64,000 nt of DNA, from NCBI RefSeq assembly GCF_900103475.1, contig NZ_FNHG01000010.1, forward strand, positions 1 through 64,000, written 5' to 3'. The stretch's first letter is position 1. The number at the start of each line of letters is the position of its first letter. The notes below the pieces were generated by a model. That model was not told the origin of the DNA. It was given only the letters and a program-made list of their open reading frames with translations, and ran no database searches. The translations under genes and the position numbers were made by a program. Origin of the DNA: Maricaulis salignorans. GTDB lineage: Bacteria > Pseudomonadota > Alphaproteobacteria > Caulobacterales > Maricaulaceae. This document shows positions 1 through 64,000 of the stretch, in pieces.

Positions 1-286
1 CAATGGAACTGTCGATCAGCTGCAGCGACTGCGGCGAGCGCCGGGCCAATTCCTCGAACACCCTCAACCAGATACCTCGCTTGGCCCAGCGATTGAACCG
101 GTTGTAGACCGTTGTGTAAGGGCCGTACCGACCGGGAAGGTCGCGCCACGGAGCCCCGGTGCGCAGCACATAGAAGATCGCGTTCACCACCCGCCGATCG
201 TCCACCCGCCGCTTGCCCTTGCCCGGCTTGGGCAAGAGCGGCCCGACAAGCGCCCACTCTTCATCGCTCAAATCATAACGTGCCAT
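1..286 (-). CDS. IS5-family transposase, N-terminal part (runs off the window)
   Basis: The reading frame starts at an ATG on the minus strand (286-284), behind a strong AGGAGG ribosome site, and stays open to position 1. It encodes about 95 residues beginning MARYDLSDEEW. The motifs GAPWRDLPGRYGPYTTVYNRF and LIDSS are typical of IS5-group (IS427-like) transposases. The Asp of LIDSS matches the first residue of the DDE catalytic triad. Many IS427-type elements make the full enzyme by frameshifting between two frames, and the rest of this copy lies outside the window. Whether it is intact cannot be judged. Confidence 0.85.
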   Translation of the reverse strand, partial: MARYDLSDEEWALVGPLLPKPGKGKRRVDDRRVVNAIFYVLRTGAPWRDLPGRYGPYTTVYNRFNRWAKRGIWLRVFEELARRSPQSLQLIDSSI

Positions 287-362
287 GATCTCCTCCTGCT
301 TCGCGCAGAAGTGAATCACGCAATCAACGATCCGGGAATCCCCTTATTGAGTACAGGCCCTA
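1..362 (-). mobile_element. Insertion sequence of the IS5 family, one end
   Basis: The transposase frame is followed, on its upstream side, by about 75 noncoding bases ending near position 358-362. Read on the minus strand this end begins GGCCTGTACTCAATAAGG, which resembles IS427-group terminal repeats. A CTAG sequence sits at the junction (359-362) and another at 370-373, compatible with the short TA-rich targets of this group. The exact terminus and target duplication cannot be fixed because the other end is outside the window. Confidence 0.7.
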
Positions 363-369
363 GGCGCGA

Positions 370-1038
370 CTAGTCTTCCCCGGGCGCTACGAGCCGGCGG
401 GCCTCATTGATCCGGCCCCGCAGGACCAGAATCTCGATATTGTCCGGCGCGATCTCACGCGCCATTTCCATGTCCTGCCAGGCGTCATCGAGCGCGCCGG
501 TTTCAAGCCGCGCCGCGGCGCGCAAACGCCAGGCCTCGGCCAGATCCGGTGCCTGACCGATCACGGCGGTCGCGGCATCACCGGCCAATGGCCAGTCACC
601 CAGCGCCAGCGCGGCGCTGGCCTGGCCGAGCAGGGCGTCCTGGTCATCCGGGTTCAGTTCGAGGGCCGCCGCAAAGGCGCGCTGCGCATCCTCGCTGCGC
701 CCGATGGTGAGCCAGGCCTTGCCGGCATCGACCAGCATGGCACTGCGGATCACTGGCCCCCGGCCGCCATCCGTGGTGCCGGCGAGTTCTTCCAGGCTCA
801 AGGCCCCGCCCGTCGTATCCCCCAGCGCGATCAGCGCCAGTGCCTCGCAATGGGCGGCCGGCCAGCCGCCGCCCTCCATCCGCCAGGCCAGGGCATCCTC
901 GAATGCCTGGTCCTGCTCGCGCTCGACCCGTTCAAGACAGTCGAGATAACGCGCGGTCTCGATCTCGATCGCCGGAGTCTGGGCGTGAGCCGGGCTGATA
1001 GCGAGGGTGAGAAGGCAGGCGGACAGGAAAACACGCAT
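370..1038 (-). CDS. Secreted tetratricopeptide-repeat protein
   Basis: The protein has 222 residues if started at MRVFLSACLL, which gives a clean signal peptide (cleavage after AHA, about residue 19). A longer frame to 1161 would place the signal peptide 41 residues inside and would overlap the next gene. After residue 100 there are about three TPR-like helix pairs, including AQRAFAAALELNPDDQDALL and DDAWQDMEMAREIAPDNIEIL. It is probably a periplasmic scaffold or assembly protein, and no specific partner is evident. Its stop codon lies only a few bases from the insertion-sequence end. Confidence 0.75.
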   Translation of the reverse strand: MRVFLSACLLTLAISPAHAQTPAIEIETARYLDCLERVEREQDQAFEDALAWRMEGGGWPAAHCEALALIALGDTTGGALSLEELAGTTDGGRGPVIRSAMLVDAGKAWLTIGRSEDAQRAFAAALELNPDDQDALLGQASAALALGDWPLAGDAATAVIGQAPDLAEAWRLRAAARLETGALDDAWQDMEMAREIAPDNIEILVLRGRINEARRLVAPGED

Positions 1039-1078
1039 CGGGGCATCCGGTTTTAGCGGCAGGGGGACGGGGGGCAGA

Positions 1079-1582
1079 TTAATCACCGCACGCGGCCCGG
1101 TCCATCGCCGCTTCAGCGCCGGGCGTCGACGCTGCCTGGCTGTAGATGCCGGGGCGGGCAACTTCCATGGCGCGCTCGGGTGATTTCAGCGGCGTATAGC
1201 CGATCCTGGCATAGAGCGGCTGGGCATCGGCGGTCATCAGCATCAGACGGCGGCAGGCCAGGATCTCGGGCAGGCTGTGCAGGCATTCCACCAGCCATTT
1301 GCCCAGACCATGGCCGCGATGAGCCGGGTCGATGATGACGTCGGCGAGATAGGCGAAGGTCGCCCGGTCGGTAACGAAACGTGCCATGCCGACAAATGCG
1401 CCATCGGGCGCGAGCAGGCAGAAGGTCCAGGCATTGGCCGCCGCTTTCGCGACGGTTTCCGGCGGGATGCCGGGCGACCAGTAGGACGTGCTCAGCAGGC
1501 GGTGGGCGGCGGCGAGGTCAAAGGCACTGCGCTGGTCGGTTATCCGGTAGCCATTCCGTTCGAAACTGTTTTCCTGCATCAC
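1079..1582 (-). CDS. GNAT-family N-acetyltransferase
   Basis: This 167-residue protein has the GNAT fold signature. Central strands AFVGMARFVTDRATFAYLADVIIDPAHRG lead into the acetyl-CoA loop RGHGLGKWLV near residues 95-104. The C-terminal segment PLYARIGYTPL matches the usual strand that closes the acceptor pocket. The family moves an acetyl group from acetyl-CoA to an amine, but the substrate cannot be read from the sequence. It is transcribed with the downstream TPR gene across a 40-base gap. Confidence 0.85.
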   Translation of the reverse strand: MMQENSFERNGYRITDQRSAFDLAAAHRLLSTSYWSPGIPPETVAKAAANAWTFCLLAPDGAFVGMARFVTDRATFAYLADVIIDPAHRGHGLGKWLVECLHSLPEILACRRLMLMTADAQPLYARIGYTPLKSPERAMEVARPGIYSQAASTPGAEAAMDRAACGD

Positions 1583-1780
1583 TCACGCTCCTGCACTCTG
1601 GACAAGGCCGAAGCGGTAGCATGGCGGTGGCGAGGGTCTATTCAAGATTTCCGTCCGTGTGTGACCCGGCCGGATGCCCGGTGGGCCCTGCGCGCTGCGG
1701 ATTCGTTTGTCACAGGCGCGCGCTTGTGGAAAAACCCGGCCCTGTCCATGATTTGCAAAATCCGGTAGCGCTGCGACGCC

Positions 1781-2926
1781 ATGAATATTCTCCAGGTCAT
1801 TCCCCAACTTGAAGCGGGCGGCGCCGAGCGCACGACGCTGGAAGTGGCGCAGGCGATTGTCGCCGCGGGTGGCCGGGCCCTGGTCGCCAGCGAGGGTGGC
1901 CGGCTGGAAGCAGAACTGGCCGCCGTCGGCGGTGAACTCGTGCGCCTGCCCATGGGCAGCAAGAATCCCTGGACCGTCTGGCGCAATGCCGAATGTCTGG
2001 CCCGCATCGTGCGCGCCGAACACATCGACATCATCCATGCCCGTTCGCGCGCCCCGGCCTGGAGCGCCAAATGGGCTGCCGACCGGACCGGCGCACATTT
2101 CGTCACCACTTATCACGGCACCTATAATGGCAAGACCGGGCTGAAGCGCTGGTATAATGCGATCATGGCGCGCGGCGAGCTGGTGATCGCCAATTCGCAA
2201 TTCATCGCGGCCCATATCCGCACCCAACACCCCTTTGCCGCCGATCGCGTCCGGATCATCCCGCGCGGGGTCGATCTCGACCGCTTCGATCCGCAGGTGA
2301 TTGCACCGGAACGGGTCGCCGAACTGGCCGCCTGCTGGGGTCTGCAATGGCCATCCGGGCGCCTGGTCGCGCTCTTCCCGGCCCGGCTGACCGGCTGGAA
2401 GGGGCAACGTGAAACGCTCGCGGCCCTGGGCCGTCTCAAGGCTGAGGGCGCCGATCTGCCCCTGACCCTGCTGGTCGGCGATGCCCAGGGCCGCGATGGC
2501 TATCTCGCCGAGCTTGAAACCCTGATCCGGCAGCATGACCTGGCGCCGGATGTCCGCATTCTCGGCCATTGCAGCGATATGCCCGCCGCCTTCGCACTGG
2601 CGGATATCGCGCTGGCGCCATCGGTCGAGCCGGAAGCCTTTGGCCGCACTGCGGCCGAGGCCGGCGCCATGCATGTGCCGGTCATCGCCGCTGATCATGG
2701 CGGCGCCCGCGAAGTCGTTCTTCCCGGGCAGACGGGCTGGCGGGTCGAGCCGGGGAATCCGGCGGCGCTGGCCGGCGCGATCCGGGAGGCGATATCGATG
2801 ACCCAGGCGCAACGCAGCGAAATGGGGCTGCAGGCCGCCCGCCATATCCGGACACAGTTCTCGACACGCGCCCTGCAAGCTGCGACTTTGCGCGTCTATG
2901 AAGAGGCTTTAAGCTCGCAGTCATGA
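1781..2926 (+). CDS. Glycosyltransferase family 4 (GT-B)
   Basis: This 381-residue enzyme begins MNILQVIPQLEAGGAERTTLEV, the N-terminal Rossmann start of GT4 enzymes that includes the GGAE acceptor-side loop. The C-terminal donor domain shows SVEPEAFGRTAAEAGAMHVPVI, which contains the E-x7-E pattern that binds the nucleotide sugar. The family transfers a sugar from an NDP-sugar to a lipid or growing polysaccharide at the inner membrane. It overlaps the next gene, a GT9 enzyme, by four bases (ATGA), so the two are cotranslated. Together they suggest a step in LPS core or surface glycan assembly. Confidence 0.9.
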   Translation: MNILQVIPQLEAGGAERTTLEVAQAIVAAGGRALVASEGGRLEAELAAVGGELVRLPMGSKNPWTVWRNAECLARIVRAEHIDIIHARSRAPAWSAKWAADRTGAHFVTTYHGTYNGKTGLKRWYNAIMARGELVIANSQFIAAHIRTQHPFAADRVRIIPRGVDLDRFDPQVIAPERVAELAACWGLQWPSGRLVALFPARLTGWKGQRETLAALGRLKAEGADLPLTLLVGDAQGRDGYLAELETLIRQHDLAPDVRILGHCSDMPAAFALADIALAPSVEPEAFGRTAAEAGAMHVPVIAADHGGAREVVLPGQTGWRVEPGNPAALAGAIREAISMTQAQRSEMGLQAARHIRTQFSTRALQAATLRVYEEALSSQS

Positions 2927-3906
2927 TCGAACCGCAACGCGATACCATCTATGTCCTGCACTGGGGGGATTTGACGTCGACCGTGCGCATGCTCGCATCG
3001 GCCAAGACGCTCCGCCAGGCGCACAAGCGTGACCGGATCGTGCTGCTGACGACACCGGAGTTCGAGTCCTTTCTCAAGCACAGCCCTTTCTTCAACGCGA
3101 TCGAGATAGATGCCCGCCCCGACGGCCGGCCACAAACAGTGGCGCGCGACAAACGGCTCAAGGCTGCACACCCGGCGCGCGTCTACGACCTGGTCGGGGA
3201 CTCCAACTCCCGGAAACTCAGGGGCCTGTTTCGCTTTTCCAAATGCGACTGGCTGGAAATCCTGCCGGCCCGCAAATCGGGCGAACACCCTGTCGACGAG
3301 CTGGCCGGCACCCTCAATGCCGCCATCGGTATCGGGCCGACGCATTTCCGGCTCGGCGGCGCACCATCGCCGGATGCCAGCTGGGTCGACTTCCTGGCGC
3401 GCAAATCGCGCATGCTCGATCCGGAATATTTCGGTCTGAACGGCCCCTTCGCCCTGCTCGCGCCGGCCGGCGAGGAGGTCAAGCTGGCCCTGCGCTGGCC
3501 CAAGGAAAAATGGGCGAGCCTGGCGCATGAATTGCTGCAGGCAGGGATTACGCCGGCCCTGGTCGGTGGCCCCGACACCCGTGAAATCGGTCGCTATGTC
3601 TCGCAGGTTGCCCCGGGCGCGCGCGACATCACCGGCAAGGCGAAACTGCCACAACTCGCCGGGCTGGCGCGCCGGACCCGTTTCGTTTTTGGCGAGGACA
3701 CACCCTTGCTTCATCTGCTTGTCGCCGCAGGCGCCCCTGCGCTGGCGCTTTATGCCAGCGTCGAGGATCCGGCGATGAATGCGCCGCGTGGCGACGCACC
3801 GGTGATTTTGATGCACGCGCCCGTTTTGGCGCAGGTCGAACCGGCCGAAGCAATCGCGGCGATGCGCTTTGCAGGCGGGTTTTCTGACCGCACAGTTGCG
3901 GCGTGA
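2923..3906 (+). CDS. Glycosyltransferase family 9 (heptosyltransferase-like)
   Basis: This 327-residue protein has the GT9 layout: an N-terminal Rossmann half (MIEPQRDTIYVLHWGDLTST) and a C-terminal half with LAPAGEEVKLALRWPKEKWASL and LVGGPDTREIG. GT9 enzymes add ADP-heptose and related sugars to the LPS inner core. The usual later motif with a donor-binding threonine appears as FGEDTPLLHLLVAAGAPALALY. The start codon overlaps the stop of the GT4 gene. The donor sugar is not known from sequence. Confidence 0.88.
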   Translation: MIEPQRDTIYVLHWGDLTSTVRMLASAKTLRQAHKRDRIVLLTTPEFESFLKHSPFFNAIEIDARPDGRPQTVARDKRLKAAHPARVYDLVGDSNSRKLRGLFRFSKCDWLEILPARKSGEHPVDELAGTLNAAIGIGPTHFRLGGAPSPDASWVDFLARKSRMLDPEYFGLNGPFALLAPAGEEVKLALRWPKEKWASLAHELLQAGITPALVGGPDTREIGRYVSQVAPGARDITGKAKLPQLAGLARRTRFVFGEDTPLLHLLVAAGAPALALYASVEDPAMNAPRGDAPVILMHAPVLAQVEPAEAIAAMRFAGGFSDRTVAA

Positions 3907-3920
3907 ACCGCGTGCGGCGC

Positions 3921-3948
3921 TTGCTTAATGTGATGATTTCACCATAGT
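3921..3948 (+). promoter_or_regulatory. Candidate sigma-70 promoter for infC
   Basis: A TTGCTT box (3921-3926) is followed after 16 bases by CATAGT (3943-3948). Between them lies a short dyad, GTGATGATTTCAC. A perfect 14-bp palindrome GGCTCAATTGAGCC (3972-3985) lies in the predicted leader downstream. The promoter match is modest, so this remains a suggestion. Confidence 0.35.
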
Positions 3949-4044
3949 GCGCGGCTCTCCGGCAGGGTAGCGGCTCAATTGAGCCAGTTTGGACTTGATC
4001 CAGATGCGCCGCCGGAGGATTACTAAGTATTGCTCGCAGGCCAT

Positions 4045-4062
4045 AAGGGAGAAGCGGCCATA
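4045..4062 (+). promoter_or_regulatory. Ribosome site and probable ATA start of infC
   Basis: AAGGGAG (4045-4051) lies 8 bases before an ATA codon at 4060-4062. The ATA begins the segment [17 protein letters not shown], which matches the usual alphaproteobacterial IF-3 N-terminus. Rare start codons in infC are known from E. coli (ATT) and underlie autoregulation by IF-3. Competing starts are TTG at 4030, with GGAGGA 10 bases upstream, and ATG at 4111, without a good ribosome site. Confidence 0.6.
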
Positions 4063-4599
4063 GCCCGTAGACCACAATCTGCGCAACCGCCAAAAAAAGA
4101 CGGACCGCGTATGAATTTAGACATCCGCGTACCGCGGGTGCTTCTTATCGACGAACATGGAGAGAAGCAGGGGATCGTGCCAACCGAGGCCGCTCTCGAG
4201 GCGGCCGCACAGGCCGGACTCGACCTTGTGGAAGTCTCCCCCAACGCTGATCCGCCCGTTTGCAAAATCATTGATTACGGCAAGCTGAAATACCAGGAAC
4301 AGAAGAAAAAAGCCGAAGCTCGCAAGAAGCAGAAAACGGTCGAGATCAAAGAGATCAAGATGCGGCCGAACATCGATGTGCATGATTACCTGGTCAAGAC
4401 CAAGGCCATGCACCGCTTCTTCGAAGACGGCGACAAGGTGAAGATCACCCTGCGATTCCGGGGCCGTGAAATGGCTCACCAGGATCGTGGCATGGATATC
4501 ATGCGCCGCGTCAAGGAAGACTTCGCCGAAGTCGCCAAGGTCGAGTTCGAGCCCAAGCTCGAAGGACGACTCATGGTGATGGTGATGGCACCGCGCTAG
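4060..4599 (+). CDS. infC: Translation initiation factor IF-3
   Basis: IF-3 binds the 30S subunit and checks the start codon and initiator tRNA. The protein is 179 residues if started at the ATA codon at 4060. The N-terminal domain contains [21 protein letters not shown] and [22 protein letters not shown], followed by the charged linker [17 protein letters not shown]. The C-terminal domain has [19 protein letters not shown] and ends [13 protein letters not shown]. Unlike many genomes, infC is separated from rpmI and rplT by three other genes. Autoregulation through the rare start is likely but unproven. Confidence 0.95.
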
Positions 4600-4630
4600 A
4601 CGCACCGGCCCGCAAATTCCGAATTGTGTC

Positions 4631-4663
4631 TGAACGCCGCCGCTTTGAAGGCGGCGGCGTTCA
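4631..4663 (+). terminator. Strong hairpin downstream of infC
   Basis: A perfect 13-bp stem, TGAACGCCGCCGC (4631-4643) paired with 4651-4663, closes a 7-base loop, 32 bases after the infC stop. No run of T follows, so it may act as an RNA-stabilising end or a weak terminator rather than a classical intrinsic terminator. Confidence 0.5.
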
Positions 4664-4771
4664 GTCGCGGTTCAACTCACCTGTTTTCAGATGATATCCT
4701 CTGCAAAGCATGCTCAATTGTGGGCGACCGGCCCATTCCAGAAATGGCGGGCCAGGGGATCGGGGATTTGA

Positions 4772-5236
4772 ATGATCAGGCTGTCCATACTGTCCATCGC
4801 CGTGATCGCCTGCTGCGGCACCGCTGCAGCGCAGCCACGTTCGACCTTGCCGAGCGCGCTGGACGCCTCGCTTTCGGCCGGCTTCACGCCTGATCCCTAC
4901 CGCGTACGTTTGCAAACCGGCGGCGCCATTGATGCCAGCCAGACGCGCGGCCCGGACTGTAACGGCTTCATCGCCGAGGCACCGGATTTTGAACTTTTCT
5001 ATAATGGCGGCTCGCTGCCACTCATCATCTCGGTCAATGCCGATGTGGACACGACGCTGGTTATCCATGCGCCCGACGGAAACTGGTATTGCGATGATGA
5101 CAGCGGCAATGGCCTCAATCCGTCAGTCCGCTTTTCCACACCGCCATCGGGACTCTATGACATCTGGATCGGGACCTATGCCGACGCCTCCCGGGAGGAG
5201 GCGACGCTTTCGATTTCCGAACTTTTCAGCGAGTGA
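4772..5236 (+). CDS. Secreted single-copy beta-domain protein
   Basis: This 154-residue protein has a signal peptide (MIRLSILSIAVIACCGTAAAQ) and one copy of a beta-rich domain. Landmarks are LSAGFTPDPYRVRLQTGGAIDA, DCNGFIAEAPDFELFYNGG, DVDTTLVIHAPDGNWYCDDD, GLNPSVRF and GLYDIWIGTY. Two cysteines are conserved with the downstream paralogue and may form a disulfide. The pattern around G-x-Y-x-I-W-x-G resembles pre-peptidase C-terminal (PPC-like) beta sandwiches, so a role in binding or targeting outside the cytoplasm is plausible. No catalytic motif is visible. The four-copy paralogue follows 25 bases downstream. Confidence 0.75.
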   Translation: MIRLSILSIAVIACCGTAAAQPRSTLPSALDASLSAGFTPDPYRVRLQTGGAIDASQTRGPDCNGFIAEAPDFELFYNGGSLPLIISVNADVDTTLVIHAPDGNWYCDDDSGNGLNPSVRFSTPPSGLYDIWIGTYADASREEATLSISELFSE

Positions 5237-5261
5237 TCTCGCACATCAGGGGAGAATGACC

Positions 5262-7013
5262 ATGACCTATAAATGGGCGGCCGGGGCCGCAGCCGTGATC
5301 TTGCTGGGCGGCGCCGCGCAAGCACAGGACGTCAATGCCGCGCCGGCCTACGGCTCAGTCACGCTGTCGGCAGGATTTGCACAGGATCCGACATCGGTTG
5401 GCGTGCAGGCAGGCGGCGCCATTAATGGCGGCAGTATCGACTTTGCCTGCTCGGGCTATATCTCCCACCAGCCCTCTCTCAATCTGCAATATAATGCCGG
5501 CAATCTCCCCCTCTTCATTTCGGGAGCATCGGATGCCGACACGACGCTGATTGTGAATGCACCGGACGGGAGCTGGCACTGCAATGATGATGCGCCGGGC
5601 CAGGGTCTCAATCCGGGGATTGAATTCTCCTCGCCGCAATCGGGCGTCTACAATGTCTGGGTGGGCACGCTATCAGCGGGCAATGGCTATGAGCCAACCA
5701 TGGTGCACATTTCAGAGCTCGGCTTTTCCAGCGAAAATGCCTATTCCCGGGCGCCGAACGCGGCCCTGCAGCCCAATTCCGGCGCCCTCAGCCTGCGCGC
5801 CGGCTTCAGCGACGATCCGCGCCGCATCGCCGTGCGCGCCGGCGGCGATCTCGACGGCAATCGCGGCACAGGCGGTTATTGCTGGGGCGAGATCAGCGAA
5901 GCGCCCGACGTCTGGCTGAACTATTCGGCCAATAATCAATATGACCTCTATCTGTCGATGGAATCGGATTACGACACCACGCTGATTGTCCAGGGCCCCG
6001 ATGGCAGCTGGCATTGTGATGATGATGGCGCCGAGGACCTCAATCCGGGCATCCATCTGACCGATCCGGTCGCCGGTCGCTATGCGATCTGGGCGGGTCG
6101 CTATTCCGGCGGCACCCTTGCCGATGCGACCCTCTTTGTCTCGGAAACCGGTTTCCGTGGCGAGATTGACGTGCCAGCCGTGCTCGATTTCAGCCTGCCA
6201 GCCAATTACGGCTCGGTCTCGCTGCAGGCGGGTTTCATTCCCGATCCCCATAATCTCGCTCTCCAGGCTGGCGGCGATGTGGAAATCTACGAGGCGCTCG
6301 GCCAGAATTGCCGCGGCTTCTCGACCACGGCCCCCGACTACAATCTGAACTATTCGGCCGGTACGCTGGACCTCTACATCTCTGCGACCTCGAACGCCGA
6401 CACGACGCTGGTCGTCAATTCACCGGATGGTAGCTGGCATTGTGATGATGACGGCGCCGGCAATCTCAATCCAGGTGTGCATTTCGACCGGCCCGCCTCG
6501 GGCGTTTACAATATCTGGGTCGGCACCTATGGCGAGATCCAGCCGGAAAATGCCACCTTGCACATTTCCGAGCTTGCCTTCGGCGATGAATACCAGGGCA
6601 GCGATGCGCTCGACTACACGATGGATGCCAGTTTCGGCTCGGTTGCGCTGACCGGCGGATTCTCTCCGGATCCGCACGCCGTCAACATTCTCGCCGGTGG
6701 TCCCGTTGCAGCGGAATCCGCGGCCGATTCGATGTGCCGCGGCTATGTCTCCGCAGCGCCGGATTACGAGCTGACCTTCACTCCGGGTTCGCTCGACCTC
6801 TTCATCTCCGTGCTCTCGGACGCGGACACGACACTGGTCATCAATGATCCCAACGGTAACTGGGTCTGCAATGACGACAATAACGGTCTCAATCCCGGCA
6901 TTCACTTCGACATGCCGGCAGCGGGGACCTATGACATCTGGGTTGGCACCTACCGCGAAGGCCTGAGCGCTGACGCCCGGCTGGAAATTTCCGAGCTCGG
7001 CTTTGCCGACTGA
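5262..7013 (+). CDS. Secreted protein with four tandem beta domains
   Basis: The start at 5262 is set by AGGGGAG seven bases upstream. The 583-residue product has a signal peptide ending about AQAQ and four tandem copies of the domain found singly in the gene before it. Each copy is about 127-143 residues. Each carries a GxSxxAGF-like opening, one Cys in a C-x-G-x-I/Y context, a D-x-D-T-T-L-x-V/I segment, P-D/N-G-x-W-x-C-D/N-D-D, L-N-P-G-I/V and a G-x-Y-x-I/V-W-x-G ending. The acidic DD/DDD runs next to NPG could bind calcium, which is inference. No enzyme active site is seen. Probably exported or surface-exposed. Confidence 0.75.
   Translation: MTYKWAAGAAAVILLGGAAQAQDVNAAPAYGSVTLSAGFAQDPTSVGVQAGGAINGGSIDFACSGYISHQPSLNLQYNAGNLPLFISGASDADTTLIVNAPDGSWHCNDDAPGQGLNPGIEFSSPQSGVYNVWVGTLSAGNGYEPTMVHISELGFSSENAYSRAPNAALQPNSGALSLRAGFSDDPRRIAVRAGGDLDGNRGTGGYCWGEISEAPDVWLNYSANNQYDLYLSMESDYDTTLIVQGPDGSWHCDDDGAEDLNPGIHLTDPVAGRYAIWAGRYSGGTLADATLFVSETGFRGEIDVPAVLDFSLPANYGSVSLQAGFIPDPHNLALQAGGDVEIYEALGQNCRGFSTTAPDYNLNYSAGTLDLYISATSNADTTLVVNSPDGSWHCDDDGAGNLNPGVHFDRPASGVYNIWVGTYGEIQPENATLHISELAFGDEYQGSDALDYTMDASFGSVALTGGFSPDPHAVNILAGGPVAAESAADSMCRGYVSAAPDYELTFTPGSLDLFISVLSDADTTLVINDPNGNWVCNDDNNGLNPGIHFDMPAAGTYDIWVGTYREGLSADARLEISELGFAD
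5349..7010 (+). repeat. Four tandem copies of a ~142-residue coding repeat
   Basis: Copies start at about 5349, 5775, 6204 and 6630, with spacings of 426, 429 and 426 bases and a shorter last copy. The most conserved stretch in all four is the D-T-T-L ... W-x-C-x-D-D ... L-N-P-G block. The copies differ throughout at DNA level, so the duplication is old rather than recent. Confidence 0.8.
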
Positions 7014-7050
7014 CCCCCGGGGCTCACGCCCCAGGACCTGACAACTGAAA

Positions 7051-7082
7051 GCGGGCGGCTCCGACAAAGGGCCGCCCGTTTG
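7051..7082 (+). terminator. Intrinsic terminator after the repeat-protein gene
   Basis: CGGGCGGC (7052-7059) pairs with GCCGCCCG (7071-7078) around an 11-base loop and is followed by TTT. It lies 38 bases past the stop codon of the four-copy gene. Confidence 0.6.
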
Positions 7083-7173
7083 CTGCCCTGGCCGAACTGC
7101 GCTCGGGCCAGGCCAGGGCTTTCATCAGCGTGGATGTTATACTATATCGTCTGTGACCCGCACGGATGAAACC

Positions 7174-7632
7174 ATGATGGCCCTGCTGCCCAAGTTCAAT
7201 CTACAGAATGGCTCACTCGACCTGACCGGCGTCAGCCTGTCGGCGGTTTGCGTTGCGCACTGCCTCCTCTTCCCGGTCGCAGCCGCCGCTGCGCCGATGC
7301 TGGTGCCCGGACTCGGTGAGATGCTCGGTGCCAGCCATGCTTGGCATTTCGGCCTGCTGGCGATCGCCGCGCCGATCTCGATCCTGGCCCTGGGCTGGAG
7401 CGTGCGGACCAGCCGGGCACGCTGGCCGGTCCTCGCCCTGGGCCTTCTGGGCCTGTCGTTGATGGCAATTGGTGCCCTGCATTTGTCCAGCCAGCTGGTC
7501 GAAACCATCATCACCCTGACCGGCGTCACCATTCTGGCCGCAGCGCATCTGGTCAATTGGCACAGCCAGGCGCGTGCCGGCCATGATCACGCCAGCGATT
7601 GCGGCCTGTGCGAACACGAGCACACGGCCTGA
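7174..7632 (+). CDS. MerC-domain membrane protein
   Basis: The protein is about 152 residues with four hydrophobic helices. The first helix carries the MerC signature VCVAHCLLFP, in which the two cysteines bind the metal in mercury transporters of this family. The C-terminus is rich in metal ligands (HDHASDCGLCEHEHTA). No other mer genes are nearby, so zinc or another soft metal is as likely as mercury. The start is placed at ATG 7174, behind GGATGAA. A GTG at 7153 would overlap an upstream AT-rich dyad. MerC-like proteins outside mer operons are often of unknown substrate. Confidence 0.8.
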   Translation: MMALLPKFNLQNGSLDLTGVSLSAVCVAHCLLFPVAAAAAPMLVPGLGEMLGASHAWHFGLLAIAAPISILALGWSVRTSRARWPVLALGLLGLSLMAIGALHLSSQLVETIITLTGVTILAAAHLVNWHSQARAGHDHASDCGLCEHEHTA

Positions 7633-7651
7633 TTCAGACTCCCACGCGCTG

Positions 7652-7679
7652 TTGCAATCCCCTGCCAGACGCGTATAAA
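7652..7679 (+). promoter_or_regulatory. Candidate promoter of rpmI-rplT
   Basis: TTGCAA (7652-7657) and TATAAA (7674-7679) are separated by 16 bases, a good sigma-70 match about 100 bases before rpmI. Confidence 0.5.
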
Positions 7680-7743
7680 CCCCGCTCTCTTATCACCAGT
7701 CTACCGGGCCAAATCGACATGCCCGCTGACTGTTCACACCCTC

Positions 7744-7761
7744 GGACCGGCCTGCCGGTCC
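7744..7761 (+). promoter_or_regulatory. Leader hairpin directly before the rpmI ribosome site
   Basis: A perfect stem GGACCGG/CCGGTCC with a CCTG loop ends 5 bases before the AAGGAG of rpmI. In E. coli and Bacillus the rpmI-rplT mRNA leader is bound by L20 or otherwise controlled. A similar role here is inference from position only. Confidence 0.35.
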
Positions 7762-7777
7762 AGCAAAGGAGATGGAA

Positions 7778-7978
7778 ATGTCGAAGATGAAGACCAAGAG
7801 CGGCGCCAAAAAGCGCTTCAAGCTCACTGCCACGGGCAAGATCAAAGCCGGTCAGACCGGCAAACGTCACGGCATGATCAAGCGTACGCCGAAGCAGATC
7901 CGCGACAAGCGGGGACAGGTTGTCCTGTCCGCTCAGGATACGAAGATCATCAAGAAATATCTCCCGTACGGCCTTTAA
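7778..7978 (+). CDS. rpmI: 50S ribosomal protein L35
   Basis: This 66-residue basic protein begins [21 protein letters not shown] and contains [18 protein letters not shown], both diagnostic of L35. The start at 7778 is preferred over the in-frame ATG at 7772 because AAGGAG (7766-7771) is 6 bases away from the former and abuts the latter. It is followed 27 bases later by rplT, the usual partner. Confidence 0.97.
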
Positions 7979-8005
7979 GCCCCCGGCATTGAGTAGGAGC
8001 ATACC

Positions 8006-8362
8006 ATGTCACGAGTGACATCCGGCCCGGCTACGGCCATCCGCCACAAAAAAGTTATCAAGAAAGCGAAAGGCTATTACGGCCGTCGCAAGAATACCTT
8101 CCGCGCTGCCGTCCAGGCTGTGGAGAAGGCCGGCCAGTACGCGTATCGCGACCGCCGTGCCAAGAAGCGCACCTTCCGCGCCCTCTGGATCCAGCGCATC
8201 AATGCCGGCGCACGCCTGCACGGCATGACCTATTCGACTATGATGCACGGCCTGATCAAGGCCGGTATCGAGGTTGACCGCAAGGTCCTGTCCGACATCG
8301 CCATCCATGAGCCAGACGCCTTCAAGGCCCTGGTTGATCAGGCGCAGTCCGCGCTGGCCTAG
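8006..8362 (+). CDS. rplT: 50S ribosomal protein L20
   Basis: This 118-residue protein has the L20 signature: the N-terminal [21 protein letters not shown], then [19 protein letters not shown] and the C-terminal globular domain. L20 binds 23S rRNA early in 50S assembly and represses its own mRNA in several bacteria. The length and position after rpmI are standard. Confidence 0.98.
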
Positions 8363-8382
8363 GCTTGTCATACGACTTCAGG

Positions 8383-8420
8383 AAAAGGCTCGCCGGCTCA
8401 CCGCCCGCGGGCCTTTTTTG
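8383..8420 (+). terminator. Intrinsic terminator after rplT
   Basis: AAAAGGC (8383-8389) can pair with GCCTTTT within GCCTTTTTT (8411-8419), with a GC-rich inner helix containing CCCGCGGG. The T run follows directly. It separates rpmI-rplT from pheS. Confidence 0.7.
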
Positions 8421-8518
8421 TTTCAGGGCCTGACTTCATCCCGGGTGGCGCGGATTTGTGCTGTCGACACCTCAAAATTCAAACGCTAAACCCCAACCTG
8501 ACTGGCAAGGGCGAAGAC

Positions 8519-9601
8519 ATGACCGATACCGCTGCACTGGAAACCCTCGAGCAGGACGTGCTCGCACAGATCGCCGCCGCGACCGATGAGGCCGGCCTTG
8601 ATGCCGTGCGCGTCGGGGCGCTGGGCAAGAAGGGGTCTGTCTCGCTGATGATGCGCTCGTTGGGCGGCATGAGCCCGGAAGAACGCCAGGTGATGGGTCC
8701 GGCGCTGAACGGTCTCAAGGACCGGCTCGGCTCGGCGATTGAGGCGCGCAAGGCGATGCTGGAAGCCGCCGCGCTTGATCTCGCCCTGGCCTCCGAGACG
8801 ATCGATGTCTCCCTGCCGGTGCGGCCCGAACCAAAGGGTTCGATCCACCCGATCACCCAGGTGATGGAAGAACTCGCCGTGATTTTCGCCGATATGGGCT
8901 TTGCCGTCGCGGAAGGCTCGGACGTGGAGGACGATTTCCACAATTTCACGGCCCTGAATTTCCCGGAAGGCCATCCGGCGCGCGACACCCAGGACACCTT
9001 CTTCATGAAGCCGGACGCCGAGGGCCAGCGCAAGGTTCTGCGCACCCACACCTCGCCGGTCCAGATCCGCACCATGATGAGCCAGACGCCGCCGATCCGC
9101 ATTATCGCGCCGGGCCGGGTCTATCGCTGTGACTGGGACCAGACCCACACGCCGATGTTCCACCAGGTCGAAGGCCTGGTGATCGACAGGGAAACCCATA
9201 TGGGTCACCTCAAGGGCGTGTTGCAGGACTTCCTCGCCGCCTTCTTCGAGACCGATGAAGTCGTCACCCGTTTCCGCCCGCACCACTTCCCCTTCACCGA
9301 GCCATCGGCGGAGATGGATGTGCGCTATGAGCGCGTCGGCCAGGCCGTGAAGGTGGGCTCCGGCGATCAGTGGATGGAGATTTTGGGCTGCGGCATGGTG
9401 CACCCGAATGTGATCCGCAATTGCGGCCTCGATCCGGACGAATACCAGGGCTTCGCCTTCGGCATGGGCGTTGATCGCCTCGCCATGCTCAAATATGGCG
9501 CCCCGGATTTGCGCGATTTCTTCAATTCCGACCAGCGCTGGCTCGGCCATTACGGCTTCTCGCCGCTGCTGCAGGCGAATATGGCAACCGGTCTGAGCTG
9601 A
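8519..9601 (+). CDS. pheS: Phenylalanyl-tRNA synthetase alpha subunit
   Basis: The 360-residue catalytic subunit of the class II synthetase charges tRNA-Phe with phenylalanine as an alpha2-beta2 tetramer with PheT. The N-terminal coiled coil is followed by [19 protein letters not shown], the motif 2 region [23 protein letters not shown] and the motif 3 sequence [17 protein letters not shown]. The start at [13 protein letters not shown] is the standard family start. Its stop codon overlaps the ATG of the next gene by one base. Confidence 0.97.
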
Positions 9602-10221
9602 TGTGGCGCTGGTTCACCAATAACCACCAGACCCTGACCGGGATCGGCGCCATGCTCGTCGGCATCGCGGCCCTGTTTGTGGCCTGGGACCAGGGCCGGG
9701 TGATGCGGGCGCAGCAGCATGGTGCGGTGGTGCCGGTGCTTCAGGTGGACGGCTTTATCCAGTCAACCGAGACGCGGCGCCATCTCGGGCTGCGGATTCT
9801 CAATAATGGTGTCGGCCCCGCCATGATCCGCACGGTATCCCTGTTGCGTGACGGAAATCCGCAGGACGGGTTCGCCCCGCTGGCGGCGCATTTTCCAGCC
9901 GCGTTTGACCGCTCATGGTCGAGCGTGAATGGTCGCGCCCTGGCACCGGGCGGCGAGGTCGAACCGGTCGTCTTCACCTGGGATCGCGACGCGCTGAGCG
10001 AAGACGAGCTGACGGCCTTGCTCGATGAATGGACCCATTGGGGGGTGTCGGTCTGTTATTGCTCCGTGTTTGATCGGTGCTGGATCTCATCCTCCAGTGA
10101 GGCCGCGCGTGAATCGGCCCGCGCCTGTCCGCCCGGGCAGATCGATCAGTTCGAACGCATGGGCGCTTCGGACCGTCCCGACCTGCCCTATGCCGAGACT
10201 GCCGGGGAGGCGACGCCGTGA
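9601..10221 (+). CDS. Unassigned single-pass membrane protein between pheS and pheT
   Basis: This 206-residue product has one N-terminal hydrophobic helix (about residues 12-32, TGIGAMLVGIAALFVAWDQG). A soluble domain follows, with an early beta-strand motif RRHLGLRILNNGVGPAMIRTV. A short Cys-rich stretch, VCYCSVFDRCW, lies near residue 155. I do not recognise a family with a defined function. It is translationally coupled to pheS (TGATG overlap) and lies 114 bases before pheT, so it is probably in the same transcript, although no link to tRNA charging is evident. Confidence 0.65.
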   Translation: MWRWFTNNHQTLTGIGAMLVGIAALFVAWDQGRVMRAQQHGAVVPVLQVDGFIQSTETRRHLGLRILNNGVGPAMIRTVSLLRDGNPQDGFAPLAAHFPAAFDRSWSSVNGRALAPGGEVEPVVFTWDRDALSEDELTALLDEWTHWGVSVCYCSVFDRCWISSSSEAARESARACPPGQIDQFERMGASDRPDLPYAETAGEATP

Positions 10222-10335
10222 CCCGCGCCCCCGCCCGGCCGCTCGCGGCCAATAGACCATTCCATCCCGAACCGGTTGATGCCTGCATGGCGCCCGGTCC
10301 GGTTTCTGATTTGTAAGTGACGGCAGGAGCCGACG

Positions 10336-12735
10336 ATGAAATTCCCGCTTTCCTGGCTGAAATACCACCTCGAGACCACGGCCTCGCTCGACGAGATCGC
10401 CGAGGCGATGACCATGGCGGGTCTGGAGATCGAGGAGATCGACAATCCGGCCGAGAAATTCGGTGCCTTCACAGTCGCCTCTGTCAAAGAGGCCGTCGCG
10501 CACCCTGATGCCGACAAGCTGCGCGTCTGCACCGTGGAGACCGTTGACGGTATCAAGCAGATCGTCTGCGGCGCGCCCAATGCCCGCACCGGCATGCGCG
10601 CCGTCTATGCCCCGCTGGGCGCCTATATTCCGGGCCTGGATTTCTCGCTCGACAAGAAGCCGCGCAAGATCCGCGGCGTCGAGAGCTCAGGCATGATGTG
10701 TTCCGCCAAGGAGCTGGAGCTCGGCGAGGACCATGACGGGATTATCGACCTGGAAGGCGACTGGGCCGTCGGCACGCCGGCCGTTGTGGCGCTTGGCCAG
10801 GATGATGTCGTCATCGATTTCGAAGTTACACCCAACCGGCCTGACTGGCTCGGCGTGCGCGGCATCGCCCGCGACCTGGCCGCAACGGGTATCGGTACGC
10901 TCAAGGATGTCCCGATCGAGCCCGTGCCGGGCACATTCCCCTGCCCGGTCAAGGTCGAGCTCGACTGGCCGGAAGCCTGTCCGGTCTTCGCCGGCCGGCT
11001 GATCCGCGGCGTCAGGAATGTGGCGTCTCCGGACTGGCTGCAAAAGGCACTCCGGTCAATCGGTCTGCGCCCGATCAATGCGCTCGCCGACATCACCAAT
11101 CTGATCTCCTATGATCGCTGCCGGCCGCTGCACGTCTATGACGCCGCCAAGCTGAGCGGCAATCTGCATGCGCGCCGCGGTGCCGGCGATAGCGACACCT
11201 TCGAGGCGCTCGACAAGAAGACCCACACGCCCACCGAAACCATGTGCGTCATCGCCGATGAAGCTCATTGCCTGGGCTTTGGCGGCATTATGGGCGGGAC
11301 CTATTCCGGCTGTAGTGACGCGACCACCGACGTCTTCATCGAGGCGGCCTGGTTCGATCCGCTGATCACCCGCGCGACCGCCAAGGCGACCGGTATCGAC
11401 AGCGATGCCAAATACCGTTTCGAGCGCGGCGTTGATCCGCAATCCATCATCGATGGTATCGAATACGCCACGCGCCTGATCCTGAAAATCTGCGGCGGCG
11501 AAGCCTCGGAAACCGCCGTGTTCGGCGAGATCCCCGCGGCGCCCGCCGATATCGAATTCCCGATCAGCGAGGTCAAACGCCTGACCGGGCTCGATCTGCC
11601 TCGGGCCGAGATCCTGCGCATCCTCACCACGCTTGGCTTCAAGCCGACCGGGGCTGGCGATATACTGACGGTCGGCGTGCCGAGCTGGCGGATGGATTGC
11701 AGCCTGAAGGCCGATCTGGTCGAGGAAGTCGCCCGCATTCACGGCTTTGACAAGCTCATCGCCACCTCACTGGCGCGTCCTTCGGTGCGGCGTCCGGCAC
11801 CGGCGACAGTGATGCAATTGCGCGCTCGCTATGCCCGCCGTGCCCTGGCTGTTCGCGGCTATCAGGAATCCGTGACCTGGTCCTTCTGCGAGAGCTCGCA
11901 GGCGGCCCTGTTTGGTGGCCATGGCGCCGGTCTGGCGCTGGAAAACCCGATCTCGTCCGAGCTCGATGTGATGCGCCCGACGGCGCTGATCCATCTGCTC
12001 ACGGCGCTGCAGGCCAATGCCGATCGCGGCCTCGCCGATGCGCGCCTGTTCGAGGTTGGCCCGGTCTATCTCACCGATGGGCCGGATGGCCAATTGCTGG
12101 TCGCGACCGGGGTGCGCCGTATCACCTCCGGCCGTCACTGGACCGGCAGCCGTGCGCCCGACCTGTTTGATGTGAAAGCGGACGCCCTGGCGGCCCTTGA
12201 GGCGGCCGGCGCACCTGCCGCATCGCTGCAAGTGGCGCCGGAAGCGCGTGACTGGTGGCATCCTGGCCGGTCCGGCGTTCTGCGCCAGGGGCCGAAGAAT
12301 GTGATGGCCGAGTTCGGTGAAATCCATCCGCGCGTGCTCAAGGCGCTGGGGATTGATGGCCGCGTGCTGGCGTTTGAGATCGTGCTCGATGCCATCCCGC
12401 AGCCGCGCAAATCCTCCGGTCTCAAGGCCCGCACGCAGCTCGACCGCGCCGATCTCACGCCCGTGAAGCGCGATTTCGCCTTCCTCGTCGACAAGACAAT
12501 TGCCGCCGACAGCCTGATCCGCGCCGCCAAGGGTGCCGACAAGGCGCTGATCACCGATGTCAGTGTGTTCGATGTCTATGACGGCAAGGGCGTGCCCGAA
12601 GGTCAGACCTCGCTGGCGATTGAGGTGGTCTTGCAGCCACGCGACAAGACGCTCACCGATGAGGAAATCGACACGGTTGCCGCCAAGGTAATCGCCAAGG
12701 TCAGTGGCGCCACAGGCGGAACGCTGCGGGGTTGA
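10336..12735 (+). CDS. pheT: Phenylalanyl-tRNA synthetase beta subunit
   Basis: The 799-residue beta subunit has the expected order: N-terminal MKFPLSWLKYHLETTASLDEI, an EMAP/tRNA-binding domain (about 40-150, with HPDADKLRVCTVE and GVESSGMMCSAKEL), the B3/B4 editing region (EVTPNRPDWLGVRGIARDL) and a central B5 domain. The C-terminal FDX-ACB anticodon-binding domain includes PVKRDFAFLVDKTI and EGQTSLAIEVVLQP. It forms the tetramer with PheS and carries proofreading of Tyr-tRNA-Phe. Confidence 0.97.
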   Translation: MKFPLSWLKYHLETTASLDEIAEAMTMAGLEIEEIDNPAEKFGAFTVASVKEAVAHPDADKLRVCTVETVDGIKQIVCGAPNARTGMRAVYAPLGAYIPGLDFSLDKKPRKIRGVESSGMMCSAKELELGEDHDGIIDLEGDWAVGTPAVVALGQDDVVIDFEVTPNRPDWLGVRGIARDLAATGIGTLKDVPIEPVPGTFPCPVKVELDWPEACPVFAGRLIRGVRNVASPDWLQKALRSIGLRPINALADITNLISYDRCRPLHVYDAAKLSGNLHARRGAGDSDTFEALDKKTHTPTETMCVIADEAHCLGFGGIMGGTYSGCSDATTDVFIEAAWFDPLITRATAKATGIDSDAKYRFERGVDPQSIIDGIEYATRLILKICGGEASETAVFGEIPAAPADIEFPISEVKRLTGLDLPRAEILRILTTLGFKPTGAGDILTVGVPSWRMDCSLKADLVEEVARIHGFDKLIATSLARPSVRRPAPATVMQLRARYARRALAVRGYQESVTWSFCESSQAALFGGHGAGLALENPISSELDVMRPTALIHLLTALQANADRGLADARLFEVGPVYLTDGPDGQLLVATGVRRITSGRHWTGSRAPDLFDVKADALAALEAAGAPAASLQVAPEARDWWHPGRSGVLRQGPKNVMAEFGEIHPRVLKALGIDGRVLAFEIVLDAIPQPRKSSGLKARTQLDRADLTPVKRDFAFLVDKTIAADSLIRAAKGADKALITDVSVFDVYDGKGVPEGQTSLAIEVVLQPRDKTLTDEEIDTVAAKVIAKVSGATGGTLRG

Positions 12736-13349
12736 TGATGGATCCTCACCGCATGGCCAAAGCACCCCCGGCGCATCAGCGGGCGTTTCTGGTCGAGGCG
12801 GTGCGGGCCAATGCGCTGGCGATGACTGTTCTGGAGCGCGCTGCGGCGATGGGTCTGCCTGATCACGGCCTGATGGCCGGCGCCGTCTACCAGGCGGTCT
12901 GGAATGCCCTCACCGGGCGCGATGCGGCCTATGGCGTCAATGATTATGATCTGGGCTATTATGATGCCTCGGACCTGGGCGAAGCAGCCGAGGACGTCGT
13001 CATCAAGGCGGGCGAGGCGGTGTTTGGCGACCTCGATGCGGTCGTCGAGATCCGCAATCAGGCGCGCGTCCACCTCTGGTTTGGCGCCAAGCATGGCGTC
13101 ACCCGCGCCCCGCTGACCAGCACGACGGAGGCCGTCAGGCATTTCGCCTCCCACACCCATGCCGTGGCCGTGCGGCTCGATAATGCCGGCAAGGTGGACG
13201 TGCTCGCGCCCTACGGGCTGGAGGAATTATTCTCCCTTCATGTCCGCCCGGTCGCCAGCCTCGCTGACAAGGCCGGCTGGAACGCCAAATGCGAGCGTCA
13301 GCACAAGCTCTGGCCGGAAGTTCGCTTCGATCGCACACAATTCGCCTGA
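12735..13349 (+). CDS. Nucleotidyltransferase-fold protein (COG3575/DUF925 type)
   Basis: The start ATG overlaps the pheT stop (TGATG). The 204-residue product contains the family pattern AVYQAVWNALTGRDAAYGVNDYDLGYYDASDLGEAAEDVVI, where the D-Y-D pair stands for the metal-binding acidic residues of the nucleotidyltransferase fold. The later HFASHTHAVAVRL and LDVLAPYGLEELF-like stretch are also family-typical. The substrate is unknown. Translational coupling to pheT suggests coexpression only. Confidence 0.8.
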   Translation: MMDPHRMAKAPPAHQRAFLVEAVRANALAMTVLERAAAMGLPDHGLMAGAVYQAVWNALTGRDAAYGVNDYDLGYYDASDLGEAAEDVVIKAGEAVFGDLDAVVEIRNQARVHLWFGAKHGVTRAPLTSTTEAVRHFASHTHAVAVRLDNAGKVDVLAPYGLEELFSLHVRPVASLADKAGWNAKCERQHKLWPEVRFDRTQFA

Positions 13350-13534
13350 CAAGCACTTTGAGATAACACCGCTCAACCCATTGGGGAAAAACCCACATTC
13401 CCCGGCTGGTTGCCAAGTTTTTTTGCTAATCTCGCTTCAGGCGTATGGTGATATCCGGCACGCACCGCTAGTATGGTTAATAGTCGTTAACTGAAACTCG
13501 ACGCTGTCAGCGACAGCGCTGGTGGTGTGTATAG

Positions 13535-15007
13535 ATGATGGACCGGGTAACAGCCCTGCTGACACAAGCCGCGGCAACGATTCTGGTCGTGATCGGACTG
13601 GTGGCGATCCTCGGCTTTACCCATTCGCGCGCCTATCGCGCCGGCTATTGCGCCGTCCAGACCTGCGCCGAGAGTGGCGAACATCGCTGGTGGTGGCCGT
13701 TCGGAAGCGAGGACCCGCCAGCCCCAGACGGTCCAGCTCGCATCACGCCGGACTACACCCCGGACAATTTCTATTCCTACCAGGACAGCCCTTACCAGGA
13801 CCGCCCCTATCAAGACCGGCCCTATCAAGACCGGCCCTATCAGGACCGGCCGACCGGCGAGACCGGCAGCGACACCCGTTATTCGGATCGCGTCGTCTAC
13901 GGGGATACGACCGGTACCGCCAGCACGCTGCCGCTGTCGTTTGGCACCGGTCCGGTGACCAGTGACTATCCCCGCTCCTACGCCACCTCGCGCTATGGCT
14001 CACGCCCCCGCTTTTTCGGCACGCCCGGTGAACGAATCTGCCCGGCGCCCTTCAATGGCGAAGATGCGCGCCGGATGGCACCCGAGTTGGCGCGTTGCTG
14101 GCTCAATATTGGCGATGCCTACCAGGCGATGGACCAGATGGAACAGGCCCGCGACGCCTGGAACCGCTCGCTGCATGCCGGCTCGCAAAGCGGCGTTCAG
14201 GCGACGCTGGCGGCCCAGCAACGGCTCCAGACGGCGGTGCTGCAGTATTCCTGCCCCAGTGATGCCGACAGCCTGGCGCGCATCGCCTATGGCGCCGGCC
14301 AGCCGGACAGCACAGGCGATATCATCCAGTTGATTGCCCGCCAGCGCGCCCTCGCCGCGCTTGGCTTCTATTCCGGCCCGGTCGACGGCTCCTATGGCCC
14401 GGTGACCCGTCGCTCGGTCCGCGATTTCCAGCGCGAAATGGGTTATGATCAGACCGGCGCCCTGACCTCGCAAGAGACCGTCACCCTGATCTGCCACGCG
14501 GCAATCAATGCGCGCGATGCCGAGTCCCAGAATTTGATGGGCATCATGTTCGCGACCGGACTGGGTGTGAGGCAAAGCATCGATTCGGCCATGGAATGGC
14601 TCGACACGGCCGCCGAGCGCGGCAATGGCGGCGCCAATTTCAATCTTGCCCTGATTTACGGCACCGGCACTGTCCAGGGCAGTTACCGCCTGTGCGGGCT
14701 GATCGAAAGTCCGGAACGTGCGGATAGTTATCTGCGCCGGGCCGCCGATCTCGGCCATGCCAGGGCAATCCGTCTGCGGCGCGAATTCGCCAGTACCAGC
14801 GGCACGCCTGCCGAGCGCTGGACGCGGATCTCGCAGGCCCTGCTGCGCGAGGCTGAGGCCTCAGGCGATCGCTTTTATCTCGCCTGGCAGCAACGCGTCG
14901 ACGAGGCGCGGCGCGAGAACGGAAATGAACTCAACCAGCCAGGCTGCTACCAGGCGGCACAGGATGACGGCCACCCCGCAGCGGCGGGTGCCGGTCAGAC
15001 CGATTGA
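13535..15007 (+). CDS. Membrane-anchored peptidoglycan-binding Sel1-repeat protein
   Basis: This 490-residue protein has one N-terminal membrane helix (about residues 12-29). A low-complexity extracytoplasmic linker includes five YQD(S/R)P pentapeptides (residues 82-106). Then come a TPR-like segment (ARCWLNIGDAYQAMDQMEQARDAWNRSL) and a PG_binding_1 domain (IARQRALAALGFYSGPVDGSYGPVTRRSVRDFQREMG). Sel1-like repeats follow (AESQNLMGIMFATGLGVRQSIDSAMEWLDTAAERGNGGANFNLALIYGTG). The layout suggests a periplasmic scaffold tied to the cell wall. A small lipoprotein gene follows 18 bases later. Confidence 0.8.
   Translation: MMDRVTALLTQAAATILVVIGLVAILGFTHSRAYRAGYCAVQTCAESGEHRWWWPFGSEDPPAPDGPARITPDYTPDNFYSYQDSPYQDRPYQDRPYQDRPYQDRPTGETGSDTRYSDRVVYGDTTGTASTLPLSFGTGPVTSDYPRSYATSRYGSRPRFFGTPGERICPAPFNGEDARRMAPELARCWLNIGDAYQAMDQMEQARDAWNRSLHAGSQSGVQATLAAQQRLQTAVLQYSCPSDADSLARIAYGAGQPDSTGDIIQLIARQRALAALGFYSGPVDGSYGPVTRRSVRDFQREMGYDQTGALTSQETVTLICHAAINARDAESQNLMGIMFATGLGVRQSIDSAMEWLDTAAERGNGGANFNLALIYGTGTVQGSYRLCGLIESPERADSYLRRAADLGHARAIRLRREFASTSGTPAERWTRISQALLREAEASGDRFYLAWQQRVDEARRENGNELNQPGCYQAAQDDGHPAAAGAGQTD
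13778..13852 (+). repeat. Five 15-bp tandem repeats coding YQDRP
   Basis: Five in-frame 15-base units encode YQDSP once and YQDRP four times. The middle units are nearly identical in DNA (CTATCAAGACCGGCC), which points to recent slippage or expansion, and the copy number may vary between strains. Confidence 0.85.
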
Positions 15008-15025
15008 CCCGGTCTCAGGAAGGAT

Positions 15026-15628
15026 ATGAACACCATGAGAAAATTCACGCTATTCCTGGCCACCGCGACCGCTTTGTCGGCCTGCGCAACGACGCAGACT
15101 CCCAGCGGCGTACCACCCCACTCCCACCCCGCGCCGCCCCACCGGGTTGCCGACACCGTCGGCCCGGCCACCAATATGTGCCAGGTCGCAGGTCTGGCCG
15201 AGCAGCGTCTGGGCATGCTGGAGGAAATTCACCGCTACCGAGAAGCGATCCGCGTCGAGCCCGGCCGGTCGGTCAGTGTCGCCGACACCCGGACCCAGGA
15301 ATTGATCGCCGCGTTCGAGACCGATCTGGACGGGTCTTACCGCTTCGCGACTGCCTCCTGCCGCACTTATAACCGCTGCCTGGAGGAAAACCGCTTCGAG
15401 GAAGCCCGCTGCCAGGACACGGCCCAGCTCTGGCACGAGGGCCAGGATCGTTTCCATGACCTCTCGCTCCAGCTCGCCGCCGTGCGCGAACGGATCGCGT
15501 CAGGTTGCACCAGTTGTTCGGCTCCTCAGCCCGCCCCATCGCCGGACCGGCCCTATAACCATCGTCATGAACCGAATAATCCGGATGACCTTCTCGGCTC
15601 GGTGTTTTCCACCGGGGGACACCGCTAG
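15026..15628 (+). CDS. Small lipoprotein of unknown function
   Basis: The 200-residue product has a type II signal peptide with lipobox LSAC (cleavage before the Cys of SACATTQ). The mature part is helical with four spaced cysteines in the centre (CRTYNRCLEENRFEEARCQ) and a CTSC pair near the C-terminus. A start at 15035 is also possible with the same AGGAAGGA site. No family is recognised. It lies 18 bases after the Sel1/peptidoglycan-binding gene and probably belongs to the same envelope operon. Confidence 0.7.
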   Translation: MNTMRKFTLFLATATALSACATTQTPSGVPPHSHPAPPHRVADTVGPATNMCQVAGLAEQRLGMLEEIHRYREAIRVEPGRSVSVADTRTQELIAAFETDLDGSYRFATASCRTYNRCLEENRFEEARCQDTAQLWHEGQDRFHDLSLQLAAVRERIASGCTSCSAPQPAPSPDRPYNHRHEPNNPDDLLGSVFSTGGHR

Positions 15629-15635
15629 CGCAGGG

Positions 15636-16253
15636 TCAAGCCTGTTGCTGACGGAGTTCGCCCCGGGCCTGGGTCAGGATCTGAAAGGCCGAGCTGAGAA
15701 AGAGACCGGCCATGCCCAGGGCGACGATGATGTCGGGCCAATGGCTCTGGGTCATCCAGACGACGCCAGCGGAAACGAAGACCGCGATATTGCCGATCGC
15801 ATCATTGCGAGAACAGAGCCAGACCGAGCGCACATTGGCGTCGCCATCGCGCCAGCGCATCAGGATCAGAACGCTGATCACATTGGCCGCCAGCGCCAGC
15901 AGGGCGATACCGCCCATCAGTTCCGGGACCGGCTGCGCCACGAATATCGCCCGATAGAGCGCCAGGACCAGGATAGCTGCACCCATCACAAACAGGCTGC
16001 CCGCCTTGATCAGGGCCGCATTGGCCCGCCAGCTCGGCGGCTTGCCGATCACCCAGAGCGAGAGACCATAGGTCGCCGCGTCGGCGAAGAAATCGAGCGC
16101 ATCGGCCTTGAGCGCCTGGGACTGCGCCGCCGCCCCGGCCAGCATCTCGACCACAAACATCGCGGCATTGATGATGATGACCGCGATCAGCGCGCGTTTG
16201 AATCCGGCGCTCATACCGTCGAATTCCTTGGTTTCGCAGCAACTTCCAGCCAT
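15636..16253 (-). CDS. Cation diffusion facilitator metal exporter, short form
   Basis: The protein has 205 residues if started at MAGSCCETKEF, which sits 9 bases after AAGGA. Upstream starts would abut that site. About six membrane helices are seen, with the CDF metal-site motifs ALKADALDFFADAATYGLS in helix 2 and SRNDAIGNIAVFVSAGVVW in helix 5. The cytoplasmic C-terminal domain of longer CDF proteins is absent. The N-terminal SCCE could bind metal. The family exports Zn, Cd, Co or similar divalent ions by proton antiport. A MerR-type gene lies divergently and shares a typical MerR promoter, so metal induction is likely. Confidence 0.88.
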   Translation of the reverse strand: MAGSCCETKEFDGMSAGFKRALIAVIIINAAMFVVEMLAGAAAQSQALKADALDFFADAATYGLSLWVIGKPPSWRANAALIKAGSLFVMGAAILVLALYRAIFVAQPVPELMGGIALLALAANVISVLILMRWRDGDANVRSVWLCSRNDAIGNIAVFVSAGVVWMTQSHWPDIIVALGMAGLFLSSAFQILTQARGELRQQQA

Positions 16254-16285
16254 GTGCTTCATTCCTTGCAAATCAGTTCAGGCAC

Positions 16286-16316
16286 AGCCTAATCTCTCTA
16301 GTCACTAGAGGTTCAA
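16286..16316 (-). promoter_or_regulatory. MerR-type promoter and operator of the CDF gene
   Basis: On the minus strand TTGAAC (16316-16311) and TAGGCT (16291-16286) are separated by 19 bases, the over-long spacing typical of MerR-activated promoters. The spacer holds a perfect dyad CTCTAGT-C-ACTAGAG (16296-16310). The divergent MerR gene starts 7 bases beyond the -35 box, so the same site probably controls both. Confidence 0.85.
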
Positions 16317-16322
16317 GCACAA

Positions 16323-16754
16323 ATGTCAGACTTGTCGATCGGGAAGCTGTCGCGGGCGAGCGGGGTCAAGGTCCCGACCATCCGCTATTATGAGAATATC
16401 GGCCTGTTGGCGGCACCGCCGCGTTCGGAAGGCGGGCAGCGGCGCTATGACAAGACCAATGTCGAACGTCTGCGCTTCATCCGCCATGGACGGGCGCTTG
16501 GTTTCGGGCTGGATGATTTACGCGCCTTGCAGGAGCTCTCCGACCGGCCCAACCAGTCATGCCAGCGCGCCGACGCTATCGCCAGCCGGCAATTGGCTGA
16601 AGTCGAGCGGCGCATTGCCGGGCTGGAGGCCGTACGAGTGGAACTGGCACGCATGCTCGATCACTGCGCCCATGGCGAGGTCGATCAATGCCGCGTCATC
16701 GAGACTCTGTCGGATCACGCCCTGTGCGAGGGCGATCACCTCAAGATCAGCTAG
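16323..16754 (+). CDS. MerR-family metal-responsive regulator (ZntR/CadR-like)
   Basis: This 143-residue protein has the MerR winged helix (SIGKLSRASGVKVPTIRYYENIGLL, residues 5-29), the wing GGQRRYDK and a coiled-coil dimer helix. Cys80 corresponds to the divalent-metal-specific cysteine of ZntR, CadR and PbrR. Cys115 and Cys123 bracket the C-terminal metal loop (HCAHGEVDQC). Cys80 argues against a Cu(I) sensor, where this position is serine. It lies divergent to the CDF exporter and next to its operator. Probably activates the exporter on Zn, Cd, Pb or Co excess. Confidence 0.9.
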   Translation: MSDLSIGKLSRASGVKVPTIRYYENIGLLAAPPRSEGGQRRYDKTNVERLRFIRHGRALGFGLDDLRALQELSDRPNQSCQRADAIASRQLAEVERRIAGLEAVRVELARMLDHCAHGEVDQCRVIETLSDHALCEGDHLKIS

Positions 16755-16763
16755 GCCCGAGGG

Positions 16764-18095
16764 TCAGAAACTGCCGCCAATGCGGTTCTTCCAATAGCCG
16801 ACATCCTCGGCATATTTGCCGACGATTTCCCCGAGCACATTCTCCAGCAGCAGGCTGTCAAAACCGATCCATTCGTCCTGGTTGATCTCGTCAATGCTGG
16901 CCATGGAGCGGCGCAGGAAGACAGCATAAATGCTCACCAGCACGACAAACAGGATCAGGAAGATCACGCCCAGATCTGCCAGGCGAGCGCCGGCGTCAAA
17001 GCCCGTCCACTCGATCAGGGCGAGGTTGAGCCCGGCCAGCACCACCGTGAAGATCAGCGGCACGAAGACCAGGTAGTAGCCGGAATTTCGCAGCATCTGG
17101 AACATGATATTGCGAACGAAGGTCTCGATGAAGAAGATCCGTTGCGCGATCCACAGCACATTCGTGTGCCACATCCGTGCCGAGTGCGAGAATTTCGCCG
17201 CATCCTTTTCCTGCCCCACCGTCACCGATTTGGCCTGCCCTTCCGCGGTGCGGAAATGATCGTTGAGGCGGGCGAGATAGCGGGTGACGAAATTGGACAA
17301 TTCACGGAAATTGTTGCGCTGATACGGCACGTATTCCATGAAATAGATGATCCACATCGCGAACGCACCGCCAATCGTCGACAGCGCCGCAAAAGCGGCC
17401 TGGCTGAGATCGGTTGCGCTCATGGTGAGTGGCCCCAGCGACATCGGACCCGCCAGGGCGATCAGGCTTCCGTCATTATAGAGCAGGTTGATGATCAGCA
17501 CGATGGCGATAATCGTCGAGAAGACGACGGTCAGCTTGCGGACATTGGAATTAATCGTCTTGCGCATCTCGTTGAGCAGATAGAGGCAACCGGCGTCGGC
17601 CGGAAAATACTCGGCGATGACCGCGCCTTCCTCGTCCTCATAGAGATTTTGCGGATTGGCGGAAATCTTGACCCGGCCATTGAGGAATGTCGCGCCCTGC
17701 CGGTAATAATCCTCGGCCACATCGAGCGTGAGTTCGCCGGGCGTGCGGATATAGCCGACCTTGACGCCGGTCCAGTGGAACAGGAAGCCATTGCGCTTGA
17801 GGTGCGCGTCCTCATGGCTGAAATCGGCCCCGAGCGCCTTTTCGGTTTCCGTCTGCGAACGCGCCGCGCGCGACAGGGCAGCCCAGGCGCTCGGCCCCAT
17901 ATGGGCGGGACGAACCGAGCCGGGACCGGCCCGCGTGATGGCCTTCAGGCCAAACAGCTTGCCGATCGGCCGAAAGATCGACGCCATGATGCGGCCGATA
18001 ATCTGGAACGGGATCTGGCGGGCGAGCATCAGAATAAAGAGAGCGCCGATCCCGATCAGCAGGATCAGTCCGCTCAATGTACTGCCTTCGGTCAT
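16764..18095 (-). CDS. Multi-pass membrane protein of unknown function
   Basis: This 443-residue protein has an N-terminal helix (about 7-24) and a soluble domain (about 70-185, FSHEDAHLKRNGFLFHWTGVKVGYIRT and onward). At least four more membrane segments lie at about 190-215, 230-265, 350-375 and 385-410. The cytosolic end contains IDEINQDEWIGFDSLLLENVLGE. No enzymatic motif or known transporter signature is visible. It is a single gene, convergent with the MerR gene. Confidence 0.65.
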   Translation of the reverse strand: MTEGSTLSGLILLIGIGALFILMLARQIPFQIIGRIMASIFRPIGKLFGLKAITRAGPGSVRPAHMGPSAWAALSRAARSQTETEKALGADFSHEDAHLKRNGFLFHWTGVKVGYIRTPGELTLDVAEDYYRQGATFLNGRVKISANPQNLYEDEEGAVIAEYFPADAGCLYLLNEMRKTINSNVRKLTVVFSTIIAIVLIINLLYNDGSLIALAGPMSLGPLTMSATDLSQAAFAALSTIGGAFAMWIIYFMEYVPYQRNNFRELSNFVTRYLARLNDHFRTAEGQAKSVTVGQEKDAAKFSHSARMWHTNVLWIAQRIFFIETFVRNIMFQMLRNSGYYLVFVPLIFTVVLAGLNLALIEWTGFDAGARLADLGVIFLILFVVLVSIYAVFLRRSMASIDEINQDEWIGFDSLLLENVLGEIVGKYAEDVGYWKNRIGGSF

Positions 18096-18257
18096 GTCGA
18101 TCTCCCCTCGGCTGTAGCCAGCCCCATGTTTGCATTCACACTATCGCGCAATAACCCGCCAGGGTAGTGCGGGATCGCGACACCGGCATTCCCGCTTGCC
18201 GGACGATCCCCCGCAATGCCTGAATGCCGCCATTGTCACGAAGAATGGGAGTTTTTG

Positions 18258-18767
18258 ATGTCAGGTCTGAGAGCAGGACTATGTCTGATCATGCTGGCGG
18301 CGGCGCCCGCCTGGGCCGAGGACGCGGCCGATACGGCGCTCGATGCCCGCTTCGCCGAACTCGACCGCCAGGTCTTCGAGCTTGGCTATAATGGCTGCGA
18401 CCTCGAACTGATGGCCGCGCTGACCAGCGAGGATCTCGAATTCTACCACGATATCGGCGGCGTCACCCTGGGTCGCGCCGCCTTCATCGACAGCATTGAC
18501 CGAAATATTTGCGGCCCCGACTATCACGTCACGCGGGCCCTGGTGCCCGGTTCGCTTGTCCTGCATCCACTCTATGATAACGGCGTGCTCTATGGCGCGG
18601 TGCAGAGCGGCGAACACATGTTCAGCATTGTGCGCCCCGGCGCCGAACCCGAGCTGACCGGCCGTGCCGGCTTCACCACACTCTGGCGGCTGGAGGGCGA
18701 GGCCTGGCGGATGTCACGCGTGCTCAGCTTTGATCACCAGCCGGTCACGGCCGCTGAAAACGAGTAG
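18258..18767 (+). CDS. Secreted SnoaL/NTF2-like (DUF4440 type) protein
   Basis: The 169-residue product starts at 18258, eight bases after GGGAG, with signal peptide MSGLRAGLCLIMLAAAPAWA. The mature protein has the helix-strand order of the NTF2-like fold: ARFAELDRQVFELGYNGCDLELMAALTSEDLEFYHDIGG, GRAAFIDSI, then strands through LYGAVQSGEHMF and GFTTLWRLEGEAWRMSRVLSFDH. Such proteins are cone-shaped ligand binders or small enzymes. The substrate is not evident. Confidence 0.75.
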   Translation: MSGLRAGLCLIMLAAAPAWAEDAADTALDARFAELDRQVFELGYNGCDLELMAALTSEDLEFYHDIGGVTLGRAAFIDSIDRNICGPDYHVTRALVPGSLVLHPLYDNGVLYGAVQSGEHMFSIVRPGAEPELTGRAGFTTLWRLEGEAWRMSRVLSFDHQPVTAAENE

Positions 18768-18769
18768 GC

Positions 18770-19288
18770 TCAGACGCCATCAAAGGCGGGGTGGTACTCG
18801 ATCCTGGTGCCGCGCGGCAGATGCGCGGCGCCATTGAGCGCCAATACCTGGAAGGCATTGCCGGTCTTGTCGTCGGGGTCGTCGGTCCAGTGCAGGTCAA
18901 GAGCCGGGGCCGGCTCGAAACCAAAGCGGCCATAGAAGTCCGGATCGCCCAGAACGATGCAATAGCTCGGCCCCAGGGTTCGGACAAAGTCGAGTCCGGC
19001 CTCGATCAGGGCCGCGCCAATACCGCGGTTCTGATAGCCGGGCAGGACTGCGACCGGTCCGAGGCCGAGCCCGGGGATTTCACGGCCATCGCCCGGCTTC
19101 GCCATCGCCGGGGAGAACATCGCCACCCCGGCAATCTTGCCGTCCAGCTCGGCGACGAGCTCCAGCGTATCGGCATCAGCCGCGCGCAGGGCCACAGCCA
19201 GACGCGCCTCGCCCGGCTCGGGAAAGGCGCTTCGAAGCAGGGCATCAATACCGGCATGATCGTCTGGCTCGCAGGGGCGTATCTTCAC
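18770..19288 (-). CDS. GNAT-family N-acetyltransferase (YhbS-like)
   Basis: This 172-residue protein begins MKIRPCEPDDHAGIDALLRSAFP and has the acetyl-CoA motif LGPVAVLPGYQNRGIGAALIEAGLDFVR. FYGRFGFEPAPALDL near residue 120 follows YhbS-like enzymes. The substrate is unknown. Its first base overlaps the stop codon of the eipA-like gene upstream, so the two form an operon. Confidence 0.88.
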   Translation of the reverse strand: MKIRPCEPDDHAGIDALLRSAFPEPGEARLAVALRAADADTLELVAELDGKIAGVAMFSPAMAKPGDGREIPGLGLGPVAVLPGYQNRGIGAALIEAGLDFVRTLGPSYCIVLGDPDFYGRFGFEPAPALDLHWTDDPDDKTGNAFQVLALNGAAHLPRGTRIEYHPAFDGV

Positions 19289-19878
19289 TAGAAGGGTAAC
19301 CAGGCGCGGCGGCGGGTATAGGCGAGATAGCCGACATTGGCGCCGGCACGCAGGCCGACACCGGAACGGATCGGCGCCAGGGTGATATCGTCGGCGCGCT
19401 GATAATTCACGCCCATGCCGGCGACCAGATAGGCCGTGCCCTCAACACCGGGAAAGCGCTGGAACAGCAGAGCCGGGTCGTCGAGATTATAGACCAGCAC
19501 GAAGACGCGGCTGGCATTGCCGCCCGCGTCCCAGCCGACCGAGGGGCCGCGCCAGTAAACCTTCTCGCGCACGCCGCTCTTCATGGTGAGATAACCCTCA
19601 CCATAGCGCAGGCCGATTCCGACCGCGCCCGACACTTCCTCACCGGCGATATAGCCGACCGGACGGCCGAGATCGGAGAAGATGCGCTCCATCAGACTGG
19701 CCGCGGCTTCGGCGGTAACGCCGAAGAAATCGCTCACGGCCTCGGTCAGCTCGTCCTGGGAATAGGTGTCGACGGGCTCGGAATAATCACTCGGCTGCCC
19801 GTATTCCGGGTCCTGCGCATAGGCGGGCGCGAGGAAGCAGACGGACAGTGCGGCGATGGTGGCGGCAAGGATGCGCAT
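19288..19878 (-). CDS. eipA: EipA-like envelope integrity protein (DUF1134)
   Basis: This 196-residue protein has a signal peptide (cleavage after AYA, about residue 21), then an acidic Tyr-rich segment and the DUF1134 core. Core landmarks are GRPVGYIAGEEVSGAVGIGLRYGEGYL, VYWRGPSVGWDAGGNASRVFVLVYNL, FPGVEGTAYLVAGMGVNYQ and PIRSGVGLRAGANVGYLAYT. In Brucella, EipA is periplasmic and supports cell-envelope integrity. The assignment rests on this family pattern. It is cotranscribed with the acetyltransferase. Confidence 0.82.
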   Translation of the reverse strand: MRILAATIAALSVCFLAPAYAQDPEYGQPSDYSEPVDTYSQDELTEAVSDFFGVTAEAAASLMERIFSDLGRPVGYIAGEEVSGAVGIGLRYGEGYLTMKSGVREKVYWRGPSVGWDAGGNASRVFVLVYNLDDPALLFQRFPGVEGTAYLVAGMGVNYQRADDITLAPIRSGVGLRAGANVGYLAYTRRRAWLPF

Positions 19879-20048
19879 GTGAGACCTCCGGTCGCTAAAA
19901 ACAGGGCCCAGCTTATCAGCGGGGATTAGGGCGACAGCACGGCGAAAGGGTTAGCGTCAGGTAAACGTGTCGAAATTCCAGAGCCCCGGCGGGACTGCGC
20001 GCAAGCGGGCCGTCGCGCAGGCAGGCCCAAACTTGCGGGGAGGCTGAA

Positions 20049-20165
20049 ATGACAACAGCACACAGACAGATCTTTACCATCATCGGGGCCGGTCTGTCCG
20101 GCCTGCGCGCAGCGCTGCTGAGCGCGGCGCGCACGGCCGCCCCTGGCAAGATGGTGAATTCTTAA
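20049..20165 (+). CDS. Small ORF (38 residues) with a strong ribosome site, uncertain
   Basis: In the otherwise gene-free 19879-20227 stretch, GGGGAGG lies 5 bases before ATG 20049. The frame reads MTTAHRQIFTIIGAGLSGLR and continues to a TAA at 20163. It is basic and amphipathic. The IIGAGLSGL core resembles an FAD/NAD Rossmann start, so this is either a small protein or the remnant of a flavoprotein. The rest of the stretch shows no other feature. Confidence 0.3.
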   Translation: MTTAHRQIFTIIGAGLSGLRAALLSAARTAAPGKMVNS

Positions 20166-20227
20166 TTTTCCAGCCATGCGCCGAACGGTTAGGCTTGGGG
20201 CAACACTTTCACCCGAGAGGAAATACC

Positions 20228-22396
20228 ATGCGTCATCTGATGATGATTACAGTGAGTACTGCCGCCCTGTTTGCGGCGGCCTGCACCCCGGCCACCGATA
20301 CCGTTGCGCCCGGCGCCACCGAGACCACCGAAACAACGGAGACCGTCATGTCCACCAACCCGTTGCTCGCGGAATGGACCGGTCCGTTTGGCGGCGTGCC
20401 GAATTTCGACACCGCCAGCCTGGATGATCTCAAGCCAGCCCTCGAAGAGGGCATGGCGCTCAATCTCGCCGAGATCGAAGCGATCGCCAATAATCCCGAG
20501 CCGGCCAGCTTCGAGAACACCATCGTCGCGATGGAACGCGCCGGCGAGCCGCTCGGCAATGCCTTCCGCTATTGGGGCATCTGGTCGTCCAACATGTCGA
20601 CGCCGGAATTCCGCGCCATCCAGGCTGAAATGGCCCCGCGCCTGTCCGCCTACAGCTCGCAAATCACCCAGAATGCGGCCCTGTTTGCCCGCGTCCGCGC
20701 CGTCTATGAAGGCGAGGAAATGGCGAGCTTGCGTCCCGACCAGCAGCGCCTCGTCCAGCTGACCTATGACGGGTTCGCCCGCAATGGTGCGACGCTCGAA
20801 GGCGAAGCCGCCGAACGCTATGCCGCGATCGACCAGCGCCTGTCCGAGCTCTACACGGCCTTCTCGTCCAACCTCCTGCATGACGAGGAAAACTACGTCC
20901 ATTACCTGACCGCCGACCAGCTCTCCGGCCTGCCGGACGGTTTCGTCCAGGCTTCGGCCTCGGCAGCGACGGCACGCAGTCATGAGGGCGAATACGCCAT
21001 CACCAATACGCGCTCCTCGATGGATCCTTTCCTGACTTTCTCCGACGAGCGCGATCTGCGCGAAATTGTCTGGCGCGATTACTATAATCGCGGCGATAAT
21101 GGCGATGAGTACGACAATAACGCCCTGATCATGGAAATCCTGGCCCTGCGCGACGAACGCGTCGAACTGCTCGGCTATGAGAATTACGCCCAGTGGCGCC
21201 TCGAAAACCGCATGGCCGGCACGCCGGAACGCGCCATGGATCTGATGGAAGGCGTCTGGACTGCTGCCGTCGCGCGCATCCATGAAGAAGTCGCCGACAT
21301 GCAGGCCCTCGCCGACAGCGAAGGCGCGAACATCACCATCGAGCCCTGGGATTATCGCTATTACGCCGAGAAAGTGCGCGCCGAGCGTTATGATCTCGAT
21401 AGCGAGGAAGTCAGCCAGTATCTCCAGCTCGACAATCTGCGCGAGGGGATGTTCTACGTCGCCGGCGAATTGTTCGGCTTCAACTTCACCGAGCTGCCCG
21501 AGGGCACGGTTTCGGTCTGGCACCCGACCGTCCGCGTCTGGGAAGTCACGGATCGCGAGACTGGCGACAATGTCGGCCTGTGGTATCTCGACCCCTATGC
21601 CCGCACCGGCAAATCCTCCGGCGCCTGGGCCAACAGCTTCCGCGGCCACACCACTTATGACGGCCAGACCAATGTGCTGGCGACGAATAATTCCAATTTC
21701 GTCGAGCCGGCACCGGGTCAGCCTGTCCTGGTCTCCTGGGATGATGCGACGACCTTCTTCCACGAGTTCGGCCACGCCCTGCATGGCCTGTCCTCGAATG
21801 TCGTCTATCCAAGCCTGAATGGCGGCGTGCGCGACTTCACCGAATTCCAGTCGCAATTGCTCGAGCGCTGGCTTTTGACCGATCCAGTGGTCAACAATTA
21901 TCTCGTCAATGCGGCCGGTGAGCCGATGCCACAGGAATTGATCGCCCGCATTCGTGCGGCGAATAATTTCAACCAGGGCTTCTCGACCGGCGAATATCTC
22001 GCCTCCGCCCTGATGGACATGGCCTACCACATGACCCCGCCCGAAGAGATCGGCGACCCCGACACCTTCGAGCGTGAAACCCTGGAACGCCTCGGCATGC
22101 CGAATGAAATCGTCATGCGTCACCGCAGCCCGCAATTCGGGCATGTGTTTGAAGGCGAGGGCTATGCGACCGGATATTACGGCTATATGTGGGCCGATGT
22201 CCTGACCGCCGATGCCGCCGAAGCCTTTGAAGAGGCTGGCAGCTATTACGATCCGGAGACCTCGCGTCGCCTGGTCGAAACCCTGTTCGCCCCGCGCAAT
22301 TCGGTCGACCCGGCCGAAGCCTACCGCGCCTTCCGCGGCCGCGATGCCGACCCGCAAGCGCTGATGCGCGACCGCGGCTTCCCGGTCACCGAATAG
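20228..22396 (+). CDS. dcp: M3-family metallopeptidase lipoprotein (dipeptidyl carboxypeptidase type)
   Basis: The start at 20228 gives 722 residues with a lipoprotein signal (MRHLMMITVSTAALFAAAC) and then a Thr/Glu-rich linker. The zinc site is HEFGH at residues 512-516 in TTFFHEFGHALHGLSS, with the third ligand downstream in FTEFQSQLLERW. C-terminal motifs FGHVFEGEGYATGYYGYMWADVL are typical of Dcp/oligopeptidase A enzymes. It cleaves dipeptides from the C-terminus of short peptides, here anchored in the periplasm or outer membrane. A strong terminator follows. Confidence 0.92.
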   Translation: MRHLMMITVSTAALFAAACTPATDTVAPGATETTETTETVMSTNPLLAEWTGPFGGVPNFDTASLDDLKPALEEGMALNLAEIEAIANNPEPASFENTIVAMERAGEPLGNAFRYWGIWSSNMSTPEFRAIQAEMAPRLSAYSSQITQNAALFARVRAVYEGEEMASLRPDQQRLVQLTYDGFARNGATLEGEAAERYAAIDQRLSELYTAFSSNLLHDEENYVHYLTADQLSGLPDGFVQASASAATARSHEGEYAITNTRSSMDPFLTFSDERDLREIVWRDYYNRGDNGDEYDNNALIMEILALRDERVELLGYENYAQWRLENRMAGTPERAMDLMEGVWTAAVARIHEEVADMQALADSEGANITIEPWDYRYYAEKVRAERYDLDSEEVSQYLQLDNLREGMFYVAGELFGFNFTELPEGTVSVWHPTVRVWEVTDRETGDNVGLWYLDPYARTGKSSGAWANSFRGHTTYDGQTNVLATNNSNFVEPAPGQPVLVSWDDATTFFHEFGHALHGLSSNVVYPSLNGGVRDFTEFQSQLLERWLLTDPVVNNYLVNAAGEPMPQELIARIRAANNFNQGFSTGEYLASALMDMAYHMTPPEEIGDPDTFERETLERLGMPNEIVMRHRSPQFGHVFEGEGYATGYYGYMWADVLTADAAEAFEEAGSYYDPETSRRLVETLFAPRNSVDPAEAYRAFRGRDADPQALMRDRGFPVTE

Positions 22397-22419
22397 CGGT
22401 TTCGGGCATCACTGAATGC

Positions 22420-22456
22420 AATGGCCGGCGGGGCAACCCGCCGGCCATTTGCGTTT
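22420..22456 (+). terminator. Intrinsic terminator after the M3 peptidase gene
   Basis: A perfect 13-bp stem (22420-22432 with 22437-22449) closes a GCAA tetraloop and runs into TTT and a second TTTT. It ends transcription 24 bases past the stop codon. Confidence 0.85.
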
Positions 22457-22599
22457 TGGGGGCGTGAGCCTGCAGACGCAGACACGAGGCCATCACGACT
22501 TATCCCGCGCCATCGCGATGAAAGACGCGCAAGCTTGTCCAGCCCCGCAAACCTCCGCGGAGCCCGGCGCGGCGTTTCGTGCAGGCCGGGAAAGCCTTG

Positions 22600-23565
22600 C
22601 TAGACGGCGCGCTCGTGGAACTGGCCGTGGCGGCGGTAGGGGATGAGATAGTCGGGGACGATAGCCTCGATGGTCTCGCCGGTCAGGCCCAGATCGGCCA
22701 GTGTCTTGGCGCCATCGCTGACGACATTGTCCTGGCGCAGCTGGATCAGCTGATCGCGGGTCACGACAGGCTCGACGAAGGGCAGGATTGCCGCCATCTC
22801 GAACAAGAGCGCCATCGGGGTCGCCAGCGCGAAAGGCAGCGGCACCAGCACACGCCGCCGGTCGGTCGCTTCGAGGATGAAACGCATCAATTCCTTGAAA
22901 GTGTAGACACCGGGTCCGCCGAGCTCATAGGTCTGGCCCCGGGCCGTATCGCTGGACAGCGCAGCCAGCACGGCATGGGCGACATCGCCGGCATAGACCG
23001 GCTGGAAGCGCGATTTGCCGCCGCCGAACAGGGGCAGAGCCGGCAGGAATTGCGCCATTGAGGCGAAACGATTGAAGAAGCTGTCGCCCTTCCCGAAAAT
23101 GATTGACGGGCGCAGGATGGTCGCGCTCGGGAGCGCCGCTGTCACCTGCGCTTCGCCTTCAGCCTTGGAGCGCGCATAGCGCGACGCGCTGTCGGCATCG
23201 GCACCAATCGCCGACATCTGGACCATGGCGGGGATGCCAGCCTGGGCGGTCGCCGCGGCGATCGTTTTGGCGCCAAGGGCATGCAGGCGGGAAAAAGTCT
23301 GGCGGCCATTCTCGTTCAGCACACCGACCAGATTGACGACGCCGCTGGCCCCCTCAACCGCACGCTCAACCGATGAGGGGACGCGCACATTGGCCTGGAC
23401 CAGCTGAATCTGTCCCACCACACCGGAGACGCGTAAATCCTGCGCCAGATGCGGCCGCCGCGTTGCAACGCGGACCCGGTAACCAGCCTTGGCCAGGGCA
23501 CGAACCACATGGCGGCCGACAAAGCCGGAGCCACCGAACACTGTGATGATTTCGTCTCGAAGCAT
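22600..23565 (-). CDS. Complex I NDUFA9-like NAD(P)-binding protein
   Basis: Started at MLRDEIITVFGGSGFVGRH (321 residues), this is an atypical short-chain dehydrogenase. It has an N-terminal Rossmann motif GGSGFVG, then GVVNLVGVLNENGRQTFSRLHALG, a YARSKAEGE catalytic-like segment and ILRPSIIFGKGDSFFNRFA. This set matches the NDUFA9/39-kDa complex I accessory family of alphaproteobacteria and mitochondria. Its role is probably stabilisation of NADH dehydrogenase or quinone-related metabolism. Confidence 0.85.
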   Translation of the reverse strand: MLRDEIITVFGGSGFVGRHVVRALAKAGYRVRVATRRPHLAQDLRVSGVVGQIQLVQANVRVPSSVERAVEGASGVVNLVGVLNENGRQTFSRLHALGAKTIAAATAQAGIPAMVQMSAIGADADSASRYARSKAEGEAQVTAALPSATILRPSIIFGKGDSFFNRFASMAQFLPALPLFGGGKSRFQPVYAGDVAHAVLAALSSDTARGQTYELGGPGVYTFKELMRFILEATDRRRVLVPLPFALATPMALLFEMAAILPFVEPVVTRDQLIQLRQDNVVSDGAKTLADLGLTGETIEAIVPDYLIPYRRHGQFHERAV

Positions 23566-23742
23566 GGATTTGTCCCCGCGCAATACCGGTTTGTTCCGGA
23601 TAGACCAAAAATCGCGCGATCTGTCCATGAGACAATGCGCCTGCTACCCCGAAGCCCTCCCGAAGCGCCCGCTTGTGCAGTCCACTGAGCGCCCGCCGTT
23701 GACAGGCGAGCAGGCCTTCTTTACCTACCCGCTTCCACACCT

Positions 23743-23829
23743 GCCCAGGTGGCGGAATTGGTAGACGCGCTAGCTTCAGGTGCTAGTTTCCGAAAGGAAG
23801 TGGAAGTTCGAGTCTTCTCCTGGGCACCA
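23743..23829 (+). tRNA. tRNA-Leu (anticodon CAG)
   Basis: The 87-base gene has the acceptor stem GCCCAGG/CCTGGGC, a D-loop with GGCGGAATTGGTAGACGC and the anticodon stem CTAGC/GCTAG around loop TTCAGGT. The long variable arm of class II tRNAs, the T-loop GTTCGAGTC and an encoded CCA are all present. Its 3' end is the left attachment site of the downstream element. Confidence 0.97.
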
Positions 23830-23846
23830 TTACTCCGATTTTTGTC
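23816..23846 (+). repeat. Left attachment repeat (attL) at the tRNA 3' end
   Basis: The 31-base segment runs from TCTCCTGGGCACCA in the tRNA end through CTCCGATTTTTGTC. Against the right copy it shows 28 matches, two substitutions and one extra G. Weaker similarity continues to a CCGGC-TTTT-GCCGG hairpin at 23859-23872. Confidence 0.85.
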
Positions 23847-23931
23847 GTCCTGTGAAATCCGGCTTTTGCCGGAAACCCGTTGATTTACTAGCGAATCCGC
23901 TAGTGACCTGTCCGGGGTCGTCCGACGAAGA

Positions 23932-23969
23932 TTGTTGGCATCCAGCCGAATTGTTGGTACTTTTGTTGG
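23932..23969 (+). repeat. Integrase arm-type motifs, left end
   Basis: TTGTTGG occurs at 23932-23938, 23951-23957 and 23963-23969, just inside attL and before the integrase gene. The last two are 12 bases apart, the same spacing as the pair at the right end. Direct repeats in this position are typical of integrase N-terminal domain binding sites; the role is inferred. Confidence 0.55.
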
Positions 23970-24009
23970 TATCTTTCAATTCGAGCGCGCTGAGGCGCAA
24001 GGCTGGCGA

Positions 24010-25224
24010 ATGGCCATCACAGATATCCAGATCAAGGCCTTCAAACCCGCCGCGAGTGCGTTCAAGCGCAGCGATGGCGGCGGCCTTCACCTGTTGCTAT
24101 CCCCCAGCGGCGGCAAGCTCTGGCGACTGGCCTATCGGTTCGATGGCAAACAGAAAACTCTCGCGCTGGGGGCATATCCCGCTGTTTCTCTCGCACTGGC
24201 GCGGCAAAGACGGGACGACGCCAAAACCCTGCTCGCCGAAGGCGTTGACCCATCGGCCCATGCCAAGGCCGCCAAGCGGGCGCTGAAGGCCATCCGGCAA
24301 GACACCTTCAAGGCCATCGCCGCCGAATACGTGGTGAAGGTCGAAAAGGAAGGCCGCGCGAAAGCGACGATGAAGAAAATCCGCTGGATGGTGGACCTTG
24401 CCAATGTCGACCTGGGCGACCGCCCGATCACCGAAATCACTGCCAGCGATGTACTCATCCCGCTGCGCAAGGTCGAGACCGCCGGAAACCTTGAAACCGC
24501 GCGCCGCCTTCGCTCGACCATCGGGCAGGTGATGCGCTTCGCCATCGCGTCAGCTAGAGCCACCCACGATCCCACCCAGGGCCTCAAGGGCGCGCTCACC
24601 GCCCCGACTGTCACCCACCGCGCGGCGATCACCGATCAGGCCAAGGTCGGCGCGTTGTTCCGAGCCATCTGGACGTATGACGGCACGCTGGAAACCCGCG
24701 CCGCCCTCCAACTCATGGCCCTGCTCTATCCGAGGCCCGGCGAATTGCGGAACGCGGAATGGACAGAGTTCGATCTGGACGCTGGCATCTGGATCATCCC
24801 GGCAGAACGCACAAAGATGCGGCGCGAACACCGCAAGCCCTTATCGAAGGCGGCAGTGGCGATCCTGTGCAATGTCCGGGAGATGACCGAATCGCGAAAG
24901 CTCGTCTTCGCTTCCGTGAGTTCCCTGCGGCGCCCGATGAGCGAGAACACCATGAACGGCGCGCTCCGGCGGCTCGGCTTCAAAAGCCACGAAGCCACCT
25001 CGCACGGCTTCCGCGCGACCGCGTCCAGCCTGCTAAATGAAAGCGGGAAATGGCATCCGGATGCAATCGAAGCCGAGCTTGGGCATGTGGGATCGGAAGA
25101 GGTCAGACGCGCCTATCATCGCGCCGCATATTGGGACGAGCGCGAGCGTATGACAGAGTGGTGGGCAAGTGAGGTGGAGCGGTTAAGGTTGCAGGCTCTG
25201 GATGATGATTCTACCGCGAGGTGA
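24010..25224 (+). CDS. P4-type tyrosine integrase
   Basis: Started at MAITDIQIKAFKP, the usual family start, it has 404 residues. The N-terminal DUF4102 arm-binding domain contains DGGGLHLLLSPSGGKLWRLAYRF and LALGAYPAVSLALAR. The catalytic domain carries RPGELR (Arg242), HGFR (His332, Arg335), GH (His359) and the nucleophile Tyr369 in AYHRAAYW. Such integrases recombine at tRNA 3' ends. The gene lies directly downstream of, and in the same direction as, the target tRNA. It appears intact. Confidence 0.95.
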   Translation: MAITDIQIKAFKPAASAFKRSDGGGLHLLLSPSGGKLWRLAYRFDGKQKTLALGAYPAVSLALARQRRDDAKTLLAEGVDPSAHAKAAKRALKAIRQDTFKAIAAEYVVKVEKEGRAKATMKKIRWMVDLANVDLGDRPITEITASDVLIPLRKVETAGNLETARRLRSTIGQVMRFAIASARATHDPTQGLKGALTAPTVTHRAAITDQAKVGALFRAIWTYDGTLETRAALQLMALLYPRPGELRNAEWTEFDLDAGIWIIPAERTKMRREHRKPLSKAAVAILCNVREMTESRKLVFASVSSLRRPMSENTMNGALRRLGFKSHEATSHGFRATASSLLNESGKWHPDAIEAELGHVGSEEVRRAYHRAAYWDERERMTEWWASEVERLRLQALDDDSTAR

Positions 25225-25229
25225 TCACA

Positions 25230-26156
25230 GTGGCGCAACCCGATAGGACACCAGAGCAGACACGCATTCACCGTATATGGATGATCTTCGGCACCAAGTT
25301 CCCGGATTTCTGCATCAACGGCCTCGAGAAGTTTCGACCTGAGGGTATCTTCCTCACAGCGCCAGAGCAGGGTTTGACCGGCGAGCAAGCCATTGCTGCC
25401 CGCGTGTTCCATGACGAATTGGTTTCGCTTTCGGATTCGGACTTGGACGCAAGGTGGAACGCAGCGCTGGCCGAGGAACAAGCCAAACGTGAAGCCGCGC
25501 ACCCCCTGAACCAACATGTCGCGGATGCGGCAACATACGACTTCTACTCGAAGGCCGCCTATTGGACCGTCGATGAGTGCTGCGCGCTATTGGTCGCTCG
25601 CCATCCGCGAAAGGTCGACCTGAAGGCGATCCAGTCCCACGGACGGACATCTCAGATCGCGCGGCAGTTTCTGGACCTGCACGACCTCGTAACGCGGGCT
25701 GTATCCATGAACCAGCTAGCACATCGAAATTTGCCGGGATTCTTCCTAGCTTGGGCCGACCGGAACCGGCTGCCAATCCCGGACGGACTCGCCTCGGCAG
25801 TCCAAAACCACGGAGTTCAAGTCGCGGACTGGAAGACTTACTACGACAAGCGGGGCGAAGTGATTGCCGGGCTTCAGGCCAGAATCAGCCAGCTTGAAAA
25901 TGGGTCGCCGCCAGAAGCCGTCGACCCAATGGCGAAGCCCCTCGATCCGCGCGAACGTGCCAGCCTGCTCAAGATGGTGCTCGGATTGGCAATGGCCATT
26001 TACGGACATGATCCACGGCAGACCCGGATGAAGTCAGTCAGCGAAATCAAATCAGAGTTGGACCGCGTCGGCATCACCATGTCTGACGACACGATCCGCA
26101 GATACCTTCGGGAAGCGAACGAGTACGCGCCCGACGGATATCCGGAATCCGAATAG
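25230..26156 (+). CDS. Island protein of unknown function
   Basis: The start GTG at 25230 follows GAGGTGATC, a 9-base match to the 16S 3' end, inside the stop region of the integrase gene. The 308-residue product has no membrane segment. A central FYSKAAYWTVDECCALLVARHP helix suggests a small wHTH-like module. A C-terminal block, RERASLLKMVLGLAMAIYGHDPRQ then MSDDTIRRYLREANEY, is a pattern common in uncharacterised proteins of proteobacterial islands and prophages. It is translationally coupled to the integrase. Function unknown. Confidence 0.7.
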   Translation: MAQPDRTPEQTRIHRIWMIFGTKFPDFCINGLEKFRPEGIFLTAPEQGLTGEQAIAARVFHDELVSLSDSDLDARWNAALAEEQAKREAAHPLNQHVADAATYDFYSKAAYWTVDECCALLVARHPRKVDLKAIQSHGRTSQIARQFLDLHDLVTRAVSMNQLAHRNLPGFFLAWADRNRLPIPDGLASAVQNHGVQVADWKTYYDKRGEVIAGLQARISQLENGSPPEAVDPMAKPLDPRERASLLKMVLGLAMAIYGHDPRQTRMKSVSEIKSELDRVGITMSDDTIRRYLREANEYAPDGYPESE

Positions 26157-26247
26157 TCGCTAATCGGTATTCGGTATTCCCAATACGGCCTACCGCGCTG
26201 AAAACCTTCCTAAACCGACCTCGCACTTGGCAACACGAGGTCACATC

Positions 26248-26454
26248 ATGGACGACAAACCCGCACTCCCGGCGACTGGATTTCTCCGCCTTCGCTCGAT
26301 CATCGCCCCGCACGGGCCGATCCCGGTCAGCAAATCCACCTGGTGGGCAGGCATCAAGGATGGCCGCTTTCCCAAACCCCTCAAGCTCGGTTCCCGGATC
26401 ACGGTCTGGCGCATCGAGGATATCCGCGCGCTGATCGAAAACGGGCCTTGCTGA
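26248..26454 (+). CDS. AlpA-like HTH regulator
   Basis: The 68-residue protein starts at 26248, 7 bases after GAGG. The segment VSKSTWWAGIKDGRFPKPLKLGSR followed by TVWRIEDIRALIE is the AlpA/MerR-superfamily HTH used by P4-like elements to control integrase and excision genes. It therefore probably acts as excisionase or as activator of the integrase. The next gene starts one base after its stop codon. Confidence 0.88.
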   Translation: MDDKPALPATGFLRLRSIIAPHGPIPVSKSTWWAGIKDGRFPKPLKLGSRITVWRIEDIRALIENGPC

Positions 26455-26455
26455 G

Positions 26456-26941
26456 ATGGCCCGCAAGGTGAGCTGGCGGTCGGTGCGGCGGCATCGGAAC
26501 TACACGGTCGACGAGGCGTCCAGGGCGCTGGGCATCTGCAAGGCCACCGTGCGCCGCTGGATCAAGACCGGCCTCCCAGCCCTCACGGAGCAAAAACCTG
26601 CCCTGATCCTCGGCGAGGCGCTGATCGCCTTCCTGAAGGCCCGCATTCCCGCGAAACAGACATGCCGGCTGGAGGAGTGCTTTTGCCTCGCCTGCCGCAC
26701 ACCGAGGCGGCCTGCATTCGACGAGGTCGAGGTCCGGCTTCAGCAAGGCGGCGGCGGCATGATCACCGGCCTGTGCAGCGAGTGCTCGGCGACCATGAAC
26801 AAACGCGTCTCGGCGGATGGTCTGGAACGTATCCGGCGGGTTTTGACGGTCGGCGCCATGCAGGCGGACGGACACATAAGCAAGAGCCACCCACCCTGTT
26901 CAAATGCACACAATCCCGAGGAGCCAGAAACCCATGCCTAA
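26456..26941 (+). CDS. HTH protein with a cysteine cluster
   Basis: The 161-residue product has an N-terminal helix-turn-helix of the MerR/excisionase kind (YTVDEASRALGICKATVRRWIKTGLP, residues 16-41). A cysteine set, CRLEECFCLAC then CSEC (about residues 70-110), probably binds zinc. Comparable HTH-Cys proteins sit just upstream of recombinase genes in other islands. It overlaps the beginning of the second recombinase gene by 8 bases. Probably a recombination directionality or regulatory factor. Confidence 0.75.
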   Translation: MARKVSWRSVRRHRNYTVDEASRALGICKATVRRWIKTGLPALTEQKPALILGEALIAFLKARIPAKQTCRLEECFCLACRTPRRPAFDEVEVRLQQGGGGMITGLCSECSATMNKRVSADGLERIRRVLTVGAMQADGHISKSHPPCSNAHNPEEPETHA

Positions 26942-28040
26942 GCACCATGCCAAAAACGAACGGACCAAGCACCGCTACTTCGCCTATCTGGAGGAAGCCA
27001 AGCGCATGGCACCGAGCAGCGTTGACCAAGTCGCCGCCGCTATTTCGCTGTTCGAGGCGTCGACTGGACACAAGGATTTTGGTGCCTTTCATATTGAGCA
27101 AGCGCGGCGCTTCAAACGTGAACTTGAGAACGCCAGACACGGGAAGACCGGCAAACCGCTGGCCAAGGCGACGATCCATTCCCGGCTCATGGCGGTGAAG
27201 GCTTTCTTCCACTGGCTGGCGGGTGAACCGGGCTACAAGTCGAAGATCCGATATGCTGACAGCGAGTATTTCAACCCCTCTGCCAATGACAGCCGGATCG
27301 CCACCGCAAAACGCGAGCGGCCTGCGCCGGAACTGGGCCAGATCGAGTATGTCCTGCGGCAAATGCCCCATGAAACCACGTTACAGAAGCGCGACCGGGC
27401 GCTGATCGCCTTCGCCATCCTCACTGGCGCCCGCGACGATGCCATCGCCTCGTTGGCCATCCGCGATGTCGACCTTGCCGCGCGCAAACTGTTTCAGGAC
27501 GCCCGCACCGTGCGCACCAAGAACCGCAAAACGATCACCTCATGGTTCTTTCCGGTTGGCGCGGAGATCGAAGCGATTGTCGCCGAGTGGATCGAACACC
27601 TGAAAGCTGAGTGCCTGTTCGGTGCCGACGATCCGCTATTTCCCGCCACAAAAGTGGGCCAAAATGCCGATCAACACTTCACCGCCCTCGGTCTCGACCG
27701 CAAAGCCTGGTCAAATGCCGACCCGATCCGCCGCATCTTCAAAAAAGCGTTCGAAGCGGCAGGCCTGCCCTATTTCAACCCGCACTCATTCCGCAAGACA
27801 CTGGCCCGGCTCGGCGAGTCGATCTGCGCCACGCCCGAGGATTTCAAGGCGTGGAGCCAGAATTTAGGACATGAGCAGGTGCTGACTACGTTCACCAGCT
27901 ATGGCAGCGTGTCGAGCTATCGGCAGGCGGAGATTTTGGCGGGACTGCGGCAGAGCCCCCGTGCGCCCGTCGCTCGCGCCGACGTGCCAGAGGCAGTCCT
28001 AGCGTGGCTGGACACCGTGGCCATACGAGATCGTCGCTAG
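26934..28040 (+). CDS. Second tyrosine recombinase
   Basis: This 368-residue protein starts MPKHHAKNER behind GAGGAG. A SAM-like core-binding domain (residues 10-100, THKDFGAFHI-like helices, KATIHSRLMAVKAFFHWLAGEPG) precedes a catalytic domain with Arg167 (TGARDDA), Lys195 or Lys198, His284-x-x-Arg287 (HSFRKTL), His313 (GHE) and Tyr323 (TSYG). All catalytic residues are present. It lacks the DUF4102 arm domain and is not closely related to the integrase at 24010. It could be a resolvase or targeting recombinase for another site. Confidence 0.92.
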   Translation: MPKHHAKNERTKHRYFAYLEEAKRMAPSSVDQVAAAISLFEASTGHKDFGAFHIEQARRFKRELENARHGKTGKPLAKATIHSRLMAVKAFFHWLAGEPGYKSKIRYADSEYFNPSANDSRIATAKRERPAPELGQIEYVLRQMPHETTLQKRDRALIAFAILTGARDDAIASLAIRDVDLAARKLFQDARTVRTKNRKTITSWFFPVGAEIEAIVAEWIEHLKAECLFGADDPLFPATKVGQNADQHFTALGLDRKAWSNADPIRRIFKKAFEAAGLPYFNPHSFRKTLARLGESICATPEDFKAWSQNLGHEQVLTTFTSYGSVSSYRQAEILAGLRQSPRAPVARADVPEAVLAWLDTVAIRDRR

Positions 28041-28105
28041 GGCGCAGCGCCCCTCGGCCTTGCCGCATGGTCGAAATCGGTATTTCTTCTGCAGCTGAAA
28101 CTAGG

Positions 28106-28198
28106 AACGATCCTCACACCCGAGGCGGCAAGATAACGGTCGAAAATGGCCAAGTCGCCTGTGCGCACTGCAATCTCTCAAAAGGGGCAAATGCCTGA
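28106..28198 (+). pseudogene. C-terminal remnant of an HNH endonuclease
   Basis: The frame contains NDPHTRGGKITVENGQ followed by VACAHCNLSKGANA, matching the end of an HNH domain (second half of the His-Asn-Cys site with the C-x2-C pair). Upstream no homologous sequence is seen in any frame; the frame opens only at a GTG inside the recombinase gene. The first half, including the catalytic DH, is lost. Its stop overlaps the methyltransferase start (TGATG), so it may persist as a translational leader. Confidence 0.6.
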
Positions 28199-30003
28199 TG
28201 CCGACGCTCGATTGGATAGGAAAGCAGGCCGTGGTGAACCACCACCGCGAAGTGCCATATCGACTGGTCCATTGCGACAGTGAGTTATCGGCAGGCGATC
28301 CGGACGCGGCAAATCTGCTAGTTCAAGGCGACAATTTGGAGGCTCTGCGAGCCTTGTTGCCTTACTATGCAGGCAAGGTGAAATGCATCTATATCGACCC
28401 GCCCTACAACACTGGCAACGAGGAGTGGGCCTACAACGACAATGTAAACTCCCCCGAAATAAGAGCTTGGCTTGAAAAAACAGTAGGGAAAGAGGGCGAA
28501 GATTTATCGCGTCATGATAAGTGGCTGTGCATGATGTACCCTAGGCTACGCCTGCTACGCGAATTCCTAGCTGACGATGGGGTAATATTCGTATCATTGG
28601 ACGACTTTGAGGCCTCACGGTGCAAGATTTTACTTTCTGAAATATTTGGAGAATCGAATTTCATCGCTAACCTCATTTGGAAGAAAATGGATAGCCCAAG
28701 TTCAAATGTGGGCAGACGGATTGTTTCAAATTATCACGATCACATTCTCTGGTTTGCTAAGAACAAAGCAGAGGCAGATTTAATTCAGTTGCCATCACCG
28801 GACATTCTCAACGCATATCCTGTCGTGATGAACGGCAAACGTGCGCGTTGGAGACAGTTGAGAAAAAATGGAAAGGCCGCTCGACGCGCAGATCGACCGA
28901 ACTCTTGGTTCAAGATGATCGCGCCGGACAAAACCGAAGTCTGGCCGGTGCACCCCAAAGAAGGCTGGGAGGGTCGATGGAGCATCGGTCCGGACACATG
29001 GAAAACAATCGAAAATACCGATGAGGTTAAATGGGAACGGCGCCCCTACGGCTGGACACCCTATCGAATCGAATACGCGAAGGACGTTCCCACCATGCCG
29101 CTTGCCTCGATCATCGATGACGTTAGTCAAAATCGACAAGCCAAGGCGCAGCTCAATCAGATATTAGGCACCAATCATGGATTTGAAACACCTAAGCCCT
29201 ACGATCTAGTGGAACTTCTCATCTCTCTCTGTGGCGATCAAAATGCGTTGGTCCTTGATAGCTTTTGCGGGTCCGGAACCACCGGGCACGCCACGTTGGC
29301 GCTGAATGGGCGCGACGGCGGCAATCGTCGGTTCATCCTGATTGAGATGGATCAAACGGTTGCAAAATCGGTAGCAGCACCGCGATTGAGCAAGGTAGTA
29401 GAGGGATACAAAACTTTTACGAAGGCGAGCGAGACCATTTTTGAGAGAAAAATTGGCCTCAAGGAGTTGAGGGCGCCTGAAACGGTTCTGAATGAATGCG
29501 AAGAAATCAAAGACGAGAAATCCCTAGACTTCGATGAAATCGAGCGCAGCTTTGAGGGCGGCACCCTCAGATTAGTGGGAGCGCGTCCCGCTGGTGCCGA
29601 AGTCCCAGGTCTTGGCGGAGGCTTTCGGTTCTGCCAACTCGGGGTGCCTTTGTTCGACGAGTTTGGCGACATCGCAGGAGATGTCGCTTTCGCAGATTTG
29701 GCCGCACACATCTTCTTTTCTGAGACAGGAGTTCCGATCCCACACCGTGCCAGCTCGGAGCTGCTCGGCGTATTTCAAGACCGTGCGGTCTACTTATTGT
29801 TCGACCCCGCGCATGCCGACACGCCTCGTGAGGCGATTGGCAACGTGTTGACGCCGGATAGGCTCAACACCCTGCCACCGGGGCCAGAGGACTTCACGGG
29901 CACCCACGTAATCTACGCCGAGGGCTGCACCGTATCGGCGGAACGCCTGAAGCGTGCTCACGCCGTGTTCAAACAAATTCCATATCAAATTGAGGGCGCA
30001 TAG
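28198..30003 (+). CDS. mod: Type III-like DNA methyltransferase (Mod)
   Basis: The 601-residue enzyme has the beta-class order: DPPY catalytic motif at 67-70 (CIYIDPPYNTGNEEWAYND), a variable recognition region, then the S-adenosylmethionine motif DSFCGSGTTGHA (354-365). DPPY indicates N6-adenine methylation. The C-terminal 200 residues contain RAPETVLNECEEI and a domain found in Mod proteins paired with helicase-type Res proteins. The stretch around 28440-28760 is clearly AT-richer than its neighbours. The res gene follows after 3 bases. Confidence 0.92.
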   Translation: MPTLDWIGKQAVVNHHREVPYRLVHCDSELSAGDPDAANLLVQGDNLEALRALLPYYAGKVKCIYIDPPYNTGNEEWAYNDNVNSPEIRAWLEKTVGKEGEDLSRHDKWLCMMYPRLRLLREFLADDGVIFVSLDDFEASRCKILLSEIFGESNFIANLIWKKMDSPSSNVGRRIVSNYHDHILWFAKNKAEADLIQLPSPDILNAYPVVMNGKRARWRQLRKNGKAARRADRPNSWFKMIAPDKTEVWPVHPKEGWEGRWSIGPDTWKTIENTDEVKWERRPYGWTPYRIEYAKDVPTMPLASIIDDVSQNRQAKAQLNQILGTNHGFETPKPYDLVELLISLCGDQNALVLDSFCGSGTTGHATLALNGRDGGNRRFILIEMDQTVAKSVAAPRLSKVVEGYKTFTKASETIFERKIGLKELRAPETVLNECEEIKDEKSLDFDEIERSFEGGTLRLVGARPAGAEVPGLGGGFRFCQLGVPLFDEFGDIAGDVAFADLAAHIFFSETGVPIPHRASSELLGVFQDRAVYLLFDPAHADTPREAIGNVLTPDRLNTLPPGPEDFTGTHVIYAEGCTVSAERLKRAHAVFKQIPYQIEGA

Positions 30004-30006
30004 AGC

Positions 30007-32655
30007 ATGGCGGCGGTCAATTTTGAATTACGCAGTTACCAGCAAGACGCGCTGGATCGGTTGCGAGATTATCTCGTCAAAGTCCCAAGCCTTGGGGCGG
30101 GCACATCGTTCTATGCCGTAACGAATGCACCCTACCGGCCCGTGCCGGTGATGAACCCCGAAACGCCCTATATCTGCGTCCGCATCCCGACTGGTGGCGG
30201 CAAGACGATTGTCGCAGCCCATTCGATTGGCGTGGCGGCGAAGACCTATCTGCAAGCCGACAATCCAATGGTGCTGTGGCTGGTGCCGTCGACAGCCATC
30301 CTGGACCAAACCTTGAATGCGTTACGCGATCTGAATCACCCCTACCGGACAGCCCTGGCAGCGGACTTTGGCCGTAACCTTTCCGTTTTGACGGTGCAGG
30401 AAGCCCTGTCTCTCTCCCGGCCCGATGCGACTGGCGGCGCCTGTATAATCGTCTCGACGATTCAGGCCTTCAGGATTGAGGAAACCGCCGACCGGAAGGT
30501 CTATCAGGACGCAGGCGCATTGATGGATCACTTCAGCGGGCTAGATCAATCCCAGATTGATCGGCTGGAAAAGGTCGAAGGCACGCACCGCCCCGTCGCT
30601 TCGCTCGCCAATGTCTTGCGACTGCACCGCCCGATGGTCATCGTCGATGAAGCACACAATGTGCGCGGGCCGCTTTCCTTCGATACCTTGGCGCGGTTTG
30701 ACCCGTCTCTGGTGCTTGAATTCACGGCGACGCCGCAACTGACTCACGATCCGAAAAACAGCAACGAGCCCTCCAACGTCTTGTATCACGTCTCTGCGGC
30801 AGAGCTGAAGGCCGCCGAAATGATCAAACTTCCGATCCGGCTGCAGACGGACACGGACTGGAAAAAAGTCATCGGTCAGGCGCTCGATTGTCGCACCGCG
30901 TTGGAGGAGGCAGCACAGGCCGAGCAAGCAGAAACCGGGGAATATATTCGTCCAATCATCCTGTTTCAGGCCCAATCGAAATCCAGCACCGATCCTGATC
31001 GTCTCATTCCAGAATCCGTTGCGAATTTCCTGACCGACGACAAGCGTATTCCGCGCGATCAGATCGCGATTCATGGCGGCGGTTTCAAAGAGCTTGATGG
31101 GCTGGACAATATCGCAGACCCGGCATGCCCGGTGCGCTATGTCGTTACCATTCAGGCGCTGCGGGAAGGTTGGGATTGCCCCTTCGCCTATGTGCTGTGT
31201 TCCGTCGCAGAGCTGAAATCCGCAACCGCGGTGGAGCAGATTCTTGGCCGGGTGTTGCGCATGCCGAAAGCGCACCGGAAGAGCCGAGACCTGCTTAATC
31301 GTGCGTATGCCTTCGTCGCTTCCGCGAACTTCAACGCCACGGCGGAAAGCCTCAAAGACGGCCTCGTCGACGGCGCGGGCTTTGATCGACTGGAGGCGGC
31401 AGAGCTCGTTAAGGCTCATAGCGAACTCCAACTAGACGACCCGCGTAGCGAATACGTCCACACCTCAGAGCCACTGCCTGAAGCAACGATGGCGAGCGAA
31501 ATTGACGACGCGATTGAGAAGTTACCTCCGTCAATGAAGGCTCGGGTTCAATTCGAACCGGAGACGCGGAAGCTCAATATCCTTGGAACTGTTTCTCGAG
31601 ATCAACGGAACACGATGCTGTTGGCGTTTTCCAAGGTGAAGGGCGCCGAGCGCGTGATCGATAGGGTCTTCATCAGTTCGAACCGGATACAGGCCAGCGA
31701 ACTACCGCCGGGCGAGCGCCTGCCATTTATCGTGCCGCGCCTTTGCATCATGCGCCAAGGCGAATTGGAGCTGTTCGGGCCCGATCATTTCCTCGACCTG
31801 CCCTGGAATCTGGCTGATTGCGACCCGGTTCAATTCGTGAACCGTTACCAAATCAAGGATGCTACGAAGGCGGGCCTGATCGATGTTTCGGATGAGGGGA
31901 AAATGAATATCGCCTTCGTCGGGGAACTACAGTCTCAACTCGCAACATTGATCCATGAGCCCGCATGGACCTTGCCGCGTCTCGTGAACTGGATCGACCG
32001 GGGGATTCCTCACCCCGACGTCACCAAACCTGCCGCCCGGATTTTCATCCAAAAGGCGCTCGAAGCACTTCAGACCGTCAAGGGCTACTCGCTTGATGAG
32101 CTGGCGCGCTACAAAGCCGAGCTCCGTCGATCACTTGCGGACGAAATCCAAGCCCTGCGCCAGGAACGTGAAGCCGGCTGTTACGCCGCCCTGTTTACGA
32201 ACGACGCCCAATCATTCGCAACGGATTCTGGGATGGCACTCGTCTTTGACGATCAGAGCTATGCCTACAACCAGCCCTATAAGGGCGCCCGAAAATTCAA
32301 CAAACACTATTTCCCGATCATCGGCGATCTAAAGCCAAGCGGTGAGGAATTCGATTGCGCCGTTTTCCTCGATGAGCACCACAGCGTGCGTCACTGGGTC
32401 CGCAATGTTGATCGCAAGCCCAATGCCTTTTGGCTGCAGCTTCCAAGTGGTAAGTTCTATCCTGACTTTGTGGCGTTACTGACAGATGGCCGCATCCTTG
32501 TTGTGGAGTACAAGGGCGCGGATCGGCTCGCCGGAGCGCAGGACAAACTCAAGATCGGCGAATTATGGGCGGAGTCGAGCGACGGGAAATGTCTATTCAG
32601 CATGCCCTCAAATCGTGACTTCAGTCAGCTTTCCGCGCTGATCGAGGGGAAATAG
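30007..32655 (+). CDS. res: Type III-like restriction helicase-nuclease (Res)
   Basis: This 882-residue superfamily 2 ATPase has Walker A PTGGGKT at residues 61-67, DEAH at 214-217, the motif III-like FTATP and the motif VI-like EQILGRVLRMP. Near the C-terminus, YPDFVALLTDGRILVVEYKG gives a PD-(D/E)xK nuclease with Asp820, Glu834 and Lys836. ATP-dependent translocation and cleavage after interaction with Mod is the expected activity. All core residues are present, so the pair looks functional. Length and order fit type III Res. Confidence 0.92.
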   Translation: MAAVNFELRSYQQDALDRLRDYLVKVPSLGAGTSFYAVTNAPYRPVPVMNPETPYICVRIPTGGGKTIVAAHSIGVAAKTYLQADNPMVLWLVPSTAILDQTLNALRDLNHPYRTALAADFGRNLSVLTVQEALSLSRPDATGGACIIVSTIQAFRIEETADRKVYQDAGALMDHFSGLDQSQIDRLEKVEGTHRPVASLANVLRLHRPMVIVDEAHNVRGPLSFDTLARFDPSLVLEFTATPQLTHDPKNSNEPSNVLYHVSAAELKAAEMIKLPIRLQTDTDWKKVIGQALDCRTALEEAAQAEQAETGEYIRPIILFQAQSKSSTDPDRLIPESVANFLTDDKRIPRDQIAIHGGGFKELDGLDNIADPACPVRYVVTIQALREGWDCPFAYVLCSVAELKSATAVEQILGRVLRMPKAHRKSRDLLNRAYAFVASANFNATAESLKDGLVDGAGFDRLEAAELVKAHSELQLDDPRSEYVHTSEPLPEATMASEIDDAIEKLPPSMKARVQFEPETRKLNILGTVSRDQRNTMLLAFSKVKGAERVIDRVFISSNRIQASELPPGERLPFIVPRLCIMRQGELELFGPDHFLDLPWNLADCDPVQFVNRYQIKDATKAGLIDVSDEGKMNIAFVGELQSQLATLIHEPAWTLPRLVNWIDRGIPHPDVTKPAARIFIQKALEALQTVKGYSLDELARYKAELRRSLADEIQALRQEREAGCYAALFTNDAQSFATDSGMALVFDDQSYAYNQPYKGARKFNKHYFPIIGDLKPSGEEFDCAVFLDEHHSVRHWVRNVDRKPNAFWLQLPSGKFYPDFVALLTDGRILVVEYKGADRLAGAQDKLKIGELWAESSDGKCLFSMPSNRDFSQLSALIEGK

Positions 32656-32676
32656 ATCGAGATCAAGCGATCAGAT

Positions 32677-32695
32677 TTGTTGGTTCTTTTGTTGG
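32677..32695 (+). repeat. Integrase arm-type motifs, right end
   Basis: TTGTTGG at 32677-32683 and 32689-32695, 12 bases apart, repeats the left-end pair. The 22-base block around the pair differs from the left copy at a single base. It lies between the res stop and attR. The remaining bases of 32656-32969 hold attR and the DUF411 leader and show nothing else. Confidence 0.55.
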
Positions 32696-32760
32696 TATAT
32701 CGTAAATTCTGTGCATTATAATCGCGTTAAATCAATGTGCTACCGCACGAAGTCGACGCC

Positions 32761-32790
32761 TCTCCTGGCACCATTCCTCCGATTTTTCTC
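32761..32790 (+). repeat. Right attachment repeat (attR)
   Basis: TCTCCTGGCACCATTCCTCC and the following GATTTTTCTC correspond to the left repeat, with one G missing from the tRNA-derived part. A CCGGC-CCTT-GCCGG hairpin follows at 32803-32816, matching the one beyond attL. Confidence 0.8.
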
Positions 32791-32969
32791 ATCGAGTAAT
32801 ATCCGGCCCTTGCCGGCCCCTCGGGCGCGATGCGTTGAACCGGTGGGGCTGATGGCCGGGGGTGCGCCATGGTGGGCGTTGGCTTGACAAGACCCCTGGC
32901 TTTGAGCCTGCTGGGCAGCCGGTGGATCGGGTCCGCCGGAGTGCGGCACCAACCATAGGGGGAGTGATC

Positions 32970-33422
32970 ATGATCAATCGTCGGCAAGCGCTTTTGGGCG
33001 GTCTCGTGATCGCGGCCAGCCCTGGTTTGACGGGCTGTTCGGCAGAGGCGCAAACGCCCATCCTGGTCTACAAATCCCCGACCTGCGGCTGCTGCAATGC
33101 CTGGATCACGCATCTGCGCGATCACGGGTTTGATGTTGAGCCCCATGATTTCGAGGATATGGCGGCCATCAAGGCGCGCTATGAAGTGCCAGGCGATTTA
33201 TGGTCATGCCATACGGCGATCGTCGAAGGCTATGTCGTTGAAGGCCATGTTCCCGCAGCGGAAATCACCCGCATGCTGGCCGGGCGCCCGGCCATTCGGG
33301 GGCTGTCCGTGCCGGGCATGCCGGCCGGATCACCGGGAATGGAAGCGGGCGGATATACGCAGGCCTATACGGTCTGGTCCTTCGGCGAAACCGGCAATGC
33401 GGCCTTCGCACACTATGGCTGA
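32970..33422 (+). CDS. DUF411 metal-binding lipoprotein
   Basis: The 150-residue product has a twin-arginine-like start (MINRRQALLGG) and a lipobox LTGC (Cys23), so export may be by Tat with lipid anchoring. The domain carries Cys39-x-Cys41-Cys42 (TCGCCNAW), Cys80-His81 and the Met-rich GLSVPGMPAGSPGME, all family hallmarks. DUF411 proteins are often found with copper-resistance genes, so copper binding is likely. It lies just outside the island's right end. Confidence 0.85.
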   Translation: MINRRQALLGGLVIAASPGLTGCSAEAQTPILVYKSPTCGCCNAWITHLRDHGFDVEPHDFEDMAAIKARYEVPGDLWSCHTAIVEGYVVEGHVPAAEITRMLAGRPAIRGLSVPGMPAGSPGMEAGGYTQAYTVWSFGETGNAAFAHYG

Positions 33423-33546
33423 CGCCGGCGGCAGCGACCGGGCAGGCCGGCGCATGGCCTGAAGTCAATTGACGGCGCGCTTGCGGGCGGGTTTAGCTTG
33501 TGACCGTGGCGCATATCCCGCGCCCAAGCCTTGTTCCGGTACCGGC

Positions 33547-34101
33547 ATGTCTCTCCCTCCGCCCCCGACAATACCGACCCTGGTCACCGAACGCCTTGTC
33601 TTGCGCGGGCACACTTCTGATGATTTCGCCGGCAGCCTGGCGCTGTGGACCGATCCCGGAGTGATCCGCTTTATCGGCGGCCGCGCCTCGAGCGAGCACG
33701 AGGTCTGGCAGCGCCTGCTGCGTTATGGCGGCATGTGGGCAATGCTGGGCTATGGCTATTGGGCGATCACCGACCGGGCCGATGGCCGATTTCTCGGCGA
33801 AGCGGGGCTGGCGGATCTGAAGCGCGAAATCACGCCGCCGCTGGATGGTGTGCCCGAAAGCGGCTGGGCGCTGCTGCCCGCCGCCCATGGGCGCGGCCTG
33901 GGCGGCGAAGCGATGCGGGCGGTGCTCGACTGGGCCGATCAAGCGCTCGACCGACCTGAGACCTGTTGCATCATCGACCCCGGCAACACGGCCTCAACAC
34001 GGCTGGCCGGCAAGCTCGGCTATCGGGCCCGCCATACGGCCAGGCTCGCGGGCAATGCGCTGACGGTCTTCTACCGGCCCCGCGAGCCCCGTGCACCCTG
34101 A
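33547..34101 (+). CDS. RimJ/RimL-type N-acetyltransferase
   Basis: Started at MSLPPPPTIPTLVTERLVLR, it has 184 residues. The TERLVLR opening, GYGYWAITDRADGRFLGEAGL, GWALLPAAHGRGLGGEAMRAVLDWA and NTASTRLAGKLGYR are the marks of the RimJ/RimL GNAT branch. It may modify an N-terminal amine of a protein or a small molecule. The substrate is not predictable. Confidence 0.88.
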   Translation: MSLPPPPTIPTLVTERLVLRGHTSDDFAGSLALWTDPGVIRFIGGRASSEHEVWQRLLRYGGMWAMLGYGYWAITDRADGRFLGEAGLADLKREITPPLDGVPESGWALLPAAHGRGLGGEAMRAVLDWADQALDRPETCCIIDPGNTASTRLAGKLGYRARHTARLAGNALTVFYRPREPRAP

Positions 34102-34317
34102 CGGCGCGTAGCCCGGCTCGCGTGCAGCCCCGCCTTGCCGTTGCGCCTGCGCGCCGCTAGCGTCGCCGCAGCTGGGGGCTGGCACCGGAATGCTGTTCAA
34201 TTCATCGCAATCGCCATTCGTGGCCTGGCGCTCGGCCGGCCAGTCAGTTGAACATGACGGCCACGGTGCGCCGACGTCGTCCGGCCGCCCCCATTCCTCC
34301 ATTGCGGGGCTGACCGC

Positions 34318-35574
34318 ATGAAGCATTACGCCAGAACACTGTTCATCGCGCTGTTCACGGGCCTGCTGAGCTTTGCCGGCTTCAACGCCCTGATCGACCC
34401 GTTCGGCGTCACCGGCGCGCCGGACATTCCCGGTCTGACGGCGCGTGATACACGGCTGTATGGCGATGGCGGACGCGTGCATGTCGGTGACCGGCTGGCG
34501 CGCGGCGGCGATGCCTCCATCCTGCTCGGCTCCTCGCGCACGGTCGACGGCTTCCCGCACGAGCCCACCGGCTGGCCCGGCGAAATTTACAATGCCGGCA
34601 TGCGCGGCACCAATATATTCGAGCTCAGCCAGGCGATGGCCCTGGCGGCGCGCAACGCGCCTTTGCGCTGCGTCGTGATCGGGCTCGATCTTGATGAGTT
34701 TGGCACCCATTCCAGGGCCAAGGCGACCTATTGGCTTTCGACGCTGAATGACGGCAATCGCGCACTTTCCATGACGCGGGTTTCGCTGTCGCCCAATACA
34801 TTCGGCGCCTCACTCCAGTCGCTGGCCGACAATCTCGGCGGCGGGTCGCCGCGCGTGCCCTGGGCCGACAGCTATCCAGCCGGAGCCCAGCGGGAGCGCT
34901 ATGAAAGCGGTGTGCGCGGGATTTACGGTTTCTATCTAGGCTATAATTTCGACGCCGGCCGCGTCGCCCTGTTTGAACGCGCGCTGGACGCCCTGACGGA
35001 AAATGGCATCCAGGTGATCGGCTTTATTCACCCGCTTCACGCCTGGCGCGAGGAAGCCCTGTTCCGCTCGGGTCGCAGCGAGACCTATTTCGAGATGCGC
35101 CAGGCGCTGACCGAGGTGTTCGACCGGCATGCCGCGGCCAGCCCCGGCAATGCCTGTGTCGAGGGCGGCGGCGCTGTATTGTGGGATTTCTCCGGCTTCC
35201 GCGACTTCGCCAGCCTGCCCGCGCCGGGGCCGGAGCAGACCGACGCCCACCCGAATTTCTACGAACCCTCTCACTACCTGCCGCATATCGGTCAGGCGAT
35301 GCTTGACAGCCTGCGCGGCGATGCGTCGACACCGGGCGTTTCTGGTGTTCGGCTGGAGCCCGGAAATCTGGCCGCCAGCGCCGGTGCCATCCGGACGCGC
35401 CGGCAGCGCTGGCTGGAAACTGAAGATGGCCAGGCCGCCACCGCCTTGTTCGACGCACTGGAGGCTGCCGGGCCCCAGGCCGAGACTGAAACGCCGCAAT
35501 TTCTCAATCGCGACGACCGGCGCAGCCTGGAAGACAAGATCAGCCGCATTGCGCCGGGCCGCGCGGAGCGTTAG
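34318..35574 (+). CDS. Membrane-anchored SGNH-hydrolase-like protein
   Basis: This 418-residue protein has an N-terminal membrane helix (about 7-25) and an exported domain. The domain begins with the block LGSSRTVDGFP (a GxSx nucleophile-type motif) and later shows YNAGMRGTNIFELSQ. The C-terminal YEPSHYLPHIGQAML contains His in the place of the catalytic DxxH site, although Asp is replaced. It resembles the SGNH-like proteins associated with polysaccharide acylation or surface attachment. The catalytic set is not clearly complete, so the function is left open. The 216 bases before it contain nothing recognisable. Confidence 0.6.
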   Translation: MKHYARTLFIALFTGLLSFAGFNALIDPFGVTGAPDIPGLTARDTRLYGDGGRVHVGDRLARGGDASILLGSSRTVDGFPHEPTGWPGEIYNAGMRGTNIFELSQAMALAARNAPLRCVVIGLDLDEFGTHSRAKATYWLSTLNDGNRALSMTRVSLSPNTFGASLQSLADNLGGGSPRVPWADSYPAGAQRERYESGVRGIYGFYLGYNFDAGRVALFERALDALTENGIQVIGFIHPLHAWREEALFRSGRSETYFEMRQALTEVFDRHAAASPGNACVEGGGAVLWDFSGFRDFASLPAPGPEQTDAHPNFYEPSHYLPHIGQAMLDSLRGDASTPGVSGVRLEPGNLAASAGAIRTRRQRWLETEDGQAATALFDALEAAGPQAETETPQFLNRDDRRSLEDKISRIAPGRAER

Positions 35575-35603
35575 GACGCGTGCCAGAAACTGAGGATTGA
35601 GCG

Positions 35604-36218
35604 ATGACTGTACATTACCACCGCGGCGATTTGCCTGCCGATGTCGATCTGGGCCCGCTGGTGGCCATCGACACGGAAACCCTGGGCCTGTCCCTGACCC
35701 GCGACGCGCTGTGCGTCGTCCAGCTCTCCAGCGGCGACGGCGATGCCCATGTCGTGCAACTGATCCGCCCCGAATATGATTGCCCCAACCTGAAAGCCCT
35801 GCTGGGTGATCCCGGCGTCGAGAAAATCCTCCACTTTGCCCGTTTCGATGTCGCCATGGTCGAGCGCAGCCTCGGTGTCACCCTGGCTCCGGTCTTCTGC
35901 ACCAAGATCGCGTCCAAGCTCTGCCGCACCTATACCGACCGCCACGGCCTGAAGGATGTGACGCGCGAACTGGTCGGCATCGACATGAACAAGCAGCAGC
36001 AAAGCTCCGACTGGGGCGCCGATGAATTGTCGAAAGCGCAGCTGGAATACGCCGCCTCCGACGTGCTTTACCTGCACCAGCTGCGCGAACGGCTGAGTGT
36101 GATGCTGGAGCGTGAAGGCCGGACGGAAATGGCGAAGGCCTGTTTCGATTTCCTGCCCATGCGTGCCAAACTCGACCTGGCGGGCTGGCCGGACACCGAC
36201 ATTTTCGCCCACGCCTGA
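35604..36218 (+). CDS. nrnC: NrnC-type 3'-5' exoribonuclease (RNase D fold)
   Basis: This 204-residue DEDDy exonuclease has Asp23/Glu25 (AIDTETLGL), Asp82 (HFARFD) and Tyr149-x3-Asp153 (YAASD). The length is near that of NrnC and much shorter than RNase D, which carries HRDC domains. NrnC enzymes degrade dinucleotides including pGpG and stand in for Orn in alphaproteobacteria, so it probably ends RNA and c-di-GMP breakdown. It lies 87 bases upstream of lptC, as in related genomes. Confidence 0.8.
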   Translation: MTVHYHRGDLPADVDLGPLVAIDTETLGLSLTRDALCVVQLSSGDGDAHVVQLIRPEYDCPNLKALLGDPGVEKILHFARFDVAMVERSLGVTLAPVFCTKIASKLCRTYTDRHGLKDVTRELVGIDMNKQQQSSDWGADELSKAQLEYAASDVLYLHQLRERLSVMLEREGRTEMAKACFDFLPMRAKLDLAGWPDTDIFAHA

Positions 36219-36305
36219 TCCGGTTTGCCTTGAAAAGGCCAGCAAAGGCTGGTCTTTGTTGCGCGGCAAGGCTGTGCCTGCCGTTTGCGAGATGATGATC
36301 TGCCG

Positions 36306-37001
36306 ATGAGTACGACCGCGACCCCCGGCCTCGAGCTGTTCCAGCCCACAATGCACGGCAATTGGGAACCCCGCCGCGCATTGACGCTGAGTGCTGCCCG
36401 GCGCCGGACGCATTTTGTACGCTGGCTGCGCTTCGTCTTCATGGCCGGCATTATTGCACTACTGGCATTGCTGGCCGTGCAATTATTCATCGGGGCATCG
36501 GGTGGCCCGGTGGTTCCGGCCGAGGCCGTGAGCACGGATGTGCGCATGGTCAATCCGCGCATTACCGGCCGCGACGAGAACCTCACCCCCTATGCGCTCA
36601 CAGCCGATGTCGCGATCCGCCGCCGCGACAATGCCAACAGCCTGACCGAGCTGGAACGGCCGCGGCTGGACTATGATTTTCTCAATACCGGAGCGAATGC
36701 GTCAGAAGTTCTGGCGCAAACCGGGACGTTTGATCCCGCCAGCCGCATTCTCGACCTGTATTCCGACGTCAATCTGAATACCGATAATGGCTATAGCTTT
36801 GCCTCCCAGCATGCCCGCATCTTCCTGCGCGAGGAACGCGTGGTCGGCGAACTGCCGGTGACCGGTTCCGGACCGGTCGGCACCATCACCGCCGAACGTT
36901 ATGAAATTCACGAAGGCGGCAATCGCGTTATTTTCGAGGGCAATGTGCGCGCGCGTATAGTACAAGCCCGGACCGCCCCCAGCGAAGGAGAGGATCAATG
37001 A
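36306..37001 (+). CDS. lptC: LPS export protein LptC
   Basis: The 231-residue protein has a cytoplasmic N-terminus, one membrane helix (about residues 43-65, FVFMAGIIALLALLAVQLF) and a periplasmic LptC/OstA-like beta domain with MVNPRITGRDENLTPYALTA and ITAERYEIHEGGNRVIFEGNVRA. LptC docks on LptB2FG and passes LPS to LptA. Its last four bases overlap the lptA start. Assignment is by context plus the domain pattern, as LptC is poorly conserved. Confidence 0.85.
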   Translation: MSTTATPGLELFQPTMHGNWEPRRALTLSAARRRTHFVRWLRFVFMAGIIALLALLAVQLFIGASGGPVVPAEAVSTDVRMVNPRITGRDENLTPYALTADVAIRRRDNANSLTELERPRLDYDFLNTGANASEVLAQTGTFDPASRILDLYSDVNLNTDNGYSFASQHARIFLREERVVGELPVTGSGPVGTITAERYEIHEGGNRVIFEGNVRARIVQARTAPSEGEDQ

Positions 37002-37540
37002 TCCGCCTGCTTGCCCGACTGACCGCCCTGTCCTGTCTCCTGCTGGCGCCGCTTGCGGCCGCCCAGGCCCAGATCGGGGATTCGTCACAACCGCTCGACA
37101 CCATCGCCGACCGAATCGAAAATCTCGACGATCAGGGCCGCACCGTCCTGACCGGTCATGTCGACATCACCCAGGGTGATCGCCGCATCATGGCAGACCG
37201 GGTCGAACTGGTCTGGACCCAGCCGGAGGATGGCAGCCGCGGCGACATCGAACGCGTTGTTGCCACCGGCCATGTCCGCTATTTCTCCCCCTTCCAGAAC
37301 GCCACCGGCGACCTGGGCGTCTATGAAATGGGCCCGGACACCATCACCCTGACGGGCGATGTCGTCATCACCCAGGGCGAGAATGTCATCACCACCACCC
37401 GCTTTGTCTCCAATCTGACATCCGGGAATTCCAATTTCGGTGAAGAAGGCAATGGCACGCCCGTGCGCGCCGTGATCTATCCGCGCCGCACCGAGCCGGC
37501 GCCCGCCACCGGTAATGGCAACGGCACTGGCGGCCGCTAG
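36998..37540 (+). CDS. lptA: LPS transport periplasmic protein LptA
   Basis: This 180-residue protein has a signal peptide (cleavage after AQA). The OstA-type beta-jellyroll repeats are visible as TIADRIENLDDQGRTVLTGHVDITQGDRRIMADRVEL and DTITLTGDVVITQGENVITTTRF. LptA bridges the inner and outer membranes for LPS. The Asn/Gly-rich tail is low complexity. It overlaps lptC and is followed by lptB. Confidence 0.93.
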   Translation: MIRLLARLTALSCLLLAPLAAAQAQIGDSSQPLDTIADRIENLDDQGRTVLTGHVDITQGDRRIMADRVELVWTQPEDGSRGDIERVVATGHVRYFSPFQNATGDLGVYEMGPDTITLTGDVVITQGENVITTTRFVSNLTSGNSNFGEEGNGTPVRAVIYPRRTEPAPATGNGNGTGGR

Positions 37541-37565
37541 AATTCCGATCGAGGGCAAGTTGAGC

Positions 37566-38327
37566 ATGGCAATGACCGAAGACTTCGCAGCGGCCCCGTC
37601 CGCTCTCAGCACGGGACTGGTCGTCGAAGCAATCGGCAAAACCTATCGCAAGCGCCCGGTCGTCAAGGGCGTCTCGCTCTCGCTGCAGCGCGGCGAAGTC
37701 GCGGGCCTGCTCGGGCCCAATGGCGCCGGCAAGACGACCTGTTTCTACATGATCACCGGCCTGGTCGATGTCGATTATGGCCGCATCCTGCTCGATGGCG
37801 AGGATATCACCCGCCTGCCCATGTATCAGCGCGCCCGGCTCGGGATCGGTTATCTGCCGCAGGAAAAGTCCATTTTCCAGGGCATGAGCGTGCGCGAGAA
37901 CATCCTCGCCGTCGCCGAAGTGGTCGAGAAGGACCGCAGCCAGCGCCATGAACTGGTTGATCAATTGCTCGAGGAATTGCGTATCTCGCATCTCGCCGAT
38001 GCGCCGGCTCCGTCCCTGTCCGGCGGCGAGCGCCGCCGTGTGGAAATCGCCCGGGCGCTGGCGACTCGCCCCTCCTTCATGCTGCTCGATGAGCCCTTTG
38101 CCGGGATTGATCCGCTGGCAATTGCAGATATCCGCGATCTGATCCGCTTCCTGAAGGATCGCGGGATCGGCATTCTGATCACCGACCACAATGTCCGCGA
38201 AACCCTTGAAATCACGGACCGTGCGACGATTATTCATGAGGGCGAAGTGCTGTTTGAAGGCTCCCCGGACGCGATCCGGGCCGATCCTGATGTGCGCCGC
38301 GTTTATCTCGGGGAAAGCTTTGCCTGA
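37566..38327 (+). CDS. lptB: LPS export ATPase LptB
   Basis: This 253-residue ABC ATPase has Walker A GPNGAGKTT (50-58), the Q-loop in GYLPQEKSIFQGMSVRENIL, the signature LSGGERRRVEIARAL and Walker B FMLLDEPFAGIDP. LptB powers LPS extraction through LptFG, which is not in this window. The N-terminus beyond MAMTEDF is slightly longer than in E. coli. It is probably cotranscribed with lptA and precedes rpoN, the conserved arrangement in proteobacteria. Confidence 0.96.
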   Translation: MAMTEDFAAAPSALSTGLVVEAIGKTYRKRPVVKGVSLSLQRGEVAGLLGPNGAGKTTCFYMITGLVDVDYGRILLDGEDITRLPMYQRARLGIGYLPQEKSIFQGMSVRENILAVAEVVEKDRSQRHELVDQLLEELRISHLADAPAPSLSGGERRRVEIARALATRPSFMLLDEPFAGIDPLAIADIRDLIRFLKDRGIGILITDHNVRETLEITDRATIIHEGEVLFEGSPDAIRADPDVRRVYLGESFA

Positions 38328-38363
38328 TTAACTTCTGTCGTAAACCACCACGCAGAGGCGTTC

Positions 38364-39881
38364 ATGGCCGGACTGATGCAAAAGCTGGAGATGCGCCAGG
38401 GTCAATCCCTGGTGATGACGCCCCAGCTACAACAAGCCATCAAGCTGTTGCAGCTCTCGAATATCGAGCTTGCCGAGTTCGTTGAGAGCGAGCTCGAGCA
38501 GAATCCCCTGCTCGAACGCGACGACCGTAGCGAAAGCACCGAATCAACACGGCAGGAAAGCGATAACGAGACGCGTGAGCTCGAATTCTCGGCCGCCAAT
38601 GGTGATGCCGCGGATGCCATCGATGCCGATTCGGACATGCTGCACGGCGAGGATTCGAAATCCGACCTGTCAGGCGTGGAAACGTCACAGGCCGGTGATT
38701 CGGTGGGCATGGGCGCCAGCACCTGGTCGTCCACCGGCAGCGCCGGCGGCTCCTTCAATGGCGAGGAATATGATGCGATCGCCAATTCCTCGCGCGATAT
38801 TTCGCTGGCTGAACACCTGCACGAACAATTGTCCACGGCGACATCGGACCCGATCGACCGCCTGATCGGGGCACACCTGATCGACCTGGCTGACGAGGAC
38901 GGCTATCTGCGCGCCGATCTCGACGAGATCGCCGACCGGCTGGGTCTGGAGCGCGCCCGGATCGAGGCCGTGCTGACGACAACGCAAACCTTCGAGCCGG
39001 CCGGTGTGATGGCGCGGGACCTGGCCGAGTGCCTGGCGCTGCAATTACAGGAAAAGAACCGTCTCGACCCGGCCATGGCGATCCTGCTCGACAATCTCGA
39101 GCGGCTGGCCAAGCATGATTACGCGACGCTCAAATCGCTGTGCGGTGTCGATGGCGAAGACCTCGACGACATGATCTCCGAAATCAAGGCGCTGACGCCC
39201 AAGCCGGGCCTCGCCTACGGCACCGAATCAACCCGCGCCGTCGAGCCCGACGTCTATATCCGCCAGGCTCCCGATGGGGGCTGGCATGTCGAGCTCAACT
39301 CGGAAACCCTGCCGCGCGTGCTGATCAACAATCGATACTATAATGAAATCAACGCGGCGGCCCGCAATGAGTCGGAGCGCAGCTTCATCACCGAGTGCAG
39401 CCAGAATGCCAGCTGGCTCGTGAAAAGCCTTGATCAGCGGGCTCGCACCATTCTCAAGGTTTCCAGCGAAATCGTGCGCCAGCAGGACCTATTCCTCGTC
39501 AATGGCGTCGCCTATTTGCGGCCGCTGAATCTGAAGACCGTGGCCGACGCAATCGGGATGCACGAATCAACCGTCAGCCGGGTGACGTCGAACAAATATG
39601 TTTCGACACCGCGCGGCATGTTCGAGTTGAAATATTTCTTTACCTCCTCGATTCCATCGGCCGGAGGCGGTGAATCCCACTCGGCAGAGGCTGTCAGGCA
39701 CAAGATCAAGCTCCTGATCCAGCAGGAAACCGCCGACGATGTCCTGTCCGACGACAAGCTTGTCGAGCTTTTGCACGATGAGGGGATTGAAATCGCCCGC
39801 CGGACTGTGGCTAAATACCGGGAGGCGTTGAATATCCCTTCTTCGGTCCAGCGCCGACGCATGTTGAAACGTGCCAGCTGA
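38364..39881 (+). CDS. rpoN: RNA polymerase sigma-54 factor
   Basis: The 505-residue factor has the Q- and L-rich region I (MQKLEMRQGQSLVMTPQLQQ, NIELAEFVESELEQNPLLE), an acidic linker (about 50-140), the core-binding domain, the HTH (MHESTVSRVTSNKYVSTPRG) and the RpoN box ARRTVAKYRE at 478-487. It directs RNA polymerase to -24/-12 promoters and needs enhancer-binding activators. The next genes, hpf and ptsN, follow the usual rpoN cluster order. Confidence 0.97.
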   Translation: MAGLMQKLEMRQGQSLVMTPQLQQAIKLLQLSNIELAEFVESELEQNPLLERDDRSESTESTRQESDNETRELEFSAANGDAADAIDADSDMLHGEDSKSDLSGVETSQAGDSVGMGASTWSSTGSAGGSFNGEEYDAIANSSRDISLAEHLHEQLSTATSDPIDRLIGAHLIDLADEDGYLRADLDEIADRLGLERARIEAVLTTTQTFEPAGVMARDLAECLALQLQEKNRLDPAMAILLDNLERLAKHDYATLKSLCGVDGEDLDDMISEIKALTPKPGLAYGTESTRAVEPDVYIRQAPDGGWHVELNSETLPRVLINNRYYNEINAAARNESERSFITECSQNASWLVKSLDQRARTILKVSSEIVRQQDLFLVNGVAYLRPLNLKTVADAIGMHESTVSRVTSNKYVSTPRGMFELKYFFTSSIPSAGGGESHSAEAVRHKIKLLIQQETADDVLSDDKLVELLHDEGIEIARRTVAKYREALNIPSSVQRRRMLKRAS

Positions 39882-39903
39882 CGACAGGACAATCCGCGCA
39901 TGA

Positions 39904-39949
39904 CGGTGGTAGTTGTGTCACGCCCCATGTGGTTGGGAAGCCACCACCG
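39904..39949 (+). promoter_or_regulatory. Hairpin in the hpf leader
   Basis: CGGTGGT (39904-39910) and ACCACCG (39943-39949) can form a stem with a 32-base loop between rpoN and hpf. No T run follows. It may be an RNA structure rather than a terminator, and its role is unknown. Confidence 0.25.
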
Positions 39950-40062
39950 ACTGAGATTGACTCCCGCTACACCCGACGACTAGGGTCCGCCCGCATTCCG
40001 GGGGGAGTTGGAAGAGTTTTTGACGCCTCACAAGCTGGTGTATGGCCAGCGGGAAGGAGCGC

Positions 40063-40671
40063 ATGCACATTCAAATCGCAAACAAGGGCATCGATGTCAG
40101 CGATAGCCTGAGAGCCAGGATCCTGGAACGGGTCGAGGACGGCGTTGCCAAGTATTTCAGCCGTCCGGGCGAAGCCTATGTGTCGATCGCACGCGAAGGC
40201 CTCGGTTTTCGCATCGACTGCTCGCTGCACCTGCCTTCGGGCATGATGCTGCAAGCCCATGACAGCGCCGACGATGCCTACAAGGCCGCCGACGGGACCA
40301 TGGACAAGCTTGAGAAGCGGCTGCGCCGCTACAAGCGCAAACTCAAAAACCATCGCCAGGGTCACAAGGCAGAGCTCCCGGCCGAATCGCTGCCGATCTT
40401 CGTCCTCAAGGGCATGCGCGATGCGTATTCAGAGGAAGCCGAGGATCATGTCGACGAATCCCTGTCCGACGCTCCGGAGCCTATTGTCATTGCCGAACAT
40501 GCCGGTGAGTTCCGGACATTGACCGTCGGAATGGCATCGCTTGAGCTCGACGCTGCCGATTCACCCTTCCTTATGTTCCGCAATGCCGCTAATGGCGGGC
40601 TGAACATTGTCTATCGGCGACCGGATGGCCATATCGGCTGGATCGACCCGGCCCGCGCAGTGCAGGCCTGA
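40063..40671 (+). CDS. hpf: Long-form ribosome hibernation promoting factor
   Basis: This 202-residue protein starts MHIQIANKGIDVSDSLRARI. The N-terminal S30AE domain (1-105, with AGSIAREGLGFRIDC-like strands and KLEKRLRRYKRKLKNH) binds the 30S decoding centre. The C-terminal domain (about 145-200, FLMFRNAANGGLNIVYRRPDGHIGWIDP) dimerises 70S ribosomes into 100S particles. It is the long HPF type. It lies between rpoN and ptsN, as in many proteobacteria. Confidence 0.95.
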   Translation: MHIQIANKGIDVSDSLRARILERVEDGVAKYFSRPGEAYVSIAREGLGFRIDCSLHLPSGMMLQAHDSADDAYKAADGTMDKLEKRLRRYKRKLKNHRQGHKAELPAESLPIFVLKGMRDAYSEEAEDHVDESLSDAPEPIVIAEHAGEFRTLTVGMASLELDAADSPFLMFRNAANGGLNIVYRRPDGHIGWIDPARAVQA

Positions 40672-40698
40672 TTGGCTTGAAATAGAGTTGTTTTTACC

Positions 40699-41163
40699 AT
40701 GGCATTAGCAGATCTGATTCCCGATGGCGGCGCTGCCGTGGATGTCGGGGCGTCCAGTCGCAAGCAAGTCTTGCAAGCCATGTCGGAAACGGCTGCGCAG
40801 GCAACCGGGCTGAATCCGCGCGTTATTTTCGAAGCTGTATTGCAGCGTGAACGCCTTGGCTCGACCGGTGTCGGCCAGGGCGTCGCGATTCCCCATGCGC
40901 GGCTGTCCGGAATCGACAAGGTCACCGGATTCTTCATGCGCCTGCGGGCACCGGTGGATTTCGAATCGATCGACGGCCAGCCCGCCGACCTGATTTTCCT
41001 GCTGCTGGCACCGGAAGATGCCGGCGCCGAACACCTCAAGGCCCTGGCCCGCGTCTCGCGCCTGCTGCGCCGGGAAGATGTCCGCCAACGCCTGCGCGCA
41101 GCACCCGATGCCGATGCCGTCTATGCGGTCCTGACCGGCGAGCCGACCAGCGACGCCGCCTGA
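40699..41163 (+). CDS. ptsN: Nitrogen-PTS EIIA component
   Basis: The 154-residue protein has the EIIA-Ntr phosphorylation site His66 in VGQGVAIPHARLSG. It also contains LIFLLLAPEDAGAEHLKALARVSRLLR, typical of PtsN. It receives phosphate from NPr/EI-Ntr and regulates potassium transport, stress responses and sigma-54-dependent processes in various bacteria. The ORF is complete and in the standard rpoN-hpf-ptsN order. Confidence 0.95.
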   Translation: MALADLIPDGGAAVDVGASSRKQVLQAMSETAAQATGLNPRVIFEAVLQRERLGSTGVGQGVAIPHARLSGIDKVTGFFMRLRAPVDFESIDGQPADLIFLLLAPEDAGAEHLKALARVSRLLRREDVRQRLRAAPDADAVYAVLTGEPTSDAA

Positions 41164-41297
41164 AAGACCGTCTGAGGCGCCAGAGCGCCTGCGACACCCA
41201 TCCGCTCTGATATGTGGCAAATCGCGGCAGGCACGCCCTGGCGCGACTTCGTGTATGCTCCGAAGCGCAGGATCAACCTGCCGCAGGAGCGCGACCC

Positions 41298-41918
41298 ATG
41301 CGAACACAGATCAATCAATTGTTCGAGAAAATCCAGTCACTGGAGGCTGAGCTCGAAGAGGAAGTGAAGGAACGCCGCCGAAGCTACGGCTACAAGCTGG
41401 AACAGGGCCGGCTCTTCATCACCCGGGAGGCGCGCGAACGCCAGGCAGCCCTGAAGCTCGGCCTGCGGCGCTATCTGATCGATAGCGGCGTGCTGACCAT
41501 CCTCACAGCCCCTTTCATCTACGCGGTGGCCATCCCCGTCTTTCTCCTTGATGTGGTCGCGAGCCTGTACCAGGCAGTGTGTTTCCGGGTGTATGGCGTC
41601 AAGCAGGTGAAACGGCGCGATTATGTCGTGTTTGACCGGCACCGCCTGCCCTATCTCAATGTGATCCAGAAGGTGAATTGCTTCTATTGCTCCTACGCCA
41701 ATGGCGTCATCGCCTATGTCCACGAAATCGCCTCGCGCACCGAGCAATACTGGTGCCCGATCAAACACGCCGAACGGCTCGCCGGCACGCACCGGCGCTA
41801 TGATGGTTTCCTCGAATACGGGGATGTCGGCGAATACCCCGACAGCCTGGAGGAACAACGCCAGCGCCTGCGCAATGAGGGCGATACCCCGCCCGGCCCG
41901 CAAGGCCCCACCGAATAG
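41298..41918 (+). CDS. Membrane protein with a CxxC motif, unknown function
   Basis: This 206-residue product starts behind AGGAG. An N-terminal coiled coil (INQLFEKIQSLEAELEEEVKERRRS) precedes a hydrophobic hairpin (about 65-95, LTILTAPFIYAVAIPVFLLDVVASLYQAVCF). A conserved-looking Cys block VNCFYCSYANGVIAY and YWCPIKHAER follows. I recognise no named family. The CFYC pair plus CPIKH could bind metal or a heme. It ends an operon, since a strong terminator follows directly. Confidence 0.65.
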   Translation: MRTQINQLFEKIQSLEAELEEEVKERRRSYGYKLEQGRLFITREARERQAALKLGLRRYLIDSGVLTILTAPFIYAVAIPVFLLDVVASLYQAVCFRVYGVKQVKRRDYVVFDRHRLPYLNVIQKVNCFYCSYANGVIAYVHEIASRTEQYWCPIKHAERLAGTHRRYDGFLEYGDVGEYPDSLEEQRQRLRNEGDTPPGPQGPTE

Positions 41919-41919
41919 A

Positions 41920-41957
41920 AACAAGGCCCCACCGGAGACGCGGTGGGGCCTTGTTTT
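41920..41957 (+). terminator. Strong intrinsic terminator
   Basis: AACAAGGCCCCACC (41920-41933) pairs with GGTGGGGCCTTGTT (41942-41955) around an 8-base loop, with a T run at the end of the stem. It starts directly after the TAG of the gene before it. Confidence 0.92.
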
Positions 41958-41982
41958 CATTCCGGACCAGACAGCCGCCACC

Positions 41983-42143
41983 CGCAAGAGCGTTGGGCCG
42001 GCCTGGCCGAAGCTCGCGCAACGAGCGCCGGAAAGGTTGAGAGGCTGGAGACGGGGTGTCCGCCTGCGCCTTCAGGCTTCGGCGGGACATCCTTCGCTCG
42101 CAAGAGCGTTGGGCCTGTCTGGACGAAGCTCGCGCAGCGAGCG
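41983..42143 (+). repeat. Duplicated 45-bp unit with an inverted repeat beside tRNA-Ala
   Basis: A 45-base unit beginning CGCAAGAGCGTTGGGCC occurs at 41983-42027 and again at 42099-42143 with about five differences. The second copy is flanked by an inverted pair CATCCTTCGCTCGC (42089-42102) and GCGAGCGAAGGATG (42137-42150), the latter touching the tRNA-Ala CCA end. The function is unknown. Confidence 0.7.
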
Positions 42144-42147
42144 AAGG

Positions 42148-42224
<77 letters not shown>

Positions 42225-42334
42225 AATATCCTTGTCGCCGCGATGGGGTGCGGCGAGAGGCGCGGAAACTAGTCCCGCTTTTCACGCGGATCAAGCCTCA
42301 ACGCAGCACCTTGCGCAGCGCCGCAGCTTGAACC

Positions 42335-42772
42335 CTACAGATCCTCGTCTTCACCCTTGGTGAATTCAGCGAAATCATCATCCTCATCATCGTCGAGCAG
42401 GACTGTATTATCGTCCTCGTCGACCGGATCCTCGCCGTCATCTTCCTCAAAACCGTCCGGAATATCGTCGCTGAGGCCGGAACCCTCATCATCATCCTCA
42501 TCATCATCGACGACGATGTCATCACCGGCTTCACCGACTTCAGGCGTATCGTCGACCTCATCCTCGAAACCGTCAGCCTCAACCACTTTGGCCTTGGCGG
42601 GCGCTTCGTCATCATCGACGGGCTCCGGCGCTACTTTCAGCCGCACGGGCACCAGTTCGGGATCGAACTCGTGAGCACACTTCGGACATCGCGCCGGGCG
42701 ACGGCCCAGATCGTAAAATTTGGCGGCGCACTTCGGACAAGTGCGCTTGGAGCCCAGTTCTTGTTTGGCCAT
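42335..42772 (-). CDS. FYDLN-acid domain protein (TIGR02300)
   Basis: This 145-residue protein begins MAKQELGSKRTCPKCAAKFYDLGRRPARCPKCAHEFDP: two CPKC pairs form a zinc ribbon around the namesake FYDLG sequence. The rest is extremely acidic (long Asp/Glu runs). The family is restricted largely to alphaproteobacteria, and its function is not defined. It is transcribed away from aroA. Confidence 0.9.
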   Translation of the reverse strand: MAKQELGSKRTCPKCAAKFYDLGRRPARCPKCAHEFDPELVPVRLKVAPEPVDDDEAPAKAKVVEADGFEDEVDDTPEVGEAGDDIVVDDDEDDDEGSGLSDDIPDGFEEDDGEDPVDEDDNTVLLDDDEDDDFAEFTKGEDEDL

Positions 42773-42883
42773 GACATCCCTTCACAACCGGTTTTGTTTT
42801 TCGGCGCGACCCGTTGCCACGATCACCGCGCTCTGTCAAAACCTGATCGCCGTCTTCTCACCCTAATCGTTGAAATTCAGTTG

Positions 42884-44224
42884 ATGACCCAGCTTGCCCC
42901 CCAATTGCAAGGCCCGTTTTTGGCGCGTCCGAGTAGACCGCTGACCGGCAGCCTCTCCGCGCCGGCCGACAAGTCGATTTCGCATCGCGCCCTGATCTTT
43001 GCGGGGCTGGCCCAGGGCGAGAGCCGCATCGCCGGCCTGCTCGAGAGCGATGATGTTCTCAACACAGCGAAGGCCATCGCCTCGCTGGGCGCCGAGGTGG
43101 AACGCCTCGGCCCCGGCAGCTGGCGGGTCGTGGGCCGCGGCGGGCGGTTCGCATCACCGCGCTCACCGCTCGATTTCGGCAATTCGGGCACAGGTGTCCG
43201 GCTGATGATGGGTGCCATCGCCGGCAGCGGCGCCGGCGCGGTCTTCACCGGCGATGCCAGCCTCTCATCACGCCCGATGCGGCGCGTGACCGATCCGCTG
43301 GAGTTAATGGGCGCCGGCTTCACCAGCACTGACGGGCGCCTGCCCGCCACCCTGGCCCCGTCACGCTTGAAGGGTATTGCCTATGCGCCGCCCATCGCTT
43401 CCGCCCAGGTGAAGTCGGCCATCCTGCTCGCCGGCCTCGGCGCCAGCGGTGAGACCGTCATCACCGAACACCACGCCACCCGCGATCACACCGAGACCAT
43501 GCTGCGTGCCTTCGGCGTCACGCTCGAGGTCACGCGCAGCGAGGACGGCGTCCGGATCCGCCTGCCCGGCCACCAGACACTGAAAGCCCAGGACCTCACC
43601 GTCCCGGGCGACCCGTCCTCGATCGGCTTTGCACTTGTCGCTGCCTTGATCACACCCGGCTCCTGCGTCCAGATCAACGGCGTGATGGACAATCCCTCGC
43701 GTACCGGACTGATCGAGACGCTCCGAGAAATGGGAGCCGATCTGGAGACCACGGCCGGACCGTTCATGGCCGGCGAGCGGACGATGAATATCACCGCACG
43801 CCACTCCACACTGCGCGGGGTCGAAGTGCCGGCCGATCGCGCGCCCTCGATGATCGATGAATACCCAATCCTCGGCGTCGCGGCGGCCTGCGCCACCGGC
43901 AATACCCACATGGCCGGCCTCGCCGAATTGCGCGCCAAGGAGAGCGACCGGCTGACCGGCACCGCCGAGCTTCTGCGCCTCAATGGCGTTGAGCTGAATG
44001 TTGGCGAGGACAGCCTGACGGTCACCGGCAAAGGACCGGGCTCGGTCGCGGGTGGCGGCATGGTGCCGACCCATCATGACCACCGCCTGGCCATGAGCGC
44101 CCTCGTGCTCGGCCTGGCGTCGCAGCAGCCGGTGCGCATTGACGATGCATCGATGATCGCCACCAGCTATCCCCGCTTCGCCGACGACATGATGGCGCTC
44201 GGCGCGACACTGGAGTCGATCTGA
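42884..44224 (+). CDS. aroA: EPSP synthase (3-phosphoshikimate 1-carboxyvinyltransferase)
   Basis: This 446-residue enzyme joins shikimate-3-phosphate and phosphoenolpyruvate in aromatic amino acid synthesis. It starts [10 protein letters not shown] at 42884. Substrate-binding Lys30-Ser31 ([11 protein letters not shown]), [11 protein letters not shown] (98-106), [17 protein letters not shown] and [13 protein letters not shown] are present. The sequence style is closer to class II enzymes such as CP4 than to E. coli AroA. However, residue 102 is Gly, not the Ala that makes CP4 glyphosate-insensitive. cmk follows after one base. Confidence 0.96.
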
Positions 44225-44225
44225 G

Positions 44226-44852
44226 ATGATTATCGCTGTTGATGGACCGCTCGCTTCGGGCAAGGGCACGATCGCCAAGGCACTCGCGCGTCATTTCGGC
44301 CTGCCGCACCTCGATACCGGCTCATTGTATCGCGCCACGGCTGTCGCGGTGATTGATGCGGCGATCGATCCGGCCGACGAGGCCGCTGCGGCAGCCGCAG
44401 CGCGCGCCCTCGATGTCACCGCGATCGATGAGACCCGCATTCGCACCGCCGATGCCGGAGCGATGGCGTCTCGCGTCGCGGCCCTGCCCGCCGTGCGCGC
44501 GGCGCTTTATGAGTTGCAGCGCGATTTTGCCGAGCAGGCCGGCGGCGCCATTCTGGACGGCCGCGATATCGGCACCGTGATCTGCCCCGATGCCGGTGTG
44601 AAACTGTATGTCACCGCCAATGCCGAAACCCGGGCCGACCGGCGCTGGCGCGAACTGACGGCGAAAGGCGATCCGATCAGTTATGAAACCGTGCTGGCCC
44701 AGACGCGCGAACGAGACGCGCGCGACACCGAGCGCGCCGACGCCCCCATGCGCCCCGCGGACGACGCAACCTTGCTTGATACCTCGTCCTTGAGTATAGA
44801 CGCGGCGATTGCTGCGGCCATTCAGATTGTGGAAAACGCTAGGAAGGCGTGA
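44226..44852 (+). CDS. cmk: Cytidylate kinase
   Basis: The 208-residue kinase has the P-loop GPLASGKGT (7-15), [14 protein letters not shown], the CMP-binding [21 protein letters not shown] and a lid [15 protein letters not shown]. It phosphorylates CMP and dCMP using ATP. It starts one base after the aroA stop, so the two are cotranslated. aroA-cmk-rpsA is a common proteobacterial order. Confidence 0.96.
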
Positions 44853-45036
44853 CCCACAAGGGCTTTGGCGATCTAGAAACCGGGCTTACCGACTTCAAAA
44901 CGCGCGCGATTTCAGGATCGCAGCGGGTTTCGATATTGGCGCCCATGGAAAAACCCCTTGCCGGGCCAATCTGGCCCAGCGATGCGAACTACCCCGCATT
45001 TTGCGGCTCGCATCGCATTCTGGAGCAACCTCTTAC

Positions 45037-46740
45037 ATGTCTACCGAAACCCTTACCCCGACGACCGACGATTTTGCCGCCATGCTCGAAGCGAGCCTGG
45101 CCGGCCGCGACCTTGCCGAAGGCCAGGTCATCAAGGGCATTGTCACCGCCATTGAAAATGATGCCGTCGTCGTCGACGTAGGTCTCAAGACCGAAGGCCG
45201 TATTCCGGTCCGCGAATTTACCGGTCCTGGTTCCAAAGCCCCCAAAGTGGGTGATGAAGTCGAAGTCTTCCTCGAGCGTATCGAAAACGCCCTCGGTGAA
45301 GCCATGCTGTCGCGCGACAAGGCCCGCCGCGAAGAAAGCTGGGATCGCCTCGAGCAGTCCTTCGAAAAGAAAGAACCTGTCAACGGTGCCATCGTCGGCC
45401 GCGTCAAGGGTGGCTTCACGGTCGATCTGGGCGGCGCTAGCGCCTTCCTGCCCGGCTCGCAAGTCGATATCCGCCCTGTGCGCGATGTCGGCCCGCTGAT
45501 GAACCAGGAACAGCCATTCGCCGTTCTCAAAATGGACCGTCCGCGCGGCAATATCGTCGTTTCGCGTCGTGCCGTGCTTGAAGAATCGCGTGCCGAACAG
45601 CGTGCAGAACTCGTCGGTCAGCTGGCCGAGGGCGAAGCCCGTGACGGTATCGTCAAGAACATCACCGATTACGGCGCATTCGTTGATCTCGGCGGCATTG
45701 ATGGCCTGCTGCACGTCACCGACATGTCGTGGAGCCGCGTGGGTCATCCGTCCGAAGTCGTTGAAGTCGGTCAGAACGTCAAAGTTCAGATCATCAAGAT
45801 CAATAAAGAGACCCAGCGTATCTCGCTCGGCATGAAGCAGCTGATGTCCGACCCATGGGAAGGCGTTGCCGCCAAATACCCTGTCAGCGCGACATTCAAG
45901 GGCCGCGTGACCAATATCGCCGAATACGGTGCCTTCGTTGAACTCGAAGAAGGCGTTGAAGGCCTGGTCCACGTCTCCGAAATGAGCTGGACCAAGAAGA
46001 ATATCCACCCAGGCAAGATCCTTTCGACCTCCCAGGAAGTCGAAGTCATGGTTCTCGATGTCGACGCCGACAAGCGCCGCATCTCGCTCGGTGTCAAACA
46101 GACCCAGCGCAATCCATGGGAAGTCTTCGCCGAAACCTATCCGGCCGGCTCGCAGATCCAGGGTGAAGTCAAGAACATCACCGAATTCGGTCTGTTCGTT
46201 GGCCTGGAAGGCGAAATCGACGGCATGGTTCACCTCTCCGACATCTCCTGGGATCAGTCGGGCGAGCAAGCCATCGAAGCCTTCAAGAAGGGTGACCTGG
46301 TTGACGCAAAAGTTCTCGATGTCGACATCGACAAGGAACGCGTCTCCCTCGGCATCAAGCAGCTGGCCGGCGATCCGATGGATTCCTCCGGTGCCAACCG
46401 TGGCGACACCGTGACCTGTACGGTCACCGAAATCACCACTGGCGGTATCGAAGTCACCTTCGGCGACGACGCAGCTGTCAAAGCCTTCATCCGCAAGTCC
46501 GACCTGTCGCGCGATCGTGCCGAACAGCGTCCGGAGCGTTTTGCGGTCGGCGACAAGGTCGATGCCCGCATCACCAATGTCGACAAGGCTTCGCGCCGTG
46601 TTTCGCTCTCGGTCAAGGCGCTTGAAATCGCCGATGAACGCGATGCGGTCCAGCAATACGGCTCGTCCGATGCCGGTGCCTCACTCGGTGACATTCTCGG
46701 TGCAGCAATGCGCGAGAAGGATGCTGACAAAGGCGAATAG
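45037..46740 (+). CDS. rpsA: 30S ribosomal protein S1
   Basis: The 567-residue protein has six S1 (OB-fold) domains. Each has a pattern like GIVKNITDYGAFVDLGGIDGLLHVTDMSW, VTNIAEYGAFVELEEGVEGLVHVSEMSW or VKNITEFGLFVGLEGEIDGMVHLSDISW. It binds mRNA at the 30S platform and helps initiation. The start at MSTETLTPTTDDFAAM lies 11 bases after GGAG. The 184-base gap after cmk is a leader without another gene; S1 autoregulation there is possible. Confidence 0.97.
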   Translation: MSTETLTPTTDDFAAMLEASLAGRDLAEGQVIKGIVTAIENDAVVVDVGLKTEGRIPVREFTGPGSKAPKVGDEVEVFLERIENALGEAMLSRDKARREESWDRLEQSFEKKEPVNGAIVGRVKGGFTVDLGGASAFLPGSQVDIRPVRDVGPLMNQEQPFAVLKMDRPRGNIVVSRRAVLEESRAEQRAELVGQLAEGEARDGIVKNITDYGAFVDLGGIDGLLHVTDMSWSRVGHPSEVVEVGQNVKVQIIKINKETQRISLGMKQLMSDPWEGVAAKYPVSATFKGRVTNIAEYGAFVELEEGVEGLVHVSEMSWTKKNIHPGKILSTSQEVEVMVLDVDADKRRISLGVKQTQRNPWEVFAETYPAGSQIQGEVKNITEFGLFVGLEGEIDGMVHLSDISWDQSGEQAIEAFKKGDLVDAKVLDVDIDKERVSLGIKQLAGDPMDSSGANRGDTVTCTVTEITTGGIEVTFGDDAAVKAFIRKSDLSRDRAEQRPERFAVGDKVDARITNVDKASRRVSLSVKALEIADERDAVQQYGSSDAGASLGDILGAAMREKDADKGE

Positions 46741-46772
46741 GATCGCTTGTCCCTGCGGGGATGAGTAGAATG

Positions 46773-46806
46773 AACGGCCGGAGCTCCTCGCTCCGGCCGT
46801 TTTTTT
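46773..46806 (+). terminator. Intrinsic terminator after rpsA
   Basis: ACGGCCGGAGC pairs with GCTCCGGCCGT (ending at 46800) around a short loop and is followed by a run of seven T. It separates rpsA from ihfB. Confidence 0.92.
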
Positions 46807-46873
46807 GAATCTGACTCATTGACGCGAGCGGTCGCAAAGGTCAGGTTTGAACTTTCAGGCGTGGAGCTGTCGC

Positions 46874-47179
46874 ATGATCAAATCCGAGCTGATCGACAAA
46901 CTGGCCGAGGCCAACCCGCATCTCTATCACCGGGATGTCGAGCGCGTGGTCAACACGATTCTTGATGGCATTACTGAATCCCTGGCGCGCGGCGAACGTG
47001 TCGAACTGCGCGGTTTCGGTGCTTTCTCGGTACGCCACCGTCCGCCCCGCGTCGGTCGGAACCCACGCACCGGCGACAGTGTTGCCGTCAAGGAAAAACA
47101 CGTTCCCTTCTTCAAGACCGGCAAGGAATTGCGCGAACGCGTCGATGCCTCGCGGGCCTCAAAATCGACACCAGCCTGA
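46874..47179 (+). CDS. ihfB: Integration host factor beta subunit
   Basis: The 101-residue DNA-bending protein starts [21 protein letters not shown], 7 bases after GGAG. It has the beta-arm [21 protein letters not shown] with the intercalating proline and the C-terminal [14 protein letters not shown]. It pairs with IhfA to bend DNA at promoters and recombination sites. The rpsA-ihfB order is standard. Confidence 0.95.
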
Positions 47180-47289
47180 CCAGCAGCGAACACTTGCGGC
47201 TGTTCACAGCGGCTGTTTAGCGCCGGTCCTCCGGTTTGACGGCGACAAGCGGGTTTCCCTCCGGGCGGCGACGCGCTAACTCCACCGGC

Positions 47290-47940
47290 ATGACCGAAAT
47301 CAAATTCTGTGGCCTGAAAACCGGGCGTGATGTCGCCGCTGCCGTGCAGGCCGGCGCGCGCTGGACCGGCTATGTGATTTTCCCCGCCAGTCCGCGCCAT
47401 GTCACACCAGCCCTGGCTGGCGAACTGGCGCATCTGGCGCAAGGCACCGAGACCGTCGCCGTAATGGTCGACCCCGATGACGCCCTCCTGGCCCAGATCC
47501 GCGACGCCATGCGTCCGGACTGGATCCAGCTGCACGGTTCGGAAGACCCCCGGCGCGTGGTCCAGGCGCGTGCCTATGCTCGCCAGGGGATTATCAAGTC
47601 TGTCCCGGTGGCCGACGCGAGCGACCTGGAGGCCGCGCGTGCCTATGACCGCGTCGCCGACATGCTGTTGTTCGACGCCAAACCGCCGCGGGGCGCCAGC
47701 CGGCCCGGCGGCTGGGGTGAGACCTATGATTACGGCCTGCTGAAAAACCTGAACCTATCTGTGCCCTGGCTCTTGTCCGGCGGTCTTGATGCCAGCAATG
47801 TCGCGGCAGCTGTTGCTGCCTCCGGCGCGAAGGCGGTCGACGTGTCCTCGGGCATTGAATCGTCGCCGGGCATCAAGGATGCGGCACGGATACAAGCTTT
47901 TGCCGACGCGCTGGCACAGCCGGCGCCCGGCCTGACCTGA
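47290..47940 (+). CDS. trpF: Phosphoribosylanthranilate isomerase
   Basis: The 216-residue TIM barrel starts [19 protein letters not shown], with the catalytic Cys7 in KFCGL and the acid Asp in LLFDAKPP. The phosphate-binding loop near the C-terminus is [14 protein letters not shown] with [15 protein letters not shown]. It converts phosphoribosylanthranilate to CdRP in tryptophan synthesis. It lies 11 bases upstream of trpB. Confidence 0.96.
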
Positions 47941-47951
47941 AGGAGAGCGCC

Positions 47952-49180
<1,229 letters not shown>

Positions 49181-49184
<4 letters not shown>

Positions 49185-49636
49185 GGATCATCACGGCTTT
49201 AGTGCTCTCAGTGGGGCTGTCTTCGGCCTGCTTTGCAGCACGACCCCATGTCACCAACCCGGTTGGCACTTGGCAGCAAAGTGATGGAGTGGTGGCCGTG
49301 GTCACCTTCTTCCGGACCCGAGATCACTACGTCCGTCGGACCGAAGATGAGTGGGAAATGCCAGAAGCCGACGAAAGCCCAGCAACAGCCCGGATACTGT
49401 TTGTGAACTCAACGCCTGAGCCTCGGGCAGGGTTACTGCAGTGTATTGGGTTCCATTTTGGCGACGTTGGTACGCGCATCGGAGAGCCAATACCGTATGA
49501 GTTGGAGCCAGGGGAATCCATCCAGCAAACGATTGCTTCGGATGTCCTCGCCGGTGCTAGCTCGATGTGGTGCCGCTTCATTGGAATGACCAGTGATCGA
49601 CCATCGGGTCCGTGGTTCTCCGGACATTTCCGCTGA
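49181..49636 (+). CDS. Secreted protein of unknown function in the trp cluster
   Basis: The 151-residue product overlaps trpB by ATGA. It has a signal peptide ([20 protein letters not shown]) and a mature domain with [17 protein letters not shown] and two later cysteines that may form a disulfide. The GC content looks lower than in the flanking trp genes. No family is recognised. It probably came in with the brnTA pair that follows. Confidence 0.6.
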
Positions 49637-49692
49637 TAGCCGAGCCGGTGCAAAGTCCTGGCGGACTACCAAAAGCAATCAGAGCGGCTTGA

Positions 49693-49716
49693 TTGTAACG
49701 ACACTTGTAGTTACAA
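49693..49716 (+). promoter_or_regulatory. Candidate BrnA operator upstream of brnT
   Basis: TTGTAAC (49693-49699) and GTTACAA (49710-49716) form an inverted repeat with a 10-base spacer. A third half-site TTGTA (49705-49709) makes a tighter palindrome TTGTA-GT-TACAA. It ends 6 bases before the brnT start. Antitoxins with ribbon-helix-helix domains such as BrnA repress their own operon through such sites. Confidence 0.65.
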
Positions 49717-49722
49717 TGCCTC

Positions 49723-50007
49723 ATGTTCGAATGGGATGAGGCGAAGAACGCGGCCAATATCGCCAAGCACGGGCTGAGTTTTCAGGAGGCCGTGCAGGCC
49801 TTTGATGGCCCGGTTTTCACCATTGTCGACGACAGGGTGGATTATGGCGAATTGCGCGAAATATCGATCGGTCTGATCAAAGACCGCGCCATCATCGCTA
49901 TCGTTCACACCGACAGGCAGGGCCGCACGCGCCTCATCTCGGCGCGGCGGGCCAACAGGAAGGAAAGGGCGCTCTATCATGGCCATTATTCGCAAGAAAC
50001 TCAGTGA
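49723..50007 (+). CDS. brnT: BrnT-family toxin
   Basis: The 94-residue protein begins MFEWDEAKNAANIAKHGLSF, the standard BrnT opening. It contains RVDYGELREISIGLIKDRAIIAIVHTDRQGRTRLISARRANRKERALY. BrnT is a RelE-like ribonuclease that blocks translation when not bound by BrnA. The toxin-first order and the 29-base overlap with the antitoxin are typical. Confidence 0.93.
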   Translation: MFEWDEAKNAANIAKHGLSFQEAVQAFDGPVFTIVDDRVDYGELREISIGLIKDRAIIAIVHTDRQGRTRLISARRANRKERALYHGHYSQETQ

Positions 50008-50266
50008 TCTCCACGTCTCCGAGGAGCGTGTCGCCGAGATCGCGAACATGCCTGACGAGGATATCGATTATTCTGACATCCCCGAGCTTGATGAGGCATG
50101 GTTCGCCAAGGCCGAGCTTCGGATGCCTGTGACCAAGGAACAGGTCACGCTCCGCCTTGACGTCGACATTCTCCGCTTCTTCAAGGCGCAGGGCAAAGGC
50201 TATCAGACCCGCATCAATGCGGTGCTGCGCGCCTATGTCGATGCGATGAAGAAGGGTGAGGCGTGA
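49979..50266 (+). CDS. brnA: BrnA-family antitoxin
   Basis: The 95-residue protein has an acidic N-terminal toxin-binding part (ANMPDEDIDYSDIPELDEAWF) and a C-terminal ribbon-helix-helix (VTLRLDVDILRFFKAQGKGYQTRINAVLRAYV). It neutralises BrnT and represses the pair. The start lies inside the toxin gene with AAGGAAAGGG ahead of it. trpA starts 54 bases after its stop. Confidence 0.93.
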   Translation: MAIIRKKLSDLHVSEERVAEIANMPDEDIDYSDIPELDEAWFAKAELRMPVTKEQVTLRLDVDILRFFKAQGKGYQTRINAVLRAYVDAMKKGEA

Positions 50267-50320
50267 GGCTTCAAGATGTGAGACCTTATCGGCCAACGCC
50301 CGCAGGAGCAGACCTCTGAC

Positions 50321-51109
50321 ATGAAAAATCGCCTCACCACCCGTTTCTCCGAGCTGGAAGCCTGGGGCCGACCCGGTTTTGTCGCCTATATCATGGCCGG
50401 CGATGGCGACAGCGCCGGCCTGCTGGCGGCCCTGCCCGAGGCCGGCGCCGATGTGATCGAGCTGGGCATGCCCTTTACCGATCCGATGGCCGATGGCGCC
50501 TCGATCCAGGCCGCCGCCCTGCGCTCGCTTGATGCGGGGATGACGCTGAAGGGCACGCTCCAACAGGCGCAGGATTTCCGCAAGCATGATCACACCACGC
50601 CGATCGTGCTGATGGGCTATGCCAATCCGATCCATTCCATGGGCTGGGAAAAATTCGCCAAGGCCGCGGCCAAGGCCGGTGTCGACGGGTTGATCTGCGT
50701 CGACCTGCCGCCGGAAGAAGACGCCGTGCTGCGGCCGCATCTGGCCAAGCTCGGCATCTCGATGATCCGCCTAGCCACCCCGACAACCGATGACAAGCGG
50801 CTGGCGACTGTGGTCGAAAACACTTCGGGTTTCGTCTATTACGTCTCAACGACAGGCGTGACCGGAACCGGTTCCGGTGCGGTCACCGATGTCGGCAATG
50901 CCGTGGCGCGCGTCAAGGCAGCCAGCGGCCTGCCGGTCGTCGTCGGTTTCGGTGTACGCACGCCGGAACAGGCCAGGGCGATCGCGCAATGCGCGGATGC
51001 TGTGGTGGTGGGTTCGGCGATTGTCGATGCCATGCATGATGGCGGTGTTGCGGGCGCTGTGAAATTGGTGAAAACCTTGTCTACCGCCACACACGGCGTC
51101 AAACGATGA
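50321..51109 (+). CDS. trpA: Tryptophan synthase alpha subunit
   Basis: The 262-residue TIM barrel has catalytic Glu47 (VIELGMPF) and Asp58 (DPMADG), and the phosphate loop near [13 protein letters not shown]. It starts [30 protein letters not shown]. It cleaves indole-3-glycerol phosphate and channels indole to TrpB. The gene is intact despite the brnTA insertion upstream, but its coupling to trpB is lost. Confidence 0.97.
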
Positions 51110-51140
51110 GAAACGGACAATGAGGGATCGGGATTCAGAG

Positions 51141-52076
51141 ATGAACTGGCTTTCCAAGATCACCCCGCCGGGGATGTCGAAAATCTTCTCCAAGCGGGAC
51201 ACGCCCGACAATCTCTGGGTCAAATGTCCGATCTCGGGCGAGATGGTGTTCCAGAAGGATCTGGAGGCTGGCCAATTCGTCACGCCTGCGGGTCATCACA
51301 TGCGTATCGGGCCTGCCTGGCGTTTCCAGTTCACCTTCGACGACGCGTTTGAGGAGCTCGACACACCGGAAGTCCCGAAGGACCCGCTGAAGTTCCGCGA
51401 CGAGAAGACCTATGTCTCCAAGATCGCTGCCGCGCGCAAGAAGACCGGGCGCGACGATGCGATGGCGATTGCCGTCGGCCGCATTGGCGGCGTTGAATCC
51501 GTCGTGCTGGTGCAGAATTTCGCCTTCATGGGCGGCTCACTCGGCATGGCCGCCGGCGAGAGCTTCATCAAGGCCGCCGAGACCGCGATTGCCAAACGCG
51601 CGCCCCTGATCGTCTTCACCGCCGCAGGTGGCGCACGCATGCAGGAAGGCGCGCTGTCGCTGATGCAGATGCCGCGCACCACGATTGCCGTCGAGATGCT
51701 GCGCGATGCGAGCCTGCCCTATGTCGTCGTGCTGACCGATCCGACCACGGGCGGCGTCACCGCCTCCTACGCCATGCTCGGCGATGTCCAGATTGCCGAA
51801 CCGGGCGCATTGATCGGCTTTGCCGGGCCGCGCGTGATCGAACAGACCATCCGGGAAAAACTCCCCGAGGGTTTCCAGCGCGCCGAATACCTGCTGGAAA
51901 AGGGCATGATCGACCAGGTCGTCCACCGTCACGAAATCCCGGCAACGCTGGCTCGCATGCTGCGCGTGCTGATGAAACGTCCAAGCGCGTCCACCCCCGG
52001 CCGCCTGGCACCGCCCTCGCCTGACCATGTGGCGGCGGACGGAGGATCGCATGAGCACCCGACGCCAGGACATTGA
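51141..52076 (+). CDS. accD: Acetyl-CoA carboxylase carboxyltransferase beta subunit
   Basis: The 311-residue subunit has the crotonase-type core: [41 protein letters not shown] and [19 protein letters not shown]. It transfers CO2 from biotin to acetyl-CoA as part of the AccA-AccD complex. The N-terminal zinc ribbon of E. coli AccD is degenerate: only Cys29 remains of the four cysteines ([13 protein letters not shown], then VTPAGHHM). It lies 31 bases after trpA, and the end overlaps folC. Confidence 0.95.
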
Positions 52077-53373
52077 CGACGCGCTGACGCGGCTTGCACG
52101 GCTTCACCCGAAAAAGATCGACCTGTCGCTGGGGCGGCTGCAGCGTCTTCTGACAGCGCTGGGAAACCCGCAGGATCACTTGCCGCCGACCATCCATGTC
52201 GCCGGCACCAATGGCAAAGGCTCGACCTGCGCCTATCTGGCTCATATGGCGCGGGCCAATGGCCAGAAAGTGCATGTCTACACCTCGCCGCATCTGGTCG
52301 ATTTCAACGAACGCATCCAGATCGACAGCCAGCCGGTTGGCGACCAGGCCCTGATCGAGGCGTTTGCGCGCTGTGAAGCGGCGAATTTCGGTGAGCCGAT
52401 CACCTTCTTTGAAATCACCACGGCCGCCGCCTTCCTGCTGTTCAGCGAACACCCGGCTGACCTGCTTATTCTCGAGGTCGGGCTCGGCGGCCGCTTTGAT
52501 GCCACCAATGTGATTGCCAAACCCGTCCTGTGCGTCATCACCGCGATCGGGCTCGATCACCAGGAATTCCTCGGCAATGACATCGCGGCCATCGCACGCG
52601 AGAAGGCCGGGATCTGCAAGTTCGGCGTCCCGACCATTATCGGCCGTCAAGGGCCGGAGGCCGAGGCCGCCCTGCTCCAGGAAGCGGGCCGCGTGGGTGC
52701 ACTCGCCTATGTCTGGGGCCAGGACTTCCGGGCCTATCAGCAACACGGCCGCCTGACCTATGAAGACGAAAGCCGTGTCTGGGACCTGCCCAGCCCGGGT
52801 CTGATCGGGCCGCACCAGATCGATAATGCCGGCGCCGCGGCGGCCTGTGCCGCTGTGCTGCAATGGCCGGAAAAATGTGTCGCCGACGGCATTGCCCACG
52901 CCACCTGGCCGGCACGCCTGCAGAACATCACACGGGGACCGCTCGGCGAGATTGCCCGCAGCCATAATGCCGAGCTCTGGCTTGATGGCGGCCATAACCC
53001 GGCTGCCGCTGCCGCCCTGTCCCACGCCCTGGCCGATATGGATGAGCGCGAGGACCGGCCGCTGGTCATCATTGCCGGCTTCTCGCCCAACAAGGACGTC
53101 GAAGGCTGGTGTTCGCAATTTGCCGGCCTGGCGAGGCGGTTGATCGCGGTCGAATTCAGTTCCGGGCGCGGCGGGTCGCAGACAGCCGACGCGGTTGCTG
53201 CCGCCTCCAATGCCGCCGACCTCAGGGCGGAGACAGCCACCAGCCTGCTGCTGGCGGTCAAGAATGCGGCCAAGGAAGTCCCCGCCCCGCGTATCCTGAT
53301 TGGGGGCTCGCTCTATCTGGCCGGCGAAGCCCTGGCCCTGGGCGGTGCCGCACCACACCAGACGCCGGGCTGA
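52051..53373 (+). CDS. folC: Folylpolyglutamate/dihydrofolate synthase
   Basis: The 440-residue Mur-ligase-like enzyme has the ATP-binding [10 protein letters not shown] (50-59), [13 protein letters not shown] and the C-terminal [15 protein letters not shown]. It starts [10 protein letters not shown] behind GGAGG, inside the last 26 bases of accD. It adds glutamate to folates and makes dihydrofolate. The gene ends the trp-acc operon with a terminator. Confidence 0.94.
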
Positions 53374-53384
53374 GGCACAAAGAA

Positions 53385-53412
53385 AAACGGGCCCCGAAAG
53401 GAGCCCGTTTCT
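53385..53412. terminator. Bidirectional terminator between folC and trxA
   Basis: AAACGGGC (53385-53392) pairs with GCCCGTTT (53403-53410). On the plus strand a T run follows weakly. On the minus strand the helix is followed by TTTTTCTTT, giving a good stop for trxA transcripts. The two genes converge here. Confidence 0.85.
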
Positions 53413-53440
53413 CAATTCTGACTGGCCGTGTGGAGCCCGA

Positions 53441-53767
53441 TCAGGCCGAGAGGGTCTCGCGGACCCATTCGGTGATCTTGCCCTTGGCCATCGCGCCGAT
53501 CTTGGTCGAGGCCACCTGGCCGCCCTTGAAAATCATCAGGGTCGGGATGCCGCGAACGCCATACTTGCCAGGCGTCAACGGATGGTCGTCGATATTCACC
53601 TTGGCGACAGTGAGTTCGCCGGCCATTTCCTCGGCCAATTCTTCAAGCGCGGGTGCAATCTGCTTGCACGGGCCGCACCATTCGGCCCAGAAATCGACAA
53701 GCACGGGACGATCCGCATTGAGGACATCAGACTCGAAGGAATCATCGCTGACCGCTTTCGTCGCCAT
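53441..53767 (-). CDS. trxA: Thioredoxin
   Basis: This 108-residue protein has the active site [10 protein letters not shown] (Cys31, Cys34), the cis-proline loop IPTLMIF and the start [11 protein letters not shown] behind AAAGGAG. It reduces protein disulfides in the cytoplasm. It lies 82 bases after addA, the usual alphaproteobacterial order. Confidence 0.97.
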
Positions 53768-53849
53768 GGGCTACTCCTTTGTTCGGGGCGGGTCCGGTTG
53801 TTCCAAACCCATTACATGAGGCGTGAGGTAAGCAGCGCCGGGTCAATCG

Positions 53850-56800
53850 TCAAGAGTTTGCACCTGACAGGACACCGTCCAGCAATTCTGCGGGGATTTC
53901 CATCAGACGGGCCGCATCGGTCCACAACAGGGCGCAACGCACCGTCTTGCCGGGATGCAGGCTGCGCAGCAGGGCGCGGTAGGCGGCCATCTGGCCGAGA
54001 TAAACCCGCGCGACCCCATCGACATCAACCGGCGGCGGACGATTGGTCTTGTAGTCAACGATCAGGACTTCGTGATCCGTCACCACCAGCCGGTCGACCT
54101 GTCCGCGCACCTTTGTGCCCGGCGGCAATCCCGGTGCCGTGCCGGTCAGGGCAACTTCGGCGCGGCTGCCCGGACCGAACAGGGCGGCGAAATCGGGATG
54201 GTCGAGAATGCCCAGGGTTTCCTCGATGATGACGGACCGGGTCGCCGCGTCGAGATCCGGCTGGGCCGCGACAAAACGTGCCGCCGCCTCGCGCCGGCGG
54301 GCGGGGTCAAGATCGGGCAGGGTTTCGAGCAATTTGTGGATGACCTCACCGCGCCGGAAGCGCTGGCCACCCGGATCGAGCAGGGGCGAGACGACCGCCT
54401 CCGCCATCTCCTCATCGGCCAGCAAGCGCGAAGGCGCAATCGCGCGCAGGGCGCCCGCCTCGCTGGTAGCCGGTTCAATCGCCCAGGCGGGCAGCGTCAC
54501 TTTCGCCGCCGCGGCGCGATCATGTGTGCCCAGCGCGACCGGCGCAGCGCCCAGTCGCAGGCCCGCACCAATCCCCTCGACACGCGTCGAGAGCGGGGTC
54601 TCGAACTCGGCCCAGTCATCACCGGACCATTGCGCCGCCAATTGCGTGTACCAGCTGTCCTTGGCCACGCTGCCGGGGCCCCGGCCCTGACGCCAGCCGC
54701 AGACGATCAGACGGTCGCGCGCCCGCGTCAGCGCGACATAGAGCAGGCGGCCATGCTCGGCCTGGGCCCTGGCCGCATCGGTTTCGCGCATTTCGGCAAC
54801 GAGTGGCGGATCCTCGGCCTTGCGTTGCGACCAGATCAGACCGGCTACTGCATGACTGAAGATAGGTTCCCCTTTGCCCGTAGCAGGCGAACGCGTGGTA
54901 TCCGGCAGGATAATGACAGGCCGCTCAAGCCCCTTTGAGGCATGAACCGTCATCACCTGGACCTCGTCCCGGTCCGTACTCATCTCGCGCTTGAGCTGGG
55001 TCTCTTCGCCCTGCAGCGAGGCGACAAAACTCGCCATCGCCCCACCATGCTCACGCTCATGCTCGAGCGCACGCCCCAGGAAGACTTCTGCCGGATCACG
55101 CGCCTCCTCACCCAGCCGTGCCAGGACCCGCGCCCAGCGGCTCTCCCCGGTCGGGGTGCGGGCATTGAGGAAGCCGCAATAAACGTCGTAAAGCCCTTCA
55201 TTATCGGCCTTATTGCGCCATTCGGTCAGCGCCGCACGGGCTTCGGCGAAGCGCGGATCGGTCGAGGTGAAGAGCGCATTCCAGAGCGCGCCGCGATGGC
55301 TGTTGCGGCGGCTCTCGGCCAGATCAAACAGGGCCGCATCATCAATCGGCGGCGTCGTGCTGGAGACCGGGTCGAAGAAGGGCGATTTGAGCAATTCCGC
55401 CAGCGCCAGATCATCACCGGGCGTAATCGCCAAACGCCCCAGCGCCAGAAGATCTTTCACCACGGTCTGTTCGCGCAACACCATCCGGTCGGCACCGGCA
55501 ACAGGGACCTGGGCGAGTTTGAGCTGGCGGATCACTTCCTCGAAGAAACCGCCCGTGCGGCGCCAGACGAGGATGGCGATATCCTTGGGCTGGACCGGGC
55601 GCTGCTCGAAGCGTCCGCCGGTCTCTTCCCAGACCGCATCCCCACGATCAATCATCGCGCGGATTTCCGCAGCCAGGGTCTGCGCCAGTATATCCCGCGC
55701 CGTACCGCGCCCCGGCGTATCGACCGGATCGAAGATCGAACTTTCCTCGACCGTTTCCGGCTTGGGCACGGACGGCCAGAATTCGACACAGCCCGGCATC
55801 CCGGATCGGGCCGCCTTGTGATTATTGTAGAAGGCGAAGGGGCGCGCCGGATCGGTATTCTGGAATTTGGTTTCCGGCGCAGTGGCGGCAATCGGCGCAA
55901 AGGCCTGGTCGACAGCCTGCAGGATTTCCGGCGCCGAGCGGAAGCTGACATCGAGCGCCGGACGCGTGAATTTCAGCCCGGCCGCATCGGCCCGCTCGCC
56001 CAGCGCATCACCCTCGGCGATGAAGCGGGCCGGCTCGGCACCCTGGAAGGAATAAATCGACTGCTTCTCGTCACCGACCACGAACAGGGTGCGCGCGTCC
56101 TCATTCGCGCCCTTTCCGGCGAAGAATTCAGCGGTGAGCGATCCGATCATGTCCCATTGCCGCGGCGCGGTATCCTGGGCCTCATCGACCAGCGCGTGCG
56201 CCAGACGGCCATCAAGCTTGTAGCCGACCCAGCCGGAGAAGGGATTGGCCTCGCTCAGGAGATGACCCGACAGGACGATGAGATCATCAAAATCGAGCGC
56301 GCGCTGCCGCAGCATTTCCGCGTCATAGGCGTCGAGGAACAACGTCGCGACCCGAAGTGCCGCCGCGCTCGCCTCGGCGACCTGGGCTGTGCGGGCCTGG
56401 TCGCGTGCCAATACCATGCGCTCGGCTTCGGCGTCGAACAGGCCGGGCAGGCTGGGCGCGTCCTTTGCACAGGCCTTGGTGACCAGTGATTTGGCCCGAC
56501 TACCCTCACCATTGCTGATGAACCAGGCCGGCAAACAGGCGTCAAAGGCCAGGTCCGGCGTCGCGGCATTGAGCGCTGTATCGAGCGCAGCGGCGCGGGT
56601 CTGATCGGTCGAGCCGCCATAATGGCGCAGCGCGATCACCGCTTCGGCGAGATGGACATGCGGTGCGGCAGCCCAGGCCTCGGCCTTTATCGCGGCGGAT
56701 CGTGTCCCGATCGGCAGATCAAACAGTGCATACATCTGGCCGATCAGAGCGTCGGGATCGCCCGCCCCCTCCAGCGCATCGCGCAGTTTGTGGCGGTTGA

Positions 56801-57398
56801 AGCGCGTCCAGCGCAGGATATTGCCGAGCGCGTCGGGGCCGCCCGCCTGCAACAATGTGTCGACCGTATCGCGGTCCAACTCCTGCAGCGTGCGCCGCCG
56901 GGCCGTTTCGACCACTTTGGCCGCTTCACTGTCATCGAGCGTCTTGAAGCCTGGAGGCGCACCAGCCTCGAGCGGGAAGCGCCGCAGCAGGTTTTCGCAG
57001 AAAGCGTGAATGGTCTGGATTTTCAGCCCGCCGGGCGTTTCCAGCGCCATCGCGAACAGCTTGCGGGCCGAAGCGAGGAAAGGTGCATCGCGCCGTTCCT
57101 GGCCAAGTTTTTCCAGCTCATCGCCCAACTTGCCGTCCGGCATGACCGACCAGTGACCGAGCCGGTCAAACAGGCGTTCCTTCATCTCTGCGGCGGCGGC
57201 CTTGGTATAGGTCACGCACAGGATCTGGTCGGGCTGGGTGCCATTCAAAAGGATATTGATAACGCGATTGACCAGGACGCGGGTCTTACCGGAACCGGCA
57301 TTGGCCTCGACGAAGACACTCGCCGCCGGATCGGCAGCAAGGTCCTGCTCGGCGGTGGCCCCCTTGATGATATCTGGATCAAAACCCGGCTCGCTCAT
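53850..57398 (-). CDS. addA: AddA helicase-nuclease subunit
   Basis: The 1182-residue UvrD-type protein has Walker A NAGSGKTRVLVNRV near residue 33, DEAQDTAPRQW, TLFVVGDEKQSIYSFQGAEP, VMTVHASKGLERPVIILP and ALTRARDRLIVCGW. The C-terminal RecB-type nuclease has RGQVDRLVVTDHEVLIVDYKTN. With AddB it unwinds and trims double-strand breaks for RecA loading, replacing RecBCD. Its ATG overlaps the addB stop. Confidence 0.97.
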   Translation of the reverse strand: MSEPGFDPDIIKGATAEQDLAADPAASVFVEANAGSGKTRVLVNRVINILLNGTQPDQILCVTYTKAAAAEMKERLFDRLGHWSVMPDGKLGDELEKLGQERRDAPFLASARKLFAMALETPGGLKIQTIHAFCENLLRRFPLEAGAPPGFKTLDDSEAAKVVETARRRTLQELDRDTVDTLLQAGGPDALGNILRWTRFNRHKLRDALEGAGDPDALIGQMYALFDLPIGTRSAAIKAEAWAAAPHVHLAEAVIALRHYGGSTDQTRAAALDTALNAATPDLAFDACLPAWFISNGEGSRAKSLVTKACAKDAPSLPGLFDAEAERMVLARDQARTAQVAEASAAALRVATLFLDAYDAEMLRQRALDFDDLIVLSGHLLSEANPFSGWVGYKLDGRLAHALVDEAQDTAPRQWDMIGSLTAEFFAGKGANEDARTLFVVGDEKQSIYSFQGAEPARFIAEGDALGERADAAGLKFTRPALDVSFRSAPEILQAVDQAFAPIAATAPETKFQNTDPARPFAFYNNHKAARSGMPGCVEFWPSVPKPETVEESSIFDPVDTPGRGTARDILAQTLAAEIRAMIDRGDAVWEETGGRFEQRPVQPKDIAILVWRRTGGFFEEVIRQLKLAQVPVAGADRMVLREQTVVKDLLALGRLAITPGDDLALAELLKSPFFDPVSSTTPPIDDAALFDLAESRRNSHRGALWNALFTSTDPRFAEARAALTEWRNKADNEGLYDVYCGFLNARTPTGESRWARVLARLGEEARDPAEVFLGRALEHEREHGGAMASFVASLQGEETQLKREMSTDRDEVQVMTVHASKGLERPVIILPDTTRSPATGKGEPIFSHAVAGLIWSQRKAEDPPLVAEMRETDAARAQAEHGRLLYVALTRARDRLIVCGWRQGRGPGSVAKDSWYTQLAAQWSGDDWAEFETPLSTRVEGIGAGLRLGAAPVALGTHDRAAAAKVTLPAWAIEPATSEAGALRAIAPSRLLADEEMAEAVVSPLLDPGGQRFRRGEVIHKLLETLPDLDPARRREAAARFVAAQPDLDAATRSVIIEETLGILDHPDFAALFGPGSRAEVALTGTAPGLPPGTKVRGQVDRLVVTDHEVLIVDYKTNRPPPVDVDGVARVYLGQMAAYRALLRSLHPGKTVRCALLWTDAARLMEIPAELLDGVLSGANS

Positions 57399-60300
57399 GT
57401 CTCGCCACCCTCATCGCCGCCACCGGGTGCACTGGCCCATTCGCCGCGCCGGGCGAGATGATCGTAATCACCATAATCATTGACGTATTGCGCGCGGGGT
57501 TGGGAAAGATAGGGCTCCGTTTCGCGATCGAAGCGATCGATCCACTCGCGCAGATCCTCCAGCGCCTTCGCGGCCATCTCATCGGCCGGGGGAGTGACCG
57601 GCTTTTTCTGAGGCATTGAGTGAATTTGCGCCTCCTCGCCACCCTCGGCGTTGCCCGGTAGGCGAACATAATAAAGCCCGGCCGGCTCCCCGTTGAGGCC
57701 TTCGAACACGCCCGGCACACGGGCCATCGCGGCCGTCAGCGGCAATTGCGGATCAAAACCGGCGGCGACGACTTTCGGCTTGGCTGCGGTGCCGGTCTTG
57801 TAGTCGATAACATCCAGGCGGCCATCGGCACGTCGGTCGAAGCGGTCCGAACGGCCGCTCAAGACCCAATCTCCACCGGCCTGGTTCAGGACCAGGCTCC
57901 CCCGGACCTCCAACTTGGCAATTGTGATGCCTTCAGCGCGGCGGACGCGCTCCCAGGCGATCAGCCAGCGGGCGGCGCGGGCAAAGCGGGGCAGTTCGAC
58001 CACCAGTTCCTCGGGGGCAAAGCCGGCCTTGACCAGATGCCGCCGCGAAACCTCGACCAGTTGTGCTTCGGCATCCTCAGGCAGCACCTCCAGCCAGTCT
58101 GCAAACGCTTCTTCCAGCGCGTCGTGTAGAGCCGTACCGCGCTCGCGCGCGCCAATCGGCATATCGGCCGGGTCGAGCCGGTTAATGCCGAGAATGCGGC
58201 GGGCATAGATGGAATAGGGGTCGCGGACCCAGGTGCGGATCTCGGTAATCGACAGGCCTCGCGGCCGGGCGCTGACGCGCGGACGCGGCTCTGGCTTGGG
58301 TGCCGGTTTCGGACCGAGGCCGGGCGCGTTGAGGTCACGGGCAATGGCGGCATAGGGCTCGGCGGGCTCCAGCGCCTCGCCGGCCGCATCGCGCCCCATT
58401 GCGCCCTCGACCAGCGTCTTGAGACGCCAAACCCAGCGCGAGGCTACCGTCGGCGCGCCATCGGCCTTGGTGGCCCGGGTCAGAAAGACTTCGGCGCCGC
58501 AAGCGAGCTGGGCGAAATCATGTGCGGCCAGACCATGCCGGCGCTCCGGCGCACCCAGTTCGAGCACCTTGCGCATGCCCGCAGAGAGCCAGGGATCCAC
58601 CCCCAGCCCCGCCGGCCAGACACCCTCATTCAGGCCCGCCAGCACAATCCGGTCGGCCCCGATCAGGCGCGCCTCGAGCGGACCGAGCACCTGCAAGCGT
58701 GGATGCACGCCCAGGCGCGGCGGGACCCGGCGCGCCCGCACCAGCTCGCGAAACGCCCCGGCATATTCAAACAGGCGCATCGGCGGCAGGCTCTCGGTCT
58801 CACCGAGCAATTCACGCAGCACACCGGCGGCCGCATCGCCGCCCTCACCCGCCCAGAGGCGAACCGCCCCCTCACGCTCGGCGCTCGAGGCCAGCGCTTC
58901 GGCGGCGCGGGCATGGCGTTCGGCCCAGACGGCGGCAGGGAGTTGCTCATCCGGCTCGAGCGGCGCCATGGCGGCCTGCATCTGCGTCAGTATGGCTTCA
59001 ATCGCCGCGCGATCATCATCGAACAGATCGACATATTTGCCATCGAGGCGCGCGCGGACCGCTGCCAGGTCGCGCCCCGGCCGGACGCCGCGCAAGGCTT
59101 CAGCCTCGAACTTGCCGAGCACACCATGCACCAGCCCGCGCTCCAGCCCGGCGGCAAACAGCGGCGAACCCCATAGCGCCGACAGGGCCACGACACTGCC
59201 CGGGTCCTCCGCAACATCGAGGAGGCGCAAGAGGAAGGCACCGGCATGGGTCTCCGACAGTGCCGCACCACCAGAATCATCAAGCCGGACACCAAACCGG
59301 TCCATCTCGGCTGCGACACGCCGTGCCAGGCCGCGATCCGGCGTCACCAGGATGGCCGTCTTGCCGGGCGTATCGAGGGTCTCGCGCAGCAGGAGTGCGC
59401 AGATGCGCGCTTCGGCGAGCAGGTCGGGGGCCTCGACCAGGGAGAGCCCATCAAGGCCGCGTGCGAAATAGTCTTCGCCATATTGCTGTTTGAGCTGTTC
59501 GACGCGATCAAGCCAGTCATCGGTCGCCTTGGCCGGCCGCAGGGATTCGGCGATGACGCGGCGACGGGCCCGCGCCGGGGCGTCCTCGGCCGAGCCTGGC
59601 CATTGGCGGACCTGTTTGCGGTGGATCCCGAAATCACTGACGAAAGCCTTCATCGCCCATTGCGGGTGAGAGTCGTCAATATGCTCCCAGGCCTTGTCAT
59701 CGGCATCCCAGTCGAAGCCCGGCAGAACCACGGCGCCTTGCGGCAGTTGCGCGACACACCGCATTACGTCGCGCGCGGCCGGGATTGAACCGGTCGAGCC
59801 AACAACCAGAACCGGATGCGATGGCGGCTGTCGGTCCCAGCGCTCGACCAGGGCCCCCAGGACGATCGAGCGCCGCGCGGCACTATCGACCAGCCCCAGC
59901 TCCTTCAGCCGCATTGGCCAGATCGTGCCAACAATATTGAGGAATTCGACAGCCTCGCGGCGGTCGGCCGGCAAATGTTCCTTCAGCGCTTCGTCGAGGA
60001 CGGAAAGATCTGTCACATCCTCGGTCGCCAGATCGTCAAGCAGCGCACCAAGCGGTTCGGCCAGGGCGAGAGCACCGCCAATCCCGATCTCGCGCCCCAA
60101 TGCGGCCTCCTTGGCCAGGATCAGGCGTGCCAGCTCGAAGCGGCGGCGCGAAGCGGACACGGCTGGCGGCGCAATACCGGCCAGTTCGCCCGGTTCAAAC
60201 GGCGGATCATCGACATCGATATCGCCGAGCGGACGGATCATCGGCAACAGGGCAACGCCAGTGCCGGCCTCTTCGGCAAAGGCGTCGCCAAGGGCCTTGG

Positions 60301-60466
60301 CGGCGCGCCGGGTCGGGGTCAGGATCAGGACACGGGTCAGCGCGTCAGGATGGGTCTCGACATTGAATTCAAGCCGCAGGCGTCGGGCGATGGATCGCAG
60401 GAAGTCGGCCTGGGGTGGCAGGGTGAAAAGGCGCGGGGCCGGCGTATCGAACAGGCTCTCGCTCAC
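57395..60466 (-). CDS. addB: AddB helicase-nuclease subunit
   Basis: This 1023-residue protein starts at GTG overlapping the murU stop (GTGA). It begins VSESLFDTPAPRLFTLPPQ and contains LTPTRRAAKALGDAF and the C-terminal RecB nuclease block SGRSDRFDRRADGRLDVIDYKTG. The cysteines that hold the iron-sulfur cluster in Bacillus AddB are absent from the C-terminal end. This is the alphaproteobacterial AddB type. Confidence 0.95.
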   Translation of the reverse strand: MSESLFDTPAPRLFTLPPQADFLRSIARRLRLEFNVETHPDALTRVLILTPTRRAAKALGDAFAEEAGTGVALLPMIRPLGDIDVDDPPFEPGELAGIAPPAVSASRRRFELARLILAKEAALGREIGIGGALALAEPLGALLDDLATEDVTDLSVLDEALKEHLPADRREAVEFLNIVGTIWPMRLKELGLVDSAARRSIVLGALVERWDRQPPSHPVLVVGSTGSIPAARDVMRCVAQLPQGAVVLPGFDWDADDKAWEHIDDSHPQWAMKAFVSDFGIHRKQVRQWPGSAEDAPARARRRVIAESLRPAKATDDWLDRVEQLKQQYGEDYFARGLDGLSLVEAPDLLAEARICALLLRETLDTPGKTAILVTPDRGLARRVAAEMDRFGVRLDDSGGAALSETHAGAFLLRLLDVAEDPGSVVALSALWGSPLFAAGLERGLVHGVLGKFEAEALRGVRPGRDLAAVRARLDGKYVDLFDDDRAAIEAILTQMQAAMAPLEPDEQLPAAVWAERHARAAEALASSAEREGAVRLWAGEGGDAAAGVLRELLGETESLPPMRLFEYAGAFRELVRARRVPPRLGVHPRLQVLGPLEARLIGADRIVLAGLNEGVWPAGLGVDPWLSAGMRKVLELGAPERRHGLAAHDFAQLACGAEVFLTRATKADGAPTVASRWVWRLKTLVEGAMGRDAAGEALEPAEPYAAIARDLNAPGLGPKPAPKPEPRPRVSARPRGLSITEIRTWVRDPYSIYARRILGINRLDPADMPIGARERGTALHDALEEAFADWLEVLPEDAEAQLVEVSRRHLVKAGFAPEELVVELPRFARAARWLIAWERVRRAEGITIAKLEVRGSLVLNQAGGDWVLSGRSDRFDRRADGRLDVIDYKTGTAAKPKVVAAGFDPQLPLTAAMARVPGVFEGLNGEPAGLYYVRLPGNAEGGEEAQIHSMPQKKPVTPPADEMAAKALEDLREWIDRFDRETEPYLSQPRAQYVNDYGDYDHLARRGEWASAPGGGDEGGET

Positions 60467-61176
60467 CTCGCCAGACGCGCCTCGGCCGCAGCGACCGCTT
60501 GCGGATCCCCGACATGCATCCAGAAACTCTGCATAGACAGACCGAAGACGCGGCCCCGGGGCACCAGATCGCGCCAGACGTCAGTCATCGAGAAGCGGGT
60601 CTCGCTCCGGCCCGTCATGATGGAAGGCTTCATGATCTGGACGCCGGCATAGGCGAAGGGCGCGCTCGCCGCCTCGCCGCGCCAGGCAACGCGGCCATCA
60701 TCCCCGAGGAAAAAATCACCCGCTCCGTCAAAACCAAGCGTAGCCTGCATCGGGGCGAGCAGCAGCAGGACATCCATCCGCCCGGCATCCCACGCGGCCC
60801 GCATTCGATCGAGCTCGGCTTCAGGGCCATCAACCCAGATCGCGTCGATATTGGAGATGAAGACCGGGTCCTCACCAAGCAGGGGCAGCGCCTTGACGAC
60901 ACCGCCGCCCGTCTCCAGCACGCAATCGCGCTCATCGGAAATCATCAGCTTTTCTGCGCGCTGATGGGCCTGGATATGGGCCTCCATCGCGTCAGCGAAG
61001 TGATGCACATTGATGATGGTCCGCTGCACGCCCGCCGCCTCGAACCGGTCGAGCGCCCAGTCGAGCAGAACCTGGCCGCCAACCTCGACCAGCGCCTTGG
61101 GCCGGTCATTGGTGAGTGGTCGCATCCTCGTTCCCAAACCGGCAGCCAGCGCCATACCCGTCGCGATCCGGGTCAT
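60463..61176 (-). CDS. murU: MurU-like nucleotidyltransferase
   Basis: The 237-residue protein has the nucleotidyltransferase signature MALAAGLGTRMRPLTNDRPKALVEVGG (8-34), the Asp-containing FISNIDAIW and a later GRVAWRGEA. Together with the adjacent AmgK-like kinase it probably makes UDP-MurNAc from recycled MurNAc-1-phosphate. It overlaps the kinase gene by ATGA and addB by GTGA. Substrate specificity is inferred from this pairing. Confidence 0.85.
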   Translation of the reverse strand: MTRIATGMALAAGLGTRMRPLTNDRPKALVEVGGQVLLDWALDRFEAAGVQRTIINVHHFADAMEAHIQAHQRAEKLMISDERDCVLETGGGVVKALPLLGEDPVFISNIDAIWVDGPEAELDRMRAAWDAGRMDVLLLLAPMQATLGFDGAGDFFLGDDGRVAWRGEAASAPFAYAGVQIMKPSIMTGRSETRFSMTDVWRDLVPRGRVFGLSMQSFWMHVGDPQAVAAAEARLAR

Positions 61177-62259
61177 TTGTGCGCTTCCGCGAAAACGGAG
61201 GGCGCATGCGTCTTGGTCCACATCAGCAAGGGCATCAGCGCCGGATGCTGAAGGTTGGAAACATAATGGCGTGCGACCCGCGGCAGCATGTCGAGATATC
61301 GCTGCTTGCCATCACGCAGGGCCAGCCGGACAAAGATCCCGAGAATTTTCGCATTGCGCTGGGCGCCGAGCACCGCATAGGCGGCGTCAAAGCCCGCCGC
61401 ATCCTCAATCCCGGCCTTCTCGACAAAGCGGGCCTTGAGCGGGATTGCCAGATTATGGTCGACGCTGCGGCGCGCATCTTCGATCAGCGAAACGAGATCA
61501 TAGGCCGGGTGGCCGATTACCGCGTCCTGGAAATCCAGCAGGCCGACGCGGGCATGGCCTTCGCGTTCGGGGAGATGGATCAGATTCTCGGCATGGAAGT
61601 CGCGCAACACCAGGCCCGGAGCACAATTCTCGAGGCGCCGGAATGAGCGCTCCCAGATCTCGGTCCAGTCGGCCCGCGCCTCTTCGCCGATCGTCATACC
61701 GGCATGGCGCGCAGCGAACCAGTCGAGGAAGAGATCGGCCTCCGCCGCCAGAGCGACGGCATCATAGGGCAGAAGTGGCCAGTCGCGGCCGTCCAGGGTG
61801 ACCCGGTCGGCGAAGGATGAGCGGTAGATCGCGGCCAGCGCGTCGACCGCTTCGGAATACAAACGCCCCTCATGCATCTGCCCCGGCAAGAGACGAGCAT
61901 AGAGCGCGTCGCCAAGGTCCTCGAGCAGGAGAAAGCCCTGGTCGGGATCGCTGGCCAGAATGCGTGGGGCGGAAAATCCGCGTTCGACCAGGGCGCTGGC
62001 CAGCCCGGCGAAAGCGGCCGGATTGGAACCGGCCAGTCGGGCCTGGGCGTTATAGCCGAGGGCTGCGCGTTGTTCCGGTGTCGCGTCTTGCGGGCAGGTC
62101 GGCGCTTCCGCGCGTGCCGGTGCGTCCATCAACATTGCCGGCTCACCCTGCCTCGACAGACGAAAATACTGACGGGTTGAGGCATCGCCGGGCAGTGGCG
62201 CGATCTCGGCTCCGGCCCATCCGGCCCGGTCAAGAAAGGCTGCGCGCGCAGTGGCGCGG

Positions 62260-62273
<14 letters not shown>
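61173..62273 (-). CDS. amgK: AmgK-like sugar kinase
   Basis: The protein has 366 residues if started at TTG 62273, seven bases after GGGAG; a TTG at 62294 is also possible. The aminoglycoside-phosphotransferase fold is shown by LPGDASTRQYFRL, the catalytic LRDFHAENLIHL and LLDFQDAVIGHPAYDLVSL. AmgK phosphorylates MurNAc/GlcNAc at the anomeric carbon for cell-wall recycling. It overlaps the end of tsaE by 14 bases and precedes murU. Confidence 0.88.
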
Positions 62274-63152
<879 letters not shown>

Positions 63153-63177
63153 CCGTCTGGCCCTACCGGGCCACGCG

Positions 63178-64000
63178 CTAGCTCTGCGAGCTCACCCGTT
63201 CATCCTCATTCACGACACCCGTGAGGTCGAGCTCCTTGGGCGTTGCCATACTGCGTGCCTCGGCGGGCAGATGGCAGGCGACCAGCGTGCCCTTGCCGGG
63301 CTCTGATTTCAGCTCGACCCAGCCGCCATGCAGCAGGGCGATATCCTTCACCAGCGCCAGACCCAGACCGGCACCGCCACGCTCACCGCGGGCAAAGCGA
63401 TCAAACACGGTGGCCTGCTTGTCCGGTGCGATCCCCTCGCCATTATCATTGACCCACATGGTGAGCTGGTCGCTTTCACGGCGGGCACCAATCGTAATGC
63501 CGCCGCCGGGCTGCACATGGCGCAGGGCGTTGGACAGGAGATTCATCGCGACCTGTTTGAGGCGATTGCGGTCAGCCCGCAGCAAGCCGATATCGCCCTC
63601 GATGCGGACATCCAGCTTGACCGAATTATGGTCGGCGCGGGCTGCAACCAGTTCAGCCGCCTCGCGGACAACGTCCTCAAGATTGACATCACCAAGATCA
63701 AGTTCGAGCTGGCCGGCATCGATCGCGGCCACATCGAGAATGTCATCGATCAGCTTGGCCAGGTGGGACGACGCCGACTGGATCGCGGCCATCGGCTCTT
63801 TCTGACGGTCGGTCAGCTCTCCGGCAAAGCCCTGGGCGAGCAGATCGGCATAGCCGCCGATCGTCGTCAGCGGCGTGCGCAATTGATAGCTCACATGCTC
63901 GACGAATTCGGTCTTGATGCGCTCGGATGTTTCCAGCGCCTCGGCGCGCTCGCGCAGCGCCTCTTCGATGCGACGGCTATCGGTAACGTCATCCCAGCAG
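63178..64000 (-). CDS. divL: DivL-like atypical histidine kinase, C-terminal part
   Basis: The 5' end is beyond the window. The visible ~273 residues begin with the tail of a PAS domain (WDDVTDSRRIEEALRERAEAL), then the dimerisation helix with FVEHVSYQLRTPLTTIGGY. The usual His of the H-box (S-H-E-L) is Tyr here (codon 63888-63886). The ATPase domain keeps the N box NLLSNALRHV, the G1 box DNGEGIAPD and the G2 box GGAGLGLALV. DivL of Caulobacter has this same Tyr and controls CckA in the cell cycle. Gene order next to tsaE-addA agrees. Confidence 0.8.
   Translation of the reverse strand, partial: CWDDVTDSRRIEEALRERAEALETSERIKTEFVEHVSYQLRTPLTTIGGYADLLAQGFAGELTDRQKEPMAAIQSASSHLAKLIDDILDVAAIDAGQLELDLGDVNLEDVVREAAELVAARADHNSVKLDVRIEGDIGLLRADRNRLKQVAMNLLSNALRHVQPGGGITIGARRESDQLTMWVNDNGEGIAPDKQATVFDRFARGERGGAGLGLALVKDIALLHGGWVELKSEPGKGTLVACHLPAEARSMATPKELDLTGVVNEDERVSSQS

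Follow-up and report, generated by a model that had tools for sequence, protein, structure and literature searches.

The island and its genes

The window (the whole stretch of DNA analysed, 64,000 nucleotides) contains a P4/IntS-type integrative island that carries a type III restriction-modification cargo and occupies the 3′ end of a tRNA-Leu(CAG) gene. ARAGORN called the tRNA gene at 23743–23829 on the plus strand, and the integrase frame begins 180 bp 3′ of it (ATG at 24010; the stop ends at 25224); the integrase lies between a complete tRNA gene and a displaced 3′ tRNA fragment, the arrangement of a tRNA-targeted island of this type. The called tRNA, the adjoining integrase and the terminal repeat agree with the element of about 9.0 kb and the ends proposed in the first-pass annotation. 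No second tRNA-Leu CAG gene was present among six matching places in the genome, and the target is apparently the host's single CAG gene.

Comparison with relatives lacking the island, suggested earlier as a check, bore out the insertion: rnd follows tRNA-Leu in 13 of 17 congener loci fetched, starting 0.9–9.1 kb away (in G009, measured from the second of two tRNA copies) and usually followed by lptC-lptA-lptB-rpoN, while of the four other loci three lie on contigs that stop early, and in G001 no rnd appears in the 18 kb fetched. Because these flanking genes are kept together in relatives without the island, the 9 kb is an insertion. The genes are as follows.

23743–23829, plus strand: intact tRNA-Leu(CAG), integration target and left end of the island, attL (ARAGORN; acceptor pairs 7/7)
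24010–25224, plus strand: P4/IntS-type tyrosine integrase, 404 aa, with arm-binding, central and catalytic domains (Pfam Arm-DNA-bind_3, Phage_int_M, Phage_integrase; alignment)
25221–26156, plus strand: protein of unknown function, 311 aa (homologue behind the integrase in the G002 island, 46%)
26227–26454, plus strand: AlpA-like protein, candidate recombination directionality factor (excisionase) (Pfam Phage_AlpA above cut-off)
26456–26941, plus strand: helix-turn-helix protein (HTH_17 and weak 'excise' profile matches)
26904–28040, plus strand: second tyrosine recombinase, XerC-like, 378 aa (Pfam Phage_integrase; all NCBIfam matches below cut-off)
28004–28198, plus strand: remnant with only the C-terminal half of an HNH endonuclease domain (Pfam HNH 21–46 of 47; score 20.7 bits, cut-off 21.4)
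28198–30003, plus strand: type III restriction-modification methyltransferase (Mod), 601 aa (PADLOC MTase_III 2e-160; Pfam N6_N4_Mtase)
30007–32655, plus strand: type III restriction enzyme (Res), 882 aa (PADLOC REase_III 1e-143; Pfam ResIII)

The adjacent, full-length mod and res genes predict a type III restriction-modification system, and the integrase and AlpA-like protein are likewise full-length open frames. The AlpA-like protein is probably the directionality factor; CP4-57 AlpA gave no match to it in BLASTP at E ≤ 10. In a comparison with phage satellites (PICI), which carry packaging or helper-dependence genes, seven island proteins were scanned with PHROGs; both recombinases, the methyltransferase and Res, which is helicase-like, were the only ones to give matches.

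Recombination sites and the terminal repeat

The following features lie at the two ends.

23816–23822, plus strand: putative 7-bp exchange (overlap) segment in attL, tRNA positions 63–69 (right-end identity to the host tRNA)
23859–23872, no strand: hairpin CCGGC-TTTT-GCCGG, 3′ of the tRNA on the island side, possibly a terminator
23933–23942, plus strand: arm-type site TGTTGGCATC, one base off the IntS arm consensus TGKTGGTATC (PMC11963761)
23952–23961, plus strand: arm-type site TGTTGGTACT, first of a doublet with a 12-bp period, two bases off consensus
23964–23973, plus strand: arm-type site TGTTGGTATC, exact IntS consensus (PMC11963761)
32678–32687, plus strand: arm-type site TGTTGGTTCT, first of the right-end doublet, three bases off consensus
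32690–32699, plus strand: arm-type site TGTTGGTATA, second of the right-end doublet, one base off consensus
32730–32742, plus strand: IHF-like site, one mismatch to the IHF consensus WATCAANNNNTTR
32761–32773, plus strand: right-end tRNA fragment (attR) TCTCCTG/GCACCA, positions 63–69 and 71–76, with the base-70 gap between 32767 and 32768
32803–32816, no strand: hairpin CCGGC-CCTT-GCCGG, right of attR on the chromosome side, possibly functional

We recomputed the end repeat (left copy TCTCCTGGGCACCATTACTCCGATTTTTGTC; right copy TCTCCTGG-CACCATTCCTCCGATTTTTCTC) and obtained the figures reported before, namely 31 columns with 28 matches, one gap and two mismatches. The G absent from the right copy is tRNA base 70, which in the left-end tRNA is position 23823; the small deletion lies 3 bp upstream of the discriminator, and only in the displaced fragment. 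Both hairpins noted earlier were located, but an island end at 32790 falls short of the right one. As base 70 is absent on the right, only the left core reproduces the tRNA 3′ end in full, whereas in IntS-type elements both do: the integrase and arm sites are related to IntS, while the site is of another kind.

Three arm-type sites on the left and two on the right match the five published for IntS-type elements, four of them being one to three bases off the consensus; the right-end doublet has a 12-bp period and lies 94–95 bp from the CCA end. IHF-like sites (at most one mismatch, 20–60 bp from the core) occurred in 16 of 35 right ends, against 3.4% of shuffles. Positions 63–69 equalled the host's own tRNA in 26/26 arm-anchored right ends (for L112 and L166, the zero mismatches were taken from the arm-anchored search), with mismatches starting at positions 62 and 61. 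Judged from these identities, the exchange most likely falls within positions 63–69. Left and right ends were identical at positions 71–76, and the next base agreed in 17/30.

Of 137 genomes in the family, 11 contained the 13-mer with the missing G and none (0/137) the same pattern reversed, which is more than chance. Seven of the 11 matches had the arm doublet, three (L096, L097, L106) had no arm sites, and L098 was a whole tRNA belonging to another island type.

The position-70 lesion across related islands

The survey covered 76 islands, counting the window's own. The right end could be located in 30 and not in the other 46; 24 of the 30 lacked base 70 and six were intact. The search anchored on the integrase arm sites gave 22/26 right ends without the base, six of 32 candidates (L127, L132, L135, L161, L173, L183; five mismatches of 16) having been dropped as unrelated. 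The island-side tRNAs were intact in 76/76, with 7/7 acceptor pairs. The lesion was observed in other species and with Leu, Phe, Thr, Asn and Gly tRNAs, for which position 70 was the only deletion class in common. No convincing single-base deletion was found elsewhere in the last 16 tRNA positions of the 76-island set; of the ten 'other position' classes, nine were shadows of intact copies and the tenth was a weak match (L068, position 72). As controls, the opposite strand of the same downstream DNA gave 0/76, and downstream DNA of other islands gave 18 class matches in 1140 pairs.

G002 and G049 also have the base-less right-end core, in each case following a homologous integrase; in G005 the core lies on a different contig. 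The first two have the form of the case named in the first-pass annotation as refuting the island (both repeats kept, with other DNA between them), yet they are different islands with a homologous integrase at the same site. Within positions 61–76, the close pairs L149/L151 and L110/L113 differed solely in presence or absence of the base. On a quick integrase tree (43 rows, 13 of them assigned from copies elsewhere in the genome, including, without the 12-bp doublet, L133 from L300 and L109 from L314), rows with the lesion show at least 10 changes of target tRNA, and the lesion state clusters (7 changes versus 11.4 in shuffles).

Whole-genome pattern searches, from which part of the matches were fetched and then sorted by arm doublet, yielded further copies unlinked to an integrase; leaving out four already counted (L299, L308, L313, L315), doublet-bearing copies numbered eight without base 70 (L281, L288, L295, L297, L304, L305, L307, L322) and nine intact (L269, L270, L273–L276, L278, L293, L316), six of the nine being from Mesorhizobium. 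Copies without the 12-bp doublet carried the lesion in L300, L306 and six lacking arm sites (L268, L283, L284, L290, L292, L296), and were intact in L289, L314, L318 and L321. L290 and L292 have common flanks, as expected of a gene. Of 40 extra regions, 14 with a 27–34% identical integrase had no tRNA beside it, and 19 others with a tRNA gave one right-end copy (L227, Gly, 50%), which was intact. Viral contigs held junction-like cores upstream of integrases (e.g. L326, L393, L396), with no natural attP from an island with a known right end among them. These results indicate that the base-70 lesion is common in the island group, and not universal.

Probable origin of the lesion and predicted consequence of excision

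We consider it probable that the loss of base 70 is tied to integration, and that excision would leave a tRNA-Leu(CAG) without base 70, loss of the defence island thereby costing the cell a tRNA. The integrase would insert the island at the 3′ end of tRNA-Leu(CAG); the left end would then combine the chromosomal 5′ part with a 3′ end from the island's own copy, and the right end would be the displaced native 3′ end, shortened by base 70 alone, which borders the exchange segment. The lesion would accompany integration in many islands of the group ('tDNA-fragment damage') rather than arise by later decay. If the integrase excised the island, probably with help from the AlpA-like protein, the 5′ part would be joined again to the damaged 3′ end, an addiction- or switch-like effect in which island loss probably leaves the bacterium with a faulty tRNA. 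The sequences show the anatomy, the arm and core sites, the recurrence and position of the lesion and the intact island-side tRNA; from these we infer excision competence, the tRNA effect and a benefit to the island.

Several observations count against this explanation. Intact right ends exist (6/30 linked, L227 and nine unlinked), as do the intact right-end fragments of E. coli K-12 CPS-53 and CP4-6, and in the predicted post-excision sequence ARAGORN still calls a tRNA, shifted by one base. The genome also contains tRNA-Leu(UAG), which could read CUG codons by wobble, and loss of tRNA-Leu(CAG) may therefore be mild.

Alternatively, attP itself may lack base 70, the exchange falling to the right of it (71–76) or including it; the right end would inherit the gap at each insertion as a fixed attP/attB length difference, and excision would restore the tRNA at no cost to the host. 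A 6-bp exchange is possible there, given the identity of the ends at 71–76 and the fall to 17/30 agreement at the next base, and the clustering of the lesion on the integrase tree fits an inherited feature. We initially preferred this account, but the published damage cases demoted it, among them CP4So, whose excision leaves the target gene damaged (PMC5148205); moreover, each of the at least 10 target changes would demand a new attP that regains the gap with tRNA-specific bases, and the right-end fragment matches the current host's tRNA at 63–69 throughout. We therefore regard it as possible but doubtful.

It is improbable that the island is defunct, with excision no longer possible, the cargo domesticated and an integration-derived lesion without consequence. 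The broken HNH remnant would fit such a state, but the four principal frames (integrase, AlpA-like protein, Mod and Res) span their full length, all five arm sites of the published arrangement are present, divided between the two ends, and CP4So, with a comparable one-base end difference, excises (PMC5148205). Random decay through long residence, or exchange between related islands, as the first-pass annotation read the imperfect repeat, is scarcely credible: the end copies do differ at two further bases and beyond the tRNA, but differences outside the tRNA are expected because the flanking DNA comes from the chromosome at one end and from the island at the other, and the same single base, at a position known from published cases, is gone in many separately inserted islands, with no convincing deletion at the other last 16 positions.

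Returning to integration-tied loss, nothing in the island ends argues against excision, because CP4So does excise while losing one base of its target gene. Rather than whether the island can still excise, as asked earlier, the better question is what excision does to tRNA-Leu. What looked like decay can instead be read as a signature: in a large group of islands, right ends are marked by a gap of one base at tRNA position 70, and this gap may point to an otherwise hidden price of island loss. Should excision act on the tRNA as predicted, the host's dependence on the island for a tRNA would be what keeps this defence island in place.

As a tentative and less than likely extension, the integrase group might cut one base out of the displaced native tRNA end as a programmed step of insertion, in any tRNA and in many lineages, tying host to defence island through tRNA loss; such 'target poisoning' would be widespread in Alphaproteobacteria and set per integrase lineage. 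Neither the Mesorhizobium tRNA-Phe islands nor the two observed tRNA-Glu islands have the lesion. Were the extension true, a lesion known from tmRNA islands and satellites would represent a widespread alphaproteobacterial strategy.

Comparison with known systems

The lesion type itself is already known, and the window's island adds another case. Williams 2002 and Williams 2003 are reportedly the primary sources on tDNA-fragment damage. For some tRNA and tmRNA islands, the Islander paper (PMC4383910) and Tommasini, Mageeney & Williams 2023 (PMC10111431) describe it as a small deletion that affects the displaced 3′ fragment at a point 3 bp upstream of the discriminator, and propose that excision debilitates the tRNA gene in an addiction module-like manner. 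The window's island likewise has its deletion at position 70 and an intact island-side gene; in contrast to the account of Tommasini et al., exactly one base is missing in the counted cases, which are IntS-type islands, mostly from Alphaproteobacteria, in eight tRNA isoacceptors. The literature searched, covering few subscription journals, held no report of the lesion in alphaproteobacterial IntS-type islands. For Sinorhizobium meliloti, PMC11476347 mentions one attP from which a single nucleotide is deleted, at a different tRNA gene.

In E. coli CP4-57, comparison of ssrA (CAGCTCCACCA) with the right-end psaA (CAGCCCACCA) shows position 70 unambiguously missing. Excision of CP4So from Shewanella (S. 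oneidensis) requires AlpA and takes one base from the target gene, as recorded for two excised colonies with a one-base deletion at the ssrA 3′ end and loss of tmRNA function (PMC5148205). Both elements resemble the window's island in a P4-type integrase adjoining the target gene, in AlpA and in defence or restriction genes. They differ in targeting the tmRNA gene instead of tRNA-Leu, in size and cargo (22 kb for CP4-57 and 36 kb for CP4So, against 9 kb) and in the integrase, which is only 38% identical to CP4-57 IntA.

The Mesorhizobium tRNA-Phe islands, whose integrases are 54–56% identical to the window's, look IntS-like, as judged by genus, target and arm sites alone. The IntS of ICEMlSymR7A has five arm-type sites with the consensus TGKTGGTATC and a core of 17 bp that matches the tRNA end exactly, with no base missing (PMC11963761, PMC5882170). 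The window's island shares the five arm-type sites (three and two), whereas ICEMlSymR7A is a 502-kb conjugative element with an intact 17-bp core and the factor RdfS.

Island anatomy and related loci

An earlier first-pass annotation had proposed a tRNA-Leu(CAG) island with imperfect ends, which is borne out by the tRNA, the integrase and the right-end tRNA copy; its end repeat (31 columns, 28 matches, one gap, two mismatches) is exact as described. As an island, the element is ordinary, and is organized as follows (window coordinates).

23743-32773, integrative island at the 3' end of tRNA-Leu(CAG)
First gene, tyrosine integrase (404 aa) with arm-binding, central and catalytic domains
25221-26156, second gene, after the integrase, 311-aa protein of unknown function with a weak helix-turn-helix match only
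Third gene, AlpA-like protein
Fourth gene, after the AlpA-like gene, helix-turn-helix protein
26904-28040, second tyrosine recombinase, XerC-like, inside the island beside the restriction-modification genes
28004-28198, HNH nuclease remnant, C-terminal half of the domain only, just upstream of mod
Last in island order, full-length type III Mod and Res

The XerC-like recombinase may move its own cassette, and the HNH half-domain is a sign of cargo exchange upstream of mod. A 46% identical counterpart of the 311-aa protein lies behind the integrase in the island of genome G002.

Among 17 congener loci fetched, rnd starts 0.9–9.1 kb past tRNA-Leu in 13 (G009 has two tRNA copies, and the distance there is taken from the second one); three others lie on contigs that stop early, and G001 has no rnd within 18 kb. 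Integrase homologues follow the same tRNA in G002 (74%), G005 (57%) and G049 (61%). In G009 (locus L075), another kind of island carries a complete, undamaged tRNA-Leu at each end, the two places lying ~13.3 kb apart, with GGTACA-type repeats near the ends and a shared block that includes ~17 bp upstream of the tRNA.

Recurrent loss of tRNA base 70

The right-end core without its G (tRNA base 70) was found again in G002 and G049 and on another contig of G005; in the family it occurred in 11/137 genomes, compared with 0/137 for the reversed pattern, and seven of the 11 copies, the window's included, were accompanied by the arm-site doublet.

We then took the best 80 of a larger number of loci from an integrase-alignment scan of genome contigs; 70 had a tRNA within 300 bp upstream of the integrase, and six additions (the window, L068, L071, L084, L225, L226) gave 76 islands, 38 of them examined with additional downstream DNA. 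Every single-base deletion and insertion across the last 16 tRNA positions was searched and treated alike. A right end was detected for 30 islands: 24 were deleted in the class containing position 70, and six (L110, L112, L147, L149, L166, L177) were intact; the same search of downstream DNA found no right end for the other 46. Position 70 is the sole position common to all deletion classes (69–71 for Leu(CAG) and Phe, 69–70 for Leu(TAG) and Leu(TAA), 70–71 for Thr and Asn, 68–70 for Gly). The opposite strand of the same DNA gave 0/76, and downstream DNA of other islands gave class hits in 18 of 1140 pairs.

A second search, anchored on the arm doublet (up to 5 mismatches of 16; 32 candidates, 26 kept), showed base 70 absent in 22 right ends, one of them a new case, Leu(CAA) L131, and four right ends intact. 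Both counts contradict the random decay previously suggested for the repeat. In all 26, positions 63–69 and 71–76 were identical to the host's own tRNA, mismatches beginning at position 62 (three) or 61 (one). Acceptor pairs were 7/7 in all 76 island-side tRNAs.

In G025 (L086, minus strand, ~9554–9639), a 10-kb insertion carries at its far end a full-length second tRNA-Leu without base 70, so the same lesion is also present in an island type whose arm sites differ.

Intact ends and distribution on the integrase tree

Whole-genome pattern searches also yielded copies that carry the arm doublet but are not linked to an integrase, eight of them without base 70 and nine intact. Six of the intact copies came from Mesorhizobium, in agreement with the identical 17-bp core published for ICEMlSymR7A (PMC5882170). 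The right-end copy of an extra region, L227, was also intact. The two tRNA-Glu islands whose right end was detected (L147, L177) were both intact; with two cases, this may reflect chance or a target effect. Apparent tandem arrays on G188 contig C5 and G197 contig C23 (L304, L316, L306, L318) have an intact inner junction and a last copy without base 70.

On an integrase tree of 43 rows, 30 of them scored from linked right ends and 13 from copies elsewhere in the same genome (a quick method with many weak forks), lesion and intact states required 7 changes vs 11.4 in shuffles, so the lesion state is clustered. Among the lesion rows, at least 10 switches of target tRNA are needed. In each of the close pairs L149/L151 and L110/L113, one member has the base and the other lacks it.

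Origin and consequence of the loss

Exchange would occur within tRNA positions 63–69, and the displaced native end would lose base 70, adjoining that segment; excision of the window island would then leave a tRNA-Leu(CAG) without base 70. We consider this the probable explanation, with moderate confidence. Exchange at 63–69 is favoured because the fragments match the current host tRNA from position 63 on and because, in S. oneidensis CP4So, a U was gone from the ssrA 3' end in two excised colonies, destroying a G.U pair and abolishing tmRNA function (PMC5148205); the same study names AlpA as the CP4So excisionase. Alternatively, attP itself might lack base 70, so that excision would restore the tRNA. 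We regard this as rather unlikely. An attP from an island with the lesion would decide between the two, but the viral contigs searched yielded none.

Six places in the genome gave matches, none of them a second CAG gene, and base-70 loss following exchange at 63–69 could act on excision as an addiction or a switch. That an insertion-made one-base loss is a common target-poisoning strategy, tying host to island, is a tentative extension that we doubt more than we believe. The split of eight to nine among unlinked copies lowered our confidence slightly both in the main explanation and in this extension.

Comparison with known systems

Three TGTTGGYAYY copies, two spaced 12 bp, lie between the window tRNA and the integrase, and two more sites of this type, 12 bp apart, lie ~95 bp from the CCA end at the right. 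The doublet stands 93–99 bp from CCA in the 26 kept right ends, with varying letters (GTTGGT, TGCGGG, ATTGGG, GATGGT, GTAGGG), and is displaced, altered or absent in L147, L154, L168, L177 and L180. An IHF-like site between doublet and core was present with at most one mismatch in 16/35 right ends (3.4% in shuffles) and exactly in 8/35 (0.5% in shuffles). IntS of ICEMlSymR7A has five arm sites, TGKTGGTATC, all required for efficient integration (PMC11963761); against this consensus, one of the window's five sites is exact and four are off by 1–3 bases.

In E. coli K-12 CP4-57, ssrA reads ...CAGCTCCACCA and the right end ...CAGCCCACCA, the missing base being unambiguously position 70; the annotated pseudogene psaA (L405 24473-24486) is this ssrA fragment without exactly that position. 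The CPS-53 and CP4-6 fragments are intact, and none was found for leuX within the stretch fetched. Tommasini, Mageeney and Williams describe variable-length deletions from a specific acceptor-stem site, confined to satellites within their set, and propose an addiction-like role upon excision (PMC10111431). The odd end of the window island is a known lesion type, here in a group of IntS-type islands, mostly from Alphaproteobacteria and spread across eight isoacceptors, for which the literature searches turned up no description of the lesion.
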